A DNA stretch of 57,748 bases from a virus, in the IMG/VR virus record IMGVR_UViG_3300042332_001032, positions 1 to 57,748 of that record. One strand, 5' to 3'. Of this stretch, positions 1 to 57,748 are shown in pieces. Made by a program: the position numbers and the translations under genes. The notes below the pieces were generated by a model, which worked only from the letters and a program-made list of their open reading frames with translations, was not told where the DNA came from and made no database searches. Each line of letters begins with the position of its first letter. The first letter of the stretch is position 1.

Positions 1-183
1 TACTTGGTATCAGCATCCAAAAGGAAGACGGAGTCTTCCTTGCTACGCCACTGAAAGGTCTTTTCATTATTTGTTTTAGATCTATTTCCATTAAAGGGGT
101 TATTTTTATTTATCTTTTTTATTTATCTTTTGCAAGGCTGAGTTTCATCTGAGTGACTAAAGATCACTCAGCTTTCACTCAGT
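1..183 (-). mobile_element. TnpB-derived short element E1, left-end part, cut by window start
   Basis: On the minus strand this reads from the left terminus (ACTGAGTGAAAGC) through a hairpin (CTGAGTGA / TCACTCAG with a CTTTAG-type loop) into the central region shared with E2, E6, E7 and E8, then runs off the window. The preceding bases are TTCAGG, the same flank as E7, E8 and E9. The right end with the guide-RNA region lies outside the window. The central hairpin AAGGAAGAC / GTCTTCCTT is present. Confidence 0.85.
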
Positions 184-274
184 CCTGAAATGTAAGACCT
201 GGAGGTATAATAAGATCGCTTATATCTTTTGCATCTTTTTCAGTGTACGGTCTTCTATTGAATATATTTGACAT
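179..274 (-). pseudogene. Small tail-region gene truncated by element E1
   Basis: The start codon overlaps the stop of the upstream gene (TAATG), so the two are translationally coupled. Only 31 residues are read before the frame enters E1, where the element supplies the TGA stop (ending Phe-Gln-Asp-stop, the same ending as the gene cut by E8). The product ends shortly after a Pro-Pro-Gly segment. The lost 3' part would lie beyond the element. Function unknown. Confidence 0.55.
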
Positions 275-630
275 TAGAAAGTACCTCCATCGAGATTAAA
301 CATATTAACCTTATCTGTACTTGCAGGTATAGTAAACGTTATTTGCTCAGTTGGATTATTCATAGTGAACATACTAAACGCGTCAGTGGTTAGGTCACTA
401 TCAATTACTTCTCTCCTGAGTAATAGGCTTCCGGAGTTAGTATTAATAAAGGTAGTGAGATCCTTGACATTAATAGTGCGTAATGCTTTTTGTATTTCGT
501 CTACATGGGTAGCAGTGAAGGGTATAGATGGTGGCTGGGGCACGAAGTCTAGAATTGGCGGTGGTACGTAATGAGCATCATTTGAAACACCACCGTAACC
601 TCCATAAGCTCCTGAGTAATTTTTACTCAT
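274..630 (-). CDS. Small structural-region protein, Gly/Tyr-rich N-terminus
   Basis: 118 residues, function unknown. The N-terminus is Gly/Tyr/Ser-rich. A proline-rich linker followed by an FTATH segment (about residues 27-42) is closely echoed in the C-terminal part of the neighbouring protein at 1100-2020 (Pro-rich, then FTATHNTTL), so the two probably share a short domain of tail or fibre type. It ends with a TAATG overlap onto the truncated gene at 179-274. No membrane segment or enzymatic motif is visible. Confidence 0.6.
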   Translation of the reverse strand: MSKNYSGAYGGYGGVSNDAHYVPPPILDFVPQPPSIPFTATHVDEIQKALRTINVKDLTTFINTNSGSLLLRREVIDSDLTTDAFSMFTMNNPTEQITFTIPASTDKVNMFNLDGGTF

Positions 631-711
631 AACTAAAATTTTCCTCCATCTAAATTAAACAGATCATAATTACTGTCTTTTTTAATTTGCACGATAAAAT
701 AAAAATTCAAT

Positions 712-1062
712 CTAATCGAATGTTGCCATTCTAAATGAATCTAAAGCAAAATTAACTTTAGAATTCTTAGATTTGAATTTTCTGAAAACTGTTTCTTTCG
801 GAACAGAAACTCTATATTTCACTTTAAAGTTTTTTAACCAAGAATGTAACTCTTTCCAATCTTTGACTTCTGGTACTTCGGTTTGCTTCCATAGCTCCTC
901 TAAGTACGTTTTCGAAGGCAATTCTGGATAGAATTGTTTGTTTTTGGTTATTATCAACCTAAAACCTCTTTGTGCTATTTCGGCACTAGAAGCTAAAGGA
1001 TCTGGTAAATCTTTATGTAGAATATTTCCTATTGTAGAAGAATAAAATTGTTGATTTTTCAT
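712..1062 (-). CDS. Cassette gene product, copy 1 (unknown function)
   Basis: 116 residues, nearly identical to the product at 23284-23634; differences are Leu/Ser near residue 19 and two residues near the C-terminus. It is rich in Lys, Phe and Trp with no recognised domain. A T4-type late promoter box (TATAAATA on the minus strand) ends only seven bases upstream of the ATG, so the transcript would have almost no leader. Presence in a mobile duplicated segment next to tail genes hints at a selfish or homing gene, but no nuclease motif is visible. Confidence 0.75.
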   Translation of the reverse strand: MKNQQFYSSTIGNILHKDLPDPLASSAEIAQRGFRLIITKNKQFYPELPSKTYLEELWKQTEVPEVKDWKELHSWLKNFKVKYRVSVPKETVFRKFKSKNSKVNFALDSFRMATFD

Positions 1063-1068
1063 ATAAGT

Positions 1069-1076
1069 TATTTATA
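1069..1076 (-). promoter_or_regulatory. T4-type late promoter (TATAAATA)
   Basis: Exact TATAAATA on the minus strand, separated by six bases from the ATG of the cassette gene ending at 712. The same box is inside the duplicated cassette at 23641-23648. Confidence 0.75.
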
Positions 1077-1099
1077 CGAATTTGTATTCAAATCAACAT

Positions 1100-2020
1100 T
1101 CAGAAAATAATATCATCCTCTTCGTTTTCTTTAGTTTCAAGAGCAAATGTCTTAGATTCTTCATCAGTTTCGACAACCGTACTTGTCATTATGTTACCCA
1201 CATTTTGACCGAGGAAGAGGCTAGATGTATTATTTGAAGTTAGGATATTAGTTAATGTAGTATTGTGAGTAGCTGTAAAGGTCGAACTTGCTGGATACGG
1301 ATTACCGGGAGGTGGCTGCGGAGGTATAAAATGCCCTGCCATATTATTGCCATCAGTATCTTGATCGCTGTCGTAATAGTCGTATATACACTTCGCACTA
1401 TTATCTGCACTATCAGGGTACGGTTGAAATAGTTTTTCAGGGTTCTCACCACCAGATAAACGCCCGTAATCCCCGCCATCGTTAATCTGTATATTATTAG
1501 GTTCTGCATGCATACCAGGTTCGTATGAGTACTCCCAACGCTTACATTTTATATACCACACATAATGACCCATTAACGTATTCGTGAGCTCTAAATGCTG
1601 ATCATCGCGCTCTGTTATCTCATATATAGGAGCACCTCTAAACCCAGGTCTATCACCGTATCCACCAAATTCATGCATTTCAATAAGATCCCCGGCTTTA
1701 GGCTCTCTACCTGGACCGAGAGATTCAGAAAATGAAGATATATGCACGACTGCAGTCATGTCGCAATCAGCCATTATACCGAATTTTGAAAGCATTATAG
1801 AGTCATTTGTTATGTTTGTGAGCATTATCATCTCACCCACACTTTCAAAAGCCGACGTAGGGTCTTCTCCGTATATAAAATTATGACTAGTTAAGGTATA
1901 ACCGTTCGTGTAATATCTTATACTTGTACCAAAGTGCTCTATTTGCTCCCTCCACCACAAGCTAAAGTTGTTACGCTCATTTGCGTTTACATCTTTATTA
2001 AGATAACGTACCTTATTCAT
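1100..2020 (-). CDS. Tail/fibre-region structural protein
   Basis: 306 residues, not assigned to a family. It is aromatic-rich (many Trp, Tyr, His), with a proline-rich hinge around residue 235 followed by an FTATHNTTL segment related to the protein at 274-630, and an acidic C-terminus. It lies one base downstream of the gene at 2022-2582 in the late minus-strand block, so a virion role is likely but inferred from position. Confidence 0.6.
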   Translation of the reverse strand: MNKVRYLNKDVNANERNNFSLWWREQIEHFGTSIRYYTNGYTLTSHNFIYGEDPTSAFESVGEMIMLTNITNDSIMLSKFGIMADCDMTAVVHISSFSESLGPGREPKAGDLIEMHEFGGYGDRPGFRGAPIYEITERDDQHLELTNTLMGHYVWYIKCKRWEYSYEPGMHAEPNNIQINDGGDYGRLSGGENPEKLFQPYPDSADNSAKCIYDYYDSDQDTDGNNMAGHFIPPQPPPGNPYPASSTFTATHNTTLTNILTSNNTSSLFLGQNVGNIMTSTVVETDEESKTFALETKENEEDDIIF

Positions 2021-2021
2021 G

Positions 2022-2582
2022 TTAATTTCCGAGATGCTTTGGTTTTTTAATCCATTTATTATAATACGGATGAAACACGTATTTATTTTTATCGAAATTT
2101 AATCTATTAACTGTTAATTGATAGTTAATAAAATGATTTGAATCTGTTAATTTTCTCTTATTAAGAGCTACTGTTGCGTTAATAAGACGTTCTTTTAATA
2201 CATCTTGTAAATTAGCTGTATTTAATTGCACTATGATATCAACAGTGCAATTACTTTCTGCATGTGGTAGTAGTACAGAGTCTACTATAGCGTAATCGAG
2301 TATTCTTGTATTCGTACCTATAGCTTCAATATCATTTAAATACTGTATGTCCCTCAATATATGCGTTCTCGCAGCAGGTAGTAGCTCAGGATCTCTGCTA
2401 TCTTCAAAAAATATAAAAACCCTAGGGTCAAGACTATTATCAGCAATAGGAATATGATGATATTTTAAATAGTTTTCTGTAAATATTTTTTCAAAGCGTT
2501 TCACTATAATATTTAAGCTCGTGTAATCTCTTTTTACAAAAAAAAAAGCCTCATAACAAATATGAGGCTTTTTTAATATCAA
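2022..2582 (-). CDS. Late-region protein with a terminator hairpin in its first codons
   Basis: Up to 186 residues with no internal Met. The only usable start in the open frame is a TTG at 2582, and codons 4-15 lie within a strong terminator-like hairpin (2538-2574). Element E2 ends 17 bases upstream, so the original 5' end and ribosome binding site may have been lost. The body looks like a compact alpha/beta protein (motifs such as RVFIFFEDSRDPELL) but no family is recognised. Either a non-canonical start is used or the gene is 5'-truncated. Confidence 0.5.
   Translation of the reverse strand: MILKKPHICYEAFFFVKRDYTSLNIIVKRFEKIFTENYLKYHHIPIADNSLDPRVFIFFEDSRDPELLPAARTHILRDIQYLNDIEAIGTNTRILDYAIVDSVLLPHAESNCTVDIIVQLNTANLQDVLKERLINATVALNKRKLTDSNHFINYQLTVNRLNFDKNKYVFHPYYNKWIKKPKHLGN
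2538..2574. terminator. Bidirectional intrinsic terminator
   Basis: AAAAGCCTCATA / TATGAGGCTTTT inverted repeat with a 5-base loop, flanked by an A run on one side and a T run on the other. It works in principle in both directions. It lies inside the 5' end of the open frame at 2022-2582. Confidence 0.8.
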
Positions 2583-2598
2583 TATACTATTTCTTTAT

Positions 2599-2737
2599 GT
2601 GAACTACCGAACGACTAAAGATCGTTCGGCTTCAGAACATAAATGTTCTTTCTTTTTAGACACTTCATCGCTTGTGCTTTTAAATGAATTTAAAAGTCTT
2701 ATTTTAGCTCCATGTCTGTAATCGGCAGTTCCTGCCG
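2599..2737 (-). ncRNA. Putative solo omega-RNA scaffold of E2
   Basis: Homologous to the last 150 bases of the two full tnpB elements: hairpin CGGCAG-GAA-CTGCCG, then AGAACA / TGTTCT, then the terminal hairpin. In IS605-type TnpB systems the guide RNA scaffold occupies this position. The bases just beyond the terminus (ATAAAGAAATAGTATA) would be the guide segment. Confidence 0.55.
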
Positions 2738-2898
2738 ATGAAACTCCGAAGTAGTTTCTTTGTGCCTTTGATTTACTTGGTATCAGCATCCAAAAGGAAG
2801 ACGGAGTCTTCCTTGCTACGCCACTGAAAGGTCTTTTTATTATTTGTTTTAGATCTATTTCCATTGAAGGGGTTATTTTTATTTATCTTTTTTATTTA
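2599..2898 (-). mobile_element. TnpB-derived short element E2 lacking its left end
   Basis: The right terminus (hairpin CCGAACGA / TCGTTCGG, then TAGTTCAC) is intact at 2599. The central region is intact, but the left hairpin is missing: the element stops in the A/T-rich GATAAATAAAAA tract at the 3' end of the gene at 2892-3686. It has an open frame of 86 codons starting MEIDLKQ that ends with a tnpB-like tail (SAGTADYRHGA). That frame is broken in sister copies, so conservation is more likely for RNA than for protein. Confidence 0.85.
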
Positions 2899-3686
2899 AA
2901 AAATTCACCAGGTTTAATGTCTGAAGTTTTAACTTTTAGATTCTTTGTATTTTGTAGTTCTGTATGACTCACATTTAATTTTTTAAGCTCTGGTTCGGCT
3001 TTACGTTTAATGTATTGACCGAGAGCGCTTTTTGGTTTTAAGTTACTTTTAACGACGTATTTCTGCTTCGTGTTAAAACCTGTACCTGATTTCATATTCT
3101 TCAACGGTACACCGTGATCTTCAACAGATTCTTTAACTTTATTTTCCGGTGCTTCTTCATTCCCCATTTCACCTTCAGTTGATTCTTCTTCAACCTCATC
3201 TTCTTCCTCAGTCGATTCTTCCCCTTCAGTTCCCTGAGCGTCATCTATTTTATTAAGAATATCGTTAAGAGAATCTACTACGCTACGTAAATCAGAAACT
3301 AGATCTGAAACTTCATCTTGCGTATTTTCAATTTCATCAGTCATCTCGTCTCCAGATGTAGGTACTTGAAAGTCCATATTGACGTTATTTGTAGGTTTAG
3401 CACCTTGTAGTTCCTCGTCTTCAAGGAGCGTAGATCTAAAGAGTGCTTCAAACGAATTAAAAGAGTCTGTTGTAAATTTCTTTTTATCTGTCGGGGTATG
3501 ACGTAGTTTAGCTTTTGAAGGACCGTCTCCTACAAGCTTCTTATCTTTACCGTTACCGATATCGAATTTTTTTGCTACGACGTTGTCTTTAGAGTGAGTT
3601 ACTTTCTTAGTAGCTTCTCCTCTTTTTTTGCCTTCCGAAAGAAGGATATCTTCATACGCGTTTGTTAGGTTAGAATTATTATTCAT
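2892..3686 (-). CDS. Acidic virion-region protein
   Basis: 264 residues with a basic N-terminal third, a long Glu/Asp-rich middle (about residues 140-190, preceded by a coiled-coil-like DLVSDLRSVVDSLNDILNKI) and a basic C-terminus. This layout is common among phage head core or internal proteins, but no family is recognised. Its last codons abut element E2, and the stop TAA lies in the element's A-rich tract, so the native C-terminus may have been altered. Two overlapping late promoter boxes lie upstream. Confidence 0.6.
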   Translation of the reverse strand: MNNNSNLTNAYEDILLSEGKKRGEATKKVTHSKDNVVAKKFDIGNGKDKKLVGDGPSKAKLRHTPTDKKKFTTDSFNSFEALFRSTLLEDEELQGAKPTNNVNMDFQVPTSGDEMTDEIENTQDEVSDLVSDLRSVVDSLNDILNKIDDAQGTEGEESTEEEDEVEEESTEGEMGNEEAPENKVKESVEDHGVPLKNMKSGTGFNTKQKYVVKSNLKPKSALGQYIKRKAEPELKKLNVSHTELQNTKNLKVKTSDIKPGEFFK

Positions 3687-3695
3687 AAAAGTTTC

Positions 3696-3709
3696 TATTT
3701 ATATTTATA
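3696..3709 (-). promoter_or_regulatory. Double T4-type late promoter
   Basis: Two overlapping TATAAATA boxes on the minus strand, 9 bases upstream of the ATG of the gene ending at 2892. They match the T4 late consensus exactly. Confidence 0.75.
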
Positions 3710-3725
3710 CTATCTCGTGGTTTTT

Positions 3726-5132
3726 TCACATCGTTTCCTTAAAAAACATTCCTGTAGTAGCAGCTCGAGAAAACCCGCTTTGACAAACAGGGGATATTAT
3801 TAAAGCTTTTTGTTCATTATACGGAGCAATCAGTATTTTACCGTTTTCGAGTACAGTGCCGCCAGCGTATTTAAAACTCGCACTACCGATAGTGGTTGAA
3901 AACAGTGTCGAATCTGATATAGGATCGTAGAACGCTACCTTCTGATAACCAAAAGGTGGCATACATACTCTACCATCTGGCATTAATATACCTGATCTAT
4001 ATTTTGATGGCCCTGCTGGATAAACACCACCTGCAACTGTAAAGCTATCTGTACCTGGGTTGTATATATAAGCTGAATTAGCGTTATACGGTACAAAAAA
4101 TACTCTACCATCAGATAGCATTACAGAGCCGCTAAAATCCTGATTACCGCTAAACGTAGTACCTAAACCAGCAAACACCAAATTGTACGGCGGATCTACA
4201 TAAACTTTTAATGCGAATAGTGAATTGTGTGGTGTTAAAAGTACATACGAACCATCAAGAGAGAGCTGTCCGCTATAGAAACTTTTCTTGTTTGGTGTTG
4301 TAAATTCCGCTCCCATTATTTCTTGCACAGTATCTGTAACAGGGTTGTATATAAGTGTACCGTCATTACGCTCATATGGTATAAGCATTATATTACCATC
4401 TTTTAAAAGAACACCTCCGTTATACGGTTGCGATAGACCTGGTTTTGATAAATTTATACTAGATCTAAAAAGATTATTCGTACCCGGAGTCCATATGTAT
4501 ATATAATTGTTTATACCAGGTAATAAGCATACTCTACCATCTGGTAACAAGCAACCATCTGCAAATCCCGATGAAAGCGGCACATCTGTAAATGAAAATG
4601 AATCTGTTACAGGGTCATATATTACCCCGTAAGTATACGAATGTGGTACAAAGAGAACTCTTCCGTCCCCTAATGTAACTACCCCGCAATGAAATGTAGT
4701 TGCTAGAGAAAACGATACTGTAAATCTCTGTAGATATGTTTCTGACCCTATAATAGGTGGGTTTTGATAAACTACACTTTGTATGTAGCGTAAAAAGTCA
4801 CTAGATTTTTTAACCTGCTGAGAAACATTATCTGGAGCAATTTCTTTATACAGCTGTTTATTATTGCTACCTATATGCCACAACGGACAGTATATTTCTG
4901 ATACATTAACTATGCCGCTTGTCGGGGCAACCGCTATACCACCGGTTACCTGACCGGTTAAAGTCGAATATACTCCACCACTACTCACGCTAGCAGCTTT
5001 ATTTTTAACAGTACACGCTGCATTATCTAGAGTATTGAAATTATCATTTATAGTGTTTAATGAATCTCCTATAATTTCATTCTCATCGATTAATTTAATT
5101 GTAATATCGCAATTTTTCATAACACTATACAA
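3726..5132 (-). CDS. Kelch-like beta-propeller tail protein 1
   Basis: 468 residues. The N-terminus carries the shared motif IIGDSLNTINDNFNTLD (about residues 19-35) followed by a Cys. From about residue 120 on there are about seven repeats of roughly 45 residues built on L-x-DGRV-x-x-x-PY...IY-P-x-TD, as expected for one kelch/Galactose-oxidase-like propeller. It is the last of three paralogues in tandem. It overlaps the upstream paralogue by 8 bases, indicating coupling. Likely a virion adhesin or fibre attachment. The function is inferred from the fold and neighbours. Confidence 0.75.
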   Translation of the reverse strand: MYSVMKNCDITIKLIDENEIIGDSLNTINDNFNTLDNAACTVKNKAASVSSGGVYSTLTGQVTGGIAVAPTSGIVNVSEIYCPLWHIGSNNKQLYKEIAPDNVSQQVKKSSDFLRYIQSVVYQNPPIIGSETYLQRFTVSFSLATTFHCGVVTLGDGRVLFVPHSYTYGVIYDPVTDSFSFTDVPLSSGFADGCLLPDGRVCLLPGINNYIYIWTPGTNNLFRSSINLSKPGLSQPYNGGVLLKDGNIMLIPYERNDGTLIYNPVTDTVQEIMGAEFTTPNKKSFYSGQLSLDGSYVLLTPHNSLFALKVYVDPPYNLVFAGLGTTFSGNQDFSGSVMLSDGRVFFVPYNANSAYIYNPGTDSFTVAGGVYPAGPSKYRSGILMPDGRVCMPPFGYQKVAFYDPISDSTLFSTTIGSASFKYAGGTVLENGKILIAPYNEQKALIISPVCQSGFSRAATTGMFFKETM

Positions 5133-6501
5133 ATAGACCCGTTAAAAAATTCATCGAAAAATTACTCTGATGAAAGTATTTTAAATATTTAGCATTTTTA
5201 TTATCTCTTGGTGCAAAAAATACATCCCCGTTTTTAAGTACTATACCGTTTGAGTGAGACACTCCAGATCCGAGCTTGAGACCTGTATCGTGTAGTGCGT
5301 CTTCACGTGGATCGTAAATTTTTATAGTATTACCGTTAATTGGAGTTATGAGTACTCTACCGTCTGTTAATAAACAACCACCACAGCTCGTACCACCTAT
5401 AGGGTATACTCCAGAAGGTATAGTAAATGTATTAGTACTCGGATCGTAAATAGCTGCTTTACTGTTATTTGAAGGTACGCAAAATATTCTGCCATCGTCA
5501 AGCATTACACCACCTGAAAATCCACCACCATTAGGGAAGCTATATGTTAAAACGTAACTCAGTAACCTCGTATTAAAGTTGTATAAAGCGGCTGATGCAT
5601 GTCCTTGTGGCACTAGAAAAACATTACCGTTAGGTAATAGCACTCCGTCAGAAAACGAATTAACAACACCAGGATATATATTCGGAGACGTTGTATTTGC
5701 TCCTGTTTTAATATTGTAAGTTCTATCTATTAAACTATTATAAGGTACGTGGTATATGCTACCATTCGGTAATAATACCCCTTTTGAAAATCCTTTAGGT
5801 GTTAAATAATTACCAGCACTTAATTCCGTAGATAAGGTATGAGTACCTGGAGTATAAACTCTTGCGTAAATTGTATTATATGGAACAAAAAACACTCTAC
5901 CGTCAGGTAGTAGTATGGTACCGGAAAACGCTTCTATAACGTTTGGGTAACCGATACCAGCTGGAATTGGTGGCTTGTAAGCTGTACCCGTTTTTATATC
6001 GTATATAAGAGCATCTGTTAGTAAATTAGGACCGAGAAATATTCTATCATCTGGTAACAGCATACTACCGCAGAATTTATCAGTTTGGTTACCAAAATCG
6101 TAAGGCAGAGTTATTAAGCTCTCACAACCCGGTAAAGGTATATTACGCTCTGTTGTATCGCTTACGTGCTTTAAAAGATTGTTAAATTCTGCATACTGAG
6201 TAGATATATTATTACCTGGAATTTCATCATAAAGCATCTTACTAGTAACACCTGTCTGCCATTTAGGGCAAGTGTTTAAATCAATAGTAAACGTACCAGT
6301 TCCGTTACTAGATGCAGGTTGTAACGTAATTCCGTTACCAGGTATAACTCTACTGACTTTATTACCCAGCGTACCACTAAAAAAAGCAGATACGGTACAT
6401 AATGCTGTATCAAGGTTTAAAAAATTATCATTTATAACTTTACGTGACTCTGACAAGCACTGTTTACTATTTATCTGGGTTGTTAAATTACAAGAACTCA
6501 T
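5125..6501 (-). CDS. Kelch-like beta-propeller tail protein 2
   Basis: 458 residues, paralogous to its two neighbours. The N-terminal docking-like motif is SRKVINDNFLNLDTALC. The propeller repeats carry LPDGRVFFVPYN and IYDPSTNTFT-type blades. It shares one base with the start of 3726-5132's partner on one side and abuts 6501-7865 (overlap of one base, TAATG-type). The tandem paralogues differ most in the loops between blades, as expected for receptor-facing proteins (inference). Confidence 0.75.
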   Translation of the reverse strand: MSSCNLTTQINSKQCLSESRKVINDNFLNLDTALCTVSAFFSGTLGNKVSRVIPGNGITLQPASSNGTGTFTIDLNTCPKWQTGVTSKMLYDEIPGNNISTQYAEFNNLLKHVSDTTERNIPLPGCESLITLPYDFGNQTDKFCGSMLLPDDRIFLGPNLLTDALIYDIKTGTAYKPPIPAGIGYPNVIEAFSGTILLPDGRVFFVPYNTIYARVYTPGTHTLSTELSAGNYLTPKGFSKGVLLPNGSIYHVPYNSLIDRTYNIKTGANTTSPNIYPGVVNSFSDGVLLPNGNVFLVPQGHASAALYNFNTRLLSYVLTYSFPNGGGFSGGVMLDDGRIFCVPSNNSKAAIYDPSTNTFTIPSGVYPIGGTSCGGCLLTDGRVLITPINGNTIKIYDPREDALHDTGLKLGSGVSHSNGIVLKNGDVFFAPRDNKNAKYLKYFHQSNFSMNFLTGLFV

Positions 6502-7865
6502 TATAGCTTATTAAATAGAGGATTCGTGATTGTGTTGGACGAGAAACCGTTATTATATGGTACAGATATTAACATACCGGATGTGCTGTTTCTCGGGTAC
6601 AACATTAGTCTATTGTTAACTGTAAGCGAGGAACCATAGTAATCTGATGCATTTATGTTTATATTAACGTCTTCGAGTGTATTATTAAAAGGATTATATA
6701 TGCCAGGAAACCCGGTATTAGCTGGCATAAGAAACACTCTGCCATCTGGAAGAAGAGTACCTGTTTCGTATGCCCCGCTGCCAGGGAATATATTACCTGT
6801 TGATGTTATAGCATCTGTAGCTGGATTGTAAATAGCAGCATATGTTGAATTATACGGTACACAGAATACGTTTCCATTTGATAATGTAACTGCGCCGCGG
6901 AACGCATCCCCTCCTGGTGCAGTATTGTTAACTGCAACCATGGCTGTGTTAGCAGCATTTAAAACCCAATAAGTAGTTGTATCGTTAGGTACAAAAAATA
7001 CTTTACGGTTATACGTTAAACAGCATCCATAAAATGATTTTAATGTATAAACAGCTCCTGCTCCAGTTGTTATAGGTATAGATGCTTGGGTGTTTGTTAC
7101 AGGGTTATATATAGCAACAGAGTTTGTATTGTATGGGCAAAGTAACACTCTACCATCTACGAGAAGCGTACCACCTAAATATGCCTGAGAGCCTGGATAG
7201 GTACCACCAGCGTTTGTTGTAAACCAATTTGCAGATTGTAATTCATAAGGTGTATAGATAACAGCACTTGTAGAATTATGCGGTATACAAAAAACTCTTC
7301 CATCAGCCATTAACACGCTACCCCAAAAGCTACTGGATGTAGTAGACGGAAACCCGACAAGTGGTGAGACACTCTCTGTAACACTATCATATATGTAAGA
7401 TGTCGTGTTATTTGTTGTACTAGGAAAAAATATTCTTCCGTCGTGTAAGTTTATACCGCCTCTAAAATAGTTACCTGTAGGAAAACCGTTAACTGTGTTA
7501 GTTACAAAAGATGCCTGTTCTTTTAAAATAAAATTCGACTGTACTACATCTGATAGATATTTTAAAAAACTAGTATCTTTACTAATAATTTCTGTTACTC
7601 TATTGGTACTTGTTTCATTATTAAGCGATTTTCTAGTACCGCCTACATGCCACACCGGTGGCATACTTTTAGAGAGTACGCTACCTGTAACGTTAATACC
7701 TGAACCCCCGAAAATATTATTAACACCAAAACTACTAACACCTCTTAGATAACCACTTAAGGTACAACTAACTGTTTTTAATTTAACAAAATTATCATTA
7801 ATCTTATCGAGAGAATCTCCGATAAAATCCGTAGCATTTATAGATTCTGTAAAACAAGTTGCCAT
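6501..7865 (-). CDS. Kelch-like beta-propeller tail protein 3
   Basis: 454 residues, first-transcribed of the three tandem paralogues. The N-terminal motif is FIGDSLDKINDNFVKLK followed by a Cys. Blades follow the pattern LPDGRVFLMPANT and AAIYNPATDAIT. It starts two bases after the stop of the collar gene at 7868-8626. A surface-exposed tail role is likely. Confidence 0.75.
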   Translation of the reverse strand: MATCFTESINATDFIGDSLDKINDNFVKLKTVSCTLSGYLRGVSSFGVNNIFGGSGINVTGSVLSKSMPPVWHVGGTRKSLNNETSTNRVTEIISKDTSFLKYLSDVVQSNFILKEQASFVTNTVNGFPTGNYFRGGINLHDGRIFFPSTTNNTTSYIYDSVTESVSPLVGFPSTTSSSFWGSVLMADGRVFCIPHNSTSAVIYTPYELQSANWFTTNAGGTYPGSQAYLGGTLLVDGRVLLCPYNTNSVAIYNPVTNTQASIPITTGAGAVYTLKSFYGCCLTYNRKVFFVPNDTTTYWVLNAANTAMVAVNNTAPGGDAFRGAVTLSNGNVFCVPYNSTYAAIYNPATDAITSTGNIFPGSGAYETGTLLPDGRVFLMPANTGFPGIYNPFNNTLEDVNININASDYYGSSLTVNNRLMLYPRNSTSGMLISVPYNNGFSSNTITNPLFNKL

Positions 7866-7867
7866 TA

Positions 7868-8626
7868 TTATTTGTAACGCATTATGTACGCTAGAGCCAT
7901 ATAAGGAGGTCTGTTTTCATGTGGTAAGCTGCCACCTTCATTGTTAATTGTAATATCAGTTGTTGCTCGATCAATAGAAAGTGTGTGACTGTGTTTTCCG
8001 TCAGTTTGTGTTTCACCCTCTCTTTTTCCACCACCATCATTTTGCCAGCCATCATCGCTTCCAGCAGTATCGCTATCTTCCCACGTACCTGTAGGAGGCT
8101 TAAACTTGTGAGAGTGTTCACTATCTGTAGAACTAGCTGACCCTGTATGACTATGACCTTGCCCGCCATTAGGCTCAGTAATACCGTGAGTATGTATAGG
8201 CATTTCTGGTATTGTTAGTTTTACAGAACTAAAGGCAAGTGAAGCAGTACTATTATATAAAGGCCCGAACTCTCTGTGTACATATGTTCCACCAGAACCA
8301 ACGACAAAGCGATCTCTTAGATCTGGTGTACCGTTGTTACCGTTACATAAGTGATAGGCACGGAGATCTATACCTTGCACTATATTTTGTTTACCTTTAC
8401 CGTCCAGTTCAAAATTAACTCCACCTAATACAATATCTCCGTAAAAATTTATAACCCCGTACAACGGTATAAGGAATTGTAATTGCTCGATAATTCCTTC
8501 TTGACCAGTTTCAAGAGAACAAACATAATTTTTCATGTTTGTAAAATTGTCGTTTATTATAGGTAATGAATTACCTATACATTCCTCTCTACTAATTTCT
8601 GTTATATTTGAAAGACATGCTGCCAT
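7868..8626 (-). CDS. Tail-collar / short-fibre-like protein with HxH metal motifs
   Basis: 252 residues. The shared INDNF motif (ECIGNSLPIINDNF) is near residue 15. A phage tail-collar domain follows (around residues 85-110, with the hallmark GTPDLRDRFVVGSGG). Several His-x-His motifs (HTHG, HSHTG, HSHKF, HSHTL) then recall the iron-binding region of T4 gp12, and the C-terminus ends ENRPPYMALAYIMR, typical of collar-domain proteins. It is probably a trimeric receptor-binding fibre tip. Confidence 0.8.
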   Translation of the reverse strand: MAACLSNITEISREECIGNSLPIINDNFTNMKNYVCSLETGQEGIIEQLQFLIPLYGVINFYGDIVLGGVNFELDGKGKQNIVQGIDLRAYHLCNGNNGTPDLRDRFVVGSGGTYVHREFGPLYNSTASLAFSSVKLTIPEMPIHTHGITEPNGGQGHSHTGSASSTDSEHSHKFKPPTGTWEDSDTAGSDDGWQNDGGGKREGETQTDGKHSHTLSIDRATTDITINNEGGSLPHENRPPYMALAYIMRYK

Positions 8627-8797
8627 ATTATTTTATTATTTAAGGTGAGTGGCTGAGAAATCTAGGCGATCTTTAGTCGTCTAGATGAATCAGCTAAAAT
8701 ATTTTTATAAATCTTAATATTTTTTGTAAAAAATACGTTCGTCTGAGATAAGTAATAATAGATGATCGGAAAAGTACAAGAACTAAAAGAGAACGAA

Positions 8798-10024
8798 ATG
8801 CACAAAGCATTTAAGTTCCGTTTGCTTCCTACAAAGGAGCAGGAAGTTCTTTTGGCAAAGCATTTTGGCTGTTCAAGATTCATCTATAATCATTTTTTAG
8901 CTGAAAAACAGAAGCATTATTCGGAAAACAAAGAGACACTAAAATTCAATGTTTGTCAAAATATGCTTATAAAGCAGAAAAAGGACGAAGGTTATGATTG
9001 GCTTAAAGAAGTTAATTCTCAATGTTTAGTAGCGACATTGGTCAATTTAGAGACAGCATATACAAACTTTTTCAAGAAAAAATCTAAATTCCCTCGTTTT
9101 AAATCAAAAAAGAACAAAAATAGTTTCAATATTCCTCAACATGTTTCTTTGAAAGAACGTAACGTAGTTCAAATTCCAAAGTTCAAAGAAGGAATCAAAT
9201 TTGTTAAGCACAGAGAACTAAAAGGAGTTATTAAGAGCGCAACTGTTTCAAAGAATCCTTCTGGAAAATATTATATCTCTTTTCTTTGTGTTATAGAAAA
9301 ACCAACTAAACACAAAAAGACTGGAAAGAGCATCGGAATTGATTTAGGATTAAAGGATTTCATTATTACTTCTGAGGGACAAAGGTACTGTAATCCTAAG
9401 TTCACTAAAAAGTACGAGGTTAAGTTAGCAAGAAAACAAAGAATTTTAAGCAGAAAGGTAAAAGAATCGAAAGGAAGAGACAAAGCTCGTTTGAGCGTTG
9501 CAAAGGTACATGAGAAGATAACCAATTCTCGGAACGATATGCAACATAAAGTCTCCTCCAAGTTAGTAAGAGACTATGATCTGATTGCAATAGAAGACCT
9601 GAACGTGAAAGGAATGGTTAAGAACCATTGCTTAGCTAAGGCAATATCAGATGTAGCTTGGTCAAGCTTTGTGACCAAATTAAAATACAAAGCAGAATGG
9701 AACGGAAAAGAAGTGATTGTAATAGATCGTTTCTACCCGTCTTCCAAAACATGTAGTTGCTGTGATCACATCAAAGAGTCGCTTAGTCTCGATGAAAGGA
9801 CTTGGACTTGTTCTAAATGCAACACAATACATGACAGAGATGTTAATGCTTCGAAAAACATTTTAAGAAGAGCATTAGCAATTCAATCGGCAGGAACTGT
9901 CGATAACAGGAATGGAGCTAAGGTAAGACCAAAGGAGATCTCAAAGGTTTCTAGAGGCACTGGCGTTGAAGTTCTTAAAAAGAAGAATGGACGTAAGTAC
10001 ATTCTGAAGCCAGTAGGTCTTTAG
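8798..10024 (+). CDS. tnpB: TnpB RNA-guided nuclease, copy 1
   Basis: 408 residues from the MHKAFKFRL start, the same length as ISDra2 TnpB; the frame is open 12 codons further upstream. RuvC-like catalytic residues are present: Asp182 (GIDLGLKDF), Glu266 (IAIEDLN) and Asp348 (HDRDVNASKN). A zinc ribbon of CSCC...CSKC lies between the second and third motifs. It therefore looks catalytically intact. Known TnpB proteins cut DNA guided by an omega RNA from the element's right end. It is close to copy 2 but clearly diverged, so the two are not a recent duplication. Confidence 0.93.
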   Translation: MHKAFKFRLLPTKEQEVLLAKHFGCSRFIYNHFLAEKQKHYSENKETLKFNVCQNMLIKQKKDEGYDWLKEVNSQCLVATLVNLETAYTNFFKKKSKFPRFKSKKNKNSFNIPQHVSLKERNVVQIPKFKEGIKFVKHRELKGVIKSATVSKNPSGKYYISFLCVIEKPTKHKKTGKSIGIDLGLKDFIITSEGQRYCNPKFTKKYEVKLARKQRILSRKVKESKGRDKARLSVAKVHEKITNSRNDMQHKVSSKLVRDYDLIAIEDLNVKGMVKNHCLAKAISDVAWSSFVTKLKYKAEWNGKEVIVIDRFYPSSKTCSCCDHIKESLSLDERTWTCSKCNTIHDRDVNASKNILRRALAIQSAGTVDNRNGAKVRPKEISKVSRGTGVEVLKKKNGRKYILKPVGL

Positions 10025-10042
10025 TGTCTACAGGTAGTTCAC
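9888..10042 (+). ncRNA. Putative omega RNA of E3
   Basis: Overlaps the last 45 codons of tnpB and the right end, the expected place for an omega RNA. It folds as CGGCAG / CTGTCG, then AGAATG / CATTCT (9984-10005), then the terminal hairpin. The next 16 or so bases, GTAAAGCTAAGATTAA, would be the guide. Confidence 0.6.
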
Positions 10043-12222
10043 GTAAAGCTAAGATTAACTTCATAGAACGCGTTTTTATGCGCTAAGCTGGTAAATGTAT
10101 TAGTGTTTGCTATTACCGTGTATGTTTGATTAGGTTGTAATAAGAACTTCGGTATTACGTGCTGTACGACATTCGCGTTTGATGCTGTGCATATATACGA
10201 ACCATTAAATTGAGGTGCTTGTTGCGGAGCTGTTGCTGTAGTGACAGCTGTTCCTTGATAGTAAACCGTAAATGCTTCTAATACACCTTGAGTTTGTACG
10301 GATTCACCATTTATTTTTAATGTTAAAACTGAAGGGCAATTTTTTGTAGTAATGTTAGCAGTCGCGGAGCCGAACATTGTTGTTATAGGGGATGTGCAAC
10401 TATCAGACATTTTATAACGTGCTTTAAGTTTATCGCTACTTATCACCCATTCAGATAGATCTGAATCTTGACCGAATGTAGTAGACCATGATACAGACGG
10501 CTTATCACAAATTACCTTATTTGCAAACGGTTCAACACACGTTGGATCGAAATAACTAAATAACGAGCAATAATTTTCCCACAAATAATTTATATTTCTA
10601 TTAACAACAATAGAGGTAACAGGTTCGTTTTGTCCAATAAAAAGCTCTTCTTTTTTATACTTTGGCGGTTTATACCCTTTACAATACGTACCATCGTATT
10701 GTAAGGTAGATCTGAATATCTCTATATTATCCCACATACGCTGAAAGGATTTATTATACACCCAATCCTGTATATACTCATCTTTATCGATCAATACCTG
10801 TTCGAGAGACCAAAAATTAGACGGTAGAGAGCTCTTTGTTGCTCTTTGTTTTAAAATGTGTACGTATTTGATAATTTTATCTCCGAATGTTACTAATGTG
10901 CTTCTAAACTCATCCTGATATATGCTGTTTATGTTTTCTACGCATTTTTTATCTTTAAATAAATAATCAAATTCAATACCAGTTCTTACGTATTTTCTTA
11001 CAAATGTATTATATGTTACATATATTATTTGCTTATTAAAGTTCGTGTTAATTTTTTTAGGTATCTGTGTTGTATCAATAGCGTATTTAAAAAGAAAATT
11101 ACCTGTGTAATCATACACTCTTATCGAGTTACTAGTTAATACGTGTACCTGATCAATTTCGTCAATAGCTACACTCAGCGGTGATACTAAATCACTGTCA
11201 ACAATGGTTGTTATCCAATTACCAGCAGGAGTGTAGCATTTAACACAATTGTTACCTGTATCTGTAACCCAGACGTTATCGTTGTTATCAATATGTATAT
11301 CATTAGGCTTTAAAAATTTATTTGTAGAAGCAATTGTACCGACTCCTCCCCATAAATTAAGCAACGTCCATGGTTTATTTGCAGTTACATCAAAACTATA
11401 TACAGCTACCTTACATTGCACGTTATCTAGCACGTATATATGATTAGCGCTATTTATCGCGATACCGCATATACTAGAAAACCGTACCACATTATCTATC
11501 GTGTATCGTACCCCTAATTGCGTAGACGTGTAATTAGATGAAAGCACGTAAAATGTCGTAGAGCGAGAAACGTAAAGTATATTGTCTCTAGAAGCAATAC
11601 CAGTATAAAAACATTTTTGTGTCGAGGAGCAATTACCGATAGGTTCGTAATAATCATCGATTAAAGGTATATTTACATTCCATATACCATCATCACACCG
11701 CGAACTATCATTACCGTCACAAGGTTCGGAGTTCCATATCTTTGCGTACTCGTTATTATCCCTTGTCATCTTCCATGTTATAGGTAATTCAGCTTTTGCT
11801 GTCGAACGCATCTCCCAATCCCAATCTGTACAGTATTTACCGAAACAGGATTTCTTAGTACACTCATGTCCTTGAAACGATAAGCATGGATCTATATCTG
11901 TACCAACACACTCTAAATCTTTCCACTTTACAACTCGAGGATTTGTTGCACTGCAATCAGTTTCACTCCAGTATATAGTTTTACAATTAAATTCGTTTTC
12001 AGGTAACGGCCCTAGCCAACCGTAGTACTCAATATAATCATAGAGCTGACAGTTTCTACTATCCAATTGCAAAAGACCGTTATGCATTACGCGTAACGAG
12101 TTATTGATATTATCTTCAACAGCAATTTCGTTAGGCATTATAAGACCAGTCTTATTACATGAAACTGGTAATTCCATACCTTTAGGAACACATCTTGTAA
12201 CGTCTATTAAATTGTTAATCAT
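10039..12222 (-). CDS. Large NHL-type beta-propeller adhesin
   Basis: 727 residues. The N-terminus has a degenerate form of the shared docking motif (NINNSLRVMHNGLLQLD followed by Cys). A Cys/Trp-rich segment (residues 55-200) precedes NHL-like propeller repeats (for example ANHIYVLDNVQCKVAVYS and NDNVWVTDTGNNCVKCYTP, residues 205-400). The C-terminal 200 residues look like a beta-rich binding domain. Its stop codon comes from the right terminus of element E3, so the native C-terminus may have been shortened. It overlaps the next gene by 8 bases. Confidence 0.7.
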   Translation of the reverse strand: MINNLIDVTRCVPKGMELPVSCNKTGLIMPNEIAVEDNINNSLRVMHNGLLQLDSRNCQLYDYIEYYGWLGPLPENEFNCKTIYWSETDCSATNPRVVKWKDLECVGTDIDPCLSFQGHECTKKSCFGKYCTDWDWEMRSTAKAELPITWKMTRDNNEYAKIWNSEPCDGNDSSRCDDGIWNVNIPLIDDYYEPIGNCSSTQKCFYTGIASRDNILYVSRSTTFYVLSSNYTSTQLGVRYTIDNVVRFSSICGIAINSANHIYVLDNVQCKVAVYSFDVTANKPWTLLNLWGGVGTIASTNKFLKPNDIHIDNNDNVWVTDTGNNCVKCYTPAGNWITTIVDSDLVSPLSVAIDEIDQVHVLTSNSIRVYDYTGNFLFKYAIDTTQIPKKINTNFNKQIIYVTYNTFVRKYVRTGIEFDYLFKDKKCVENINSIYQDEFRSTLVTFGDKIIKYVHILKQRATKSSLPSNFWSLEQVLIDKDEYIQDWVYNKSFQRMWDNIEIFRSTLQYDGTYCKGYKPPKYKKEELFIGQNEPVTSIVVNRNINYLWENYCSLFSYFDPTCVEPFANKVICDKPSVSWSTTFGQDSDLSEWVISSDKLKARYKMSDSCTSPITTMFGSATANITTKNCPSVLTLKINGESVQTQGVLEAFTVYYQGTAVTTATAPQQAPQFNGSYICTASNANVVQHVIPKFLLQPNQTYTVIANTNTFTSLAHKNAFYEVNLSFT

Positions 12223-13804
12223 AAAAATTTACTACCTTAATAATATTTGCAAACGTTTGTACTCTCACGCTACCATTAACTGTAGTTGTAGTAATATTTA
12301 ATGTTTTATATCCCGCTGTATTGTATATTTTTTTGAAATCTAAATACATACTAGCGCTCGTAAGAGTTTGTACGGTACCGTCTCCGTAATCAATTTTAAT
12401 ACTTAATAGAGAACTTATATTGGTAGTAAGGTTTTCGAATTTTACTTCTCTACCAGCTAAAACAAATCTATTAGGCGTGTATATTTTAACGTAAGGTGCA
12501 GCTCTAACAACAGCCGTTAAGGACTCGCATAACGTTGTACGCTTAACATTCGGAGTATAATTGATAAGATCAATACCTTGTTCGTAGAGCGAATTTAATA
12601 TTAAATCGGTGTAGTAAGCTGTAGTAGCATCTGGGCTAACTACCTCGGTGCCTTTATATAGCACTTGATGTTTATATTTTATATTACTATTAAACTCTGC
12701 TAGACTACTCTGAGGAGTATAGTTGCTACCAATGCCAGTCTGTACTGATGATAAATGAGATGTAAAAGCGGGGCATCTATCTACGTTATTTGCATAAGTT
12801 GTAGCTAGAATTGTTGCTTTATAAAAATCCGAGGATGGTGTACCGGTTAAAAACGTTTTAAATGTCGAAATATCTGTATCATATGTACTTGTTTTAGCGG
12901 GATTAGTACAGCTCGTTACGTATGCGCTCGGGGAATCAGTAAACAGTAAATACACATTACTCGTACCATCGCCACTCAACGCCTGGTATCCACTTGACAT
13001 TAACGTTTTTAAATATCTTTTATCTCCGTTAGCGGGTTGTACTTTAATTATATCGTTTATATCTGTTATTAAATGATTGGTAGCTGTAAAATAATTTATA
13101 GCACGCGGTTTTATAACAGTGTCAACTATATTAACAATTTCGCTATGTATTTGAGACATAGTACCCTGATCAGTAAAGAGTGTAATAGTATTAAAGACAC
13201 TTTCACATTTTATATCTTGGCAAACTTTCACATTTAGTATAGTGTCTTTTTCAAGAGAGAACGTGTAAGGCGATAAACCATCTTGAGAGTACTTTAAAAA
13301 ATACGGAAACTTATTAATTTCTGAACCTAAGGATGTACTAACTGACCAGTTTTTTGTAGAGAGGTTCCAAATTACATAATCTTTCTCACAACCACATAAA
13401 ACAGTTGTAGCGGTAATTGTAGAGGGTTGCACATGTGGTTCTTTTATCCATCTTTTTTCATACGAATTACCACACTTTACGTTTTCCCATGTAGAAGGTT
13501 TATGAGTAAACGTATTTAAAGGCATAGTTGCCGGGGATGAGCATCCTTTAAATGTTGACCATTTCCATGAAACCCCATAAGCCTCAACGCACGGATCTGT
13601 TAATGGAGTAGGTGTAACGATACCACCAACATTTAGTAGCGTTGTATAAAACAGCCCTTCAAATGCTGTAGGTGTTAGGTTGTGATAGAGATTAATAATA
13701 TTATCTCCTGCAGTAGACGTAATGTTATTCAGTGTGTCTCCGTTAAATGTGGTAACTGCTGATAGAAAATTATTAATACTATAGTTTCTTGTTATAGTTG
13801 TCAT
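12215..13804 (-). CDS. PKD-domain tail/adhesin protein
   Basis: 529 residues. Residues 440-525 resemble a PKD-like Ig domain (KIDYGDGTVQTL...YNTAGYKTLNITTT). The N-terminal part has a weak version of the family motif (NGDTLNNITSTAGDNI). A Cys-containing segment near residues 65-145 resembles that of the NHL protein next door, suggesting shared architecture. It lies between two other adhesin-like genes in one transcription unit; a virion surface role is inferred. Confidence 0.6.
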   Translation of the reverse strand: MTTITRNYSINNFLSAVTTFNGDTLNNITSTAGDNIINLYHNLTPTAFEGLFYTTLLNVGGIVTPTPLTDPCVEAYGVSWKWSTFKGCSSPATMPLNTFTHKPSTWENVKCGNSYEKRWIKEPHVQPSTITATTVLCGCEKDYVIWNLSTKNWSVSTSLGSEINKFPYFLKYSQDGLSPYTFSLEKDTILNVKVCQDIKCESVFNTITLFTDQGTMSQIHSEIVNIVDTVIKPRAINYFTATNHLITDINDIIKVQPANGDKRYLKTLMSSGYQALSGDGTSNVYLLFTDSPSAYVTSCTNPAKTSTYDTDISTFKTFLTGTPSSDFYKATILATTYANNVDRCPAFTSHLSSVQTGIGSNYTPQSSLAEFNSNIKYKHQVLYKGTEVVSPDATTAYYTDLILNSLYEQGIDLINYTPNVKRTTLCESLTAVVRAAPYVKIYTPNRFVLAGREVKFENLTTNISSLLSIKIDYGDGTVQTLTSASMYLDFKKIYNTAGYKTLNITTTTVNGSVRVQTFANIIKVVNFYD

Positions 13805-13809
13805 GCTTA

Positions 13810-15633
13810 TTATTCTAAATCTATATTAGTACCATTTTCTAGTTGTATACATGTAACAAAGTCTTCTAGCGCAAGACCTGCACACAAAACCGGTAGTGGC
13901 TGTAAACACGTACAGCAAGATAATGTACCGAAACCGAAAATATCCGGTCTACCAGAAGATAGATTCTGTACTAAGTTATTCCACATCGTAAACTTATCCA
14001 TGTTTACATATGCGTTATAGTACGGGACAGGGCCGCCGCCAGTTTTATAATTACCCATACCCTGAACGCTTAATAGATAATAACCATCAGTTAAACGAAC
14101 CGCCATAGAGTAAGAGGTACTCGTAGACATGCTAACCGCTGATACACCAGGTGCCAGGTTCCTTGCTACAAATGGAACAGGTCCGTACCCATAACTACCA
14201 CCGTCTCCTCTGTAACAAAGTATTCGTTTGTTTGTAAGAAGTACATAATGGAACTCGTTACTAGCACCGTCAACAAAATACTCTCCAGCTCCTAAAGGAA
14301 GACCTGGTAAAGTTGCTGGCGTATTAGAACGAGCAGTTAACCAACTAAAACTACCTAGATGTCTTGTACTGGTCGTTAACCGATATATCTTAGTAGGATC
14401 TGACTTAAGACATACAAAGCAAGAGTTTCCTGGATCTCCGATTTGAGCAAATAATATATCGCTATCATCTAAGTTTAAAATTTGTCTTGCTTCGTAATCA
14501 GCACTCGTATACGTGTCACTTCTCAATGTAACATGCCACACCGTGTCATCGTATTTGGCAACAATGCAGTCAGAGTTATGTGCTTGGTTAATTGCTACTA
14601 CTCTACTTACATTTGTTAATATAACCCGTGGCGGGTTATATCTGTTTCTCAAATCTAACTCAACGAGATCTCCGCTGGTTAATAAGACGACTTGGCAGTT
14701 TGTCCATGCATAAGATGACGGCATGAATATGTCTTTAAATGCATGTAAATTATCACTTATCCAAGAATAATGAAACGGCCCTCTCGATTTAATAGGATCT
14801 GTAGTATCTTCGGTATAGAATACGTTACCGTTCCGGAAAATAGCTGCCTGGTTATGGTTACCGGCACACATTCTTAAAATACCACTTAACCCGTAATACG
14901 ATATACCACCAAAAGAAGTGGTATAGGCGTAAGTAGTATAGCTTGAACCTACAATAGGGGCGTAATATGAGTCCTTATATTCAAGTGGTGCGTACATCAC
15001 ATCTCTATTAACGAAATTAAATGTATTCCATCTATACCCACCTTCTCCTTGTAACGTAAATCTATCGAGAAGATCCTGTCTTTTCGGTACATCTCCAGGA
15101 CAGCAAATCCTCGAACTTAAAGAGTTAACTTTATTAGCAAGGCCGCAATAAGTGCTCTCGAGACTTTTAAAGTTATTGATAATCTTTTGATAAGAATCTC
15201 CTATGTACTCATCTGTGCTTATACCATCGGTGTAAAAGCATTGCGGAGTAGTTACAGGTGTTAACATTGTCTTACCAATAGAGTGGTTAACGACAATAGC
15301 CGATAAAGATTTTATACTTGTTACAAGAGAACATGAAAGGTCGCTAAGTGTATTAAAACTTGAATTTAATGGTACCCTCGTATCCGTAACACATGTATTA
15401 GCAGGTGGTATACTTACTAGGTCACAATTGTTTATATTAGAATTAGATATACTACATTTCGGAGTTTCAGGTATTTTAAGTTTAGCTAGGGTAGCGCTTA
15501 AGGATTCGATTGTACCTAATATTTCACATGCATTAACATCTAGAATTTGAAAATTATCGTTAATCTTTCTTAAAGATGTGCCAAGATACTCGTAATCAGC
15601 GATTACTTGTGTTGATCTGTTACATGCGTCCAT
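13810..15633 (-). CDS. Multi-module tail protein with three INDNF-type motifs
   Basis: 607 residues. The N-terminal 180 residues hold three copies of the docking-like motif: YLGTSLRKINDNFQILD, VPLNSSFNTLSDLSCSL and YIGDSYQKIINNFKSLE, each followed by Cys and a short coiled-coil-like stretch. The remainder (residues 200-580) is beta-rich with RCC1/propeller-like features (for example SRVVAINQAHNSDCIVAKYDDTVWHV). It is the most upstream gene of the minus-strand adhesin operon and may be the hub that positions the others (inference). Confidence 0.65.
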   Translation of the reverse strand: MDACNRSTQVIADYEYLGTSLRKINDNFQILDVNACEILGTIESLSATLAKLKIPETPKCSISNSNINNCDLVSIPPANTCVTDTRVPLNSSFNTLSDLSCSLVTSIKSLSAIVVNHSIGKTMLTPVTTPQCFYTDGISTDEYIGDSYQKIINNFKSLESTYCGLANKVNSLSSRICCPGDVPKRQDLLDRFTLQGEGGYRWNTFNFVNRDVMYAPLEYKDSYYAPIVGSSYTTYAYTTSFGGISYYGLSGILRMCAGNHNQAAIFRNGNVFYTEDTTDPIKSRGPFHYSWISDNLHAFKDIFMPSSYAWTNCQVVLLTSGDLVELDLRNRYNPPRVILTNVSRVVAINQAHNSDCIVAKYDDTVWHVTLRSDTYTSADYEARQILNLDDSDILFAQIGDPGNSCFVCLKSDPTKIYRLTTSTRHLGSFSWLTARSNTPATLPGLPLGAGEYFVDGASNEFHYVLLTNKRILCYRGDGGSYGYGPVPFVARNLAPGVSAVSMSTSTSYSMAVRLTDGYYLLSVQGMGNYKTGGGPVPYYNAYVNMDKFTMWNNLVQNLSSGRPDIFGFGTLSCCTCLQPLPVLCAGLALEDFVTCIQLENGTNIDLE

Positions 15634-15684
15634 TATTGATTATTTATGTTGCTTGTTCCGGTTTCACCAGTTATGATATAAATT

Positions 15685-16218
15685 ATGAACATTTTTGTTA
15701 CTAATGAAGACCCTATCGTTTCAGCAAGAGAGCTCTGTGACCAGCACTGCAGATCGAAAATGATGATAGAATCTGCAATTATGCTACAGAATTGCTTTAC
15801 AAACGAGCAGCTCAATGATGAACTGTGTCCTCGAACAAAGACCGGTAAACCTAGAAAATCAGGAAAAGGTTACGCCAAGCATCAATGTACTGTTTGGGTT
15901 AAAGAATCAAAAGAAAATTATATGTGGCTTGTTGAACATGCTTTGGAAATGTTTAATGAAAGAAATCATAGATGGCCAGGTTCAAATGAACATTTCACTA
16001 AGACATTTATAAAATGGTGTAAAGATAATAAAGATTATACTATACATACAAAAACAGCACTCACGCCCTTTACAGTAGCTATCAGTCAAGACAGTAAATG
16101 TCGTACAGTTATTAATAATTTTGATAATTTAGCAGTTACCGAACAATATAAACAATACATTAAGCACGATAAAGACTTTGCTACCTGGACGACAAGAAAT
16201 AAGCCTAGCTGGTATTGA
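15685..16218 (+). CDS. Conserved phage protein of unknown function
   Basis: 177 residues. It belongs by pattern to a family common in tailed phages that begins MNIFV.n.DP...A....D.H..KM..E.A.ML, contains a KHQCTVWVKESKENYMWL-type centre and ends TPF...DW/SWY. Function is not established as far as I know. It stands alone on the plus strand between the adhesin operon and a homing endonuclease, and its start is 51 bases from the divergent gene at 13810-15633. Confidence 0.65.
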   Translation: MNIFVTNEDPIVSARELCDQHCRSKMMIESAIMLQNCFTNEQLNDELCPRTKTGKPRKSGKGYAKHQCTVWVKESKENYMWLVEHALEMFNERNHRWPGSNEHFTKTFIKWCKDNKDYTIHTKTALTPFTVAISQDSKCRTVINNFDNLAVTEQYKQYIKHDKDFATWTTRNKPSWY

Positions 16219-16258
16219 TTTAGTAGATTAAGTATTAGGTGCACGTATAATTATCTTT

Positions 16259-17815
16259 ATGAAAAACGAAATTACTGCATTTCTTAAACAAGAATATAAT
16301 GATTCATTACGGTTTTTAAAACCGAAAATGTTCATTAAACGATTTGGTCAAGATGTGTACAATAATATATGCGATTTTACACTTTTTTTAGAACATTCTG
16401 TACCATTTTCAAGACGAGTTTATTGTTTTCTCAACGATATAAGCGCAACACCTCTCTGTAAAGTATGTAATAAGGAGGTGAAATATAATCATAACACAGG
16501 TTATCAAAAATATTGTTCGAATGCTTGTAGACTATCTGATATTAAAAACATACAAGATATTAAACGACAGACTAATATTAGAAAGTATGGAACAACAAAT
16601 GTACTTACAAGTGTGTACGGTAAAGCAAAAAAGAAAGAAACATGTATTGAAAAATACGGAGTCGATAATTATGTAAAAACAGACGAATATAAAAATAGAA
16701 TAAAAACAGGAGATATAACGAGAGTATACAATACTGAGAAAAATAAAATTGTAAGTAGAGAAAAATATTATAAATTACTTGCCGTAAAATATCCAACTCT
16801 TACTCCACTTTTTTGTGTTGATGAATATAGAGGTGCGAATTCATACGATATTGTTTACCCGTGGCAGTGTGTAACATGTAACAAAAAATTTGAGCACTGG
16901 ATTAATAATAATTACCCCATCTTATGTCCGTATTGTAAGCCAAAGGGTACGTATTATGAGAATGTACTTAAAAAATTTTTTGAAAAATATAACATAGAGT
17001 ATATTTTTCGAGACAGAAAAAAACTTAACAATCTTGAAATCGACTTTTATTTACCGGGGTGTAACTTAGGCATAGAAATTAACGGTTTGTACTGGCATTC
17101 TGAAAAAAATATTACAGATCGTAATTATCATTTTAAAAAGACAGAAGAAGCTTTAGCAAACAACATAAGACTTATTCAGATTTTTGAGGATGAGTTTTAT
17201 AGTAAACAGGCAATTGTATTCTCGAGATTAAAGCATATATTAAACTTGCAAACCCGTTCAATATACGCAAGAGAGTGTTGTATTGAATCAATTACTAATC
17301 ATGTGAAAAGTTTATTCAATGAAAAATATCATATACAGGGAGATGTTAATACGAGTATCAACTACGGGTTATATTATAAAAAGAGACTCGTAGCCGTTAT
17401 GACGTTCTCAAAGCTTAGAAAAGCATTAGGTAGTAATTCTGAAGAAAATGTATACGAGCTTGTAAGATATTGCACAGTAAAAAACTTTAACATAGTCGGG
17501 GGAGCTGGAAAGCTTTTAAAATACTTCTGTAAAAATAACAACGTTAAAAAAATAATTAGCTACGCTGATAGAAGATGGTCATTAGGTAGCGTGTATGAAG
17601 CCATTGGTTTCACGCGAGAAAAAATAACATCTCCTAACTATTGGTATACAAAAAATTACACTACTCGTTTGCATAGATTCAATTTTCAAAAACATCTTTT
17701 AAAGGGTAAATTAGACGTGTATGATGAAAACCTCACTGAATGGGAGAATATGAAAGCCAACGGCTATACAAGAGTGTGGGATTGTGGTCATTTAAAGTAC
17801 GTAATGCAGACCTAA
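16259..17815 (+). CDS. Free-standing homing endonuclease, Vsr/EDxHD-like
   Basis: 518 residues. Zinc-finger pairs (CKVCNKEV...CSNAC; CVTCNKKF...CPYC) precede a nuclease core around residues 255-285: LNNLEIDFYLPGCNLGIEIN then YWHSE, the acidic and His residues typical of Vsr-like EDxHD homing enzymes such as I-Bth0305I. The C-terminal 200 residues (GLYYKKRLVAVMTF...ADRRWSLGSVYEAIGF) form the domain commonly appended to these phage nucleases. It lies just downstream of, and convergent with, the major capsid gene, a typical homing target. Confidence 0.8.
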   Translation: MKNEITAFLKQEYNDSLRFLKPKMFIKRFGQDVYNNICDFTLFLEHSVPFSRRVYCFLNDISATPLCKVCNKEVKYNHNTGYQKYCSNACRLSDIKNIQDIKRQTNIRKYGTTNVLTSVYGKAKKKETCIEKYGVDNYVKTDEYKNRIKTGDITRVYNTEKNKIVSREKYYKLLAVKYPTLTPLFCVDEYRGANSYDIVYPWQCVTCNKKFEHWINNNYPILCPYCKPKGTYYENVLKKFFEKYNIEYIFRDRKKLNNLEIDFYLPGCNLGIEINGLYWHSEKNITDRNYHFKKTEEALANNIRLIQIFEDEFYSKQAIVFSRLKHILNLQTRSIYARECCIESITNHVKSLFNEKYHIQGDVNTSINYGLYYKKRLVAVMTFSKLRKALGSNSEENVYELVRYCTVKNFNIVGGAGKLLKYFCKNNNVKKIISYADRRWSLGSVYEAIGFTREKITSPNYWYTKNYTTRLHRFNFQKHLLKGKLDVYDENLTEWENMKANGYTRVWDCGHLKYVMQT

Positions 17816-17834
17816 GATACGATCCACTTGAAAC

Positions 17835-17870
17835 AAAAAAAAAGCTTTGGCGAACCAAAGCTTTTTTTTT
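17835..17870. terminator. Bidirectional terminator between the homing endonuclease and capsid genes
   Basis: AAAAGCTTTGG / CCAAAGCTTTT inverted repeat with a CGAA tetraloop and A/T runs on both sides. It separates the convergent homing endonuclease and gp23 genes. Confidence 0.9.
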
Positions 17871-17896
17871 GATTGTTAATATTACTGTTAACTGTA

Positions 17897-19339
17897 TTAG
17901 AGATAACGTTTTGCAGCGCCAGCTTCCATACCAACCCCAAGACCTTGAACAATCAAGAGATGGTAATATAGATTAGCCCCGAATATATGGTCGACTACCC
18001 CGTAGCGGGTCAAGAGACCAACACGTGGTGAGAAGTCATTCGGCGCGATGGTTCTCTGAACCATAACAGGAATGTACGGGCAGTACACGATTCCAGTATC
18101 GTAGAATTCGCTCCCCTTATAGCCTAGTAAGGCGTAGTCAGTTGTAGGACGTGTTTGTGCATAACCACCACCGTAGCCACCTTGCTGGGCTTCAGTACGT
18201 GTATCGCGGTAAATCTGGAAGCGACCACCAACTGAACCAACCTTAGCAATACCAGTAGGCGCAGTGTTGACGTTACCGGCAACAGGCATCCAGGTGAAGT
18301 TAGGAAGGGACTCGAGGATAGCGCAAACACGAGGAGTACCAATGATGAAGTTAGCTGCACCACGACGGTTACGGATAGCAACGCGGTTGGCTTCAACGAT
18401 CAAACGATTGTAGAAGTCACGAGCGCGCTCACCAGACCAACGGCCGTCAGCAGAAGCTGCATGCCAGATGGAGTAACCGGTGTCAAGACCAGCATTCAAG
18501 CAAGTCTGAAGCATACGAGCGATCATTTCACGGTCGATTTCGGCTTGAATTTCATACGACATAGCGTTTGTTAATTCAGCGTCAACGTCGATGCCGTTCA
18601 TGTTACGAAGATCTTGCTCAAGTTCAGTTGACCATTTAGCAGCAAGACGACGTGTACCAGCTTCAACAGCAGTTTTGCTGAATTCGAGAGTCATTTGAGG
18701 AATCTTCGAGGTCAATTCGAACTGACTGATAAGGTTAGCAACACCAGAGTCTTCAACAGCCATTGGGAACAAGGAGTTGCCTGTCAACTGAGCACTGGAT
18801 GTACCAGTGAAGGTCGTGTTGAGGTAGTTATAACCAATTTCTTTGCCTTGTGGTACACCGCCACGCAGAGCGTTGTTAAGTGGGTTAGTTGCTAGACCGT
18901 CACTACCATTAGTTGAGAGACCGAGAGCTGTGTCTTCGTATCTATAACGAAGAGCGAAAGCTAGGCCAACTGGACCTGACATGGGCTGTACACCAACGAT
19001 CTCATTAGTAATGAGTTCTGGGAATGTACGGCGAATCATCGGGATGAGGACCTTAGGTAGACGAGCGTCGTTAGGTGCATAGGTATCACTGTTCGGTACT
19101 GCACCGCCGAATTGTCCAGTAGCGGCAGAACCGAAGACTGATCCTGATGAACCAGCGATGTTTGATGCTTCAAAGCACCATTTTTCTTGGTTTTCCAAGA
19201 GCATAGCGGTGCTAAGGCGAATGTGATCGTTTGTGATAGGAGAAACTTTGTCTGAAGTGTAGTCCAAAACTGGAGCCCACTTTTCAACCAAAGATTCAGC
19301 TCTCACTTTATCAATATGTAGAAGAGGATTTTTATCCAT
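17897..19339 (-). CDS. 23: Major capsid protein, T4 gp23-like
   Basis: 480 residues, close to the usual size of gp23-type capsid proteins. It fits by position (downstream of scaffold and protease genes) and by sequence features such as NLISQFELTSKIPQMTLEFSKTAVEAGTRRLAAKWSTELEQDLRNMNGIDVDAELTN, split across residues 205-265, and a C-terminal VQRTIAPNDFSPRVGLLTRYG. The GC content is visibly higher than in the neighbours, consistent with codon selection for high expression. The first ~65 residues are probably removed by the prohead protease, as in T4. No exact TATAAATA box is seen in the 57-base gap upstream, so it may be read through from the scaffold gene. Confidence 0.93.
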   Translation of the reverse strand: MDKNPLLHIDKVRAESLVEKWAPVLDYTSDKVSPITNDHIRLSTAMLLENQEKWCFEASNIAGSSGSVFGSAATGQFGGAVPNSDTYAPNDARLPKVLIPMIRRTFPELITNEIVGVQPMSGPVGLAFALRYRYEDTALGLSTNGSDGLATNPLNNALRGGVPQGKEIGYNYLNTTFTGTSSAQLTGNSLFPMAVEDSGVANLISQFELTSKIPQMTLEFSKTAVEAGTRRLAAKWSTELEQDLRNMNGIDVDAELTNAMSYEIQAEIDREMIARMLQTCLNAGLDTGYSIWHAASADGRWSGERARDFYNRLIVEANRVAIRNRRGAANFIIGTPRVCAILESLPNFTWMPVAGNVNTAPTGIAKVGSVGGRFQIYRDTRTEAQQGGYGGGYAQTRPTTDYALLGYKGSEFYDTGIVYCPYIPVMVQRTIAPNDFSPRVGLLTRYGVVDHIFGANLYYHLLIVQGLGVGMEAGAAKRYL

Positions 19340-19396
19340 AATTTAATTTTTTAGTTTGTTTAAGTTTTTAACTGCGTTTTTGTAATAAGAGAGGGC

Positions 19397-20425
19397 TTAA
19401 GATCTGAAAATTGCAGATTTGTCACCACGCGCCATTACGTTCAGGTATTCATTGACAGGTGAAGCGTCTTGCTCCGGTGCTGTAACGATACTCTCATTTG
19501 TTAATTGTTCATTTACTACCGGACGATCTGTTGACTCAACTATTCGTCTCGGTAAACTAGTCTCCTTTGCTGTTTCAACTCGTTCAGAGATCTCTCTCTC
19601 GTGCATATCAACAACATATTGGAAATTTTCCTGAATGTAATCAGGTGATTTTCCTCTAAGAAGTTTTGTTACATACTTTCTTGTAGGAGTAGGTAACTCT
19701 TTAGTTTTTTGCTCAAGTAGAAGGCTTGCCTCTACTTCATTTAATTTGTGATTGAGTTCGGTGTTAGTAGCGACAGCTTCGTTTAGTTCTTTTTTCAAAG
19801 AATCGATAATGTTCTTACCGTCTACGAGTGCTTCTTTTACTTCACCGTCGATGTAGGACTCGTCAATAGCGACGAGCTCACGGATTGCATCGAGGGTTTT
19901 CTTAGCTTGGATATTCTCCACGGCTTCGGAAATTTGGTCTTTCGGAACGATCTTTTCGAGGTAGAGATCGAGATAGCTAGAAACTTCATCAATCATACGA
20001 GTACGGAAACCTTCAGCCTCTTCATTAAGAGTAGTTTCGTATTTATTGATAACTTGTTTAAGTTTTTCTGTATGATCTTCATCGATCTTAGTAAGAACTT
20101 TTTCAAGCTTAGTTGTATGATCTGCGTCAATAGCTTCAACAAGTTTTTCAAGTTTTGCTGTATGATCTGCGTCAATAGCTTCAATGAGCTTTTCGAGCTT
20201 ATCGGAATGATCTTCGTCAACTTTTAAGAGAGCGGCTTCAACTTCGAGGTCAATTTTTTCTTGATGTTTTTCAGCTTGCTCAGTTAACTTTTCTTCAGTT
20301 AATTGCTCGGCTTTTTGAGTTGCTTTTTCTGTTACTGCTTGCTCAAAGGCATCGTATACAGCTGTTAGTGTATCCTCAGTGACGAGGTCTTTGAATTGTT
20401 CTTTAAGAATTTCTTTAAAGTTCAT
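19397..20425 (-). CDS. 22: Prohead core scaffolding protein, gp22-like
   Basis: 342 residues, strongly helical and charged, located between the prohead protease and capsid genes exactly as T4 gene 22. Residues 60-135 contain four copies of an 18-residue unit (DADHTAKLEKLVEAI type), an extended coiled-coil. The C-terminus ends MARGDKSAIFRS. Scaffold is cut up by gp21 during maturation in T4; candidate Glu-containing sites are abundant. A minus-strand AATAAATA box sits 7 bases upstream of the ATG. Confidence 0.85.
   Translation of the reverse strand: MNFKEILKEQFKDLVTEDTLTAVYDAFEQAVTEKATQKAEQLTEEKLTEQAEKHQEKIDLEVEAALLKVDEDHSDKLEKLIEAIDADHTAKLEKLVEAIDADHTTKLEKVLTKIDEDHTEKLKQVINKYETTLNEEAEGFRTRMIDEVSSYLDLYLEKIVPKDQISEAVENIQAKKTLDAIRELVAIDESYIDGEVKEALVDGKNIIDSLKKELNEAVATNTELNHKLNEVEASLLLEQKTKELPTPTRKYVTKLLRGKSPDYIQENFQYVVDMHEREISERVETAKETSLPRRIVESTDRPVVNEQLTNESIVTAPEQDASPVNEYLNVMARGDKSAIFRS
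20018..20233 (-). repeat. Tandem 54-bp coding repeats in the scaffold gene
   Basis: About four units of 54 bases, each encoding (D/E)DHxxKLEKLxExID-type 18-residue heptad-like repeats. Two central units are almost identical at DNA level, indicating recent duplication. Confidence 0.7.
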
Positions 20426-20454
20426 AGTGTTATATTTATTTAATCAGGTTAGCT

Positions 20455-20601
20455 TTATTTTTTATTGCGCAGTGTATCGCGTACTTGGTTTTTAATTTTT
20501 TCAGCAACAATGACTTCTAAAGCTTTGTTAGCTGATGTATATTCCTTATCGATAAGACCACCGATAAATTCTTGAATTTTTAGTTTTTCTGTTTTTGTCA
20601 T
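20455..20601 (-). CDS. Small prohead core-like protein
   Basis: 48 residues starting MTKTEKLKIQEFIGGLIDKEY, ending in a basic RNKK tail. It lies between the protease and scaffold genes, where T4-like phages keep small core proteins (gp67/gp68). The amphipathic helix followed by VIVAEKIKNQVRDTL resembles those small core proteins, but assignment rests mainly on position. Start is one base before the stop region of gene 20603-21277. Confidence 0.6.
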   Translation of the reverse strand: MTKTEKLKIQEFIGGLIDKEYTSANKALEVIVAEKIKNQVRDTLRNKK

Positions 20602-20602
20602 A

Positions 20603-21277
20603 TTAAATGGTTTTTAGAGTTTGAATAAATTTAAGAAGCGATTCTCTTAAAAAATTATCTTTGTCATGTTTAGGTAAAGTAGAGACAGTGTCATCTAGGT
20701 CCTTATACATATTACCTATACGCTCAAAAATTCTACCATCGTTACCAATTACCCATTCTCTATTCTCCATAACTGAATCAAGCATAGCATCTTTTACTGA
20801 AGGCTGATGGACGACATCAAGACAAATGAGATGAAAATTTGATACATGTTTTGTATCTGAGCTTTCTGCAATATTACCTAACCCGCGAGTTGATATACCC
20901 ATCTGTACACTGTCCTTAATGAGTGATTGTAGAAGCTTACCCATAGGTGTGTTAAGCACTTGAGATTTACCAACGAAGTAATTTCCCTGTTGTTTTAACT
21001 CAGTAATTAAATGACAAGCATTAACTGGGTTTACTTCAATAGATTGAGGATGATTCATTTCCCCGATTGCTCGTCTTGTACGAATCATATCAGATGTATA
21101 TCTATTAACCTCTTTAACCATTTCATCGAGTTTATATATACGACCGTTTTGATTTTTTTTCTCAGCCATCATAAACGGACCAGTAATAAAAATTTTCTGA
21201 TCTTCGTTAGAATTTTTTTCAACAATGAGGGTGTCAAGACCTTCATGACACTCCTCAACTAAAAATTTCATACCCAT
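20603..21277 (-). CDS. 21: Prohead core protease, gp21-like
   Basis: 224 residues, a U9/S78-type serine protease. The catalytic His76 is in the motif GEMNHP and the nucleophile Ser129 is in MGISTRG. The early FITGPFMMAEKKNQNGRIY segment is typical of the family. It cleaves scaffold and capsid proteins inside the prohead in T4-like phages. A minus-strand AATAAATA late-promoter-like box lies about 9 bases before the start. A second Met two codons in is an alternative start. Confidence 0.92.
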   Translation of the reverse strand: MGMKFLVEECHEGLDTLIVEKNSNEDQKIFITGPFMMAEKKNQNGRIYKLDEMVKEVNRYTSDMIRTRRAIGEMNHPQSIEVNPVNACHLITELKQQGNYFVGKSQVLNTPMGKLLQSLIKDSVQMGISTRGLGNIAESSDTKHVSNFHLICLDVVHQPSVKDAMLDSVMENREWVIGNDGRIFERIGNMYKDLDDTVSTLPKHDKDNFLRESLLKFIQTLKTI

Positions 21278-21351
21278 AAGTGAAATTATTTATTCTACTC
21301 AGCGTATTTTCCTCGGGGTTACCTCAAAATTCCTACATAATATCCATAAAT

Positions 21352-22299
21352 ATGCTTATGTTCACGTTTTTACTCGGGTTAGCTGCTTTACTTGTTGCAG
21401 GTTGTGCAGCGTATTTTTCAGTTCTCGGTATTGCTACTCTCTTTATAGGTAGTTACTACCAGGTAATGGTTATGGCTGGATCCTTAGAGTTCGGTAAACT
21501 AGTAGCTACTTCATATCTTTACCGTTACTGGAATAAAACAACATTTGTATTAAAAATGTATCTTATTATAGCGGTATTAACTTTAATGGGTATTACTTCT
21601 CTCGGTATTTTTGGATATCTTTCAGCAGCATATCAAGTAAACTCCAATAAAAACGAACAAATAGAACAACAGATTGTAATAATAGAGCAACAAAAACAAA
21701 ACTTTAAAAACGAAATAGACCAAGTACAAACTCGTATTGAAACTCTTAATAAGTCTCGAATAGAACAAGAGAAGCGTTTGCCTAATTTATCAAGTAAATC
21801 TGCAAAACCGATTTACGAAGATATACAAAGAGCAGGAGATGAGATAAAAAACCTTAATGTTCGTACCCAGCAATTAAACAACTCTTTAATTGAAAAGGAT
21901 AATGAAGTTATAGCACTTAAAACAGAAGCTGGTAAAGCAAAAGATATCGGTACATTTAAATTTATAGCTCAATCCTTTAATATGTCTCTAGATACTATTG
22001 TCAAGATTTTTATATTAATAATAGTATTAGTCTTTGATCCTTTAGCCGTATCTCTTGTACTTGCATTTAACGTTGCAACAAAAGGTAAGATCGTAAAAGA
22101 GCCTAATATAACACCTAAACCTCAATTAATTGAAGAACTAAAAGAAATTGAACAGTCTGTAGCAACAGTAGAGTCAGTAGCAGCAGAACCAGTAGCAACA
22201 GAACCAGTAGTTCCTATTGAAACAACCTCAACTATAGATCAAGACATTGTTGAAAACTTAAAAAAAGAAGTAAAGACTTTTTTAGGTAAAGCTCGCTAA
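21352..22299 (+). CDS. Membrane protein with long coiled coil
   Basis: 315 residues from the ATG at 21352, chosen because it follows an AT-rich TAATAT box and starts directly with a membrane segment; the frame is open from 21280. Three N-terminal hydrophobic segments (about residues 1-35, 36-55 and 65-90) are followed by a coiled coil (residues 95-210) and a fourth hydrophobic segment (around 225-250), then a Pro/Val/Glu-rich tail. Similar membrane plus coiled-coil proteins occur in T4-like marine phages. Function unknown. It is transcribed opposite to the flanking head genes. Confidence 0.7.
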   Translation: MLMFTFLLGLAALLVAGCAAYFSVLGIATLFIGSYYQVMVMAGSLEFGKLVATSYLYRYWNKTTFVLKMYLIIAVLTLMGITSLGIFGYLSAAYQVNSNKNEQIEQQIVIIEQQKQNFKNEIDQVQTRIETLNKSRIEQEKRLPNLSSKSAKPIYEDIQRAGDEIKNLNVRTQQLNNSLIEKDNEVIALKTEAGKAKDIGTFKFIAQSFNMSLDTIVKIFILIIVLVFDPLAVSLVLAFNVATKGKIVKEPNITPKPQLIEELKEIEQSVATVESVAAEPVATEPVVPIETTSTIDQDIVENLKKEVKTFLGKAR

Positions 22300-22340
22300 A
22301 ACTTGCCCTACAAGTGCTTCAAAACATAAACCTTCATTTG

Positions 22341-22354
22341 TATTTATATAAATA
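22341..22354. promoter_or_regulatory. Palindromic late-promoter-like box (TATTTATATAAATA)
   Basis: Contains TATAAATA on both strands, in the gap between 22299 and 22437. The plus-strand box is followed after AAGG by micro-element E4. The same TTTATATAAATAAGG context precedes element E5. Confidence 0.5.
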
Positions 22355-22357
22355 AGG

Positions 22358-22400
22358 ACTGAGTGAAAACCGAAGGATCTTTAGTCGTTCGGTAGTTCAC
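22358..22400 (+). mobile_element. 43-bp minimal element E4 (left end fused to right end)
   Basis: Starts ACTGAGTGAAAAC like the left ends, then has one hairpin CCGAAGGA / TCGTTCGG with the usual CTTTAG loop, then TAGTTCAC exactly as in the right ends. Everything between the two terminal hairpins is gone, as after recombination between the similar end hairpins. Flanked on the left by ATAAGG like E5. Confidence 0.8.
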
Positions 22401-22436
22401 AACCTTCATCCTTTTTCTTGAGACTGTAAGGCATAA

Positions 22437-22796
22437 TTAGAGTGTTATTTTTTGAGCACTATTTAAAACTGATTGTGGAAATTTTTCAGCCACAAAAGCT
22501 ACTCTTATACCATTGTTTTTACCTTGCAAGGCCCAACCGTAAAGAGAGTTAGCAACAGCTGTACTAAGCTTATCAACACCTTCAAATACGTAAACACCTG
22601 GGTCAGTTGGAGGTCTTAATAATTCCCACAGTTGCATTTTAGTAACATCATAAAATCTTTTTACAGGTAACCCTGCTTTTAAGAAATCTACAGACGCACA
22701 TAGCGATACTTTACCTTCAATCAGTAGTACGTTATTCTGTAAACGCTCTTCACAGAGTTCTTGTGTTTTCTTTATAATGTTTTTAAGGTCATTCAT
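22437..22796 (-). CDS. Small protein resembling part of an AAA+ clamp-loader domain
   Basis: 119 residues. The segment VYVFEGVDKLSTAVANSLYGWALQ followed by a hydrophobic strand and KFPQSVLNSAQ recalls the Walker B/sensor region of DNA polymerase III delta-prime subunits, which lack ATPase activity, but there is no P-loop. The likeness is from pattern memory and weak. It lies between the gp4-like gene and the plus-strand membrane gene. A minus-strand CATAAATA box is 5 bases from the ATG. Confidence 0.5.
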   Translation of the reverse strand: MNDLKNIIKKTQELCEERLQNNVLLIEGKVSLCASVDFLKAGLPVKRFYDVTKMQLWELLRPPTDPGVYVFEGVDKLSTAVANSLYGWALQGKNNGIRVAFVAEKFPQSVLNSAQKITL

Positions 22797-22809
22797 ATTT
22801 GTATTTATG

Positions 22810-23265
22810 TTATTTAGCTAACCCCAGGTGTTTTTCTGTTAGAATTATAAACATTGAACCTTTTTTAGTAGCAAATTGCTGTGCTGCATCCCATTTAGCT
22901 CTATTCTTAACATATTCAGCTTGTCTTCTCAGTGATGATTTTATGTTACGAGTAGGTTTTGGTGGTATAGTTTGTACAGCAGGTTTAATTTCAACAAGAA
23001 ATTTTTTAAGGTTACCCTCTTTATCTCTCATTGTTATATTAAAGTCTACGAAGTATCTACTGATACGACCAGTTAAAGGGTTTTCGTAAGGGATTACAAC
23101 AGATTCAGATCCCCAAGAAATAATATTAGGATTGCTATCAAGGATTCTAGCCACAGATAATTCCCAGGATGATCTTAATAAGATCGGAAACGTACCCTTA
23201 TATTTTTCCGGAAATCGTGGTTGGAACACACTTTGTCTATACTTCTGAGTTCTTTTCTTGTTCAT
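22810..23265 (-). CDS. 4: Head completion protein, gp4-like (TnsA-type nuclease fold)
   Basis: 151 residues. The pattern RTQKYRQSVFQPRFPEKY, LRSSWELSVARILDSNPNIISWGSE, IPYENPLTGRISRYFVDF and FLVEIKP matches the T4 gp4 (gp50) family, which has a TnsA/PD-(D/E)xK-like core. Asp in YFVDF and Glu-x-Lys in VEIKP are the likely catalytic residues. In T4 it is needed to finish DNA-filled heads before tail joining. The duplicated cassette lies right before its start codon. Confidence 0.82.
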   Translation of the reverse strand: MNKKRTQKYRQSVFQPRFPEKYKGTFPILLRSSWELSVARILDSNPNIISWGSESVVIPYENPLTGRISRYFVDFNITMRDKEGNLKKFLVEIKPAVQTIPPKPTRNIKSSLRRQAEYVKNRAKWDAAQQFATKKGSMFIILTEKHLGLAK

Positions 23266-23283
23266 ATAAAATAAAAATTCAAT

Positions 23284-23634
23284 CTAATCGAATGATGACA
23301 TTCTAAATGAATCTAAAGCAAAATTAACTTTAGAATTCTTAGATTTGAATTTTCTAAAAACTGTTTCTTTCGGAACAGAAACTCTATATTTCACTTTAAA
23401 GTTTTTTAACCAAGAATGTAACTCTTTCCAATCTTTGACTTCTGGTACTTCGGTTTGCTTCCATAGCTCCTCTAAGTACGTTTTCGAAGGCAATTCTGGA
23501 TAGAATTGTTTATTTTTGGTTATTATCAACCTAAAACCTCTTTGTGCTATTTCGGCACTAGAAGCTAAAGGATCTGGTGAATCTTTATGTAGAATATTTC
23601 CTATCGTAGAAGAATAAAATTGTTGATTTTTCAT
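23284..23634 (-). CDS. Cassette gene product, copy 2 (unknown function)
   Basis: 116 residues, near-identical to the product at 712-1062. Purifying selection on both is suggested by the small number of differences, most of them silent or conservative, though recent duplication would also explain this. No recognised domain. The late promoter box at 23641-23648 is only six bases from the ATG. Confidence 0.75.
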   Translation of the reverse strand: MKNQQFYSSTIGNILHKDSPDPLASSAEIAQRGFRLIITKNKQFYPELPSKTYLEELWKQTEVPEVKDWKELHSWLKNFKVKYRVSVPKETVFRKFKSKNSKVNFALDSFRMSSFD

Positions 23635-23640
23635 ATAAGT

Positions 23641-23648
23641 TATTTATA
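23641..23648 (-). promoter_or_regulatory. T4-type late promoter (TATAAATA)
   Basis: Exact match on the minus strand, carried inside the duplicated cassette, six bases from the ATG at 23634. Confidence 0.75.
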
Positions 23649-23689
23649 CGAATTTGTATTCAAATTAACATTCAGAAAATAATAACCTC

Positions 23690-24601
23690 TTATACAGGTG
23701 TTGTTGTAGGTGTCGGTGTTGGCGTAGGAGTCTCTGTCGGAGTCGGCGTCTCTGTCGGAGTCGGCGTCTCTGTAGGAGTCTGAGTTGGCGTCTCTGTAGG
23801 AGTCTGAGTTGGCGTCTCTGTCGGTGTCGGAGTTGGCGTCTCTGTAGGTGTCGGTGTTGGCGTCTCTGTCGGTGTCGGAGTTGGCGTCTCTGTAGGTGTC
23901 GGTGTTGGCGTAGGAGTCTCTGTAGGAGTCTCTGTCAGTGTCGGAGTTGGCGTCTCTGTAGGAGTTACTGTAGGAGTTGGTGTAATGGAAGGAGTTGATG
24001 TGAGTGTCGGTGACTGAGAAGGATATGCAGAAATTGGAGGTAATTTAAATATATCTCTACTGTACCCTAATATTAAAGAACCTGTATTAAAATAAAATAA
24101 TGTATATCCTTTATTATCTGATGCTGATAACGAAATACTTCCCCCCACATACACGCTATCACTAGAGGTAACGACTATATTATTGCTTACAGGGGAAACT
24201 GATATCATACACTGAGAAATATCAGTCGGTACAAAGGTATTAGTTACAGATACTACAGCAAAAGAGTCAAATTGTATGTCGAAGAAATTAACAGATGTAT
24301 CTACTATTACATAATCCCTATAACGTAACGCGCGTACAGTCTCATTATCTGTATTAACATATATATACGAAGGATCGTCTTGAGGTACACGCATATCTAC
24401 CCTGAAATAGATATCAGAATAACTAAAAATCTCTGCAGCTATATTTTTACCGTAATCAGATAATAACCTCCAGTCTCCCTCTGGTATTGTTGTATCAAAA
24501 CCACTATCTGATCTCTGTAAATCTACAGATAGAGCAGAAACAAAGGTTGAATATTTTGCTAAAAACTGCTTTACGCGTGTGTTTTTTTCTGTAGCTCCCA
24601 T
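23690..24601 (-). CDS. Structural protein with long Thr/Pro/Glu-repeat tail
   Basis: 303 residues. The first 195 residues are beta-rich (for example [20 protein letters not shown]) and may form a head- or neck-attached domain. The last 100 residues are almost only TETPTP-type repeats, likely an extended stalk or linker. The repeats are encoded by near-identical 18-bp DNA units, prone to length change. Position between gp4-like and portal-region genes suggests a virion decoration or fibre protein. No family recognised. Confidence 0.6.
23698..23976 (-). repeat. 18-bp tandem coding repeats (TETPTP units)
   Basis: Roughly 15 tandem units of the type GGAGTCGGCGTCTCTGTC on the plus strand, with few substitutions, encoding the Thr-Glu-Thr-Pro-Thr-Pro tail on the minus strand. 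Confidence 0.85.
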
Positions 24602-24615
24602 ATAGGTATTACTTA

Positions 24616-24750
24616 TTAGAAAAACTTACTCAATACCGCATCTTTCACCTTAACGTCATCCATAAGATCGGCGTAACTTAATAATTCAGTGTATCTTTGA
24701 TATGTCTCCGTATTTACGTAATTAGGATCGTTAGGTTGTATGATTTGCAT
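24616..24750 (-). CDS. Small 44-residue protein in the head block
   Basis: Open frame of 44 codons beginning [12 protein letters not shown] and ending VLSKFF. A minus-strand CATAAATA box lies about 13 bases upstream. The product fills the gap between the structural genes at 23690 and 24806. No family recognised; a small neck or completion protein is possible by position. Confidence 0.5.
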
Positions 24751-24805
24751 AATTGATACAGATATTTATGCAAACTGAAAGTGTTTTAAGAAGATGATTA
24801 GTGAA

Positions 24806-26029
24806 TTAACAAAAAGCGTTTAAAATATTTTGAGCAAACAAGAAAGCAGGAATAGTCAACACAGCTAAAGCTCCTAAAAAGAACATAGGCGGATTATTGT
24901 CCGCGTAGCTGCTCATTAGTTCTTTTTCTAACTCATCTTTTTCTTTTATACCTTGCTGCATAAAATCATCAGCATTTACAACCCCGTTACCGAATAACGC
25001 TGTACCTTTAATTTTACTGCGCACGTTAGCAACAGAAATTTTTGTAAGAGCTAAGGTGTATTTATGTACCCATAGCTCTCTAATTATATCTTTTACAGGT
25101 CTTTCGATATAACAACCCACTATACCATAGTAGCTTTGTTCTGGTATAGGTTCTGGTATAATTCTAAGAGTCTGTGATCTATTATCGAACCTAAAGTGAG
25201 GAGTCATAGCTAGAACTTTCGTTCTAGTATCAATAAACCCTTTTAACACTTCCCATGTTGTTAAATCAAAACCGAAGTTACCTAGCATATAACTTGAGTA
25301 GATTTGCTGTGACATAGCTTGCTCTAGAGTAAACAACGTATTAATACCTGTAGTTTCACCGTAATTAAACGAGAAGCAATCTACAACTTTTCTATAACTT
25401 GCTAAATCGACATCCCATCTCGGAAGATTGGTCATAGCAGAGCTTACACTACTAACTTGAGTAGTTGTAACACTACTTACCTGAGTAACCGTATTAACTA
25501 GAGTTTGATATTCATATGTTATTATAGCGGAAACAGGTATACCGAAACTGTCAGTTGATAATGCAACTTGAAATGTATCATCAGGGTCAAGGTTTAGTAT
25601 ACCAGTGATAAGAGTAGGATCTGCGATCATTCCAATAGGTACATATACAGATGTTAATGCGTAGCCGGGTATTTGAGATGTAACTGGAGTTACTACAGTA
25701 GTTGATACTGTAGTAAAAACCGTAGATGACGCCATTTCAAACGATGTATACATCTCTGGGGTAGTATTCACCATTGTATCTACCTTTATACCTGCTCCGC
25801 GAGTATATATCTTAGAATCAAACACCAAATATTCTTCAGTATACCCTGCCCATTTTGTAAAGTATTCTATAGCATTAGTTATGTTACTATAGAGCTGTTG
25901 ATCTGAAATTTCTATATTTACGAGCGGGTAACCGAGTTGATACTTCACTCTTTCAGCTAGCGTATCATACGACGTAACCTGTGGGTTAAGAGACGTACCA
26001 CCAATATAATTTGCAGGAAAAACAGACAT
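24806..26029 (-). CDS. Structural protein downstream of the portal gene (connector/neck candidate)
   Basis: 407 residues. It begins MSVFPANYIGG and has a segment NAIEYFTKWAGYTEEYLVFDSKIY (about residues 52-75), a serine/threonine/valine-rich insert (residues 95-200) and a C-terminal part IERPVKDIIRELWVHKYTLALTKISVANVRSK that looks helical and packing-related. The last 20 residues are hydrophobic. Large T4-like phages often have a neck or connector gene beside the portal; I could not match it to gp13 or gp14 with certainty. Confidence 0.55.
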   Translation of the reverse strand: MSVFPANYIGGTSLNPQVTSYDTLAERVKYQLGYPLVNIEISDQQLYSNITNAIEYFTKWAGYTEEYLVFDSKIYTRGAGIKVDTMVNTTPEMYTSFEMASSTVFTTVSTTVVTPVTSQIPGYALTSVYVPIGMIADPTLITGILNLDPDDTFQVALSTDSFGIPVSAIITYEYQTLVNTVTQVSSVTTTQVSSVSSAMTNLPRWDVDLASYRKVVDCFSFNYGETTGINTLFTLEQAMSQQIYSSYMLGNFGFDLTTWEVLKGFIDTRTKVLAMTPHFRFDNRSQTLRIIPEPIPEQSYYGIVGCYIERPVKDIIRELWVHKYTLALTKISVANVRSKIKGTALFGNGVVNADDFMQQGIKEKDELEKELMSSYADNNPPMFFLGALAVLTIPAFLFAQNILNAFC

Positions 26030-26058
26030 GATATACGTATTTAGTCCGTCATACTCAT

Positions 26059-27948
26059 TTACTGCTGAGCAGGTGGAGGTGTTCCTTGAGCTGCTCCAGC
26101 CTCGGGAGGTGCTCCAGCTCCTGGTGCGCCTTGCTCTCCTCCAGGAGCCTCAGCTTCTCCTCCACCGAATTCAGGTATTTCTCCTGCTCCAGGGGCTTCT
26201 CCACCAGAAGAGCTAGAAGGTGAAGGTTGATTAGAGCCACCACCAAATCCTTCCGTACCACCTCCGCCTTCTCCTCCCATTTGCGCAGACGCAAGCTCTC
26301 TAAAATTCGGACCAGAGCCTTCAATTTGCTGTAACTCCCACTTAAGAGCAGCATCTTTTTTCTGCCACTCTCTATTTTCTTTCATTAACTCATCCGAGAG
26401 ACCGAGGTAATATTTTTGTGCATAAGACGGTGCAATTGTGTTACTATTTACAGCATTTGTGTAATTATTAAATTTAATTTCAAATAGTTCCTGTTCCCTT
26501 AACGCCATGAACGACGTAGGAATATTCAGTTCAACTATTAAATGCCTCTCTCTTATTTTATATTGCTTATAAAGACCTTTTAATTTAAGATGAGTAATAA
26601 ACGAATCCTTTATACCTGCTGCAAATTGTCGCTGTATACGTATTATAAAACGAGCAAACCTTAGTTCTTCTCTTGTAATCTCTTTACCGTCTTTAAATGG
26701 CGTATCTGCAGCCATGAATCTACCTAACGGTACTTTAAGTGATGTGTATAATTTTTTAAGAAAATAGTCTAACTCTTTTATTTCCCCTAAATTACCCCCA
26801 GAGGGTAGAGTCTCGACGTCGTTACCGTTACCTTGGGCGTCTTTTGTGAACCAGTATGCATCTAGCATAGACTGCGGATCATAGACATTTGTCACTCTAC
26901 CACCTGAACCTTGATTAGTATCAAAATTCTTTTTTGTCCAGTACGCTTGCATTAAGCGTTTTAAATACGCTTCAGCTTTAGGAGCAGGCATGTTACCTGT
27001 ATATACTTTAAATTTTAAACGCTCTGGTGCACGAACGAGTCTATATATAACAACAGAATCTTCGATGAGTGATATCAACCTGTACGCTCTTTTTGCATTT
27101 TCAATATACGGTAAACGTATTGTTTTAAACTCATTCCAAATACCAGAGTGAATATAGGTTACTTGAGTTTGTTGTAAGAAAAATACCTCTTCTTGATCTT
27201 TTTTATTTATAGTGGTAGAAGGCTCTTGTACTAACTTTCTTAATAAGAATCCCTTTACGCTTTCATTTTGAACGTTATTATAAACAGGGTTTATAATCTC
27301 TGTAGGCACGCTAACTATACCTATAATACCATACTCAGGATGATCAGTTTCAATAACATTCTCAAAAAACAATTCTCCATCTATTAAAAATTGACGAAAA
27401 TATTCCCATCCTTTATTTTCAAGATCAAAGATGCTAATAAACTTTTTAAATTCTTTTTCTATTGTATTTTTTACTTCTTTGGGAAATTCACCACGGAGCT
27501 GGAATGTAGCAATTTCATCGTTTTCGTCTTTTACTAAACATTCATCTGCGATTTCGTCAATACAGTCTGCAAGCTCTGCATAAGCAGCCATTCTACGATA
27601 ATCTTGTAATCTTCTACTTTTGTCTTTATCAATGCTTGCGTATACAAAACTCTGATAGTCCTTGTTTATTAAAATATTACCCGGTGCACCTGCTGTAGAA
27701 TCTTGCGGAGATTGCTCGTATTGTAGAAATATAGATTCATCTTGAACATGTTGCTCTCTTCTCGATGTTACTTGACGGAACACATCGTATTTCGGGTTTT
27801 TCTGTACTATACTATCAATTATTTGGTACGCGTAAGGTAGCTTAGAAACAAAACTACCAAGTAAACTGGTCGTAGGTGCTACCTGACTGCCAGATGAACT
27901 ACCAGTACCAGGTACTGCATTTGCATTTGTATATGGTCTATAAATCAC
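26059..27948 (-). CDS. 20: Portal protein, gp20-like
   Basis: 629 residues, starting at a GTG 27948. Hallmarks of the gp20 family are AAYAELADCIDEIADECLV (near residue 130), ENVIETDHPEYGIIGI, RAPERLKFKVYTGNMP and FKDGKEITREELRFARFI. It forms the dodecameric DNA entry vertex and initiates head assembly. The C-terminal 80 residues are low-complexity Gly/Ala/Pro/Glu with QGAP-like repeats. An AATAAATA box precedes the start. Confidence 0.93.
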   Translation of the reverse strand: MIYRPYTNANAVPGTGSSSGSQVAPTTSLLGSFVSKLPYAYQIIDSIVQKNPKYDVFRQVTSRREQHVQDESIFLQYEQSPQDSTAGAPGNILINKDYQSFVYASIDKDKSRRLQDYRRMAAYAELADCIDEIADECLVKDENDEIATFQLRGEFPKEVKNTIEKEFKKFISIFDLENKGWEYFRQFLIDGELFFENVIETDHPEYGIIGIVSVPTEIINPVYNNVQNESVKGFLLRKLVQEPSTTINKKDQEEVFFLQQTQVTYIHSGIWNEFKTIRLPYIENAKRAYRLISLIEDSVVIYRLVRAPERLKFKVYTGNMPAPKAEAYLKRLMQAYWTKKNFDTNQGSGGRVTNVYDPQSMLDAYWFTKDAQGNGNDVETLPSGGNLGEIKELDYFLKKLYTSLKVPLGRFMAADTPFKDGKEITREELRFARFIIRIQRQFAAGIKDSFITHLKLKGLYKQYKIRERHLIVELNIPTSFMALREQELFEIKFNNYTNAVNSNTIAPSYAQKYYLGLSDELMKENREWQKKDAALKWELQQIEGSGPNFRELASAQMGGEGGGGTEGFGGGSNQPSPSSSSGGEAPGAGEIPEFGGGEAEAPGGEQGAPGAGAPPEAGAAQGTPPPAQQ

Positions 27949-27987
27949 TATTTTTATTTATTACCACTATCTTGATATTTCAATTTA

Positions 27988-27995
27988 TATAAATA
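27988..27995 (+). promoter_or_regulatory. Late-promoter-like TATAAATA adjacent to element E5
   Basis: Exact TATAAATA on the plus strand directly followed by AGG and the left end of E5; it would read into the tnpB element. The same TTTATATAAATAAGG string flanks E4. Confidence 0.45.
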
Positions 27996-28148
27996 AGGAC
28001 TGAGTGAAAACCCATAAGTCTTTAGCCTATGGGATGAAACTCAGCCAAAATATTTTTAAATTATTTTTCATTTTTACTCTAAAAAGTAAACCGTCTGAGA
28101 TAAGTATAATAGATGATTGGAAAAGGACAAGAACTAAAAGAGAACGAA

Positions 28149-29372
28149 ATGCACAAGGCATTTAAGTTCCGTTTGCTTCCTACAAAGGAGCAAGAAGTTC
28201 TTCTGGCCAAGCACTTTGGTTGCGTAAGGTTCATTTATAATCATTTCCTCAGTGAAAAACAAAAGCACTTTTTAGAAAATAAAACCACACCGAACTTCAA
28301 TCAATGTGCAGGAAATTTGGTAGCAAAGAAAAAAGAAGAAGGTTATGAATGGTTAAAGGAAGTTAATTCTCAAGTTCTTATATCAACTTTAATGAACTTG
28401 GAGACAGCTTATGGTAACTTTTTTAGAAAAAAATCAAAGTTCCCTAAATTCAAATCCAAAAAGAATAAAAACTCTTTTCAAATACCTCAACATGTTTCTT
28501 TGAAAGAGAAGAACGTGGTTCAAATTCCAAAGTTCAAAGAAGGTTTGAAATTCATTAAGCACAGAGAACTCAAAGGAACAATTAAATCGGCTACTATCTC
28601 CAAGAATCCTACAGGTAAATACTACATTTCATTTCTTTGTGTTGTAGAAAAACCAACTAAGCACAAAAAGACAGGGAAAAGTATTGGAATTGATTTAGGG
28701 TTAAAGGATTTTATCATTACTTCTGAAGGACAAAGATATTGTAATCCAAAGTTTTTAAAGAAGTACGAGGTTAAGTTAGCAAGAAAACAAAGAATTTTAA
28801 GCAGAAAAGAAAAAGGATCAAAAGGAAGAGACAAAGCTCGTTTGAGCGTCGCTAATGTACATGAGAAGATAACCAATTCTCGTAACGATATGCAACATAA
28901 AGTTTCCTCCAAGTTAGTAAGAGACTATGATCTGATTGCAATAGAAAACCTGAACGTGAAAGGAATGGTTAAGAACCATAAACTATCTAAGGCAATATCA
29001 GACGTAGCATGGTCAAGCTTTGTGACCAAATTAAAGTACAAAGCACAATGGAACGGAAAAGAAGTGATTGTAATAGATCGCTTTTATCCTTCCAGTAAAA
29101 CATGTAGTTGCTGTGATCATATCAAAGAAAGCCTTTCATTAGATGAAAGAACCTGGACTTGTTCTAAATGCAACACAATACATGATAGAGATGTTAATGC
29201 TTCAAAGAATATTTTGCGTAGAGCATTAGCAATTCAATCGGCAGGAACTGTCGATAACAGGAATGGAGCTAAGGTAAGACCAGAAGTTGTTTCTAAAGCA
29301 ACTAAAGGCACTGGCGATGAAGTTCTTAAAAAGAAGGGTAGAAAATATGCCCTGAAGCCGAACGATCTTTAG
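28149..29372 (+). CDS. tnpB: TnpB RNA-guided nuclease, copy 2
   Basis: 407 residues from MHKAFKFRL (frame open 12 codons upstream). RuvC residues Asp182 (GIDLGLKDF), Glu266 (IAIENLN) and Asp348 (HDRDVNASKN) and the CSCC/CSKC zinc ribbon are intact. The N-terminal half differs from copy 1 at many positions while the C-terminal half is almost identical, and the short elements share its right end. It is the most likely trans-acting partner of the solo omega RNAs (inference). Confidence 0.93.
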   Translation: MHKAFKFRLLPTKEQEVLLAKHFGCVRFIYNHFLSEKQKHFLENKTTPNFNQCAGNLVAKKKEEGYEWLKEVNSQVLISTLMNLETAYGNFFRKKSKFPKFKSKKNKNSFQIPQHVSLKEKNVVQIPKFKEGLKFIKHRELKGTIKSATISKNPTGKYYISFLCVVEKPTKHKKTGKSIGIDLGLKDFIITSEGQRYCNPKFLKKYEVKLARKQRILSRKEKGSKGRDKARLSVANVHEKITNSRNDMQHKVSSKLVRDYDLIAIENLNVKGMVKNHKLSKAISDVAWSSFVTKLKYKAQWNGKEVIVIDRFYPSSKTCSCCDHIKESLSLDERTWTCSKCNTIHDRDVNASKNILRRALAIQSAGTVDNRNGAKVRPEVVSKATKGTGDEVLKKKGRKYALKPNDL

Positions 29373-29388
29373 TCGTTCGGTAGTTCAC
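29239..29388 (+). ncRNA. Putative omega RNA of E5
   Basis: Hairpins CGGCAG / CTGTCG, AGGG-TA / TA-CCCT (29335-29353) and the terminal CCGAACGA / TCGTTCGG. The bases after the terminus, TGTTGTTTTGCTAGGT, would be the guide and contain the phage's early -35 motif TTGCTAG. Confidence 0.6.
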
Positions 29389-29419
29389 TGTTGTTTTGCT
29401 AGGTTCTTTAAACGTTTCG

Positions 29420-30151
29420 ATGTATAAGCGCTTAAATATCTTTATTGTGAATAACAGCACCATTAATCAACTAAGACCGTTAGAACCAACATATACGCTT
29501 ATTGTACCTGTAGAAGAAGAGTTGCAACCCGGTATCTTTATCACCGGTAAAACAAATCTTTTTAACGCTATAGGAGTCGCGTTATTTGACACACTTCAAT
29601 CTGGATATTTAAAAGATGTAAAATCTGAAAAATTTACAACAGCTTTTGGTGATAGTGATCAATGGAATATAGCTGCTAATTACATTGCTGAGTATAGAGA
29701 CGAAATAGTAACTAAAGACTACTTATCTACCAATTATATTTCAAACGCAAGTGGTAGAGGTTATGGAGATTTCATCTTTGATAATATAACAGCTAATAGA
29801 TTTTCTACAGAAGATGGTAATAGTGATTTATGGAATGAAACTGCAGCATTTGTTCAACAAAATTCAACTCTAAATGTAAACACATATAACGCAAGCTACA
29901 CATTTACAGATTTAGATACAAATAAAGTACATCATTTTAATACCCCGTTCAATTCTTCCCTATCAGCAACTATACCTTCTGACATCTCAAACGGCTTTAA
30001 CGTAGCAATATTAAATACAGGAACAGGTACACTACAAGTTATAGCTACTAATTTAGCATCTACTGGTACTGTTATTACGCAAAGATATAGTGGAGCATTT
30101 ATTTATAAAGACAGTGATGTAGTTTACGCAGTAGGTAATTTAGAAGCCTAA
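29420..30151 (+). CDS. Fibre-like protein upstream of the BspA-like gene
   Basis: 243 residues from MYKRLNIF (frame open from 29396). The middle has two related segments (FGDSDQWNIAANYIAEYRDEI and DGNSDLWNETAAFVQQN), and the C-terminal 80 residues (HHFNTPFNSSLSATIPSD...GNLEA) look like a beta-helical fibre tip domain. It is two bases from the next gene, so the two form an operon, transcribed against the surrounding head genes. Likely a virion adhesin cassette. Confidence 0.6.
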   Translation: MYKRLNIFIVNNSTINQLRPLEPTYTLIVPVEEELQPGIFITGKTNLFNAIGVALFDTLQSGYLKDVKSEKFTTAFGDSDQWNIAANYIAEYRDEIVTKDYLSTNYISNASGRGYGDFIFDNITANRFSTEDGNSDLWNETAAFVQQNSTLNVNTYNASYTFTDLDTNKVHHFNTPFNSSLSATIPSDISNGFNVAILNTGTGTLQVIATNLASTGTVITQRYSGAFIYKDSDVVYAVGNLEA

Positions 30152-30153
30152 TT

Positions 30154-32646
30154 ATGTCTTTTATTATAACAAAACAGTTACTACAAGGCATTTACGCATC
30201 AACATACCGTAAACCGGTTTTTGATAGAGAATCACTTACTATAGAGTATAATTTAGATCTTAATACAGATACTGATAAAAACACTATACATCTAACACTT
30301 GATAGCTTGTATACATACGATTTTGTTATTAACTGGGGAGATGATAGTATAAGCCGTATTACAACCTGGAACGATGAAAACACTACCCACGTGTATAGTA
30401 CTTATGGAGGGATAAAGACTATACAGATAAAAGGAGTTCTACCAAAATGGAGTGTAGATAAAAATAGAAATTCTGTTATTAGTGTTAAACGATGGGGTAC
30501 GAGTTTACAATACACGGATTATAGTTTTTCATGGGATGGTTGTAGTAATCTAGTATTTGACGCTACAGATTCTCCAAATACGAATTTAGTTAGTAATTTT
30601 AAAGGGGCTTGGTCGGGGTGTACGAGCTTAACAAGCTTTCCGAATTTTTATTTTGATAGTTGTACTGATCTTTCTTATGCCTGGGAAAATTGCATTAATA
30701 TAAAACAGCTACCGTATTTTTATACAGATTTTGTAATAGATTTTTCTTATACATGGGCAGGATGTACAAATCTAGAAAGTTTACCGTTTTATAACTACAG
30801 TAACGGAATTAATTTTAAAAGAACATGGTGCGAATGTAAAAAGCTTACGGAATTACCGGTAATAGATTTTAGTAATTGTGTGAACGTGGAGGGAGCGTGG
30901 GAGTCGTGTGAGTCGTTAATAACTCTATCTGCTTACAATCTCAATAACTGCACTAATGTCGAAAACGCTTGGAAAAATTGCACTTCTTTACAGACATTTT
31001 TCGAATTAAACGTACCGATGTGCTCAAGTTTCAATAGCGCTTGGGAAGACTGTATCTCTTTAATATTGATGCCAGGTATAACAGGTTCTGCTCTTACAGA
31101 GAGTTTAGAACATACATGGGACGGTTGTCAAAATATACAAGAATTTAGCTCTTTGGATTTTACACAGAACTGTACAAGTTTAAATTATACGTGGAGGGAC
31201 TGTGTATCGTTAAATTCGTTCCCTCTAATAGAAACAAGTAACTGTGTTACTTTTAATTCTACCTGGAAAAACTGTCAAACGCTTACAGAGTTTCCAGCAA
31301 TTAACACATCTCAGGCTGTTGAGCTTATAGAAGTATGGTCTGGATGTCAAAATCTCAAAACATTTCCGCAAATAGTCACAACTCAATGTAAGGATTTAAC
31401 AAACACGTGGAGTGGGTGCACCAGTCTTACTTCGTTCCCGCTTATAGACACGTTTAACGTTACAACTTTAGAATCAACGTGGTCTGGTTGCAGAGGTTTA
31501 ATACATTTTCCAGAAATTGATACAACAAACAATCAAAATTTTACTAACACTTGGCTCAATTGTAGTTCTTTAGTTTCATTTCCATCGAGTTTAATAACTC
31601 AGAATAACGAGACATTTATTAATACGTGGAACGGATGTACGAGTCTTACATCATTCCCTGTACTAGATTTTAGTGGCACTCATACTCTAGATGGCACATG
31701 GGCTAATTGTACATCATTGAGTTCGTTTCCTTTAATTAATACCTCTTTTGTAAATAATCTTAAGAATGCGTGGTATAATTGTACCTCCTTAATTAGTTTT
31801 CCAGAAAGTATATATACTCCCTTCTGTACTGATTTTACGAATACTTGGAGTCAGTGTACAAGTCTCACATCTTTCCCTCTAATAACTGTTGAGGGTACTA
31901 GGTCCCTTGTGGGTACGTGGTCACATTGTACATCGCTTAGTTCATTTCCTACTATTGATGTTAAAGATGTTTATCAGTTTATAGGTACCTGGGAAGGCTG
32001 TACAAGTTTAAAAGAATTCCTGATTACAGATTTTTCAAACGCACAGTCAATGTATAGTACATGGAAGGGCTGTATCTCGTTAAGTGCGTTCCCTAATATA
32101 AACGCTACGCAGTGTACTAATTTTTATGAAACTTGGGCTAATTGTACAGGGTTAAAGACGTTTGATTTTACAGATCACAATGGTACAATTTACACCGGTG
32201 CGTGGTCGGGGTGCACTGCTCTTACAGGTATTCCGTACTTTAACAGTCAGAATTGTACTGCCCTTGATAGAGCGTGGGAGAATTGTACGTCTCTGTTATC
32301 TATACCGGAGTTAATACTAACCAACATATCAACGCTCAATAGTGCATGGAAAAACTGCATAAACTTACGAGAGATACCGTCTATGCTTGTTGAAAACTGC
32401 GCCGATTTTACGGATTGTTTTTACGGATGTGTAAGCTTAAGTTCGTGCTCGTTTCAGAGTATAAGAGCGTCTATAAGCTTTAACGGGTGTAATTTAAATG
32501 TGCAGTCAATTATTGATATATTCAACAACCTAGACACTGTGGTATCTAGTCCTACTATTGACATCAGCAACAACCCTGGCACGAGCACCTTACAGTCAAC
32601 AGATATCTTAATTGCGACAGATAAGGGATGGAATGTTATTGCCTAG
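30154..32646 (+). CDS. BspA-like repeat protein (27 solenoid repeats)
   Basis: 830 residues. Residues 35-105 form the PKD-like cap often preceding BspA regions (INWGDDSISRITTWNDENTTHVYS). Then come 27 repeats of about 25 residues, each with a W-x-x-C core (TWSGCTSLTSFP type), related to the BspA/DUF285 leucine-rich-like solenoids of bacterial surface proteins, with Trp in an unusual conserved place. It overlaps the 3' end of the convergent gp15-like gene by 11 bases. Such proteins bind host or matrix molecules; here an adhesin role on the virion is inferred. Confidence 0.75.
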   Translation: MSFIITKQLLQGIYASTYRKPVFDRESLTIEYNLDLNTDTDKNTIHLTLDSLYTYDFVINWGDDSISRITTWNDENTTHVYSTYGGIKTIQIKGVLPKWSVDKNRNSVISVKRWGTSLQYTDYSFSWDGCSNLVFDATDSPNTNLVSNFKGAWSGCTSLTSFPNFYFDSCTDLSYAWENCINIKQLPYFYTDFVIDFSYTWAGCTNLESLPFYNYSNGINFKRTWCECKKLTELPVIDFSNCVNVEGAWESCESLITLSAYNLNNCTNVENAWKNCTSLQTFFELNVPMCSSFNSAWEDCISLILMPGITGSALTESLEHTWDGCQNIQEFSSLDFTQNCTSLNYTWRDCVSLNSFPLIETSNCVTFNSTWKNCQTLTEFPAINTSQAVELIEVWSGCQNLKTFPQIVTTQCKDLTNTWSGCTSLTSFPLIDTFNVTTLESTWSGCRGLIHFPEIDTTNNQNFTNTWLNCSSLVSFPSSLITQNNETFINTWNGCTSLTSFPVLDFSGTHTLDGTWANCTSLSSFPLINTSFVNNLKNAWYNCTSLISFPESIYTPFCTDFTNTWSQCTSLTSFPLITVEGTRSLVGTWSHCTSLSSFPTIDVKDVYQFIGTWEGCTSLKEFLITDFSNAQSMYSTWKGCISLSAFPNINATQCTNFYETWANCTGLKTFDFTDHNGTIYTGAWSGCTALTGIPYFNSQNCTALDRAWENCTSLLSIPELILTNISTLNSAWKNCINLREIPSMLVENCADFTDCFYGCVSLSSCSFQSIRASISFNGCNLNVQSIIDIFNNLDTVVSSPTIDISNNPGTSTLQSTDILIATDKGWNVIA

Positions 32647-33775
32647 AAAATACTTTAACCCCTGAAAGGAAGGGTGGGTTGTACGGTATGTGCGTGTTAT
32701 AATTGGGAGATGTAGGATCGTAGGGATTATACGTATTCCGGCGAGCGTGACTGATTAGTGTGCCGTATCCTGCCTGGTTTTCAACAATTATATCAATAAC
32801 ACCAGGGTTAGTTAAGTTGGAGACGCTAAATACGAGCTGATTATCATCAATCACGGTAAAGGAGCTCAGAGGAAGCTTTAAGGCGGTAAATGGCGAAAAA
32901 GTAGCAGAGAGTTTCGGGTTACTTGCAAAAGGTACTTGTAATACACCATCTACCGAACCTGAAAGATAAACGTTTTTTACACTAAAAAACGATGAACCAA
33001 AAAGGTTAATAATATTCGTTGAAGATGTTGGTACAGATAATGTATCTATAAATTTTGGTTGCGGGAAAGCAGACAATGTAATTCGCTTAGTATCGTCTTC
33101 ATTTAAAGATTCTAAAGAGTATTTTGATGTTAACTCATTAAGAGTTGTAAAATCTGTATTGATTGTTAGTATTTCACCCTCATCTTCTTTCGGGAATGAT
33201 TTAAATATCCAACCTTTTAAAGTGAAAGAAGTATCTGCTCGTACCCGAGCAACTGACGTTGCTTGTAATTCCATCGGGTAGTCGAAATTTATTGAACCAG
33301 ACCACTCTACTTTAGATCTAATCTCATGTTCTGGCATATCTGGAACTCTCCACGATATAACAAAATACGGATCACAATACGGTAAGAAGTTACTTATACA
33401 TTGATCCATATCGCTTTGATAACGTGTTAAGAAAGATACGTTTAGTGTTAGATCTATAGGTACAGGTTGTAGTAGCTTTTTCTTTTGTCTAGGATCTGTA
33501 GCCATATACGACGACCCAGCTATCTTATTAAACACTCTATTGCCATCTCTACTAATACCCCCTATGGAGACAGCAGCTACAGGTAATTGTAAGTTTTGAG
33601 CTCTATCACGTAAGTCATGTAATACACGCTGCTTTGGTGCGTATACGAAGCGTACCTTTATTTGATCTCTTGCGTTTTTATGTACATTATGTCTCTTTAT
33701 TATTATGTCATCCATCGCAGAGATGAACATAGTAACAAGTCTTTCAACTTCGAATTGAAAAGTATAACTTCGCAT
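32636..33775 (-). CDS. 15: Tail sheath stabiliser/completion protein, gp15-like
   Basis: 379 residues. The pattern MFISAMDDIIIKRHN, RDQIKVRFVYAPKQR, VAAVSIGGISRDGNR, VPIDLTLNVSFLTRYQSDMDQCISNFLPYCDPYFVISWR (read in parts along residues 15-145) matches the T4 gp15 family, which caps the tail tube and sheath. The C-terminal 140 residues are an extra IPT/Ig-like domain (FGSSFFSVKNVYLSG...NQAGYGTL), longer than T4 gp15 (272 residues). Confidence 0.75.
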   Translation of the reverse strand: MRSYTFQFEVERLVTMFISAMDDIIIKRHNVHKNARDQIKVRFVYAPKQRVLHDLRDRAQNLQLPVAAVSIGGISRDGNRVFNKIAGSSYMATDPRQKKKLLQPVPIDLTLNVSFLTRYQSDMDQCISNFLPYCDPYFVISWRVPDMPEHEIRSKVEWSGSINFDYPMELQATSVARVRADTSFTLKGWIFKSFPKEDEGEILTINTDFTTLNELTSKYSLESLNEDDTKRITLSAFPQPKFIDTLSVPTSSTNIINLFGSSFFSVKNVYLSGSVDGVLQVPFASNPKLSATFSPFTALKLPLSSFTVIDDNQLVFSVSNLTNPGVIDIIVENQAGYGTLISHARRNTYNPYDPTSPNYNTHIPYNPPFLSGVKVFSRQ

Positions 33776-33807
33776 TTAGATATTTAGGTACAATACCTAA
33801 ATTTCTC

Positions 33808-34662
33808 TTAGTCGTTCATGTCTCTATATGGCGAACCTGAGAAACGAAAGTTTGGAGAAAGCTCTCTCTCAACTTCGCCTCTAGATATAACTCTATCGGT
33901 GTCTGTTAGATCTTCATCATCTATCTGATCTTCATCTTCTATAAAAGGTGTTCCCTCTTCTTCTTCTTTGCTCGTACTGTCAGATGGTAAAATAGCTTGA
34001 ATATTTTTTAATTTTGTAGCGGTTGACATGCCAACTAACTTACATAAATCTGTCCATTCAATATCTTTATCATCAGGTAAAGAGTTCCATGCAGGGTACA
34101 GTGCTCCCTCTTCTTCAGGTGTCACATCTTCAACTGGAAAATCTGCGGACTTAAAAAATGTCGTAATCTCGTCATCATCGATAGTAATTTTTTCCTTCTC
34201 TGGTTTCTCAATCTCAGCTACGACTTCGTCTGTAGCTGTATCTGCAACTTCTTCAACTTCCTCTTCTGTAGGCTCGCTGATTAATGCCGTACCTTTCTTA
34301 CCGCCTGATTTTTCATCAGTGATAAATCCAGCATCTTTCATGGCGTTATATACGACACGTGCTGCGTAAACAGCTTTTGTAGGATTAAGAGATGTGTGCG
34401 CAACAATCTTATCAGCTATTACCATTTTTTGAAAATCCTTATAAGGTAAAGGCGAATAATTGTTACGTGTCTGTAGATAATCAATTACACTATCAATAAC
34501 GCTTGCAACTTGTTGTGGCGTAATTTTATAGTTTGCGGTATCTGTGAATGTTGCAGGAGCTCTTTCACCTGCACCTACCCCGATACCGGGTTCGAGATTA
34601 ATAGGCATATCTTCAGATATGCGCTGTATATATTTATTATAAATGGTATCAAACTGTGTCAT
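33808..34662 (-). CDS. Acidic late-region protein
   Basis: 284 residues. An N-terminal folded part (residues 40-120: PQQVASVIDSVIDYLQTRNNY...KAVYAARVVYNAMKDAGFI) is followed by a long Glu/Asp-rich stretch and an acidic C-terminus. No family recognised. An exact late promoter box lies 7 bases before the start codon. Probably a virion or assembly protein. Confidence 0.55.
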   Translation of the reverse strand: MTQFDTIYNKYIQRISEDMPINLEPGIGVGAGERAPATFTDTANYKITPQQVASVIDSVIDYLQTRNNYSPLPYKDFQKMVIADKIVAHTSLNPTKAVYAARVVYNAMKDAGFITDEKSGGKKGTALISEPTEEEVEEVADTATDEVVAEIEKPEKEKITIDDDEITTFFKSADFPVEDVTPEEEGALYPAWNSLPDDKDIEWTDLCKLVGMSTATKLKNIQAILPSDSTSKEEEEGTPFIEDEDQIDDEDLTDTDRVISRGEVERELSPNFRFSGSPYRDMND

Positions 34663-34669
34663 ATGTGTT

Positions 34670-34677
34670 TATTTATA
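34670..34677 (-). promoter_or_regulatory. T4-type late promoter (TATAAATA)
   Basis: Exact match on the minus strand, 7 bases upstream of the ATG at 34662. It lies inside the 3' end of the preceding gene. Confidence 0.7.
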
Positions 34678-34942
34678 CAGTTTTGCTACTTTTATCAAAC
34701 CGTATATAGTTAAAATGTAGTGTTTTCTCGTACTCAGATAGTACGTCTTTCTCTACACACTGTAAGCACGGTTTATACATATGGTGTAAACTCACAAACC
34801 CGATATGACCTCTACCGTAACATTTTTTGCAACTGCTCCGTGGTCGTTTTTTAAGCGGTATTTCACCTTCCTGTATATTTTTTAACTCTACGTCTTTTAT
34901 TTCGTAAATTTCACCGCTATATGCATTAAAGATAGGTATCAT
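34673..34942 (-). CDS. Small zinc-ribbon protein
   Basis: 89 residues. CKKCYGRGHIGF and CLQC form a CxxC(x)GxG / CxxC pair like half of a DnaJ zinc-finger repeat, around residues 38-62. It overlaps the preceding gene by 4 bases (ATGA). Role unknown; it could bind a protein partner or nucleic acid. Confidence 0.6.
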   Translation of the reverse strand: MIPIFNAYSGEIYEIKDVELKNIQEGEIPLKKRPRSSCKKCYGRGHIGFVSLHHMYKPCLQCVEKDVLSEYEKTLHFNYIRFDKSSKTV

Positions 34943-35316
34943 ATGTCTAGTATTGTAAGTTCAAGTATTTTATTATAATATTGCGAGGGCGAAACATTTT
35001 TAACAAACATTTTTTTCGCAGAATCTTCTTTTTTAGTGTCTCTTTTTGCTAGTGTTTTTATACGATAATCAAAATAACATAGCCCCTGAGAACGATGATA
35101 CTCAACCTTAAAGGGTATAGGTATTTCAAAATTTTCAGTTACGCCTTTATTGTTTTGTAAGGTTATATGTAAGCAATAATGTGCACGTTTAAATAGTATT
35201 AGCCTACCTTGCTTTATTGTTTTAGTACCAAGGGTAAACACTATTAACCTCTGTAAATTTTCTGCTAAAGGTTGTTCGCCTGGTATCATATCAAGTAATG
35301 TTGAATCTGGTTGCAT
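34939..35316 (-). CDS. Unknown protein in the late middle operon
   Basis: 125 residues, not recognised. Mixed alpha/beta with a basic middle (KVEYHRSQGLCYFDYRIKTLAKRDTKK) and a C-terminal SPSQYYNKILEL segment resembling the tail of small phage DNA-associated proteins. It lies in a run of overlapping genes from 40926 to 33808. Confidence 0.55.
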   Translation of the reverse strand: MQPDSTLLDMIPGEQPLAENLQRLIVFTLGTKTIKQGRLILFKRAHYCLHITLQNNKGVTENFEIPIPFKVEYHRSQGLCYFDYRIKTLAKRDTKKEDSAKKMFVKNVSPSQYYNKILELTILDI

Positions 35317-35317
35317 T

Positions 35318-35701
35318 TTAGTTATTCATTAATCTTGCTTTTTCTGTACCCGACATAGGTAGTATTTTTTCTTGGAAATACTTCCAAAAATTATCTGCTG
35401 GTGTTGATTTAATTACAGCGACAACATCGACTGATTCACAAGATATCATTCTATAGTTTTGTAGTAGAATGTCCCATGTTACAATAAGGTTTTTGTGAGA
35501 AGGTGTATAATTCAGCGCGCCTGTAGGCGGTACGTAATTTAAAACTCTTTGACCAGAGTTAGACATAAGTAGTAGTTTATCGTTAGTACATAGCATTCTT
35601 CGTTGTGTACTATAGCCTTCTTTCATTATTCTCCTTGTAAATCTGAGCTCAACTACATGATTTAAAAGTAATACTGAAAGTGCCTGTCTACTTGCGCGCA
35701 C
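35318..35701 (-). CDS. SH3-like phage protein (tentative)
   Basis: 127 residues. The centre (VELRFTRRI...RRMLCTNDKLLL, LNYVPPTGALNYTPSHKNLIVTWDI, YRMISCESVDVV) resembles phage SH3-barrel fold proteins involved in DNA metabolism, from pattern memory only. Its start codon lies 14 bases inside the upstream co-chaperonin-like gene. Confidence 0.5.
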   Translation of the reverse strand: MRASRQALSVLLLNHVVELRFTRRIMKEGYSTQRRMLCTNDKLLLMSNSGQRVLNYVPPTGALNYTPSHKNLIVTWDILLQNYRMISCESVDVVAVIKSTPADNFWKYFQEKILPMSGTEKARLMNN

Positions 35702-36128
35702 TCTTCTTACTATCCTTTACATTTTGTTTAATGTTCGTATCTGTTTTCTGCACGCACACTCCGAAAATACGATCTTCATTAATAAACAAAATCTGTTTAC
35801 CATCCTGTCGTATCGAGCGAAGACCACGATCGCCTGGAAATATAAACGTTGCACCAGGAGTTCGAAGTGTTTTGTTTCTAACTTTCGGCCCTGTAATGAT
35901 AACTCTACCAACTCTCCAGGCTTTTTGATCCACTACTTCCTCAGGTATAAACAATCCGTTTCTCATTATTTCTCTACCATTACCTGCTATGTCTGCATAC
36001 TCTGCCATGATGACATCATCAAGGACTTCTGTAATTTCATAGTCTTCTGGTAGAGCTGCGTTACCGTATTGTTCAATTTCTACTAACCCTTTATTCTCTT
36101 GTGCAAGTGATGCTTGTTGTTCGTACAT
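35688..36128 (-). CDS. GroES-like co-chaperonin (gp31-type) candidate
   Basis: 146 residues. EDYEITEVLDDVIMAEYA, GLFIPEEV, WRVGRVIITGPKVR, GATFIFPGDRG and ILFINEDRIFGVC follow the strand order of the Cpn10 fold, including the mobile-loop-like insert (IAGNGREIMRNGLF). T4 gp31 replaces GroES for folding of gp23, so a phage co-chaperonin fits this genome. Assignment is by pattern, without a database check. Confidence 0.6.
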   Translation of the reverse strand: MYEQQASLAQENKGLVEIEQYGNAALPEDYEITEVLDDVIMAEYADIAGNGREIMRNGLFIPEEVVDQKAWRVGRVIITGPKVRNKTLRTPGATFIFPGDRGLRSIRQDGKQILFINEDRIFGVCVQKTDTNIKQNVKDSKKSARK

Positions 36129-36133
36129 ATTTT

Positions 36134-36493
36134 TTAATTATTTGTTTTTCTATATAATTCTACTAGATTTGTGAGTTGAGTAATCTCTCTTACAGATAAC
36201 TCAGATGCTTGAGCGATCATTTTTATATTATCGTTTTCGAGTTTATCTTTTTTTACCTTTTTAATATATTTAAAATTCGGTAAACGTTTGAATTTAGGTA
36301 AAAGACATAACAGTAATTTATAATGCTGTTCCTTATCTATACCCGGTAACATATTAACGGTTTCGTTAATAGCTGTCGATGTAGACGATACACCGAATGT
36401 TAACCATCTATTAATAAGAAAAGGTATATACTCTTCTAGTGATAGATTATTATTTTTTGTTACTGTAAGAGATTTAAGATACTCAAATAACAT
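36134..36493 (-). CDS. 62: Clamp-loader small subunit, gp62-like (tentative)
   Basis: 119 residues. INRWLTFG...NETVNMLPGIDKEQHYKLLLCLLPKFKR followed by a basic KYIKKVKKDK and a C-terminal helix resembles T4-like gp62 proteins, particularly the marine versions. In T4, gp62 with gp44 loads the sliding clamp. It shares one base with the start of the preceding gene (TAATG). Short relative to T4 gp62 (187 residues). Confidence 0.55.
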   Translation of the reverse strand: MLFEYLKSLTVTKNNNLSLEEYIPFLINRWLTFGVSSTSTAINETVNMLPGIDKEQHYKLLLCLLPKFKRLPNFKYIKKVKKDKLENDNIKMIAQASELSVREITQLTNLVELYRKTNN

Positions 36494-37080
36494 TATACAC
36501 AGACCTTGCTTGTACTTACAAAGATATCATGAATCATGTTATAAAACACGTTAATAGCATCTTGCATAAACATCTCAGTTTGCTCTTCTGTCAGGTTTGT
36601 TGAATAAGCAAAATCAGGTGCCCTACCGCCAGCGTTAATATTGATACCGGTATGAATAAGAACTGCATTATTAGTATGTGCAGCAATACTCACTGAAGCC
36701 TTCTTAGGTACTCCTTCCACTACAACCATCATATCATCCCCTTTTACAAAGCCATCAGTCTTAAGATACTTCGTGCACAATAACGAGCCAAGCTGTGCGT
36801 TATAGAGTCTTTGAAAACATACGCCGCCGAAGAGATCAATATCAGGAATCTCGATAATAAAGTTAATCGCTTGATCAGAATAGATATAGTCCTTGTTAAT
36901 TGAGTCTTCAAGGTCAATGAGATTAGCCTCAACGACCATAGGGGCAACAAATGCTACAATATTACCTTGCCTGTTAACTTCCTTCTTAAAGAACTTATAG
37001 CTAAAGCGTGACTTTAGGACCGACCCGTCATAATAGTTACACTCAGTTACTTCTTTTAGTTTTTCACGGTTTATTATCAT
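36493..37080 (-). CDS. DUF366-like protein
   Basis: 195 residues. The pattern YDGSVLKSRFSYKFF, VEANLIDLEDSINKDYIYSDQAINFIIE, FQRLYNAQLGSLL, KGDDMMV and KKASVSIAAHTNNAVLIHTGIN matches my memory of the DUF366 family, whose biochemical role I do not know. Its place next to QueC, an amidotransferase and a glycosyltransferase suggests a shared nucleotide or DNA modification pathway (inference). Confidence 0.5.
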   Translation of the reverse strand: MIINREKLKEVTECNYYDGSVLKSRFSYKFFKKEVNRQGNIVAFVAPMVVEANLIDLEDSINKDYIYSDQAINFIIEIPDIDLFGGVCFQRLYNAQLGSLLCTKYLKTDGFVKGDDMMVVVEGVPKKASVSIAAHTNNAVLIHTGININAGGRAPDFAYSTNLTEEQTEMFMQDAINVFYNMIHDIFVSTSKVCV

Positions 37081-37089
37081 ATTTTTATT

Positions 37090-37782
37090 TTAGTTGTATT
37101 TTGAAAAATTGCTATACTCGTTTAAAAATTTTCTTGCATTAACTTCCCACTCTTTTGTTAGCATTGAATCACCTAACCCATAATGTATTACATTAATTGG
37201 CATTACACCTATGGAAACGTTTTCTTGTAAACATTCTATACAAAACGCAAGATCATATAGATGAAAATCGTAGTTTTTATTGAATCTCGCCTTTGTTTGA
37301 AGAATCTTTTCTACATTTACTGCTATAAACAACCCGTCTATGAGCTTCGCGTTACCTCCTGCCGGACCAAAAACTGTTGTAAATATAATATCGTTTTTTA
37401 TATGTTTGACTTCACCGACTCTACTATGCTCTTCTGTCATTAAATGCCAAGCGGGTGGTAAATTAGGAGCATTTTTAAACCTATTAGCACCCGCTAACCC
37501 CGTAACAACGTATGGTGATTTGTTGAGATGCTCTTGTAAGTAAAGTGTGTCAATAATAACATCATCGTGACAAAAAACAATAATTTGATTTTTATATTTG
37601 TCGATTAAAAACGTATTATATATCTCAGAAAGTCCTTTTGTGTTATCGTAAATCACAGATGCTTCTAGCTGATCTGTAGTGTACAGTTTTTTAAGCTTCT
37701 TAAGTGATTTCCCGAGAGGTCTTTTTTCAAAGTCGTTTTGATTTTTAGTTTTTGTACAAGAGACGATATGGATCTGTTTCAT
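37090..37782 (-). CDS. Glycosyltransferase-like protein
   Basis: 230 residues. NTFLIDKYKNQIIVFCHDDVII contains the CHDDV motif (about residues 70-76), a DxD-like metal site found in a group of GT-A type glycosyltransferases (streptococcal-type Glyco_tranf_2). LIDGLFIAVN and YDFHLYDLAFCI further match the acceptor side. It overlaps the amidotransferase gene by 4 bases. It could glycosylate a modified base or a virion protein. Confidence 0.65.
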   Translation of the reverse strand: MKQIHIVSCTKTKNQNDFEKRPLGKSLKKLKKLYTTDQLEASVIYDNTKGLSEIYNTFLIDKYKNQIIVFCHDDVIIDTLYLQEHLNKSPYVVTGLAGANRFKNAPNLPPAWHLMTEEHSRVGEVKHIKNDIIFTTVFGPAGGNAKLIDGLFIAVNVEKILQTKARFNKNYDFHLYDLAFCIECLQENVSIGVMPINVIHYGLGDSMLTKEWEVNARKFLNEYSNFSKYN

Positions 37783-38420
37783 ATTATAAAATAAGGGCTT
37801 GTGTAATTAAAATCAGCTACTTCATGTAAAACTCTATCTTTACCGAGCTCGAAAATTATACCATCTCTTTCTATACAAACTGCACCAGGAAATTTAACTG
37901 ATGAGAACGAATCCTTATCTCGAAACAACGAAGAACCAGCTTTAATAAGGCTGAATTTATTATCTATAATATCAAATATCCAGCTTGTTAATAAACCTGT
38001 GTATTTACTATATACCTCAGATATATTCCCTCCGTTATTATAAAGATGATATGGTATAATAGAGCTATCGACATCGAACTCCACATGCTCTGGAAATTTA
38101 TTAAAGTTATTAATAATACCGTTGTGTGCTACATAATAGTTTTCAAAATTAAACGGATGAGTTGAATCATATTCCCATTCTCCTTGTATCACATTGGTAG
38201 GAGCTCTTGAATGAAACGCACAATACACGAGATCGTTTTGTTCCTTCTTAGAAAGCGTATCTTGTAATACCTCGTAATTAAACACTTCTTTTTGTTTGAG
38301 TATGAGGCTATCGTTCTTAAAAATAAAAATTAAACCTGAGCTATAATGCCCTCTCTCTAGACCGTTTTGGTATAGATCAAAAGCCTTAGTTAATGTTGGA
38401 GCACCACTAATTGAACACAT
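37779..38420 (-). CDS. Class II glutamine amidotransferase, probable partner of QueC
   Basis: 213 residues. The N-terminal MCSISG places Cys2 as the nucleophile; RGHYSSGLIF, HSRAPT and AHNGIINN match the RGxxSxG, HxR and HNG motifs of Ntn-type glutaminase domains (GlmS/PurF class). No synthetase domain follows. It is two bases downstream of queC. In crenarchaeal and phage archaeosine pathways a fused GAT-QueC protein amidates preQ0; here the same two parts appear as separate adjacent genes. Confidence 0.75.
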   Translation of the reverse strand: MCSISGAPTLTKAFDLYQNGLERGHYSSGLIFIFKNDSLILKQKEVFNYEVLQDTLSKKEQNDLVYCAFHSRAPTNVIQGEWEYDSTHPFNFENYYVAHNGIINNFNKFPEHVEFDVDSSIIPYHLYNNGGNISEVYSKYTGLLTSWIFDIIDNKFSLIKAGSSLFRDKDSFSSVKFPGAVCIERDGIIFELGKDRVLHEVADFNYTSPYFII

Positions 38421-38422
38421 AT

Positions 38423-39151
38423 TTATATAATAGGCTTACAATTATATTTTTGCCAGTCAATATTAACACTATATGGTATTACATCCTCATATCCAGCTTC
38501 AATGAAGCCGCGTAAACGCGCTGAACAACTCGGACACTGACCACATGCTAGCTCTTCCCCGCTATAACACGTTAAGGTTTTAGATAAATCTGCTCCAAGC
38601 TCTATACCGTATTTTATAATATCTTTTTTAGACATTTCGATGAGCGGTGCTACAACCTTTATTGTGTTTAATCTATTAAGAGCTAACGTATCGTTATAGA
38701 TCTTAAGAAATGAGCTACACGCATCCCAGAAACCTGAAGTATCATCAGCTAAAGCAGCACCATAATACACCTCTAGAGCGCCAACAGATTCCGCATAACC
38801 TACAGCTATAGAAAGCATTACCATATTGCGGTTAGGGACATACGCTGCATTCTGCGGGTGACCAATTACTTCTTTCATTTTAGGTACATCAATATCTTTA
38901 TTTGTTAGTGCAGATGCAGATGCAAGTTCCCCGTAAAAACCTAAATTAACTACAGTATGTTTAGCTACACGTTGACCTTCTCCTACCCCTATGTTGGTAG
39001 TGATATTGATAGCACGCTCGATTTCATCCTTATGGCGCTGATTGTAATTGTAAGTTAGACAGTAAACCTCGTCACAATGCTTAAGGCAATGATAAAGAAC
39101 CACAGTGCTGTCTAACCCACCTGAAAAAACTACTACAGCTTTTTTATTCAT
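38423..39151 (-). CDS. queC: 7-cyano-7-deazaguanine synthase QueC
   Basis: 242 residues, full length for QueC. The PP-loop SGGLDS is at residues 10-15; YVPNRNMVMLSIAVGYAE and the C-terminal zinc site (LTCYSGEE...CGQCPSC) are intact. QueC makes preQ0 from 7-carboxy-7-deazaguanine. Phages use it to build 7-deazaguanine bases into DNA. QueD, QueE, FolE and the DpdA-type transferase are not in this window and would have to be elsewhere or from the host. Confidence 0.93.
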   Translation of the reverse strand: MNKKAVVVFSGGLDSTVVLYHCLKHCDEVYCLTYNYNQRHKDEIERAINITTNIGVGEGQRVAKHTVVNLGFYGELASASALTNKDIDVPKMKEVIGHPQNAAYVPNRNMVMLSIAVGYAESVGALEVYYGAALADDTSGFWDACSSFLKIYNDTLALNRLNTIKVVAPLIEMSKKDIIKYGIELGADLSKTLTCYSGEELACGQCPSCSARLRGFIEAGYEDVIPYSVNIDWQKYNCKPII

Positions 39152-39183
39152 CTACGAGTATTGTAAATGAATAATACTTTAAA

Positions 39184-39363
39184 TCAACGAGAAAATTGCT
39201 TTTTCTTTTGCTGTTTTTTATGCTTCCTGTATTCCCGTAATGTCATATTACAGGAAAGAGCGTTTTGTATCTCGCTTATTAATATTTGAACCTCAGCATT
39301 ACCATCAAAGCTAAGAAGATTAGCAAGCAAATCTTCTAGCTCTTGCTGCTGCTCTGTAGTCAT
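39184..39363 (-). CDS. Small 59-residue protein
   Basis: Starts MTTEQQQELEDLLANLLSF and ends in a Lys/Gln-rich basic tail (KHKKQQKKKQFSR). Acidic helical first half, basic end. Located between the structural gene at 39370 and queC in the same operon. No family recognised. Confidence 0.55.
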   Translation of the reverse strand: MTTEQQQELEDLLANLLSFDGNAEVQILISEIQNALSCNMTLREYRKHKKQQKKKQFSR

Positions 39364-39369
39364 ATGGTA

Positions 39370-40665
39370 TTAATATGCCCCGACAGGTGTACCGTCGTCG
39401 TCATCTCCGTAACCGTCATTGTAACCACCCTCGTCCTCATCATCAGTATAGCCTTTCGAAGCCTCGATATCCTTCCACTCTTGTTTGTCAAAATCTTCTA
39501 GTTCGTGTTTTATATCTCTAACTAAAGAATCAATAAGAGCTTTAGCTTGGTTATTATTTTGAAGTATTGTGTGTAGTGCTTGTTTAAATTTATTAACAGT
39601 TACGCTTTTTTCTGTGTGAGATACAGGTAGTTGTAGAATTTTTTTAAAAACATCTGCAAGATATTCTTGATCATTTGTGTCAACTAGAGATTGCACTCTT
39701 TTCCATAATGCAGGGCCAATCATTATATCAAATGTTTCAGATTCAAGTTTATCTATATCTTTACGCGCCTGTAAATGCGCTGCATAGCTCTTAGCGTCTT
39801 CGACGTCAGCTGCAGAGTTTGCAATAAGCTCTAAAGCTGCTTTTATAATTTCATGAACAAGTACTGGGAAAATTTTACCTTGTGCTCTTATTACCGGTAT
39901 TCCGTGATCGTCTTCATCGATCTCATTAGCACCTAGTGGGCTTGCAGCTGCTCCTCTTTCAATACCTTCAGGTTGAACCCAGTAAAGAGTATCAACAATA
40001 TTCATGAATAATGCATATTGATTTGCAATACCTGGCTTGATTTGCTCTAATTCGGGTTGCACCATGCGGAAAGCGTCAAAATAACTAACACTCCCACCTT
40101 GAATCATCATGTTTGCAAATTTTCTCTTTAATTTCTCATCATCGAGGTTTAAAATTACATCTGCTATTTCAAGTTCTGCTTCTTCGTTTTGCTCATCCTC
40201 TTCTTCCTCTCCAGGTTCTTCTTGATTTGCATTATTATTACCTAAAAGATCGATAGACGGGTCACCAAGCAATACATCAAAAATGATTTCATTTTGATCG
40301 TATAATTCTTTTAATTTCTTAAACTGCGGTAAATCAAGAACAACCTGTACTGCTAGAGATTCTAAATAGTCTTTATGCTGAGCTTCGGCTCTTGCAAAGT
40401 CTCTAACCATACCAAATGCACTTTGTAGTACGGGGTATAGTTCGCTTTGGGTGTTGAATGTCTTACCAGTTAAGCGCTCAAGCTTTTTAATAACTTCCTT
40501 GTAGCGTTCAGAAGCGATATATTCTAAGTATCTCTGTTCATCTGTGGAAAGAGTGGGTAGAATTTCTTCTATAGACTCTTCTCCTCCTTCGATACGCCGT
40601 AATTTGTCAGGGCTAATGAAATTACGAATATCATCAAACGACATCGCTTCGTTAACTTTTTTCAT
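39370..40665 (-). CDS. Acidic helical structural-region protein
   Basis: 431 residues, mostly alpha-helical and acidic, with a Glu/Asp/Gln-rich linker (residues 150-170) and an Asp/Gly/Tyr-rich C-terminus (GGYNDGYGDDDD). VHEIIKAALELIANSAAD suggests a compact helical core around residue 275. No family recognised; genes of this type in the late block often encode head-internal or assembly proteins. Confidence 0.55.
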   Translation of the reverse strand: MKKVNEAMSFDDIRNFISPDKLRRIEGGEESIEEILPTLSTDEQRYLEYIASERYKEVIKKLERLTGKTFNTQSELYPVLQSAFGMVRDFARAEAQHKDYLESLAVQVVLDLPQFKKLKELYDQNEIIFDVLLGDPSIDLLGNNNANQEEPGEEEEDEQNEEAELEIADVILNLDDEKLKRKFANMMIQGGSVSYFDAFRMVQPELEQIKPGIANQYALFMNIVDTLYWVQPEGIERGAAASPLGANEIDEDDHGIPVIRAQGKIFPVLVHEIIKAALELIANSAADVEDAKSYAAHLQARKDIDKLESETFDIMIGPALWKRVQSLVDTNDQEYLADVFKKILQLPVSHTEKSVTVNKFKQALHTILQNNNQAKALIDSLVRDIKHELEDFDKQEWKDIEASKGYTDDEDEGGYNDGYGDDDDGTPVGAY

Positions 40666-40668
40666 TTT

Positions 40669-40926
40669 TTATTTAGTATATTTGTTGAAAGTGGAGTTTA
40701 AACGGTTTAAGCGGTTTTTAAAAAAGCTAACCATTTTAGCGCTTGTCGTATCTTCAGCTTTTGGTTTTGGTTTAGTAAAAGGATTGTGCCCTGGTCTTTT
40801 AAAAGGATTAGGTTTTGTACGAGGTTGACTCGGAGCTGTTGGAGTAGCTGGTTTTACAGGGGTGATTGTTGTAGCCTCGTCAATATTTTGAAGAATACTA
40901 TTGATGGTTTTTTCGAATGATGTCAT
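40669..40926 (-). CDS. Small basic Pro/Lys-rich protein
   Basis: 85 residues with a proline-rich middle carrying repeated NPFKRPG / NPFTKPKP motifs. It is the first gene after the strand switch and is preceded by a late promoter. No family recognised. Confidence 0.55.
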   Translation of the reverse strand: MTSFEKTINSILQNIDEATTITPVKPATPTAPSQPRTKPNPFKRPGHNPFTKPKPKAEDTTSAKMVSFFKNRLNRLNSTFNKYTK

Positions 40927-40938
40927 AATGAATAATAT

Positions 40939-40946
40939 TATTTATA
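40939..40946 (-). promoter_or_regulatory. T4-type late promoter at the strand switch
   Basis: Exact TATAAATA on the minus strand, 13 bases upstream of the ATG at 40926. It starts the leftward late operon and lies 32 bases from a rightward early promoter, so this is a divergent early/late control region. Confidence 0.75.
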
Positions 40947-40977
40947 CTCTTTAAAGAAAAAAATAAAAAAACAAATC

Positions 40978-41006
40978 TTGATAGTTCCTGCTATTTTCAC
41001 TATTAT
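40978..41006 (+). promoter_or_regulatory. Early-type promoter with extended -35 (TTGATAGTTCCT)
   Basis: TTGATA, 17-base spacer starting GTTCCT, then TATTAT. The CDS begins 10 bases after the -10 box. One of a family of at least eight similar promoters in this window. Confidence 0.75.
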
Positions 41007-41015
41007 TTTTAAACA

Positions 41016-41960
41016 ATGAACGTTATATCTAATACCACTCAAGGCTTCACAACAGTTTCTAAAGTCCAAATACCGGATACGTACTTTCGTCGATTCAAGA
41101 CCGGAAAAGACGAAATTGATGAGATTTTCGGAAAAGAAGGATTTATACCCGGTTCGACCTTTACCATTGCAGCACCTCCCGGGTCTGGTAAAACGACTAT
41201 TCTACTACAGACTCTCGAATTTCTACAGAACAGCGGTAAACAGACTGCTTATATATCAGGCGAAGAAACGGTACAGCAATTAGCTTTTACCTGTAAGAGA
41301 ATAAACGTAGAAAACGTAGCAGTAGCGAATATGACAGTTATTGAGGATGTATTCGATGCTGTTAAAGCTAACAAGATTGATATGATAGTGCTTGATTCAT
41401 TGCCCTCATTACGCTCGAGAGAAAAGATTCACGGCCGTCGTTTGGAAGAATATCTTTCAAATTATATTTGTTCGAAAGCTAAAGAACTTGAATGTGTGGT
41501 TGTTATTGTAATGCACATGACCAAAATGGGAACTTACAAAGGCACGACCCTTCTACCTCATTCTGTAGATTGTAATATTTTAATGAAATGTAATACCAAC
41601 GATATTAATATACGAGAGTTTAATGTCACAAAGAATCGTTTTGGTGCTCTTTGTGAAACTGCGTTCCGTATCACGTCTGTTGGCTTTGATTTTACCAAGA
41701 TCAATATAACCGATATTGAAGCTGATGTAATGAGTACTGAGCCTGTGAAGAAGAGCAAGACTCAGGAATACGAAGACACTATATACAACAGTATACAGCA
41801 AGAAGGTGGTATAGATCTTAAGGCAGCTACTCAGCTGCTGCAGTGCACCATTAAAGCTCAATGCACATTGCGCAATCTGACTATTAAAGATAAGATTGTT
41901 AAAAGTGGTCGCGGTCAAACTGCACTATGGACGCTTGCACCAGAACTAGAAACAGTCTAA
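41016..41960 (+). CDS. RadA-like RecA-superfamily ATPase
   Basis: 314 residues. The Walker A motif is APPGSGKTT (residues 53-61); ISGEET and MIVLDSLPSLRS (Walker B-like) follow the RadA/Sms pattern rather than that of UvsX. The N-terminal zinc finger and C-terminal Lon-like domain of bacterial RadA are missing; instead the last 60 residues look like a winged helix (EGGIDLKAATQLLQ). Likely acts in recombination or helicase loading at replication forks. First gene of the rightward early region. Confidence 0.75.
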   Translation: MNVISNTTQGFTTVSKVQIPDTYFRRFKTGKDEIDEIFGKEGFIPGSTFTIAAPPGSGKTTILLQTLEFLQNSGKQTAYISGEETVQQLAFTCKRINVENVAVANMTVIEDVFDAVKANKIDMIVLDSLPSLRSREKIHGRRLEEYLSNYICSKAKELECVVVIVMHMTKMGTYKGTTLLPHSVDCNILMKCNTNDINIREFNVTKNRFGALCETAFRITSVGFDFTKINITDIEADVMSTEPVKKSKTQEYEDTIYNSIQQEGGIDLKAATQLLQCTIKAQCTLRNLTIKDKIVKSGRGQTALWTLAPELETV

Positions 41961-41972
41961 GTATCTACTACT

Positions 41973-42110
41973 ATGCTTAATACAGTACAAAACGGTAAAG
42001 GTTCAAAACCACGACCTGTAGATACTAAGAAATACAATGACAATTTTGATAGTATTAAATGGTCGAACAGCAAAGACAAGAAAAAACCAGCTACAAAAAA
42101 GCTAAAATAG
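41973..42110 (+). CDS. Small basic 45-residue protein
   Basis: Starts MLNTVQNGKGSKPRP and ends KKPATKKLK; lysine-rich, possibly nucleic-acid binding. It starts 12 bases after the RadA-like gene and is likely co-transcribed. No family recognised. Confidence 0.5.
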   Translation: MLNTVQNGKGSKPRPVDTKKYNDNFDSIKWSNSKDKKKPATKKLK

Positions 42111-42120
42111 CACTGGTGCG

Positions 42121-42149
42121 CTGAAAGTTCCGTAGTGTCTGATTAAATA
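42121..42149 (+). promoter_or_regulatory. Weak member of the early promoter family
   Basis: CTGAAA, spacer starting GTTCCG, 17 bases, then TAAATA. It lies directly upstream of the small gene at 42154. Confidence 0.4.
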
Positions 42150-42153
42150 CTAC

Positions 42154-42357
42154 GTGAGGGTTCCACTTAATATAGTTTACATCGGTTATACTTGTTCTGT
42201 TTTCATAGATAACAGAACCAATAGTGTGTCTATATCTATAGTAGAATCATCTACTAAGAATAATAAAAACACAAAGAAACTCTTAAAAAAGATTTATTAT
42301 TACTTACAGGCTGAAGGTTTTATTGATTACGATACTGAGTACGAAGAAGGTTATTGA
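42154..42357 (+). CDS. Small protein with GTG start
   Basis: 67 residues from a GTG at 42154; no ATG is available in frame. A hydrophobic beta-rich N-terminus is followed by a Lys-rich helix and an acidic end (YDTEYEEGY). The start lies only five bases from the proposed -10 box, so either translation is leaderless or the promoter assignment is wrong. Unknown function. Confidence 0.4.
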   Translation: MRVPLNIVYIGYTCSVFIDNRTNSVSISIVESSTKNNKNTKKLLKKIYYYLQAEGFIDYDTEYEEGY

Positions 42358-42836
42358 TTCATCACTGAGTCATATTCTGCTACCTTTGTAATATTGCCGA
42401 GACTATCTGAGCAGATAGATATCTTACTAAACATCCACGGGTCAAACGTGTGACCTTGGCAAGCTAGATCATATAGTTTTTTTGCGTTAGACGCAATACT
42501 ATATAAATCTGTTTTTATCATATCATTATGCTCATTATCAGTATTATTTGTAGATAATGTTAATATGGCTATAGGCGTTGGAGATGTTTGTGTAACTGTA
42601 TTAGTAGGTTGAGCGTTATTATCGTTATCTTCTACAGAATCGACGTTACCTATGGTATTACCTGGGTTTCTTGGATCTCCGTTTCCGCCATCGCCTTGCA
42701 TTCTATCTTCTAGGGTTTCTGCTTCATGATGATCGTCAGGTTGCCTAGGTACAACTTTATGAGATACATTTTTTATTTTTTGTAGAGCTGAAATATACGA
42801 TTCATATACACCTTGAACATCTTTATCATTAAGCAT
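42351..42836 (-). CDS. Phage protein of unknown function with low-complexity middle
   Basis: 161 residues. The N-terminal helix (DKDVQGVYESYISALQKI) and a C-terminal segment (WMFSKISICSDSLGNITKVAEYD) resemble a small family in T4-like phages whose C-terminus binds or packs with virion parts. The middle (residues 35-85) is Asp/Asn/Gly/Thr-rich. It is the only leftward gene in this stretch and is convergent with 42154. Confidence 0.5.
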   Translation of the reverse strand: MLNDKDVQGVYESYISALQKIKNVSHKVVPRQPDDHHEAETLEDRMQGDGGNGDPRNPGNTIGNVDSVEDNDNNAQPTNTVTQTSPTPIAILTLSTNNTDNEHNDMIKTDLYSIASNAKKLYDLACQGHTFDPWMFSKISICSDSLGNITKVAEYDSVMNQ

Positions 42837-42899
42837 AATATTAATTATTCTAAAACGAAGAGGTTTCTCAGATATCTGATTAAATAATTTAAAATCTAT

Positions 42900-43847
42900 A
42901 TGGGATTAGAGTACACTAAACAACCACAATTTTTTGAAAATAGCGTTACCGTACAAGGGGCACTATCTAGCGTACAGCTACAAGCTAATGCGTTTATAAG
43001 CAGTACAGCTAGAGTTACGGAAATATCAGCTGTTTCATTATCAGGTACTTTTTACGGAGACGGTACAAAGCTCGAGGGTGTATTTAGTAATCAAAGCACT
43101 ATAAACGCTTTTCTAACAAGTCTCTCATCAAAGCCGTTTTACCCGTCATTGTCTGTAACATCATTTTCAGCAAATAATGTATTTGCTGTTAGCGGTATAT
43201 TCATGAATATAGCTGCAACATCTCTTTCAGGTACGTTTTACGGAGATGGTACAAAGCTAGCTGGTGTATATTCCTCTCAAGGTGCAATTAATACATTTGT
43301 TGTAAACAGCAGCGCAGATTCTAAACTAAACTCTCTTTCAGCAAAATTTATAAACACAGAGTATGTAGGTAATCCGCTATTTAGAACACTCTCCTCATCT
43401 GTAATAACAACAAATACCTTAAACAGCGCAACAACGTTCAGTGGAGTGTATTACGGAGATGGTAGAAACCTACAAGGTATCTTTGCAAATCAAAATGTTA
43501 TAAACTCAACAGTTGCTCAACTCACAGGAGACGCTGTCGTGAGAACGCTCTCAGCAGTAAGTGGCACGTTTATAAACATCTCTGCAACTTCTCTTTCAGG
43601 TACATTTTATGGTGATGGGTCAAATCTACTAGGTGTTACAACTGGTGGTAGAAGATTTTTTTATGAAACTATAGGTAACGATACATACACCTATTCAGGC
43701 TCTACACCATTTTACACAACTTCACCAAGTGCTTCGGCGTGGAAGATTGTTAAAGTGCAATATAGCTTAGATGGAGGAGTGGTAGGGCTAAGTGCAAGAA
43801 ACAACGTACCATGGACAAATAGAGCAACTCTTATATATTACCCATAA
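42900..43847 (+). CDS. Tail-fibre-like repeat protein
   Basis: 315 residues. At least four imperfect repeats of about 75 residues each contain SLSGTFYGDGTKLxGV followed by a S/NQxxIN segment, a pattern common in phage fibre shafts. The C-terminal 60 residues differ and may form the tip. The stop codon directly abuts the right terminus of E6, so the end of the gene may have been trimmed by the insertion. Confidence 0.7.
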   Translation: MGLEYTKQPQFFENSVTVQGALSSVQLQANAFISSTARVTEISAVSLSGTFYGDGTKLEGVFSNQSTINAFLTSLSSKPFYPSLSVTSFSANNVFAVSGIFMNIAATSLSGTFYGDGTKLAGVYSSQGAINTFVVNSSADSKLNSLSAKFINTEYVGNPLFRTLSSSVITTNTLNSATTFSGVYYGDGRNLQGIFANQNVINSTVAQLTGDAVVRTLSAVSGTFINISATSLSGTFYGDGSNLLGVTTGGRRFFYETIGNDTYTYSGSTPFYTTSPSASAWKIVKVQYSLDGGVVGLSARNNVPWTNRATLIYYP

Positions 43848-43986
43848 GTGAACTACCGAGCGACTAAAGATCGTTTGGCTTCAGAACATAAATGTTCTTT
43901 CTTTTTAGACACTTCATAGCCGTTGCTTTTAAATTGCTTTAAAAGTCTTATGTCAGCTCCATGCCTGTAATCGGCAGTTCCTGCCG
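43848..43986 (-). ncRNA. Putative solo omega-RNA scaffold of E6
   Basis: CGGCAG-GAA-CTGCCG, AGAACA / TGTTCT and a terminal hairpin with one G-T change (CGCTCGG / CCAAACG side) that keeps pairing. The bases beyond, TTATGGGTAATATATA, would be the guide. Confidence 0.55.
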
Positions 43987-44192
43987 ATGAACATCCATAG
44001 TATGTTCTTTTTGCCTTTGATATACTTGGTATCAGCATCCAAAAGGAAGACGAAGTCTTCCTTGCTACGCCACTGAAAGGTCTTTTCATTATTTGTTTTA
44101 GATCTATTTCCATTGAAGGGGTTATTTTTATTTATCTTTTGCAAGGCTGAGTTTCATCTGAGTGACTAAAGATCACTCAGCTTTCACTCAGT
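43848..44192 (-). mobile_element. Complete TnpB-derived short element E6 (345 bp)
   Basis: Minus-strand copy with both ends: left hairpin CTGAGTGA / TCACTCAG after flank ATTAGG, central hairpin AAGGAAGAC / GTCTTCCTT, and right hairpin followed by TAGTTCAC. It has an 86-codon frame like E2. It lies between a fibre gene and the ferritin-like gene. Confidence 0.9.
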
Positions 44193-44211
44193 CCTAATAA
44201 ATAAAATTACC

Positions 44212-44580
44212 ATGGAACAAGTCATTTTTAATTTAATCCGATTACAAAACCAATTTCGTATTTTACACTGGCAGACTCAAAGCTACGCACAACACAAAGC
44301 ATTTGGTGATATATATGACGCATTAGATGGTCATATTGACACTCTGGTTGAAGTACACCAAGGCAAGTACGGTAGAATCATATTCAACATGCCGTTCAAT
44401 ATAGAGTTAGTAAATTTCGATGATTTCGATATGACTTCTGTTCTCGAAGAAGCTACAGATTATCTTTCTACTGAATTTGGTAGTAACTTAGACGATGTTA
44501 AAGATACAGATTGCTTGAATATAAGAGATGAAATTTTAAGTGAACTAAATAAATTAAAGTATCTCTTAACACTTAGTTAA
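44212..44580 (+). CDS. Ferritin/Dps-like small phage protein (DUF5856-like)
   Basis: 122 residues, all-helical. RLQNQFRILHWQTQSYAQHKAFGDIYDALDGHIDTLVE closely follows the Dps/ferritin-like helix pair, with His19, His28 and Asp/Glu residues that could bind metal. It matches a family seen in T4-like phages (DUF5856, from memory). Role unknown. Converges with the gene at 44587. Confidence 0.65.
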   Translation: MEQVIFNLIRLQNQFRILHWQTQSYAQHKAFGDIYDALDGHIDTLVEVHQGKYGRIIFNMPFNIELVNFDDFDMTSVLEEATDYLSTEFGSNLDDVKDTDCLNIRDEILSELNKLKYLLTLS

Positions 44581-44588
44581 GAGATACT
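44558..44588. terminator. Convergent-gene hairpin
   Basis: AGTATCTCTTAA / TTAAGAGATACT with a 7-base loop spans the stop codons of the convergent genes at 44580 and 44587. No long T run, so terminator strength is uncertain. Confidence 0.55.
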
Positions 44589-44850
44589 AAATTTCAAAGT
44601 ATTCTGCATTTATAATTTGCTTAGGTTCTTGTAATGTGATGATATGATACAGATCATCATTGTTTAAACAGCTTTCTATATAGGTATCAAAATTACCTGC
44701 ATACCCTTTACTTTTGTGATCTAGGTATTGAGACTCATAAAGCTTATCAATTGCTTTATCTAGTATACCTACTGTAGTGTTAGTTTTTAAGCGAACATAA
44801 ACCGTACCGTCAATTGCTTTTGAGTATAGAATAATGAGGTAGTCTTTCAT
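44587..44850 (-). CDS. Small protein of unknown function
   Basis: 87 residues from the ATG at 44850, chosen because longer versions would run through the promoter of the divergent gene at 44955. The product (MKDYLIILYSKAIDGTVYVRLKTN...) is mixed alpha/beta with an acidic C-terminus (EPKQIINAEYFEI). Unknown family. Confidence 0.5.
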   Translation of the reverse strand: MKDYLIILYSKAIDGTVYVRLKTNTTVGILDKAIDKLYESQYLDHKSKGYAGNFDTYIESCLNNDDLYHIITLQEPKQIINAEYFEI

Positions 44851-44918
44851 CAGGTGTATCATATATCTTATGCTGTTTCTTAGAGTTAAACAAGCTAAAA
44901 AAAATTCATTTTTCTTTG

Positions 44919-44946
44919 TTGAAATTATCTTGTCTGGGCGTATTAT
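44919..44946 (+). promoter_or_regulatory. Sigma70-like promoter of the HPRT gene
   Basis: TTGAAA, 16-base spacer, TATTAT; the ATG follows 9 bases later. The GTKCCT extension of the other early promoters is absent. Confidence 0.55.
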
Positions 44947-44954
44947 ACCTAGTA

Positions 44955-45491
44955 ATGAACGATGATATAGCAAAAGTTCTTTACCATGAATCTACCATTT
45001 TAAGCAGATTGGATGAACTTGCTCATTTAATAACTGAAGATTATTCTGATAAAGAATTTACTGTAATTTCTATTCTAAATGGTAGCTTTATTTTTATGGC
45101 TGACTTGCTTAGAAGAATACAATTACCTTTACAGGTTGATTGCTGGAGTGTGTCAAGTTACCATGGTACAAAATCATCTGGTAGTATTAACTTTAGACAA
45201 CACGAGGTAGCAGATGTTTCCGGTAGACATGTACTCTTGTTAGATGATATTTTAGATTCCGGTCTCACACTATCAACAATAAAGAGTAAACTTTTAAATG
45301 AAAAGAATGCAAAGAGTGTAAAGAGTTGCGTTTTACTTTGTAAGAATGTTGTTCGTAAAGCAGAGGTAGAAGCTGATTATGTAGGGTTTAAGATCAATAA
45401 TGAATTTGTAGTTGGCTACGGTCTGGACTACAATGAACAGTACCGTAACCTCCCTTACATCGGAGTATTAAAAGAAGAAATTCACAAGTAG
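44955..45491 (+). CDS. hpt: Hypoxanthine/purine phosphoribosyltransferase
   Basis: 178 residues from the ATG at 44955, the right size for HPRT. ISILNGSFIFMADLLRR and the PRPP-binding loop VLLLDDILDSGLTLS (around residues 98-112) are diagnostic; VGYGLDYNEQYRNLPYIGVL is the usual C-terminal signature. It would recycle hypoxanthine or guanine to nucleotides. Such a gene in a phage could feed purines to replication or supply the deazaguanine pathway (inference). Confidence 0.88.
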   Translation: MNDDIAKVLYHESTILSRLDELAHLITEDYSDKEFTVISILNGSFIFMADLLRRIQLPLQVDCWSVSSYHGTKSSGSINFRQHEVADVSGRHVLLLDDILDSGLTLSTIKSKLLNEKNAKSVKSCVLLCKNVVRKAEVEADYVGFKINNEFVVGYGLDYNEQYRNLPYIGVLKEEIHK

Positions 45492-45535
45492 TAGTTGCTT
45501 TCTTAAAAAAAGATTTTAATATCAAAAATGTAGTT

Positions 45536-45790
45536 ATGAAACATATTGTTGACTCATTTACAACAACTCAAGGAAGAATAGTAACAACAAAAACTCTTTT
45601 GAATGTTATTCGTAGAATTAAAAACGGAGAAGATGACAGAGAGATTATTAACGAAGAGTTATCTGATATTCCTGTTGATGAAGAAAGAGACGTTGACGAA
45701 GCATACGAAGTCATTGATTACTGTCAAGATAAAATAGAACAAGAAGAACTTGACTATCTTATAGAGCACACTAAACACATTAAAAATTAA
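45536..45790 (+). CDS. Small acidic protein
   Basis: 84 residues; a helical N-terminus (RIVTTKTLLNVIRRIKNGEDD) and an acidic C-terminal half (VDEERDVDEAYEVIDYCQDKI). Located between HPRT and a small basic gene in the early rightward block. No family recognised. Confidence 0.55.
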   Translation: MKHIVDSFTTTQGRIVTTKTLLNVIRRIKNGEDDREIINEELSDIPVDEERDVDEAYEVIDYCQDKIEQEELDYLIEHTKHIKN

Positions 45791-45805
45791 TTTTTATAAC
45801 CAATC

Positions 45806-46063
45806 ATGAAAGACAAAGCAAAAAAGCAAAACAAGGCAAGCAGCGAAACATACAGCATCACCCGTAATGTTATTAAGACACCCGGGCACACTGCTCGTAA
45901 GACATCCAAGCTCGGTAACACGATGCGCATGTTGAACATTGGAGACGGGTTTACATACCCGTTTGCAAAGTCCTCTAACGTACACCGTGCAGCTCGTAAC
46001 TATGGTTACGAAATGGCTACCCAACGTACCGAAAAAGGTATCTTGGCTGTTCGTTGCGCCTAA
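45806..46063 (+). CDS. Small basic phage protein
   Basis: 85 residues. Basic N-terminus, then LNIGDGFTYPFAKSSNVHRAARNYGYEMATQRTEKGILAVR, a layout shared by small phage proteins of the 'G-x-F-x-x-P ... A-x-x-YG ... R' kind whose function is unknown. Higher GC than its neighbours, suggesting strong expression. Followed by a strong terminator. Confidence 0.6.
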   Translation: MKDKAKKQNKASSETYSITRNVIKTPGHTARKTSKLGNTMRMLNIGDGFTYPFAKSSNVHRAARNYGYEMATQRTEKGILAVRCA

Positions 46064-46076
46064 TATAAAAACAAAC

Positions 46077-46112
46077 AAAAAAGCCGAGATCATAAAGATC
46101 TCGGCTTTTTTT
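46077..46112. terminator. Strong bidirectional terminator
   Basis: AAAAGCCGAGATC / GATCTCGGCTTTT with a 5-base loop and a seven-T run, 13 bases after the stop of the gene at 45806-46063. Element E7 is inserted directly behind it. Confidence 0.92.
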
Positions 46113-46127
46113 ATTTTATATTTCAGG

Positions 46128-46479
46128 ACTGAGTGAAAGCTGAGTGATCTCTAGTCACTCAGATGAAACTCAGCCTTGCAAAAGATAAATAAAAAAGATA
46201 AATAAAAATAACCCCTTCAATGGAAATAGATATTTTAAATTATATAAAAAGACCTTTCAGTGGCGTAGCTAGATTAATTTCTATAGGATGCTGATACCAA
46301 GCAAATCAAAGGCAAAAAGAACATACTATGGATGTTCATCGGCAGGAACTGTCGATTACAGACATGGAGCTGACATAAGACTTTTGAATTCATTTAAAAG
46401 CAACGGCTATGAAGTGTCTAAAAAGAAAGAACATTTATGTTCTGGAAGCCGAACGATCTTTAGTCGTTCGGTAGTTCAC
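46128..46479 (+). mobile_element. Complete TnpB-derived short element E7 (352 bp)
   Basis: Flank TTCAGG, left hairpin, central region, right hairpin and TAGTTCAC. The central AAGGAAGAC hairpin is replaced by a different sequence (AGATTAATTTCT), shared with E9. The 86-codon frame of E2/E6 is broken here, supporting an RNA rather than protein function. Its right end lies eight bases from the -35 of the ligase promoter. Confidence 0.9.
46340..46479 (+). ncRNA. Putative solo omega-RNA scaffold of E7
   Basis: CGGCAG / CTGTCG (the G-T variant as in full tnpB), AGAACA / TGTTCT, terminal hairpin. The following bases AAAAATACTTGCTAGTTC would be the guide and include the early promoter -35 motif. Confidence 0.55.
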
Positions 46480-46487
46480 AAAAATAC

Positions 46488-46516
46488 TTGCTAGTTCCTA
46501 CTGCTTCTAGTATTAT
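46488..46516 (+). promoter_or_regulatory. Early-type promoter of the ligase gene
   Basis: TTGCTA, 17-base spacer beginning GTTCCT, TATTAT, 14 bases before the ATG. Best match to the window's early promoter consensus. Confidence 0.85.
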
Positions 46517-46530
46517 AGTCTGACAATTAT

Positions 46531-47652
46531 ATGACACTACCAACACTTTTCAGCAGAACATCGACAGGAGCCGTACAAACTTGGACTATTGAAACTGAAG
46601 GTGACAAATACCGAACAGTCTTTGGTCAAGTGAACGGCGCTATCCAAACTACAAATTGGACGGTCTGTCATCCGACAAATGAAGGTAGAGCCAATGCAAG
46701 GAACGGAGAAGAACAAGCCGTTTTTGAAGCTAAAGCTCTCTGGAAAAAGAAAAAAGATTCTGGATGCTTTGAAGATATAAAAGACATTGATACGTCTTTG
46801 TTCACCGAGCCTATGCTCGCTAAGAAATATGAAGATTATAGTAGCGAACTAGCATACCCTGTCTATTCATCTTCTAAGTTAGATGGAACTAGGCTTGTAG
46901 CAAGAAAAGATGGCCTGTATAGCAGGAATGGTAAAAAATATGCAAGCGTTCCTCATATCCAGGAAGCACTTAAACCGTTCTTTGATCAGTATCCAGAAGT
47001 TATTCTAGACGGAGAGTTATATTGTGATAAGTTTGCAAATGACTTTAATGCTATCTGTTCACTAGTAAAGAAAACAAAACCAACAGAAGAAGATCTAAAA
47101 GCTAGTAAAGCTGCTATACAGTATTGGATTTATGATTGTGTGGATGTTAAAAAGAAATTTACAGAACGTTATAGGATTATTAAAAGTGCAGTTTCTATCT
47201 GCAATAACGAATCAATTTGTCTTGTAGAATCTACAGAAGTTAATAGCGATAAACACCTTAACGACCTTTACGAAGAGTATATTCAGCAAGGCTACGAAGG
47301 ACAAATGGTACGAGTTGATAAACCATATGAAATGAAGCGTTCTAAATATCTTCTCAAGCGTAAAGAGTTTCAAGACAGGGAATACGAAATTGTTGGAACC
47401 GTGGAAGGTGAAGGCAACAAAACTGGAATGCTTGGCGCTTTTGTTCTTAAAAACGATAACGGTTTATCGTTTAATAGTAATATCAAGGGTACAAGGGAGT
47501 ATCTCCAGGAGCTCTGGAGTGATAAAGATAAGCTCATTGGTAGACTTGCTACAGTAAAATATTTTAATCTTACCCCAGTTAATGAAGATGGGAGCGGCGG
47601 AGTTCCGAGGTTCCCCTACGTTATTAAAATTCGAGAGAGCTTTGACGTTTAA
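46531..47652 (+). CDS. ATP-dependent DNA ligase
   Basis: 373 residues. The adenylation motif I is SSKLDGTR with Lys116 as the predicted adenylated residue; VILDGELYC (motif III), EGQMVRV (motif IV) and LLKRKEF (motif V) follow in order. The first 80 residues look like a WGR-like domain. An OB-fold is indicated by the C-terminal EYEIVGTVEGEGN. Seals nicks in replication or repair. Preceded by its own early promoter. Confidence 0.88.
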   Translation: MTLPTLFSRTSTGAVQTWTIETEGDKYRTVFGQVNGAIQTTNWTVCHPTNEGRANARNGEEQAVFEAKALWKKKKDSGCFEDIKDIDTSLFTEPMLAKKYEDYSSELAYPVYSSSKLDGTRLVARKDGLYSRNGKKYASVPHIQEALKPFFDQYPEVILDGELYCDKFANDFNAICSLVKKTKPTEEDLKASKAAIQYWIYDCVDVKKKFTERYRIIKSAVSICNNESICLVESTEVNSDKHLNDLYEEYIQQGYEGQMVRVDKPYEMKRSKYLLKRKEFQDREYEIVGTVEGEGNKTGMLGAFVLKNDNGLSFNSNIKGTREYLQELWSDKDKLIGRLATVKYFNLTPVNEDGSGGVPRFPYVIKIRESFDV

Positions 47653-47680
47653 GAGCTTAAATATAAAGGTATAGTCAATG

Positions 47681-47768
47681 TGGGTAGTTAATCTAGACGG
47701 CTCTAGACCTAGTCTTGAAAACTAGCGGTACCAGGAATGGTATGGGGATCGACACCTCAGCTACTCGG
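47681..47768 (+). tRNA. tRNA-Ser(TGA)
   Basis: Acceptor TGGGTAG / CTACTCG, D-stem TCTAG / CTAGA with GG in the loop, anticodon stem CTAGT / ACTAG with loop CTTGAAA (anticodon TGA), variable stem TACC / GGTA, and T-arm TGGGG / CCTCA. The T-loop is ATCGACA, with A in place of the usual first T. No CCA encoded. Confidence 0.85.
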
Positions 47769-47789
47769 TTCTTCAGCATAAATACCTTT

Positions 47790-47975
47790 ATGACTTTTAA
47801 AGAATATATAATTGAAAAATCTATTCACGACCCAGTACGTCCCGGTATTCTTAAAAGACAAATTAAAGGTAAGGTAACCTGTAGTAAAGCTAGAGCCTTA
47901 AAAGCTAAACAAAAGAATAAAGGTAACAATACAGCTAAAGCAGCTCAGAGATTTATAAATTACAGACATTGTTAA
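47790..47975 (+). CDS. Small conserved basic phage protein
   Basis: 61 residues from the ATG at 47790, chosen because upstream codons lie in the tRNA-Ser gene. The C-terminal part KVTCSKARALKAKQKNKGNNTAKAAQR (split here across residues 30-55) is lysine-rich and resembles a small protein found in several T4-like phages. Probably nucleic-acid binding; not proven. Confidence 0.6.
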   Translation: MTFKEYIIEKSIHDPVRPGILKRQIKGKVTCSKARALKAKQKNKGNNTAKAAQRFINYRHC

Positions 47976-47986
47976 TAAATATATAC

Positions 47987-48730
47987 ATGACAAATCATGT
48001 ATATTATGTATATAAAACAATAAACAAACACAATTCAAAATATTATATCGGGGTACATCGTACTAACAATATAAACGACGGGTACATGGGATGCGGTCAT
48101 TATAGAGGTCGTAAGTTACGAGAAAATCTTGACACAAGACTTTATAGAGCGTTCCGTAAATACGGGGATGATGCGTTTACAACAGAAGTATTGTATATAT
48201 TTGAAAATGAGATTGACGCATATAATAAAGAAAAAGAATTGATTGATATTAAAGACAAAAACTGTTATAATGATAAACCAGGTGGGATAGGAGGATTCCA
48301 CCCTGACACGAATAAAGGTAGAGTTTTTACAGAGTCAGAAAGAAAAAAAATGAGTGAAGCTGCAAAAATACGCTCAAAACGAATTCTTCTACAGACTGAC
48401 ATATTAAAAGAGCACGTTAAGAACAGAACCGGTAAAACTTATGCTGAAATTTACGGTGAAGAAAAAGGTAAAGAAGTATCACTGAAGCGATCTAAATCCC
48501 TTACAGGTAGAAAGCTATCTGATGAACATAAACGTAAAATGAGCATAAACCGCAAAGGTAAAGACTGCGGTAAGAGTAAAGGTAGAGTGCAAGTTTGGAA
48601 TAATATAACAAAAAAAGGCATGAAAATACCGAAAGATGTTTTACAAGCAGGATTGAAAGAAGGTAACATAATTGAACAACTCTTTGTGAAAGATAAATTC
48701 CATAAATTTAAATTTTCAAAGATCAAATAA
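47987..48730 (+). CDS. GIY-YIG homing endonuclease
   Basis: 247 residues from ATG 47987. The GIY-YIG core begins VYYVYKTINKHNSKYYIGVH (residues 4-23) with the catalytic Arg in LYRAFRKYG and Glu in LYIFENE. The C-terminal half has a NUMOD3-like repeat (GRVFTESERKKMSEAAK, GRKLSDEHKRKMS) and a helical DNA-binding end, as in T4 Seg proteins. It lies by the tRNA-Ser and a small gene, a common homing site. Confidence 0.87.
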   Translation: MTNHVYYVYKTINKHNSKYYIGVHRTNNINDGYMGCGHYRGRKLRENLDTRLYRAFRKYGDDAFTTEVLYIFENEIDAYNKEKELIDIKDKNCYNDKPGGIGGFHPDTNKGRVFTESERKKMSEAAKIRSKRILLQTDILKEHVKNRTGKTYAEIYGEEKGKEVSLKRSKSLTGRKLSDEHKRKMSINRKGKDCGKSKGRVQVWNNITKKGMKIPKDVLQAGLKEGNIIEQLFVKDKFHKFKFSKIK

Positions 48731-48851
48731 ACTATCATTGCTAATCGACATAAATAAATGAGTGATAGATTTACTAATACTACTTGGAATTATTTTAGGT
48801 ATTCTTTGATATAATGCTGGCTTATTGACCTGTTGTACTTATAATATAGGT

Positions 48852-49004
48852 ATGTCAAATAGATATTATTTTGGTCTCTTCCTTGCAACAGTACCATGGA
48901 CAGCTCTTACATTATCATATAATACCTGGCTTGGAGTATCTTTGCTCCCAGTCCAGATACTCGGTTTGTTCTTAATGCATAAATTTAGCAAAGATAAAGC
49001 CTAA
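48852..49004 (+). CDS. Small membrane protein (50 residues)
   Basis: MSNRYYFGLFLATVPWTAL...LLPVQILGLFLMHKF: two hydrophobic segments of about 17 residues with a short loop, and a basic C-terminus (KFSKDKA). A TATAAT box lies at 48839-48844, just before the start. Possibly an inner-membrane protein; could be holin-like by layout, but nothing further supports that. Confidence 0.55.
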   Translation: MSNRYYFGLFLATVPWTALTLSYNTWLGVSLLPVQILGLFLMHKFSKDKA

Positions 49005-49020
49005 GAGCTTTTTTTTGTTC

Positions 49021-49049
49021 TTGCTAGTGCCTGCTTCTGGGCATAATAT
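49021..49049 (+). promoter_or_regulatory. Early-type promoter upstream of the tRNA cluster
   Basis: TTGCTA, spacer starting GTGCCT (17 bases), TAATAT. Faces into the tRNA-like element at 49119. Confidence 0.75.
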
Positions 49050-49118
49050 AGAAGCATAATAACGACAGCATCTGTTGTTAAATGATCTTTGATAGTCTTG
49101 ATAGAATTTTTTAAGATG

Positions 49119-49184
49119 GTTAGGAGCTGACATATAGCTCGGGTACATCCGATGTACCCGTGGGTTCGATCCCTTCTCCTACTT
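49119..49184 (+). tRNA. tRNA-like sequence, possible Arg(CCG), probably degenerate
   Basis: Acceptor-like GTTAGGA / TCCTACT with one mismatch, anticodon-like stem GGTAC / GTACC with loop ATCCGAT (anticodon CCG), T-loop TTCGATC in an imperfect stem. D-arm is reduced and there is almost no variable loop; total about 66 bases. The 3' end of the antisense homing endonuclease frame runs through it. Likely a decayed or split tRNA. Confidence 0.4.
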
Positions 49185-49887
49185 TCTTTAAGCGGAGTTT
49201 ATGTTCTATAATCTCTATAATAATATTAAAAAACTTTTGAGATGTTTCGATTTTAAAATATTTTTGTTGTGATGTATCAATGATACAGAGCTCAATACCT
49301 TTTTCGACACAAGCTTGAAACTTTCTTTTATCGTTATTTTGAATCTTTTGCAGTTGATTCGGACCGTAAATCGGTTCGTAGTGAAAAATACCATTTAGTT
49401 CAAATGCTATATTTAATGATGGTATATAAAAATCTAACTCAGAATTAATAGCGTCTTTGCGATTAAAGTGTATATTCAAATCCGGATATTTTAAAATTAA
49501 CTGTTCTTCTAACCAAATTTCTAATTTAGATCTACGTGTACCACGTGTCTTATGAGTGTTATTGTATGTCGCTGAACATGTACTACTACAAAAACGGTTT
49601 ATATTTTTTTTAAGTAAAGACGCTTTAACATATATTTCTTTGTTACACATAGTACAATTCTTAGTAATACCGGTTCTGTTATTATCACTTAAACATTTTC
49701 TTGTACAAAAATCTTTAGTATTCTCATTCCAATTCCATTTAAGCACATCTTTACTAAACAAAAACGCTTTACAATCCATTATTTGTCTTTTTGTTTTTAA
49801 ATACTCCGTATTACAATAATCGCAATTAACAGGTACTATGTCTTTACCTTTTAATTTGATAAACTCTTCTTTAGAAATTTTAATCAT
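49120..49887 (-). CDS. Homing endonuclease, EDxHD-like, zinc-finger type
   Basis: 255 residues from ATG 49887. Two zinc-finger pairs (CDYCNTEY...CTRKC; CTMCNKEI...CSSTC) precede THKTRGTRRSKLEIWLEEQL and the core SELDFYIPSLNIAFELNGIFHY, the same layout as the enzyme at 51361. The last 20 codons (GEGIEPTGTSDVPELYVSS) run antisense through the tRNA-like sequence, so the frame probably once stopped earlier or the enzyme inserted into the tRNA. Confidence 0.75.
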   Translation of the reverse strand: MIKISKEEFIKLKGKDIVPVNCDYCNTEYLKTKRQIMDCKAFLFSKDVLKWNWNENTKDFCTRKCLSDNNRTGITKNCTMCNKEIYVKASLLKKNINRFCSSTCSATYNNTHKTRGTRRSKLEIWLEEQLILKYPDLNIHFNRKDAINSELDFYIPSLNIAFELNGIFHYEPIYGPNQLQKIQNNDKRKFQACVEKGIELCIIDTSQQKYFKIETSQKFFNIIIEIIEHKLRLKKVGEGIEPTGTSDVPELYVSS

Positions 49888-49959
49888 ATATTTATTTATG
49901 CTAAAAAACCGGTTTTCGAATCTCTCCGCCTCTTCCAAGTTTTTTTAGTGAAGTAAATA

Positions 49960-49987
49960 TTGCTAGTGCCTAAAAAGCTAGTATAAT
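49960..49987 (+). promoter_or_regulatory. Early-type promoter of the tRNA-Arg
   Basis: TTGCTA, 16-base spacer beginning GTGCCT, TATAAT. The tRNA begins 20 bases after. Confidence 0.85.
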
Positions 49988-50007
49988 ATTTTTTAGAATT
50001 TTTAAAT

Positions 50008-50089
50008 ACACCCGTATCACCACCGCCTTCTAAGCGGTCGTTAATCGTGTAACTGGAGTATGTGCGTTCGAGTCGCACCGGGTGTACCA
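50008..50089 (+). tRNA. tRNA-Arg(TCT) that seems to lack a D-arm
   Basis: Perfect acceptor ACACCCG / CGGGTGT plus encoded CCA, perfect anticodon stem ACCGC / GCGGT with loop CTTCTAA (anticodon TCT), perfect T-arm GTGCG-TTCGAGT-CGCAC. Only seven bases (TATCACC) separate the acceptor from the anticodon stem, so no D-arm can form, while the region before the T-stem is 23 bases and contains GTTA / TAAC. Anticodon choice relies on the canonical-looking loop. Confidence 0.7.
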
Positions 50090-50100
50090 TTTTTATATAA

Positions 50101-50182
50101 GGGTAGTTCGGATAGTGGCAATTCCGGGAGACTGTAAATCTCTTGCCTTTCGGCTTCGCTGGTTCGAGTCCAGCACTGCCCA
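50101..50182 (+). tRNA. tRNA-Tyr(GTA)
   Basis: Acceptor GGGTAGT / ACTGCCC, D-arm GGA / TCC with GG in the loop, anticodon loop CTGTAAA (GTA), long variable arm (GCC...GGC), T-arm GCTGG-TTCGAGT-CCAGC. Class II form as expected for bacterial tRNA-Tyr. No CCA encoded. Confidence 0.92.
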
Positions 50183-50210
50183 GATCTTTTTAGCTTAAAT
50201 AAAATTATAC

Positions 50211-50312
50211 TGCGGGTTACAGTTCTGGGAACTGAGGGGTCTCATAGAGTTGCTTTGCTGAGGCGATTCTAGAAGCCTCTTTAGGAGAGTTCGATTCTCT
50301 CACCCGCTACCA
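50211..50312 (+). tRNA. Unusual 102-base tRNA-like gene with uncertain anticodon
   Basis: Acceptor TGCGGGT / ACCCGCT (position 1-72 mismatched), perfect T-arm GAGAG-TTCGATT-CTCTC and encoded CCA are clear. The interior is not canonical: a hairpin CAGTTC-TGG-GAACTG, a stretch with CTCATAG (possible CAT anticodon) and a hairpin GAGGC / GCCTC with a 10-base loop GATTCTAGAA. It is either a class II tRNA with a weak anticodon stem, or a tRNA with an enlarged loop or insertion. Confidence 0.6.
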
Positions 50313-50326
50313 TTTTTCTTTTAGAT

Positions 50327-50398
50327 GCCAGTATAGCACAGTGGTAGTGCAATGCTTTTGTAAAGCATGGGTCGGGGGTTCGAATCCCTCTACTGGCT
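50327..50398 (+). tRNA. tRNA-Thr(TGT)
   Basis: Acceptor GCCAGTA / TACTGGC, D-stem GCAC / GTGC with GG in the loop, anticodon stem ATGCT / AGCAT with loop TTTGTAA (TGT), T-arm GGGGG-TTCGAAT-CCCTC. A standard class I tRNA, no CCA encoded. Confidence 0.95.
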
Positions 50399-50419
50399 GA
50401 TTCTCTTCTTAAAAATATC

Positions 50420-50447
50420 TGGCTAGTGCCTAAAAAGAATCTATAAT
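50420..50447 (+). promoter_or_regulatory. Early-type promoter of tRNA-Leu
   Basis: TGGCTA, 16-base spacer starting GTGCCT, TATAAT; the tRNA-Leu starts 19 bases later and the TilS-like gene follows. Confidence 0.8.
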
Positions 50448-50466
50448 AAGAAACATAAATTTAAAC

Positions 50467-50550
50467 GGTCGAGTGGCGAAATGGCGAAACGCAAGGGACT
50501 TAAAATCCCTTACATTAGAAACACTGTGGGTTCGAGTCCCACCTCGACTA
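50467..50550 (+). tRNA. tRNA-Leu(TAA)
   Basis: Acceptor GGTCGAG / CTCGACT, anticodon stem AGGGA / TCCCT with loop CTTAAAA (TAA), class II variable arm, T-arm GTGGG-TTCGAGT-CCCAC. No CCA encoded. The TilS-like reading frame is open through this tRNA. Confidence 0.95.
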
Positions 50551-50573
50551 GTTTTCCTTACAATAACCAAACC

Positions 50574-51233
50574 TTGATCTCCTACAACAAATCCTATTTT
50601 CCGAATACTGAGTTTATCTTCGCACTCTCCGGGGGTATTGATAGTGTAGCTGCTTGTCATCTTCTAAAGAAGAAAAACTTTAATTTCATTGCAGTACATG
50701 TCAACAATAAATTCATTGAACAAGATGATGATATTGCTGAAGATGTTCAAAGGTTCTGCTACAAAGAAGAGATTCCGCTCCGTACTATTATCACTAAAGA
50801 GAAGTATGTTAAAGGTAGCAAAGAAGACTTTTGTAGAAACGTACGTTATAAAGCTCTAAGAGAGTATGCAGTAAGTCAAGAGGTTGATTTCATTTGCACG
50901 GCACATCACTTAGATGACTGTGTAGAATCGTACTTCTTAAACTTCCTTAAAGGGCATACAGAGTTTGTACCGATTCATTTTTACTGCAAATATCCAGAGG
51001 CTACAATCTTTCGACCATTTTTACTGAATAAAAAGCTTGAGTTTGCCTCATATGCAGCCCATAATAACCTCACACAATACGTTAAAGAAGATGAACTAAA
51101 TTCTGATTTAACGCTTATGAGGAACTGGACTAGAAAAGTAGTTCTTCCTGTAATTGATAAGAAGTATAAAGGTTTGCATAAAGTAGTTTTCAAAAAGATG
51201 AAGAATCATTTGGATAGTGTAGTGAAAGAGTAA
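50574..51233 (+). CDS. tilS: TilS-like tRNA(Ile)-lysidine synthetase
   Basis: 219 residues from a TTG at 50574; the frame is open back to 50481 but those codons are tRNA-Leu. The PP-loop is SGGIDS (around residue 18); CRNVRYKALREY, TAHHLDDCVESYFLNFLKG and PFLL match the TilS core, which ligates lysine to C34 of tRNA-Ile(CAT). Bacterial TilS is usually longer; the C-terminal domains are absent, leaving the catalytic N-terminal half. A tRNA with anticodon CAT follows 13 bases downstream, so enzyme and substrate seem encoded together. Confidence 0.8.
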   Translation: MISYNKSYFPNTEFIFALSGGIDSVAACHLLKKKNFNFIAVHVNNKFIEQDDDIAEDVQRFCYKEEIPLRTIITKEKYVKGSKEDFCRNVRYKALREYAVSQEVDFICTAHHLDDCVESYFLNFLKGHTEFVPIHFYCKYPEATIFRPFLLNKKLEFASYAAHNNLTQYVKEDELNSDLTLMRNWTRKVVLPVIDKKYKGLHKVVFKKMKNHLDSVVKE

Positions 51234-51246
51234 GTAATTTTTATAA

Positions 51247-51324
51247 GCCTGTGAAGCTTAAGTAGTTATAAGCACCTGTTTCATAAACTGGAGATAGTGG
51301 GAGCATGCCCCACGACAGGCACCA
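51247..51324 (+). tRNA. tRNA with anticodon CAT, divergent D- and T-loops
   Basis: Acceptor GCCTGTG / GACAGGC (six pairs) with encoded ACCA, D-stem GCTT / AAGC with loop AAGTAGTTAT, anticodon stem CCTGT / ACTGG with loop TTCATAA (CAT), T-stem GTGGG / CCCAC with loop AGCATGC. The D-loop lacks the GG pair and the T-loop lacks TTC, so the usual loop-loop contact is lost on both sides. Met or, with TilS, Ile2 (reading ATA) are the options. Confidence 0.8.
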
Positions 51325-51326
51325 TT

Positions 51327-51376
51327 TAAAAAGATGCATTGTAAGAGTAGTTTATATACCTTACAATGCATCTTTT
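51327..51376. terminator. Bidirectional terminator after the CAT tRNA
   Basis: AAAGATGCATTGTAAG / CTTACAATGCATCTTT with A and T runs, 14-base loop. It ends both the rightward tRNA/TilS transcript and the leftward homing endonuclease transcript. Confidence 0.85.
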
Positions 51377-52407
51377 TTTCTTTTCCAATTATTAGGAATC
51401 GGTATTCCCATATCTTCCATAGCAAATTTTAAAAATCTATCATACCCTCCCAATTCTTTAAAACCTAATACTCTACCAGTTCGGGACTTTGAATACTTCT
51501 TCTCTATACATTCTACAATAAGGTCTCTTTTAGAGATAAAAAAATTAACTAATGTACTATTATTTCTTTCATGCTGCCTCCAACAATCATCGCTACAAAA
51601 CTTCTTACCATAGCGTTTATAAGGTATATTAAAAATATTACCGCAATTTATACACTCTCTCGTAAGTTCTTCTTGCGACACCTTAGTGTACTCAATAACC
51701 GGTAACACTGAAAGATCGATCTTACAATCACGAACTCTCTCTTCAATACGTTGCTTTATTAATTCAAAATAAGGTATCCCTAATTCGTTCTTAAAACCTG
51801 TCATTCTAGAAACATCTAATACATGTAGCTCTATGTTATTATTCTTGCAAAATTCTGACTTTTTTGTATCATTTGCAATTGTACATTTAAATACTTTTTC
51901 GCCGTGTATTGGTTTGTAATGATGTATACCATTTATTTCAAATGCTAACTTTAAGGATGGTATATAAATATCTAATTCTAAATCAGATCCATTCTCGGTT
52001 CTATCGTTAAAAAGCATTTTTAATGTCGGAAACGTTTCTTTTAAATTCTTTTCAATAAAATATTCAATTTTAGATTTTCTAGTACCGTGTGTTTTATGTT
52101 TATTGTTAAAAACTGCACTACAAGACATTCCACAAAATATATTACCTGGGCGACCTAAACGTTTTTGCTTTCTTGAAAATGTTAATTTACCGAAAGAATC
52201 TTTATATTGTATAATAGTGTTACATTGCTTACATGTCAGAGGAGCTTTTAGATATTCAGCTTCAACGATTGTCGATAGTTTTTTAGAGCCACATACATAC
52301 TCAGGTTTATGTACAACGCTATGAGAATTAAGAGCTCTTTTTGAATTAAATGTTTTATTACAGATTTCGCAACAAAACTCGTTATAAGTATTATTATATA
52401 TTTTCAT
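51361..52407 (-). CDS. Homing endonuclease with C2H2 finger, EDxHD-like
   Basis: 348 residues. An N-terminal C2H2-like finger (CEICNKTFNSKRALNSHSVVH), a second zinc pair, THGTRKSKIEYFIEKNL, then the nuclease core DLELDIYIPSLKLAFEINGIHHYKPIHG. The C-terminal 100 residues add another zinc finger (CINCGNIF...CSDDC) and a helix-turn-helix-like end. Paralogous to the enzyme at 49120-49887; both sit at edges of the tRNA cluster. Confidence 0.78.
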   Translation of the reverse strand: MKIYNNTYNEFCCEICNKTFNSKRALNSHSVVHKPEYVCGSKKLSTIVEAEYLKAPLTCKQCNTIIQYKDSFGKLTFSRKQKRLGRPGNIFCGMSCSAVFNNKHKTHGTRKSKIEYFIEKNLKETFPTLKMLFNDRTENGSDLELDIYIPSLKLAFEINGIHHYKPIHGEKVFKCTIANDTKKSEFCKNNNIELHVLDVSRMTGFKNELGIPYFELIKQRIEERVRDCKIDLSVLPVIEYTKVSQEELTRECINCGNIFNIPYKRYGKKFCSDDCWRQHERNNSTLVNFFISKRDLIVECIEKKYSKSRTGRVLGFKELGGYDRFLKFAMEDMGIPIPNNWKRKKDAL

Positions 52408-52421
52408 GTTTGTGTTAATTT

Positions 52422-52492
52422 TTAAGAGAGGACAGCTAGCTGTTTGTGTCTAGTTTCTTTAAAGGTACGAACTTTAAAGATTACTCTCTTAA
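52422..52492. ncRNA. Structured 71-base element, tRNA-like in size
   Basis: Closed by a 9-bp perfect stem TTAAGAGAG / CTCTCTTAA and containing two inner hairpins: ACAG-CTAG-CTGT and TCTTTAAAG-GTACGAA-CTTTAAAGA (9 bp). This gives a three-way junction. No canonical anticodon or T-loop. It lies between the homing endonuclease start and tRNA-Asn; strand unknown. Confidence 0.45.
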
Positions 52493-52562
52493 TATATTTA
52501 TTTCAAAAAGCTAATTTTCACTATTGACATCTTCCATTACACAAAATAAATAAGTTTTATAT

Positions 52563-52644
52563 TCTCCGTTAGTAGAATGGTAAATACACCCGACTGTTAA
52601 TCGGGAGCTGAAAGGCACTCTTGGTTCAAGTCCAAGACGGAGAG
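52563..52644 (+). tRNA. tRNA-Asn(GTT) with long variable region
   Basis: Acceptor TCTCCGT / ACGGAGA, D-stem GTA / TAC with GG in the loop, anticodon stem CCCGA / TCGGG with loop CTGTTAA (GTT), T-arm CTTGG-TTCAAGT-CCAAG. The variable region is 14 bases (AGCTGAAAGGCACT), unusually long for Asn. No CCA encoded. Confidence 0.88.
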
Positions 52645-52686
52645 AATTTCATCTACCTTTCCTTTTCCCTAGGTGGATTTCTTTCC

Positions 52687-52715
52687 TTGCAGGTTCCTCA
52701 ATAAGAACCTATACT
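52687..52715 (+). promoter_or_regulatory. Early-type promoter of the 52.7-54.1 kb operon
   Basis: TTGCAG, 17-base spacer beginning GTTCCT, TATACT, eight bases before the ATG at 52724. Confidence 0.8.
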
Positions 52716-52723
52716 CTTTAACA

Positions 52724-53452
52724 ATGAAAGACATGGATACAGGAGAAGCTAAACGCCGAGCTGAATGGCTAAATGAACACCGAGCCCCAAAAGACTGGCT
52801 CATTGTCACGGAATCTGAGATCTCTTCTGCTCGTACAGAATTTTCAGCAATTGAACGCGAATGCGGTAATTTAAAGGTACTACTAGCACAAAAAACTACA
52901 CAATACGAAATTGCACAAAAAGAGCTAGCTTTTATAAAGTCTAAGTGCGCTGAGGCAAACTTCGTATTTCTGGACGATCTTTCAAGTGAAGCAGGACACC
53001 CTGAAGAGGTTTTAGCTTTTATCAAAGGAGATGTGAAATTGAGTGAGAAATCAAAACCAGATTTTGCAACTGTATTAGAATTTGAGTCAGTGCAAAATCA
53101 AATTGAAGAGTTAACAAAGCTTTTGCGAGACACTGAGTATACGCTTGATGAGGTTAGAAAACTTCGTAACGGAGACAACAAGCTAATTCAATGTCTCGCT
53201 GAAGGTGCTGGTATTAAAATAAACTGCGATCCTAAAATGTTAGGAGTTGGGTGGGAGCAGTTCCATGATGGGGTAATGCTCTTAAAACGCGAGCGCGACG
53301 AGTTACGGGAGGCGTTGGAGCACATTGTTGAATATTGGAACCGTGATGAGAACGAAACGAGTATGTCAGATGCTCTGTGGCACATTATCCAAACGGCGGT
53401 TGATGTGCTACACGCGACAAAACCTGACCGACTCAAGGAGGGAGCGAAATGA
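52724..53452 (+). CDS. Coiled-coil early protein
   Basis: 242 residues from the ATG at 52724, which follows the promoter directly (frame open from 52673). Two long heptad-like helices (residues 32-75 and 120-160) and a conserved-looking C-terminal helix region (GVMLLKRERDELREALEHIVEYW). Similar small coiled-coil proteins with LREALEHI-type ends are common in phage early regions; no function known. Next gene overlaps by 4 bases (ATGA) and has a strong ribosome binding site. Confidence 0.6.
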   Translation: MKDMDTGEAKRRAEWLNEHRAPKDWLIVTESEISSARTEFSAIERECGNLKVLLAQKTTQYEIAQKELAFIKSKCAEANFVFLDDLSSEAGHPEEVLAFIKGDVKLSEKSKPDFATVLEFESVQNQIEELTKLLRDTEYTLDEVRKLRNGDNKLIQCLAEGAGIKINCDPKMLGVGWEQFHDGVMLLKRERDELREALEHIVEYWNRDENETSMSDALWHIIQTAVDVLHATKPDRLKEGAK

Positions 53453-53691
53453 AAGTATTTAGGTTGTGCTGGCAAGGTTGTTTTAGTCTTCCTGGTTACG
53501 GACCACACTCTGGAACTCTAATCTTGATCGGGCTTATCATCTTAGGAGCTCTTACCAGGGCACAAGATGGAGTAGAAAAGTCTCTTATTGGTGCAACAAT
53601 AATGGCTCTGTTCTTCGGGCCTATATATTCGATAGGGTCTTACGACAGAGCAAAATCTTATTATAAACAGCTCAAGGAGGATAAAAAATGA
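53449..53691 (+). CDS. Small membrane protein, two transmembrane segments
   Basis: 80 residues with a Cys/Phe-rich start (VFRLCWQGCFSLPGYG), hydrophobic segments around residues 24-40 and 48-66, and a charged C-terminus (YYKQLKEDKK). A strong Shine-Dalgarno (AAGGAGGG) precedes the start. Unknown function; part of a three-gene overlapping set. Confidence 0.6.
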   Translation: MKVFRLCWQGCFSLPGYGPHSGTLILIGLIILGALTRAQDGVEKSLIGATIMALFFGPIYSIGSYDRAKSYYKQLKEDKK

Positions 53692-53933
53692 AAGGACCAG
53701 TAGAACCAGATTACAGTTGCCCGATGATTGATAGTGCTATTGAAGAAATTGAAAAAGCTAGAAAAATTCACGATAAATTACGAGAATGGGGTAAGTGGTG
53801 GCAAGAGCCATATGATGACTTGCAAAAAGAAATGAACACTGCGCTCGAAGAAAAAAATGATTATATTGATCTTCTTAAAGAGAGGATTGTAGAGCTTGAA
53901 AAAGAACTTAGCTATGTCAAACTTTCTGTTTAA
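53688..53933 (+). CDS. Small helical protein
   Basis: 81 residues, overlapping the preceding gene by 4 bases and preceded by AAGGAGG. Mostly helical, acidic, with a C-terminal coiled-coil (EKNDYIDLLKERIVELEKEL). No family recognised. Confidence 0.55.
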   Translation: MKGPVEPDYSCPMIDSAIEEIEKARKIHDKLREWGKWWQEPYDDLQKEMNTALEEKNDYIDLLKERIVELEKELSYVKLSV

Positions 53934-53938
53934 TATAA

Positions 53939-54121
53939 ATGAAAGACAAATACTATCTAAAGACTATTCCTTGCGTGCATGTTGGAAAAGGTGAATGGGT
54001 TCCAACAGACAGAGTAGAGTTTGTAGACCTCCCTGAAGATCCTCAGGGCTACGATCTCATGACCTTTATCTATGAAGGCAAAGAAATGCAATCCCGAGTT
54101 GCTTCCCAGCCTGTTTATTGA
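53939..54121 (+). CDS. Small protein of unknown function
   Basis: 60 residues, beta-rich (TIPCVHVGKGEWVPTDRVEFVDLPED). It starts five bases after the preceding stop. Unknown family. Confidence 0.5.
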   Translation: MKDKYYLKTIPCVHVGKGEWVPTDRVEFVDLPEDPQGYDLMTFIYEGKEMQSRVASQPVY

Positions 54122-54130
54122 AAATATTTA

Positions 54131-54159
54131 TTGCTAGTTCCTCTAGCAACCCCTAATAT
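54131..54159 (+). promoter_or_regulatory. Early-type promoter
   Basis: TTGCTA, 17-base spacer beginning GTTCCT, TAATAT; the ATG at 54170 follows after 10 bases. Confidence 0.85.
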
Positions 54160-54169
54160 CAATCCTGCA

Positions 54170-54406
54170 ATGAAAACCACCAACACCACAGTCGACCTTG
54201 ATAGTGAAAAGTATTCAAAGATTCTTGATTCTCTTACGTTCGATGATCTGCTATATGAAATCTCTTGCTTGAAAGAGATTAATGAGAAAACAGCTCGCAA
54301 CGAATTTGAAATTACAATACAACACCTTGTAATGGCTGCTCGCAATAGTTTTGAGTGTAATCTCAAGAACATTGTCGAACACGTGAACAGCGTTCGCAAA
54401 GAATAA
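54170..54406 (+). CDS. Small early protein
   Basis: 78 residues from the ATG at 54170, chosen from the promoter position (frame open from 54131). Helical, with ETARNEFEITIQHLVMAARNSFE in the middle. Unknown function. Confidence 0.55.
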   Translation: MKTTNTTVDLDSEKYSKILDSLTFDDLLYEISCLKEINEKTARNEFEITIQHLVMAARNSFECNLKNIVEHVNSVRKE

Positions 54407-54436
54407 TTCTCGACCTGTCCACAATCAAATAATACT

Positions 54437-54508
54437 ATGCAAATTGAACACGAATACAAACTCTTCCCTTTCACTATTACCATTGATGATGGTTATGGGG
54501 TAGACTAG
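54437..54508 (+). CDS. Possible 23-residue peptide
   Basis: MQIEHEYKLFPFTITIDDGYGVD, preceded by a promoter-like TAATAC box at 54429-54434. The acidic DDGYGVD end and short length leave it uncertain whether it is translated; it could also be the start of a lost gene. Confidence 0.25.
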   Translation: MQIEHEYKLFPFTITIDDGYGVD

Positions 54509-54532
54509 CATTTGTTTTTGAACGAATAAATT

Positions 54533-54572
54533 GGCACTGCTGATACACCCGAAGCAAATGCAGTCTTTTTTT
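54533..54572 (+). terminator. Possible weak terminator
   Basis: ACTGC / GCAGT stem with a long loop followed by an 8-T run, in the 110-base gap before the gene at 54620. Confidence 0.4.
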
Positions 54573-54583
54573 TAAAATAATTC

Positions 54584-54612
54584 TTGACGTTTCCTCAAAC
54601 AATATCTAATAT
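54584..54612 (+). promoter_or_regulatory. Early-type promoter
   Basis: TTGACG, 17-base spacer beginning TTTCCT, TAATAT; seven bases before the ATG at 54620. Confidence 0.75.
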
Positions 54613-54619
54613 CTAAACC

Positions 54620-54976
54620 ATGACAAACAAACAAATCAACATTGCAATCGCGCTATCGCGCGGGTGGACTGACTGCGTATTTGTAGAATCTCTCAAGCTA
54701 ACAAAAGGCTTTCCGCCGCCGAATAATCCCCCGATTTACGGCACATATGAAAATGGGATGGCCCAACTTCCAGACTATTGCAACGACCTCAATGTAATAC
54801 ACGGAGCGGTAATGACTCTGCCAGAAAACAAGCGAATATTATACGGAATGTATCTTGCTTCGATATGTGGGCATATGACTAAAAAAACCGTGGGGTTGTG
54901 GCACATATCCATAGCAACTGCTCGTCACCGCGCCGAGGCTTTTCTAAAAACAATCGGAAAATGGGAGGAAGCTTGA
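54620..54976 (+). CDS. Phage ABA-sandwich-like small protein
   Basis: 118 residues. LPDYCNDLNVIHGAVMTLP and WHISIATARHRAEAFLKTIGKWE follow the pattern of the phage ABA-sandwich family (function unknown) that appears in many phages. Higher GC than neighbours. It is followed after one base by the gene at 54978. Confidence 0.6.
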   Translation: MTNKQINIAIALSRGWTDCVFVESLKLTKGFPPPNNPPIYGTYENGMAQLPDYCNDLNVIHGAVMTLPENKRILYGMYLASICGHMTKKTVGLWHISIATARHRAEAFLKTIGKWEEA

Positions 54977-54977
54977 T

Positions 54978-55187
54978 ATGCTTGAAATAAAAAACGGAAA
55001 CGAGACAATTACAATATCCAGCCAATCCGATTGTATTGCAATTGTGCACAGGGTTTATAGCCCGTACAAGGATTTTGCTGAAACAACAGCGTTTGCAATC
55101 GACAAAGAAGACTTGTTGGACATATTAAGACCGTATGCAAGATTAGTTAAAAACGAGCGCAATGAGGTATCTACATTTCAGGACTGA
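54978..55187 (+). CDS. Small protein whose 3' end is cut by element E8
   Basis: 69 residues. The frame enters E8 and stops at the element's TGA, giving the ending STFQD shared with other insertions. Beta-rich N-terminal part (LEIKNGNETITISSQSDCIAIVH). The native C-terminus was probably longer; function unknown. Confidence 0.55.
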   Translation: MLEIKNGNETITISSQSDCIAIVHRVYSPYKDFAETTAFAIDKEDLLDILRPYARLVKNERNEVSTFQD

Positions 55188-55542
55188 GTGAAAGCCGAAG
55201 GATCTTTAGTCACTCAGATGAAACTCAGCCTTGCAAAAGATAAATAAAAAAGATAATTTAAAATAACCCCTTTAATGGAAATAGATCTAAAACAAAACAA
55301 CAAAAAGACCTTTCAGTGGCGTAGCAAGGAAGACTTCGTCTTCCTTTTGGATGCTGATACCAAGTATATCAAAGGCACAAACTAGTTACTATGGAACTAG
55401 ATCGGCAGGAACTGCCGATTACAGGCATGGAGCTGACATAAGACTATTAAAGCAATTTAAAAGCACAAGCGATGAAGTGTCTAAAAAGAAAGAACATTTA
55501 TGTTCTAGAAGCCGAACGATCTTTAGTCGTTCGGTAGTTCAC
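55183..55542 (+). mobile_element. Complete TnpB-derived short element E8 (360 bp)
   Basis: Flank TTCAGG; the left arm is chimeric: its first half reads GCCGAAGGATC like a right end while the second half is left-end-like, so the left hairpin is mismatched. The right end is complete. Central hairpin AAGGAAGAC / GTCTTCCTT is present. The 86-codon frame is disrupted. The next gene's ATG starts at the first base after the right terminus. Confidence 0.9.
55403..55542 (+). ncRNA. Putative solo omega-RNA scaffold of E8
   Basis: CGGCAG-GAA-CTGCCG, AGAACA-TTTA-TGTTCT (55491-55506), terminal hairpin CCGAACGA / TCGTTCGG. The following ATGACAACAACTGAAT would be the guide. Confidence 0.55.
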
Positions 55543-55731
55543 ATGACAACAACTGAATACGATTTAATGTGCTGCTTTGAACAAGCGCATGATGCTCTAG
55601 TAGCAGCTGCAAGGATTGCTCATCTTGAAAATCATCCAGAGGCTACAGCAATCTCCGAGCTCATTGATACACTAGAAGACATTGATTTTAAGGTATGTGA
55701 TAAGGTATCATATAATGAAGGTAACAAATGA
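55543..55731 (+). CDS. Small protein starting at the edge of E8
   Basis: 62 residues from the ATG directly behind the right terminus of E8 (frame open into the element). The product is helical (YDLMCCFEQAHDALVAAARIAHLE). Its original promoter and ribosome binding site, if any, were replaced by element sequence. Overlaps the next gene by 4 bases. Confidence 0.55.
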   Translation: MTTTEYDLMCCFEQAHDALVAAARIAHLENHPEATAISELIDTLEDIDFKVCDKVSYNEGNK

Positions 55732-55913
55732 CACAAGACAGAATCAAGCAAAGAGCAGAAGAACTTAAAGTTATTTATATGAACGCTGGGGTTGATCCGA
55801 TCAGCAGATGGGAAATCCGCATTTCGCTCGGAGGGTTAGCAGACTTCTATCGCATCTACGACAAAGCAACCAAAGAAATCAAAGAACTGGAAGTAAACGA
55901 AGAAAACTGGTAA
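55728..55913 (+). CDS. Small early protein
   Basis: 61 residues, helical, with ATKEIKELEVNEENW at the end. It overlaps the previous gene by 4 bases and is followed after 7 bases by the OB-like protein gene. Unknown function. Confidence 0.5.
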   Translation: MTQDRIKQRAEELKVIYMNAGVDPISRWEIRISLGGLADFYRIYDKATKEIKELEVNEENW

Positions 55914-55920
55914 ATAAATT

Positions 55921-56823
55921 ATGAGTAATCAATTAGACGGCATTGAGCCAAACGACATCATCAAAAAAGTAACGGGAAAAATCACCAAACTTTACAAAAC
56001 AAGAAGTGTAAACACAAAATATGGTGAGAAGAACTTCCAAGATGGAGAAATTGAAATCGACGGAAACGCTTACAAAATAACTTTTTGTAATAATGAACAA
56101 AAAGATTCAGTAAAAAATAGAACTGTAACTTTGTCTTCAACTCGCGGTAAACAAGGGTTGAATGGAGTTACATTTGCCGAAGAAAAATACGAGAACAAAG
56201 AAGGTAAGCAGGTTTGCAATCAAGTCATCAAGGTTTCAGTTTCGGCGAAAGTTGAATACGATGGCGCGAGCGAAGAACCTCCTCGTGTTGCAGCATCTGC
56301 CCAGCTTAAGAGTATCGTAACCGATAATCCAGAGCAGGCATTGGATGAGATCGTTGAGCTTCACCAATACATAGACTCCTTGGTTCGCATGGCATACCTT
56401 GGAAAGATCACAGACGAAGAAACCCTTGGCTCATATGTCTCATCGGTCTTCATTGAAGCTAACCGCAAGGGTATTCACTACTCGACCAAGGCCGAAGCAC
56501 CGAAGAAGGAAGAGACTGTCGAGGTAAAGGAAGAACTTAATCCCGACGACTGGGGTTCAGCCATCGTCCCATATGGATCACAGAAGGGAAAGAAGCTGGC
56601 AGAAATTGGCAAGCCTCGATTGATTAAATTGTATCATTATTATTGCAACTTGAATTTCGGTGAAGGAAATTTCACGACTCCATTTTCTAAGTGCGTAAAA
56701 AAAGCAGCAGAAGATCTTTCAATATCTGGCCCGATCAATCCCGGCAATCTGCATTCATATAAAGGTGCTAATATGTCAATTGACGAAGAATACTCAGAAA
56801 TAGCAGACGACATTCCATATTGA
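55921..56823 (+). CDS. OB-like protein with Exodeoxyribonuclease X C-terminal-type domain
   Basis: 300 residues. The first 120 residues look like an OB-fold (KVTGKITKLYKTRSVNTKYGEKNFQDGEIEIDG). A helical middle follows, then residues 210-275 (AIVPYGSQKGKKLAEIGKPRLIKLYHYY) match the small domain found at the C-terminus of exonuclease X and in many phage recombination proteins. Likely single-strand DNA binding in replication or recombination. GC content higher than the left part of the window. Confidence 0.65.
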   Translation: MSNQLDGIEPNDIIKKVTGKITKLYKTRSVNTKYGEKNFQDGEIEIDGNAYKITFCNNEQKDSVKNRTVTLSSTRGKQGLNGVTFAEEKYENKEGKQVCNQVIKVSVSAKVEYDGASEEPPRVAASAQLKSIVTDNPEQALDEIVELHQYIDSLVRMAYLGKITDEETLGSYVSSVFIEANRKGIHYSTKAEAPKKEETVEVKEELNPDDWGSAIVPYGSQKGKKLAEIGKPRLIKLYHYYCNLNFGEGNFTTPFSKCVKKAAEDLSISGPINPGNLHSYKGANMSIDEEYSEIADDIPY

Positions 56824-56826
56824 TTC

Positions 56827-56842
56827 TGTTCTCCCCAGAACA
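56827..56842 (+). promoter_or_regulatory. Repeated leader hairpin, copy 1
   Basis: TGTTCT-CCCC-AGAACA followed by CCTAA, 13 bases before the ATG of the gene at 56856. Recurs before 57108. Neither gene has a purine-rich Shine-Dalgarno sequence. Confidence 0.5.
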
Positions 56843-56855
56843 CCTAATTTAATTT

Positions 56856-57074
56856 ATGAAAACCTACAAATTCAAAAATGGTGTGGAAATATCCCCGCGC
56901 AAACAACCATGTGGTGCGTTTTACGCTATAGGTGAAACGCATATCGAAGAAAATAAGGTTTTCGATGTGCTTCAAAACGGAAAACTTCTCGCAACGGCGG
57001 AAACATGGGATCAGGCAAAAGACATGGTATTCAATATTATATCAATGATAAAGCATTCCGATTTGACTAATTAA
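56856..57074 (+). CDS. Small protein behind a repeated leader hairpin
   Basis: 72 residues, beta-rich N-terminus (YKFKNGVEISPRKQPCGAFYAIGE) and a helical C-terminus. No family recognised. The leader holds hairpin copy 1. Confidence 0.5.
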   Translation: MKTYKFKNGVEISPRKQPCGAFYAIGETHIEENKVFDVLQNGKLLATAETWDQAKDMVFNIISMIKHSDLTN

Positions 57075-57077
57075 CCT

Positions 57078-57093
57078 TGTTCTCCCCAGAACA
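57078..57093 (+). promoter_or_regulatory. Repeated leader hairpin, copy 2
   Basis: Same TGTTCT-CCCC-AGAACA hairpin and following CCTAA as copy 1, 14 bases before the ATG at 57108. Confidence 0.5.
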
Positions 57094-57107
57094 CCTAACC
57101 TAATAAA

Positions 57108-57386
57108 ATGAAACCAAATCCAAATTACAAATCATCGCCACCAGCAATACTTGAATTGCATCATGATAATGATTTTGGACTGATGGCAACTGAAACCCGA
57201 TCAGTATATTACGATAAAACAATAGCAGAAAAATGTTATCAAAGATTACTAAGAATTGGTAAGCTTAAAAAACTACTTGAGCAATGTGATTTTTGGCTCG
57301 CTCACCTTGAAGATTATACTAAAGGAAAAGCTGGTGATGAAATTACACAGCTTCGTAGTAAAATTGAAACAGAATTAAAACATTAA
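57108..57386 (+). CDS. Small helical protein behind a repeated leader hairpin
   Basis: 92 residues. KPNPNYKSSPPAILELHHDND then helical segments (LLRIGKLKKLLEQCDFWLAHLED). No family recognised. The leader holds hairpin copy 2. Confidence 0.5.
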   Translation: MKPNPNYKSSPPAILELHHDNDFGLMATETRSVYYDKTIAEKCYQRLLRIGKLKKLLEQCDFWLAHLEDYTKGKAGDEITQLRSKIETELKH

Positions 57387-57404
57387 CCTAAACACAAATA
57401 CAAC

Positions 57405-57602
57405 ATGAAAAAGAAACCAGAATTAGAATTGTTCAGCCCGACTCAAGAGGGAATCATTGTTCCTCTGTCAAAATACCTAAAACAAATGTCCGAGTTCGCT
57501 AAAACCGAATGGCCGGGCATCAACATTACGGAATCAAAAATCAAGGAAATCTGGAAGTTAGTAGCTTCAAATATTTACATTTCAGGGCTGAGTGAAAGCT
57601 GA
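57405..57602 (+). pseudogene. Small gene truncated by element E9
   Basis: 65 codons, the last few (GLSES) read from E9. Starts MKKKPELELFSPTQEGIIVP and has a helical middle. The original 3' end would lie beyond the element and the window. Function unknown. Confidence 0.5.
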
Positions 57603-57748
57603 GTGATCTTTAGTCACTCAGCTTTCACTCAGCCTTGCAAAAGATAAATAAAAAAGATAAATAAAAATAACCCCTTTAATGGAAATAGATCTAAAACAAA
57701 TAATAAAAAGACCTTTCAGTGGCGTAGCTAGATTAATTTCTATAGGAT
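57587..57748 (+). mobile_element. TnpB-derived short element E9, left part, cut by window end
   Basis: Flank TTCAGG, starts GCTGAGTGAAAGC. The left hairpin is a near-perfect 20-bp inverted repeat because the return arm reads CTTTCACTCAG instead of ATGAAACTCAG. The central region is of the E7 type (AGATTAATTTCT). Right end outside the window. Confidence 0.85.

Follow-up and report, generated by a model that had tools for sequence, protein, structure and literature searches.

Short tnpB-less IS200/IS605-type elements with a conserved omega-RNA scaffold in a T4-like phage contig: candidates for guide RNAs used in trans by phage TnpB

The window analyzed here, i.e., the whole 57,748-nt stretch of an IMG/VR virus record, is a T4-like phage contig that carries a T4-type portal gene and nine related IS200/IS605-type elements, two with an intact tnpB (F1 and F2) and seven short (a to g) (Table 1). 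The relationship of seven short copies to two full tnpB elements had been claimed in a first-pass annotation made from the sequence and is confirmed here. The same annotation located element c correctly at 43848-44192, with an extent that falls a few bases short when judged by the target motif. It also held that the short copies keep the omega-RNA region, which is true of only 4/7 (b, c, d and e); elements a and f run off the contig before the scaffold is reached and g is reduced to a 45-nt fusion of the two ends. Element c is antisense to both flanking genes. The gene beside it at 44212-44580 matches PHROG 858, annotated as a starvation-inducible transcriptional regulator. A promoter scan for c found none above chance. 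The left-end sequence TATAAATA was considered as a T4-like late promoter and rejected, since its enrichment in the window lacks significance (shuffles were as high in 11 of 100 cases).

Table 1. IS200/IS605-type elements of the window and the predicted parts of element c.
Feature	Position	Strand	Description
Element c	43848-44200	-	tnpB-less IS605-type, complete; left end 44200, right end 43848
Predicted target-adjacent motif of c	44201-44205	-	TTTAT at left end
HA hairpin of c	44043-44063	-	AAGGAAGAC/GTCTTCCTT, within conserved 5' module
H0 hairpin of c	43989-44007	-	GAACAT-ACTATGG-ATGTTC; stem changes compensated across short copies; not present in tnpB copies
Omega-RNA scaffold of c	43848-43989	-	P1, P2a/P2b, P3, P4, terminal hairpin P5
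Predicted 16-nt guide of c	43832-43847	-	TTATGGGTAATATATA; position inferred from reRNA anatomy (PMC8612924)
Element a	1-191	-	Short; contig start cuts element before scaffold
Element b	2599-2898	-	Short; without left-end hairpin; scaffold 2599-2740 intact
Element d	46120-46479	+	Short; scaffold 46337-46479; reading frame broken
Element e	55175-55542	+	Short; scaffold 55400-55542; break at the end of the reading frame
Element f	57579-57748	+	Short; contig end cuts element before scaffold
Element g	22348-22400	+	Minimal relic: 45-nt left-end/right-end fusion, without scaffold
Full tnpB element F1	8645-10042	+	Left boundary approximate; scaffold 9885-10042
tnpB of F1	8762-10024	+	420 aa; Pfam PF01385, PF07282, PF12323
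Full tnpB element F2	27989-29388	+	Scaffold 29236-29388
tnpB of F2	28113-29372	+	419 aa; ISDra2 TnpB structures matched at E 1e-73; RuvC D-E-D motifs

The TnpB proteins of F1 and F2 carry the Pfam domains OrfB_IS605, Cas12f1-like_TNB and HTH. Three RuvC acidic motifs are kept in F2, as aligned to a TnpB-like solved chain, and the same D-E-D motifs are readable in F1 and in a third TnpB, encoded on the related contig G002 (IMGVR 3300042332_001447, 95.8 kb); the zinc-finger TNB domain and RuvC are found together in all three. The G002 protein is 61% identical to that of F2, and the first 52 nt of its element are 100% identical to c. In addition, the least diverged short copy, at 4965-5338 of contig G007 (3300042332_001711, 33.5 kb), matches the C-terminus of the G002 TnpB with a score of 157 against a shuffled mean of 31. 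Because of this 52-nt identity and the C-terminus nearly kept in the G007 copy, we consider the third tnpB lineage, that of G002, rather than F1 or F2, the likely parent of the short copies and their likeliest partner. No Y1 TnpA gene was found in the short elements or in any of the 15 records; the host may be a supplier of TnpA.

Relatives were found by scaffold-pattern and tnpB searches of viral contigs. More short copies lie on G002 and G007, both from one sample, and one lies in a more distant phage, G011. Covariance-model hits give four scaffold-bearing copies without tnpB in the window, four on G002 (two cut by a contig end) and three on G007 (one cut by a contig end), though some of these may be the two ends of one copy or shared assembly overlaps. 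The last part of G002 has an exact 127-mer in common with the beginning of G007, whose own far end is identical to positions 2598-2724 of the window. Contig breaks inside these repeats with shared 127-mers are the signature of a single assembly graph. In a 203-kb relative, G006, the regions matched by the three contigs are for the most part different. Thus, the short copies and the three TnpBs probably reside in one phage, with the window, G002 and G007 being pieces of one large genome. A further proposed link, between f and the copy at the end of G007 through an interrupted gene, was discarded as the flanking proteins gave no match. In named phage genomes there was no DNA match to c. Elements with tnpB and a single scaffold were seen in other phages and in bacteria, e.g., Sphingobacterium and Crocosphaera. 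Since the majority of the other tnpB-bearing phages examined by covariance-model search lack short copies, such copies are not generally required. Two side observations were made among the relatives. Directly upstream, the short copy of G011 is preceded by another left-end-type hairpin, like that of F1/G005 (11265-11330; L165), perhaps a nested insertion. In another phage (G016, 1022-1148; L206), a decayed omega-RNA scaffold stands with no adjacent tnpB (47.6 bits).

The scaffold of c scores 134.8 bits (E 5.7e-32) against a covariance model whose training set includes c. It consists of a 5' hairpin (P1), a long-range helix (P2a and P2b) that encloses hairpin P3 and has arms separated by ~50-70 nt in the sequences, hairpin P4, which is optional, and the terminal P5. 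Across 49 distinct scaffolds, aligned from sequence without fitting to structure, 92.7% of base-pair cells are paired compared with 71.7% when shuffled. Two-sided changes occur at 20 of 27 pairs, in 258 cells against 82.7 shuffled, and 0/500 shuffles reach any of the observed values, a count that is not equivalent to a phylogeny-corrected probability. When the partner is slid by 1-3 columns, pairing falls to 29%-40%. P1, P2 and P5 were independently predicted by RNAalifold, and the same structure recurs in the distant Sphingobacterium and Crocosphaera tnpB elements. What is conserved is a structured RNA made of the tnpB 3' end and the right end and stopping at the element boundary, as is characteristic of omega RNAs. 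Rfam searches at permissive thresholds returned no relevant RNA family for the elements. With the relatives added, conservation of the structure is unambiguous in the alignments, and covariation of the kind expected of an RNA under selection, as had been proposed from the window, is borne out.

Within the short copies alone (12 sequences, 52 pairs), 95.9% of cells are paired and two-sided changes affect 17 pairs compared with 7.2 ± 1.6 in shuffles, located in H0, HA, P1 (in G011), P3 and P5. The best covariation is found in H0, directly 5' of the scaffold, which the first-pass annotation missed; its three stem versions, GAACAT/ATGTTC, GAAACT/AGTTTC and CTAGTT/AACTAG, are each paired at 6/6 positions. 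That annotation had named three covarying hairpins. All three examples are weak within the short copies; for P4 and the terminal stem, the covariation quoted is with F1 and F2. P4 (AGAACA/TGTTCT) does not vary among the short copies of the window and is constant among all short copies except G007 4965-5338. P1 shows only a G-C/G-U change within the short copies of the window, and the terminal stem P5 of c has 2 mismatched pairs of 8. HA takes the form of different yet paired stems in other copies, with some versions 7-8 nt shorter. Together, HA and H0 form a conserved 5' module that is carried by the short copies and absent from the tnpB copies. In the G011 comparison its core is conserved like the scaffold core (89% vs 87%), and viral contig and Rfam searches found no known relative. 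As a possible source of the module, tnpB coding DNA gave only a weak match, to the G002 tnpB (a score reached by 7 of 300 shuffles), and no match as protein.

One could ask whether these copies are kept for a small protein, since b and c could encode 86 aa and the frame is open in five of the nine complete copies (b and c among them). The other four have a frame interrupted by indels (7-8 nt and 1 nt); they are d and e, as had been noticed before, and the copies at G007 1-359 and on G011. These indels lie mostly in or beside hairpins, the scaffold is retained in copies with a broken frame and a Pfam search gave no match. We regard a coding role as most improbable. Maintenance of an omega-RNA-type structure in the short copies, under selection for pairing, is supported by their sequences.

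Selection is not the only process that can preserve complementarity. Hairpin arms can stay complementary without it through template switching, which counts against a reading by selection, and the process appears to act in this family. In f (57579-57640) and in G002 14787-14850 (L158) the inner arm of the left-end hairpin is flipped relative to the other copies, which suggests template-switch flips. The arms of H0 likewise change blockwise around a nearly constant loop. It could be argued from these patterns that pairing is kept at the DNA level, by template-switch palindrome correction and gene conversion between copies, rather than by selection on an RNA. However, P2a/P2b is long-range and encloses another hairpin, yet shows strong family-wide covariation, so template switching is probably not the whole explanation. 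A process confined to the DNA also fits poorly with the recurrence of the structure in the distant bacterial tnpB elements, and we consider a purely DNA-level origin of the pairing quite unlikely.

The transposon ends are conserved as well. Imperfect terminal palindromes are present at both element ends, and at 10/12 insertion sites the left end lies directly after TTTAY (TTTAC or TTTAT), a motif with a genome frequency of 0.6% (nominal P 6e-21, an optimistic value as the boundary was set after inspection, though the effect is large). In IS608, guide-cleavage pairing links hairpin-foot tetranucleotides to the cleavage sites. We take the same type of pairing to apply here, in which case the hairpin-foot tetranucleotides AAAG (left) and GAAG (right) presumably predict TTAC and TCAC. 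What is observed is TTAC or TTAT for the majority of left ends and TCAC for the right ends, with AAAA and TTAT in F2 and g.

Such ends, the shared target motif and the multiple copies would also fit ordinary MITE- or PATE-like deletion derivatives that a foreign TnpA moves, in which the scaffold is passive, carried along through its overlap with the right end and not used as a guide RNA. Internally deleted IS605 elements with a preserved right end do occur, in Sphingobacterium and in Halanaerobium (PMC7290912), and no promoter was seen for c. A passive scaffold would, on the other hand, be difficult to reconcile with compensatory changes in H0, HA, P1 and P2, stems that are not transposition signals. 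Moreover, b keeps its scaffold even though its left-end hairpin is lost, a loss that probably renders it immobile. We therefore judge that passive derivatives are an unlikely, if still serious, explanation of the family.

The account we favor, with reasonable but limited confidence, is that the short elements are non-autonomous IS200/IS605 derivatives whose guide RNAs are used in trans by phage TnpB and which spread by homing. The DNA directly shows that the ends and the target motif are conserved, that the RNA structure is kept through compensatory changes and that the TnpB motifs are intact; transcription, binding in trans and homing are steps that we infer. The source would be an IS1341-like, tnpA-less tnpB element that lost tnpB and kept both transposon ends and the whole scaffold. 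Transcripts across the right end would carry ~16 nt of 3' flank as a guide, which would differ with each insertion. A phage TnpB could then bind the short-copy RNAs in trans, most likely the G002 TnpB and less surely that of F1 or F2; such use is plausible. The target of each ribonucleoprotein would be its own site in the unoccupied state (TTTAY plus guide), such as the one in a co-infecting relative that lacks the insertion; after cleavage, recombination repair from the occupied copy would insert the element at the cut. Homing of this kind could let short elements persist and spread without a tnpB or tnpA of their own, with jumps to new sites requiring TnpA from elsewhere. Counted against the account are the antisense position of c, its lack of a clear promoter and its two P5 mismatches, as well as the absence of short copies from most other tnpB-bearing phages examined and, outside the G006 site described below, of guide targets beyond chance in related phages. 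A more far-reaching version, on which we place only tentative weight, is that one large phage houses a dispersed multi-guide system: some ten omega-RNA elements that lack tnpB and have an added 5' module dedicated to them would depend in trans on phage TnpBs and home without a transposase, cutting and converting the empty sites of co-infecting relatives.

One candidate empty site was found. In G006, near 22.5 kb, TTTAT is followed by ACAGGTGGATGGTAA, and the short copy at G007 33395 has ACAGGTGGTTGGTGA directly after it. The next gene is 76.5% identical between the two places, which are thus syntenic, and the uninterrupted G006 gene ends in GGAATTTAT followed by ACAGGTGGATGGTAA, with the same last four residues, TGGW. 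TTTAT stands at the predicted position and the first 16 guide bases of the G007 33395 copy match at 14 positions, a level (≤2 mismatches) also reached by 9/200 shuffled guides; because of the synteny, the match is more than a chance hit. We conclude from this comparison, in which the left flank of the G007 copy is off the contig, that the G006 site is probably the empty site of that copy. Apart from it, guide targets beyond chance were not found in related phages, nor were exact empty sites for the other insertions, whose flanks are too diverged. Together, the covariation, the target motif and the probable empty site make the hypothesis directly testable.

Guide RNAs without an adjacent nuclease gene have precedents. 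Stand-alone IscB omega-RNA loci, which Altae-Tran and co-workers are said to have described in 2021, are alike in this respect and differ in belonging to IscB and in having an unrelated scaffold. In ISDra2, the RNA bound by TnpB is derived from the right end, its final ~16 nt being supplied by the 3' flank, and TnpB cleaves target DNA beside a motif (PMC8612924). The present elements resemble it in the TnpB family, the RuvC motifs, the RNA from the tnpB 3' end and right end, the guide from the 3' flank (here predicted) and a target motif equal to the left-end flank (PMC8612924). Unlike in ISDra2, where one element gives both RNA and TnpB, the short copies hold the RNA part only, and the motif is TTTAY rather than TTGAT. 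A PATE-like IS605 derivative of Halanaerobium hydrogeniformans likewise keeps the left end, the last part of tnpB and the full right end; it is a single bacterial copy in which RNA structure was not analyzed, as opposed to the phage family described here, which is multicopy, shows compensatory changes and has an additional conserved 5' module (PMC7290912). At TldR loci TnpB is nuclease-dead, and a frameshifted tldR has been suggested as a possible source of guide RNA in trans (PMC13418256). The idea of a broken tnpB-type locus giving a guide in trans is shared, as are phage-borne relatives, whereas TldR regulates flagellin and its gene is frameshifted, and here the TnpBs keep their catalytic motifs and the short copies have tnpB deleted (PMC13418256).

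That IS605 derivatives can keep the tnpB end and the right end, i.e., the guide-RNA end, is already known. New is an amplified phage family with compensatory evolution and an RNA module of its own; no paper on such a family was found in the literature searched, with key subscription papers outside the search. If the RNAs are used in trans, a single nuclease gene would serve many guides, each set by its insertion site. This would show how guide RNAs can separate from a nuclease gene, a step towards a CRISPR-like organization, and in what way phages may pass DNA from one competing genome to another by homing.

Elsewhere in the window, the 300-nt stretches 694-993 and 23266-23565 are 99% identical, each inside a 116-aa gene, and are a recent gene duplication or conversion. 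A weak Rfam tRNA match (33.9 bits) lies at 51247-51321, where ARAGORN makes no call, and tandem repeats with a 12-nt period occupy 23681-24028 within the ORF at 23690-24601.
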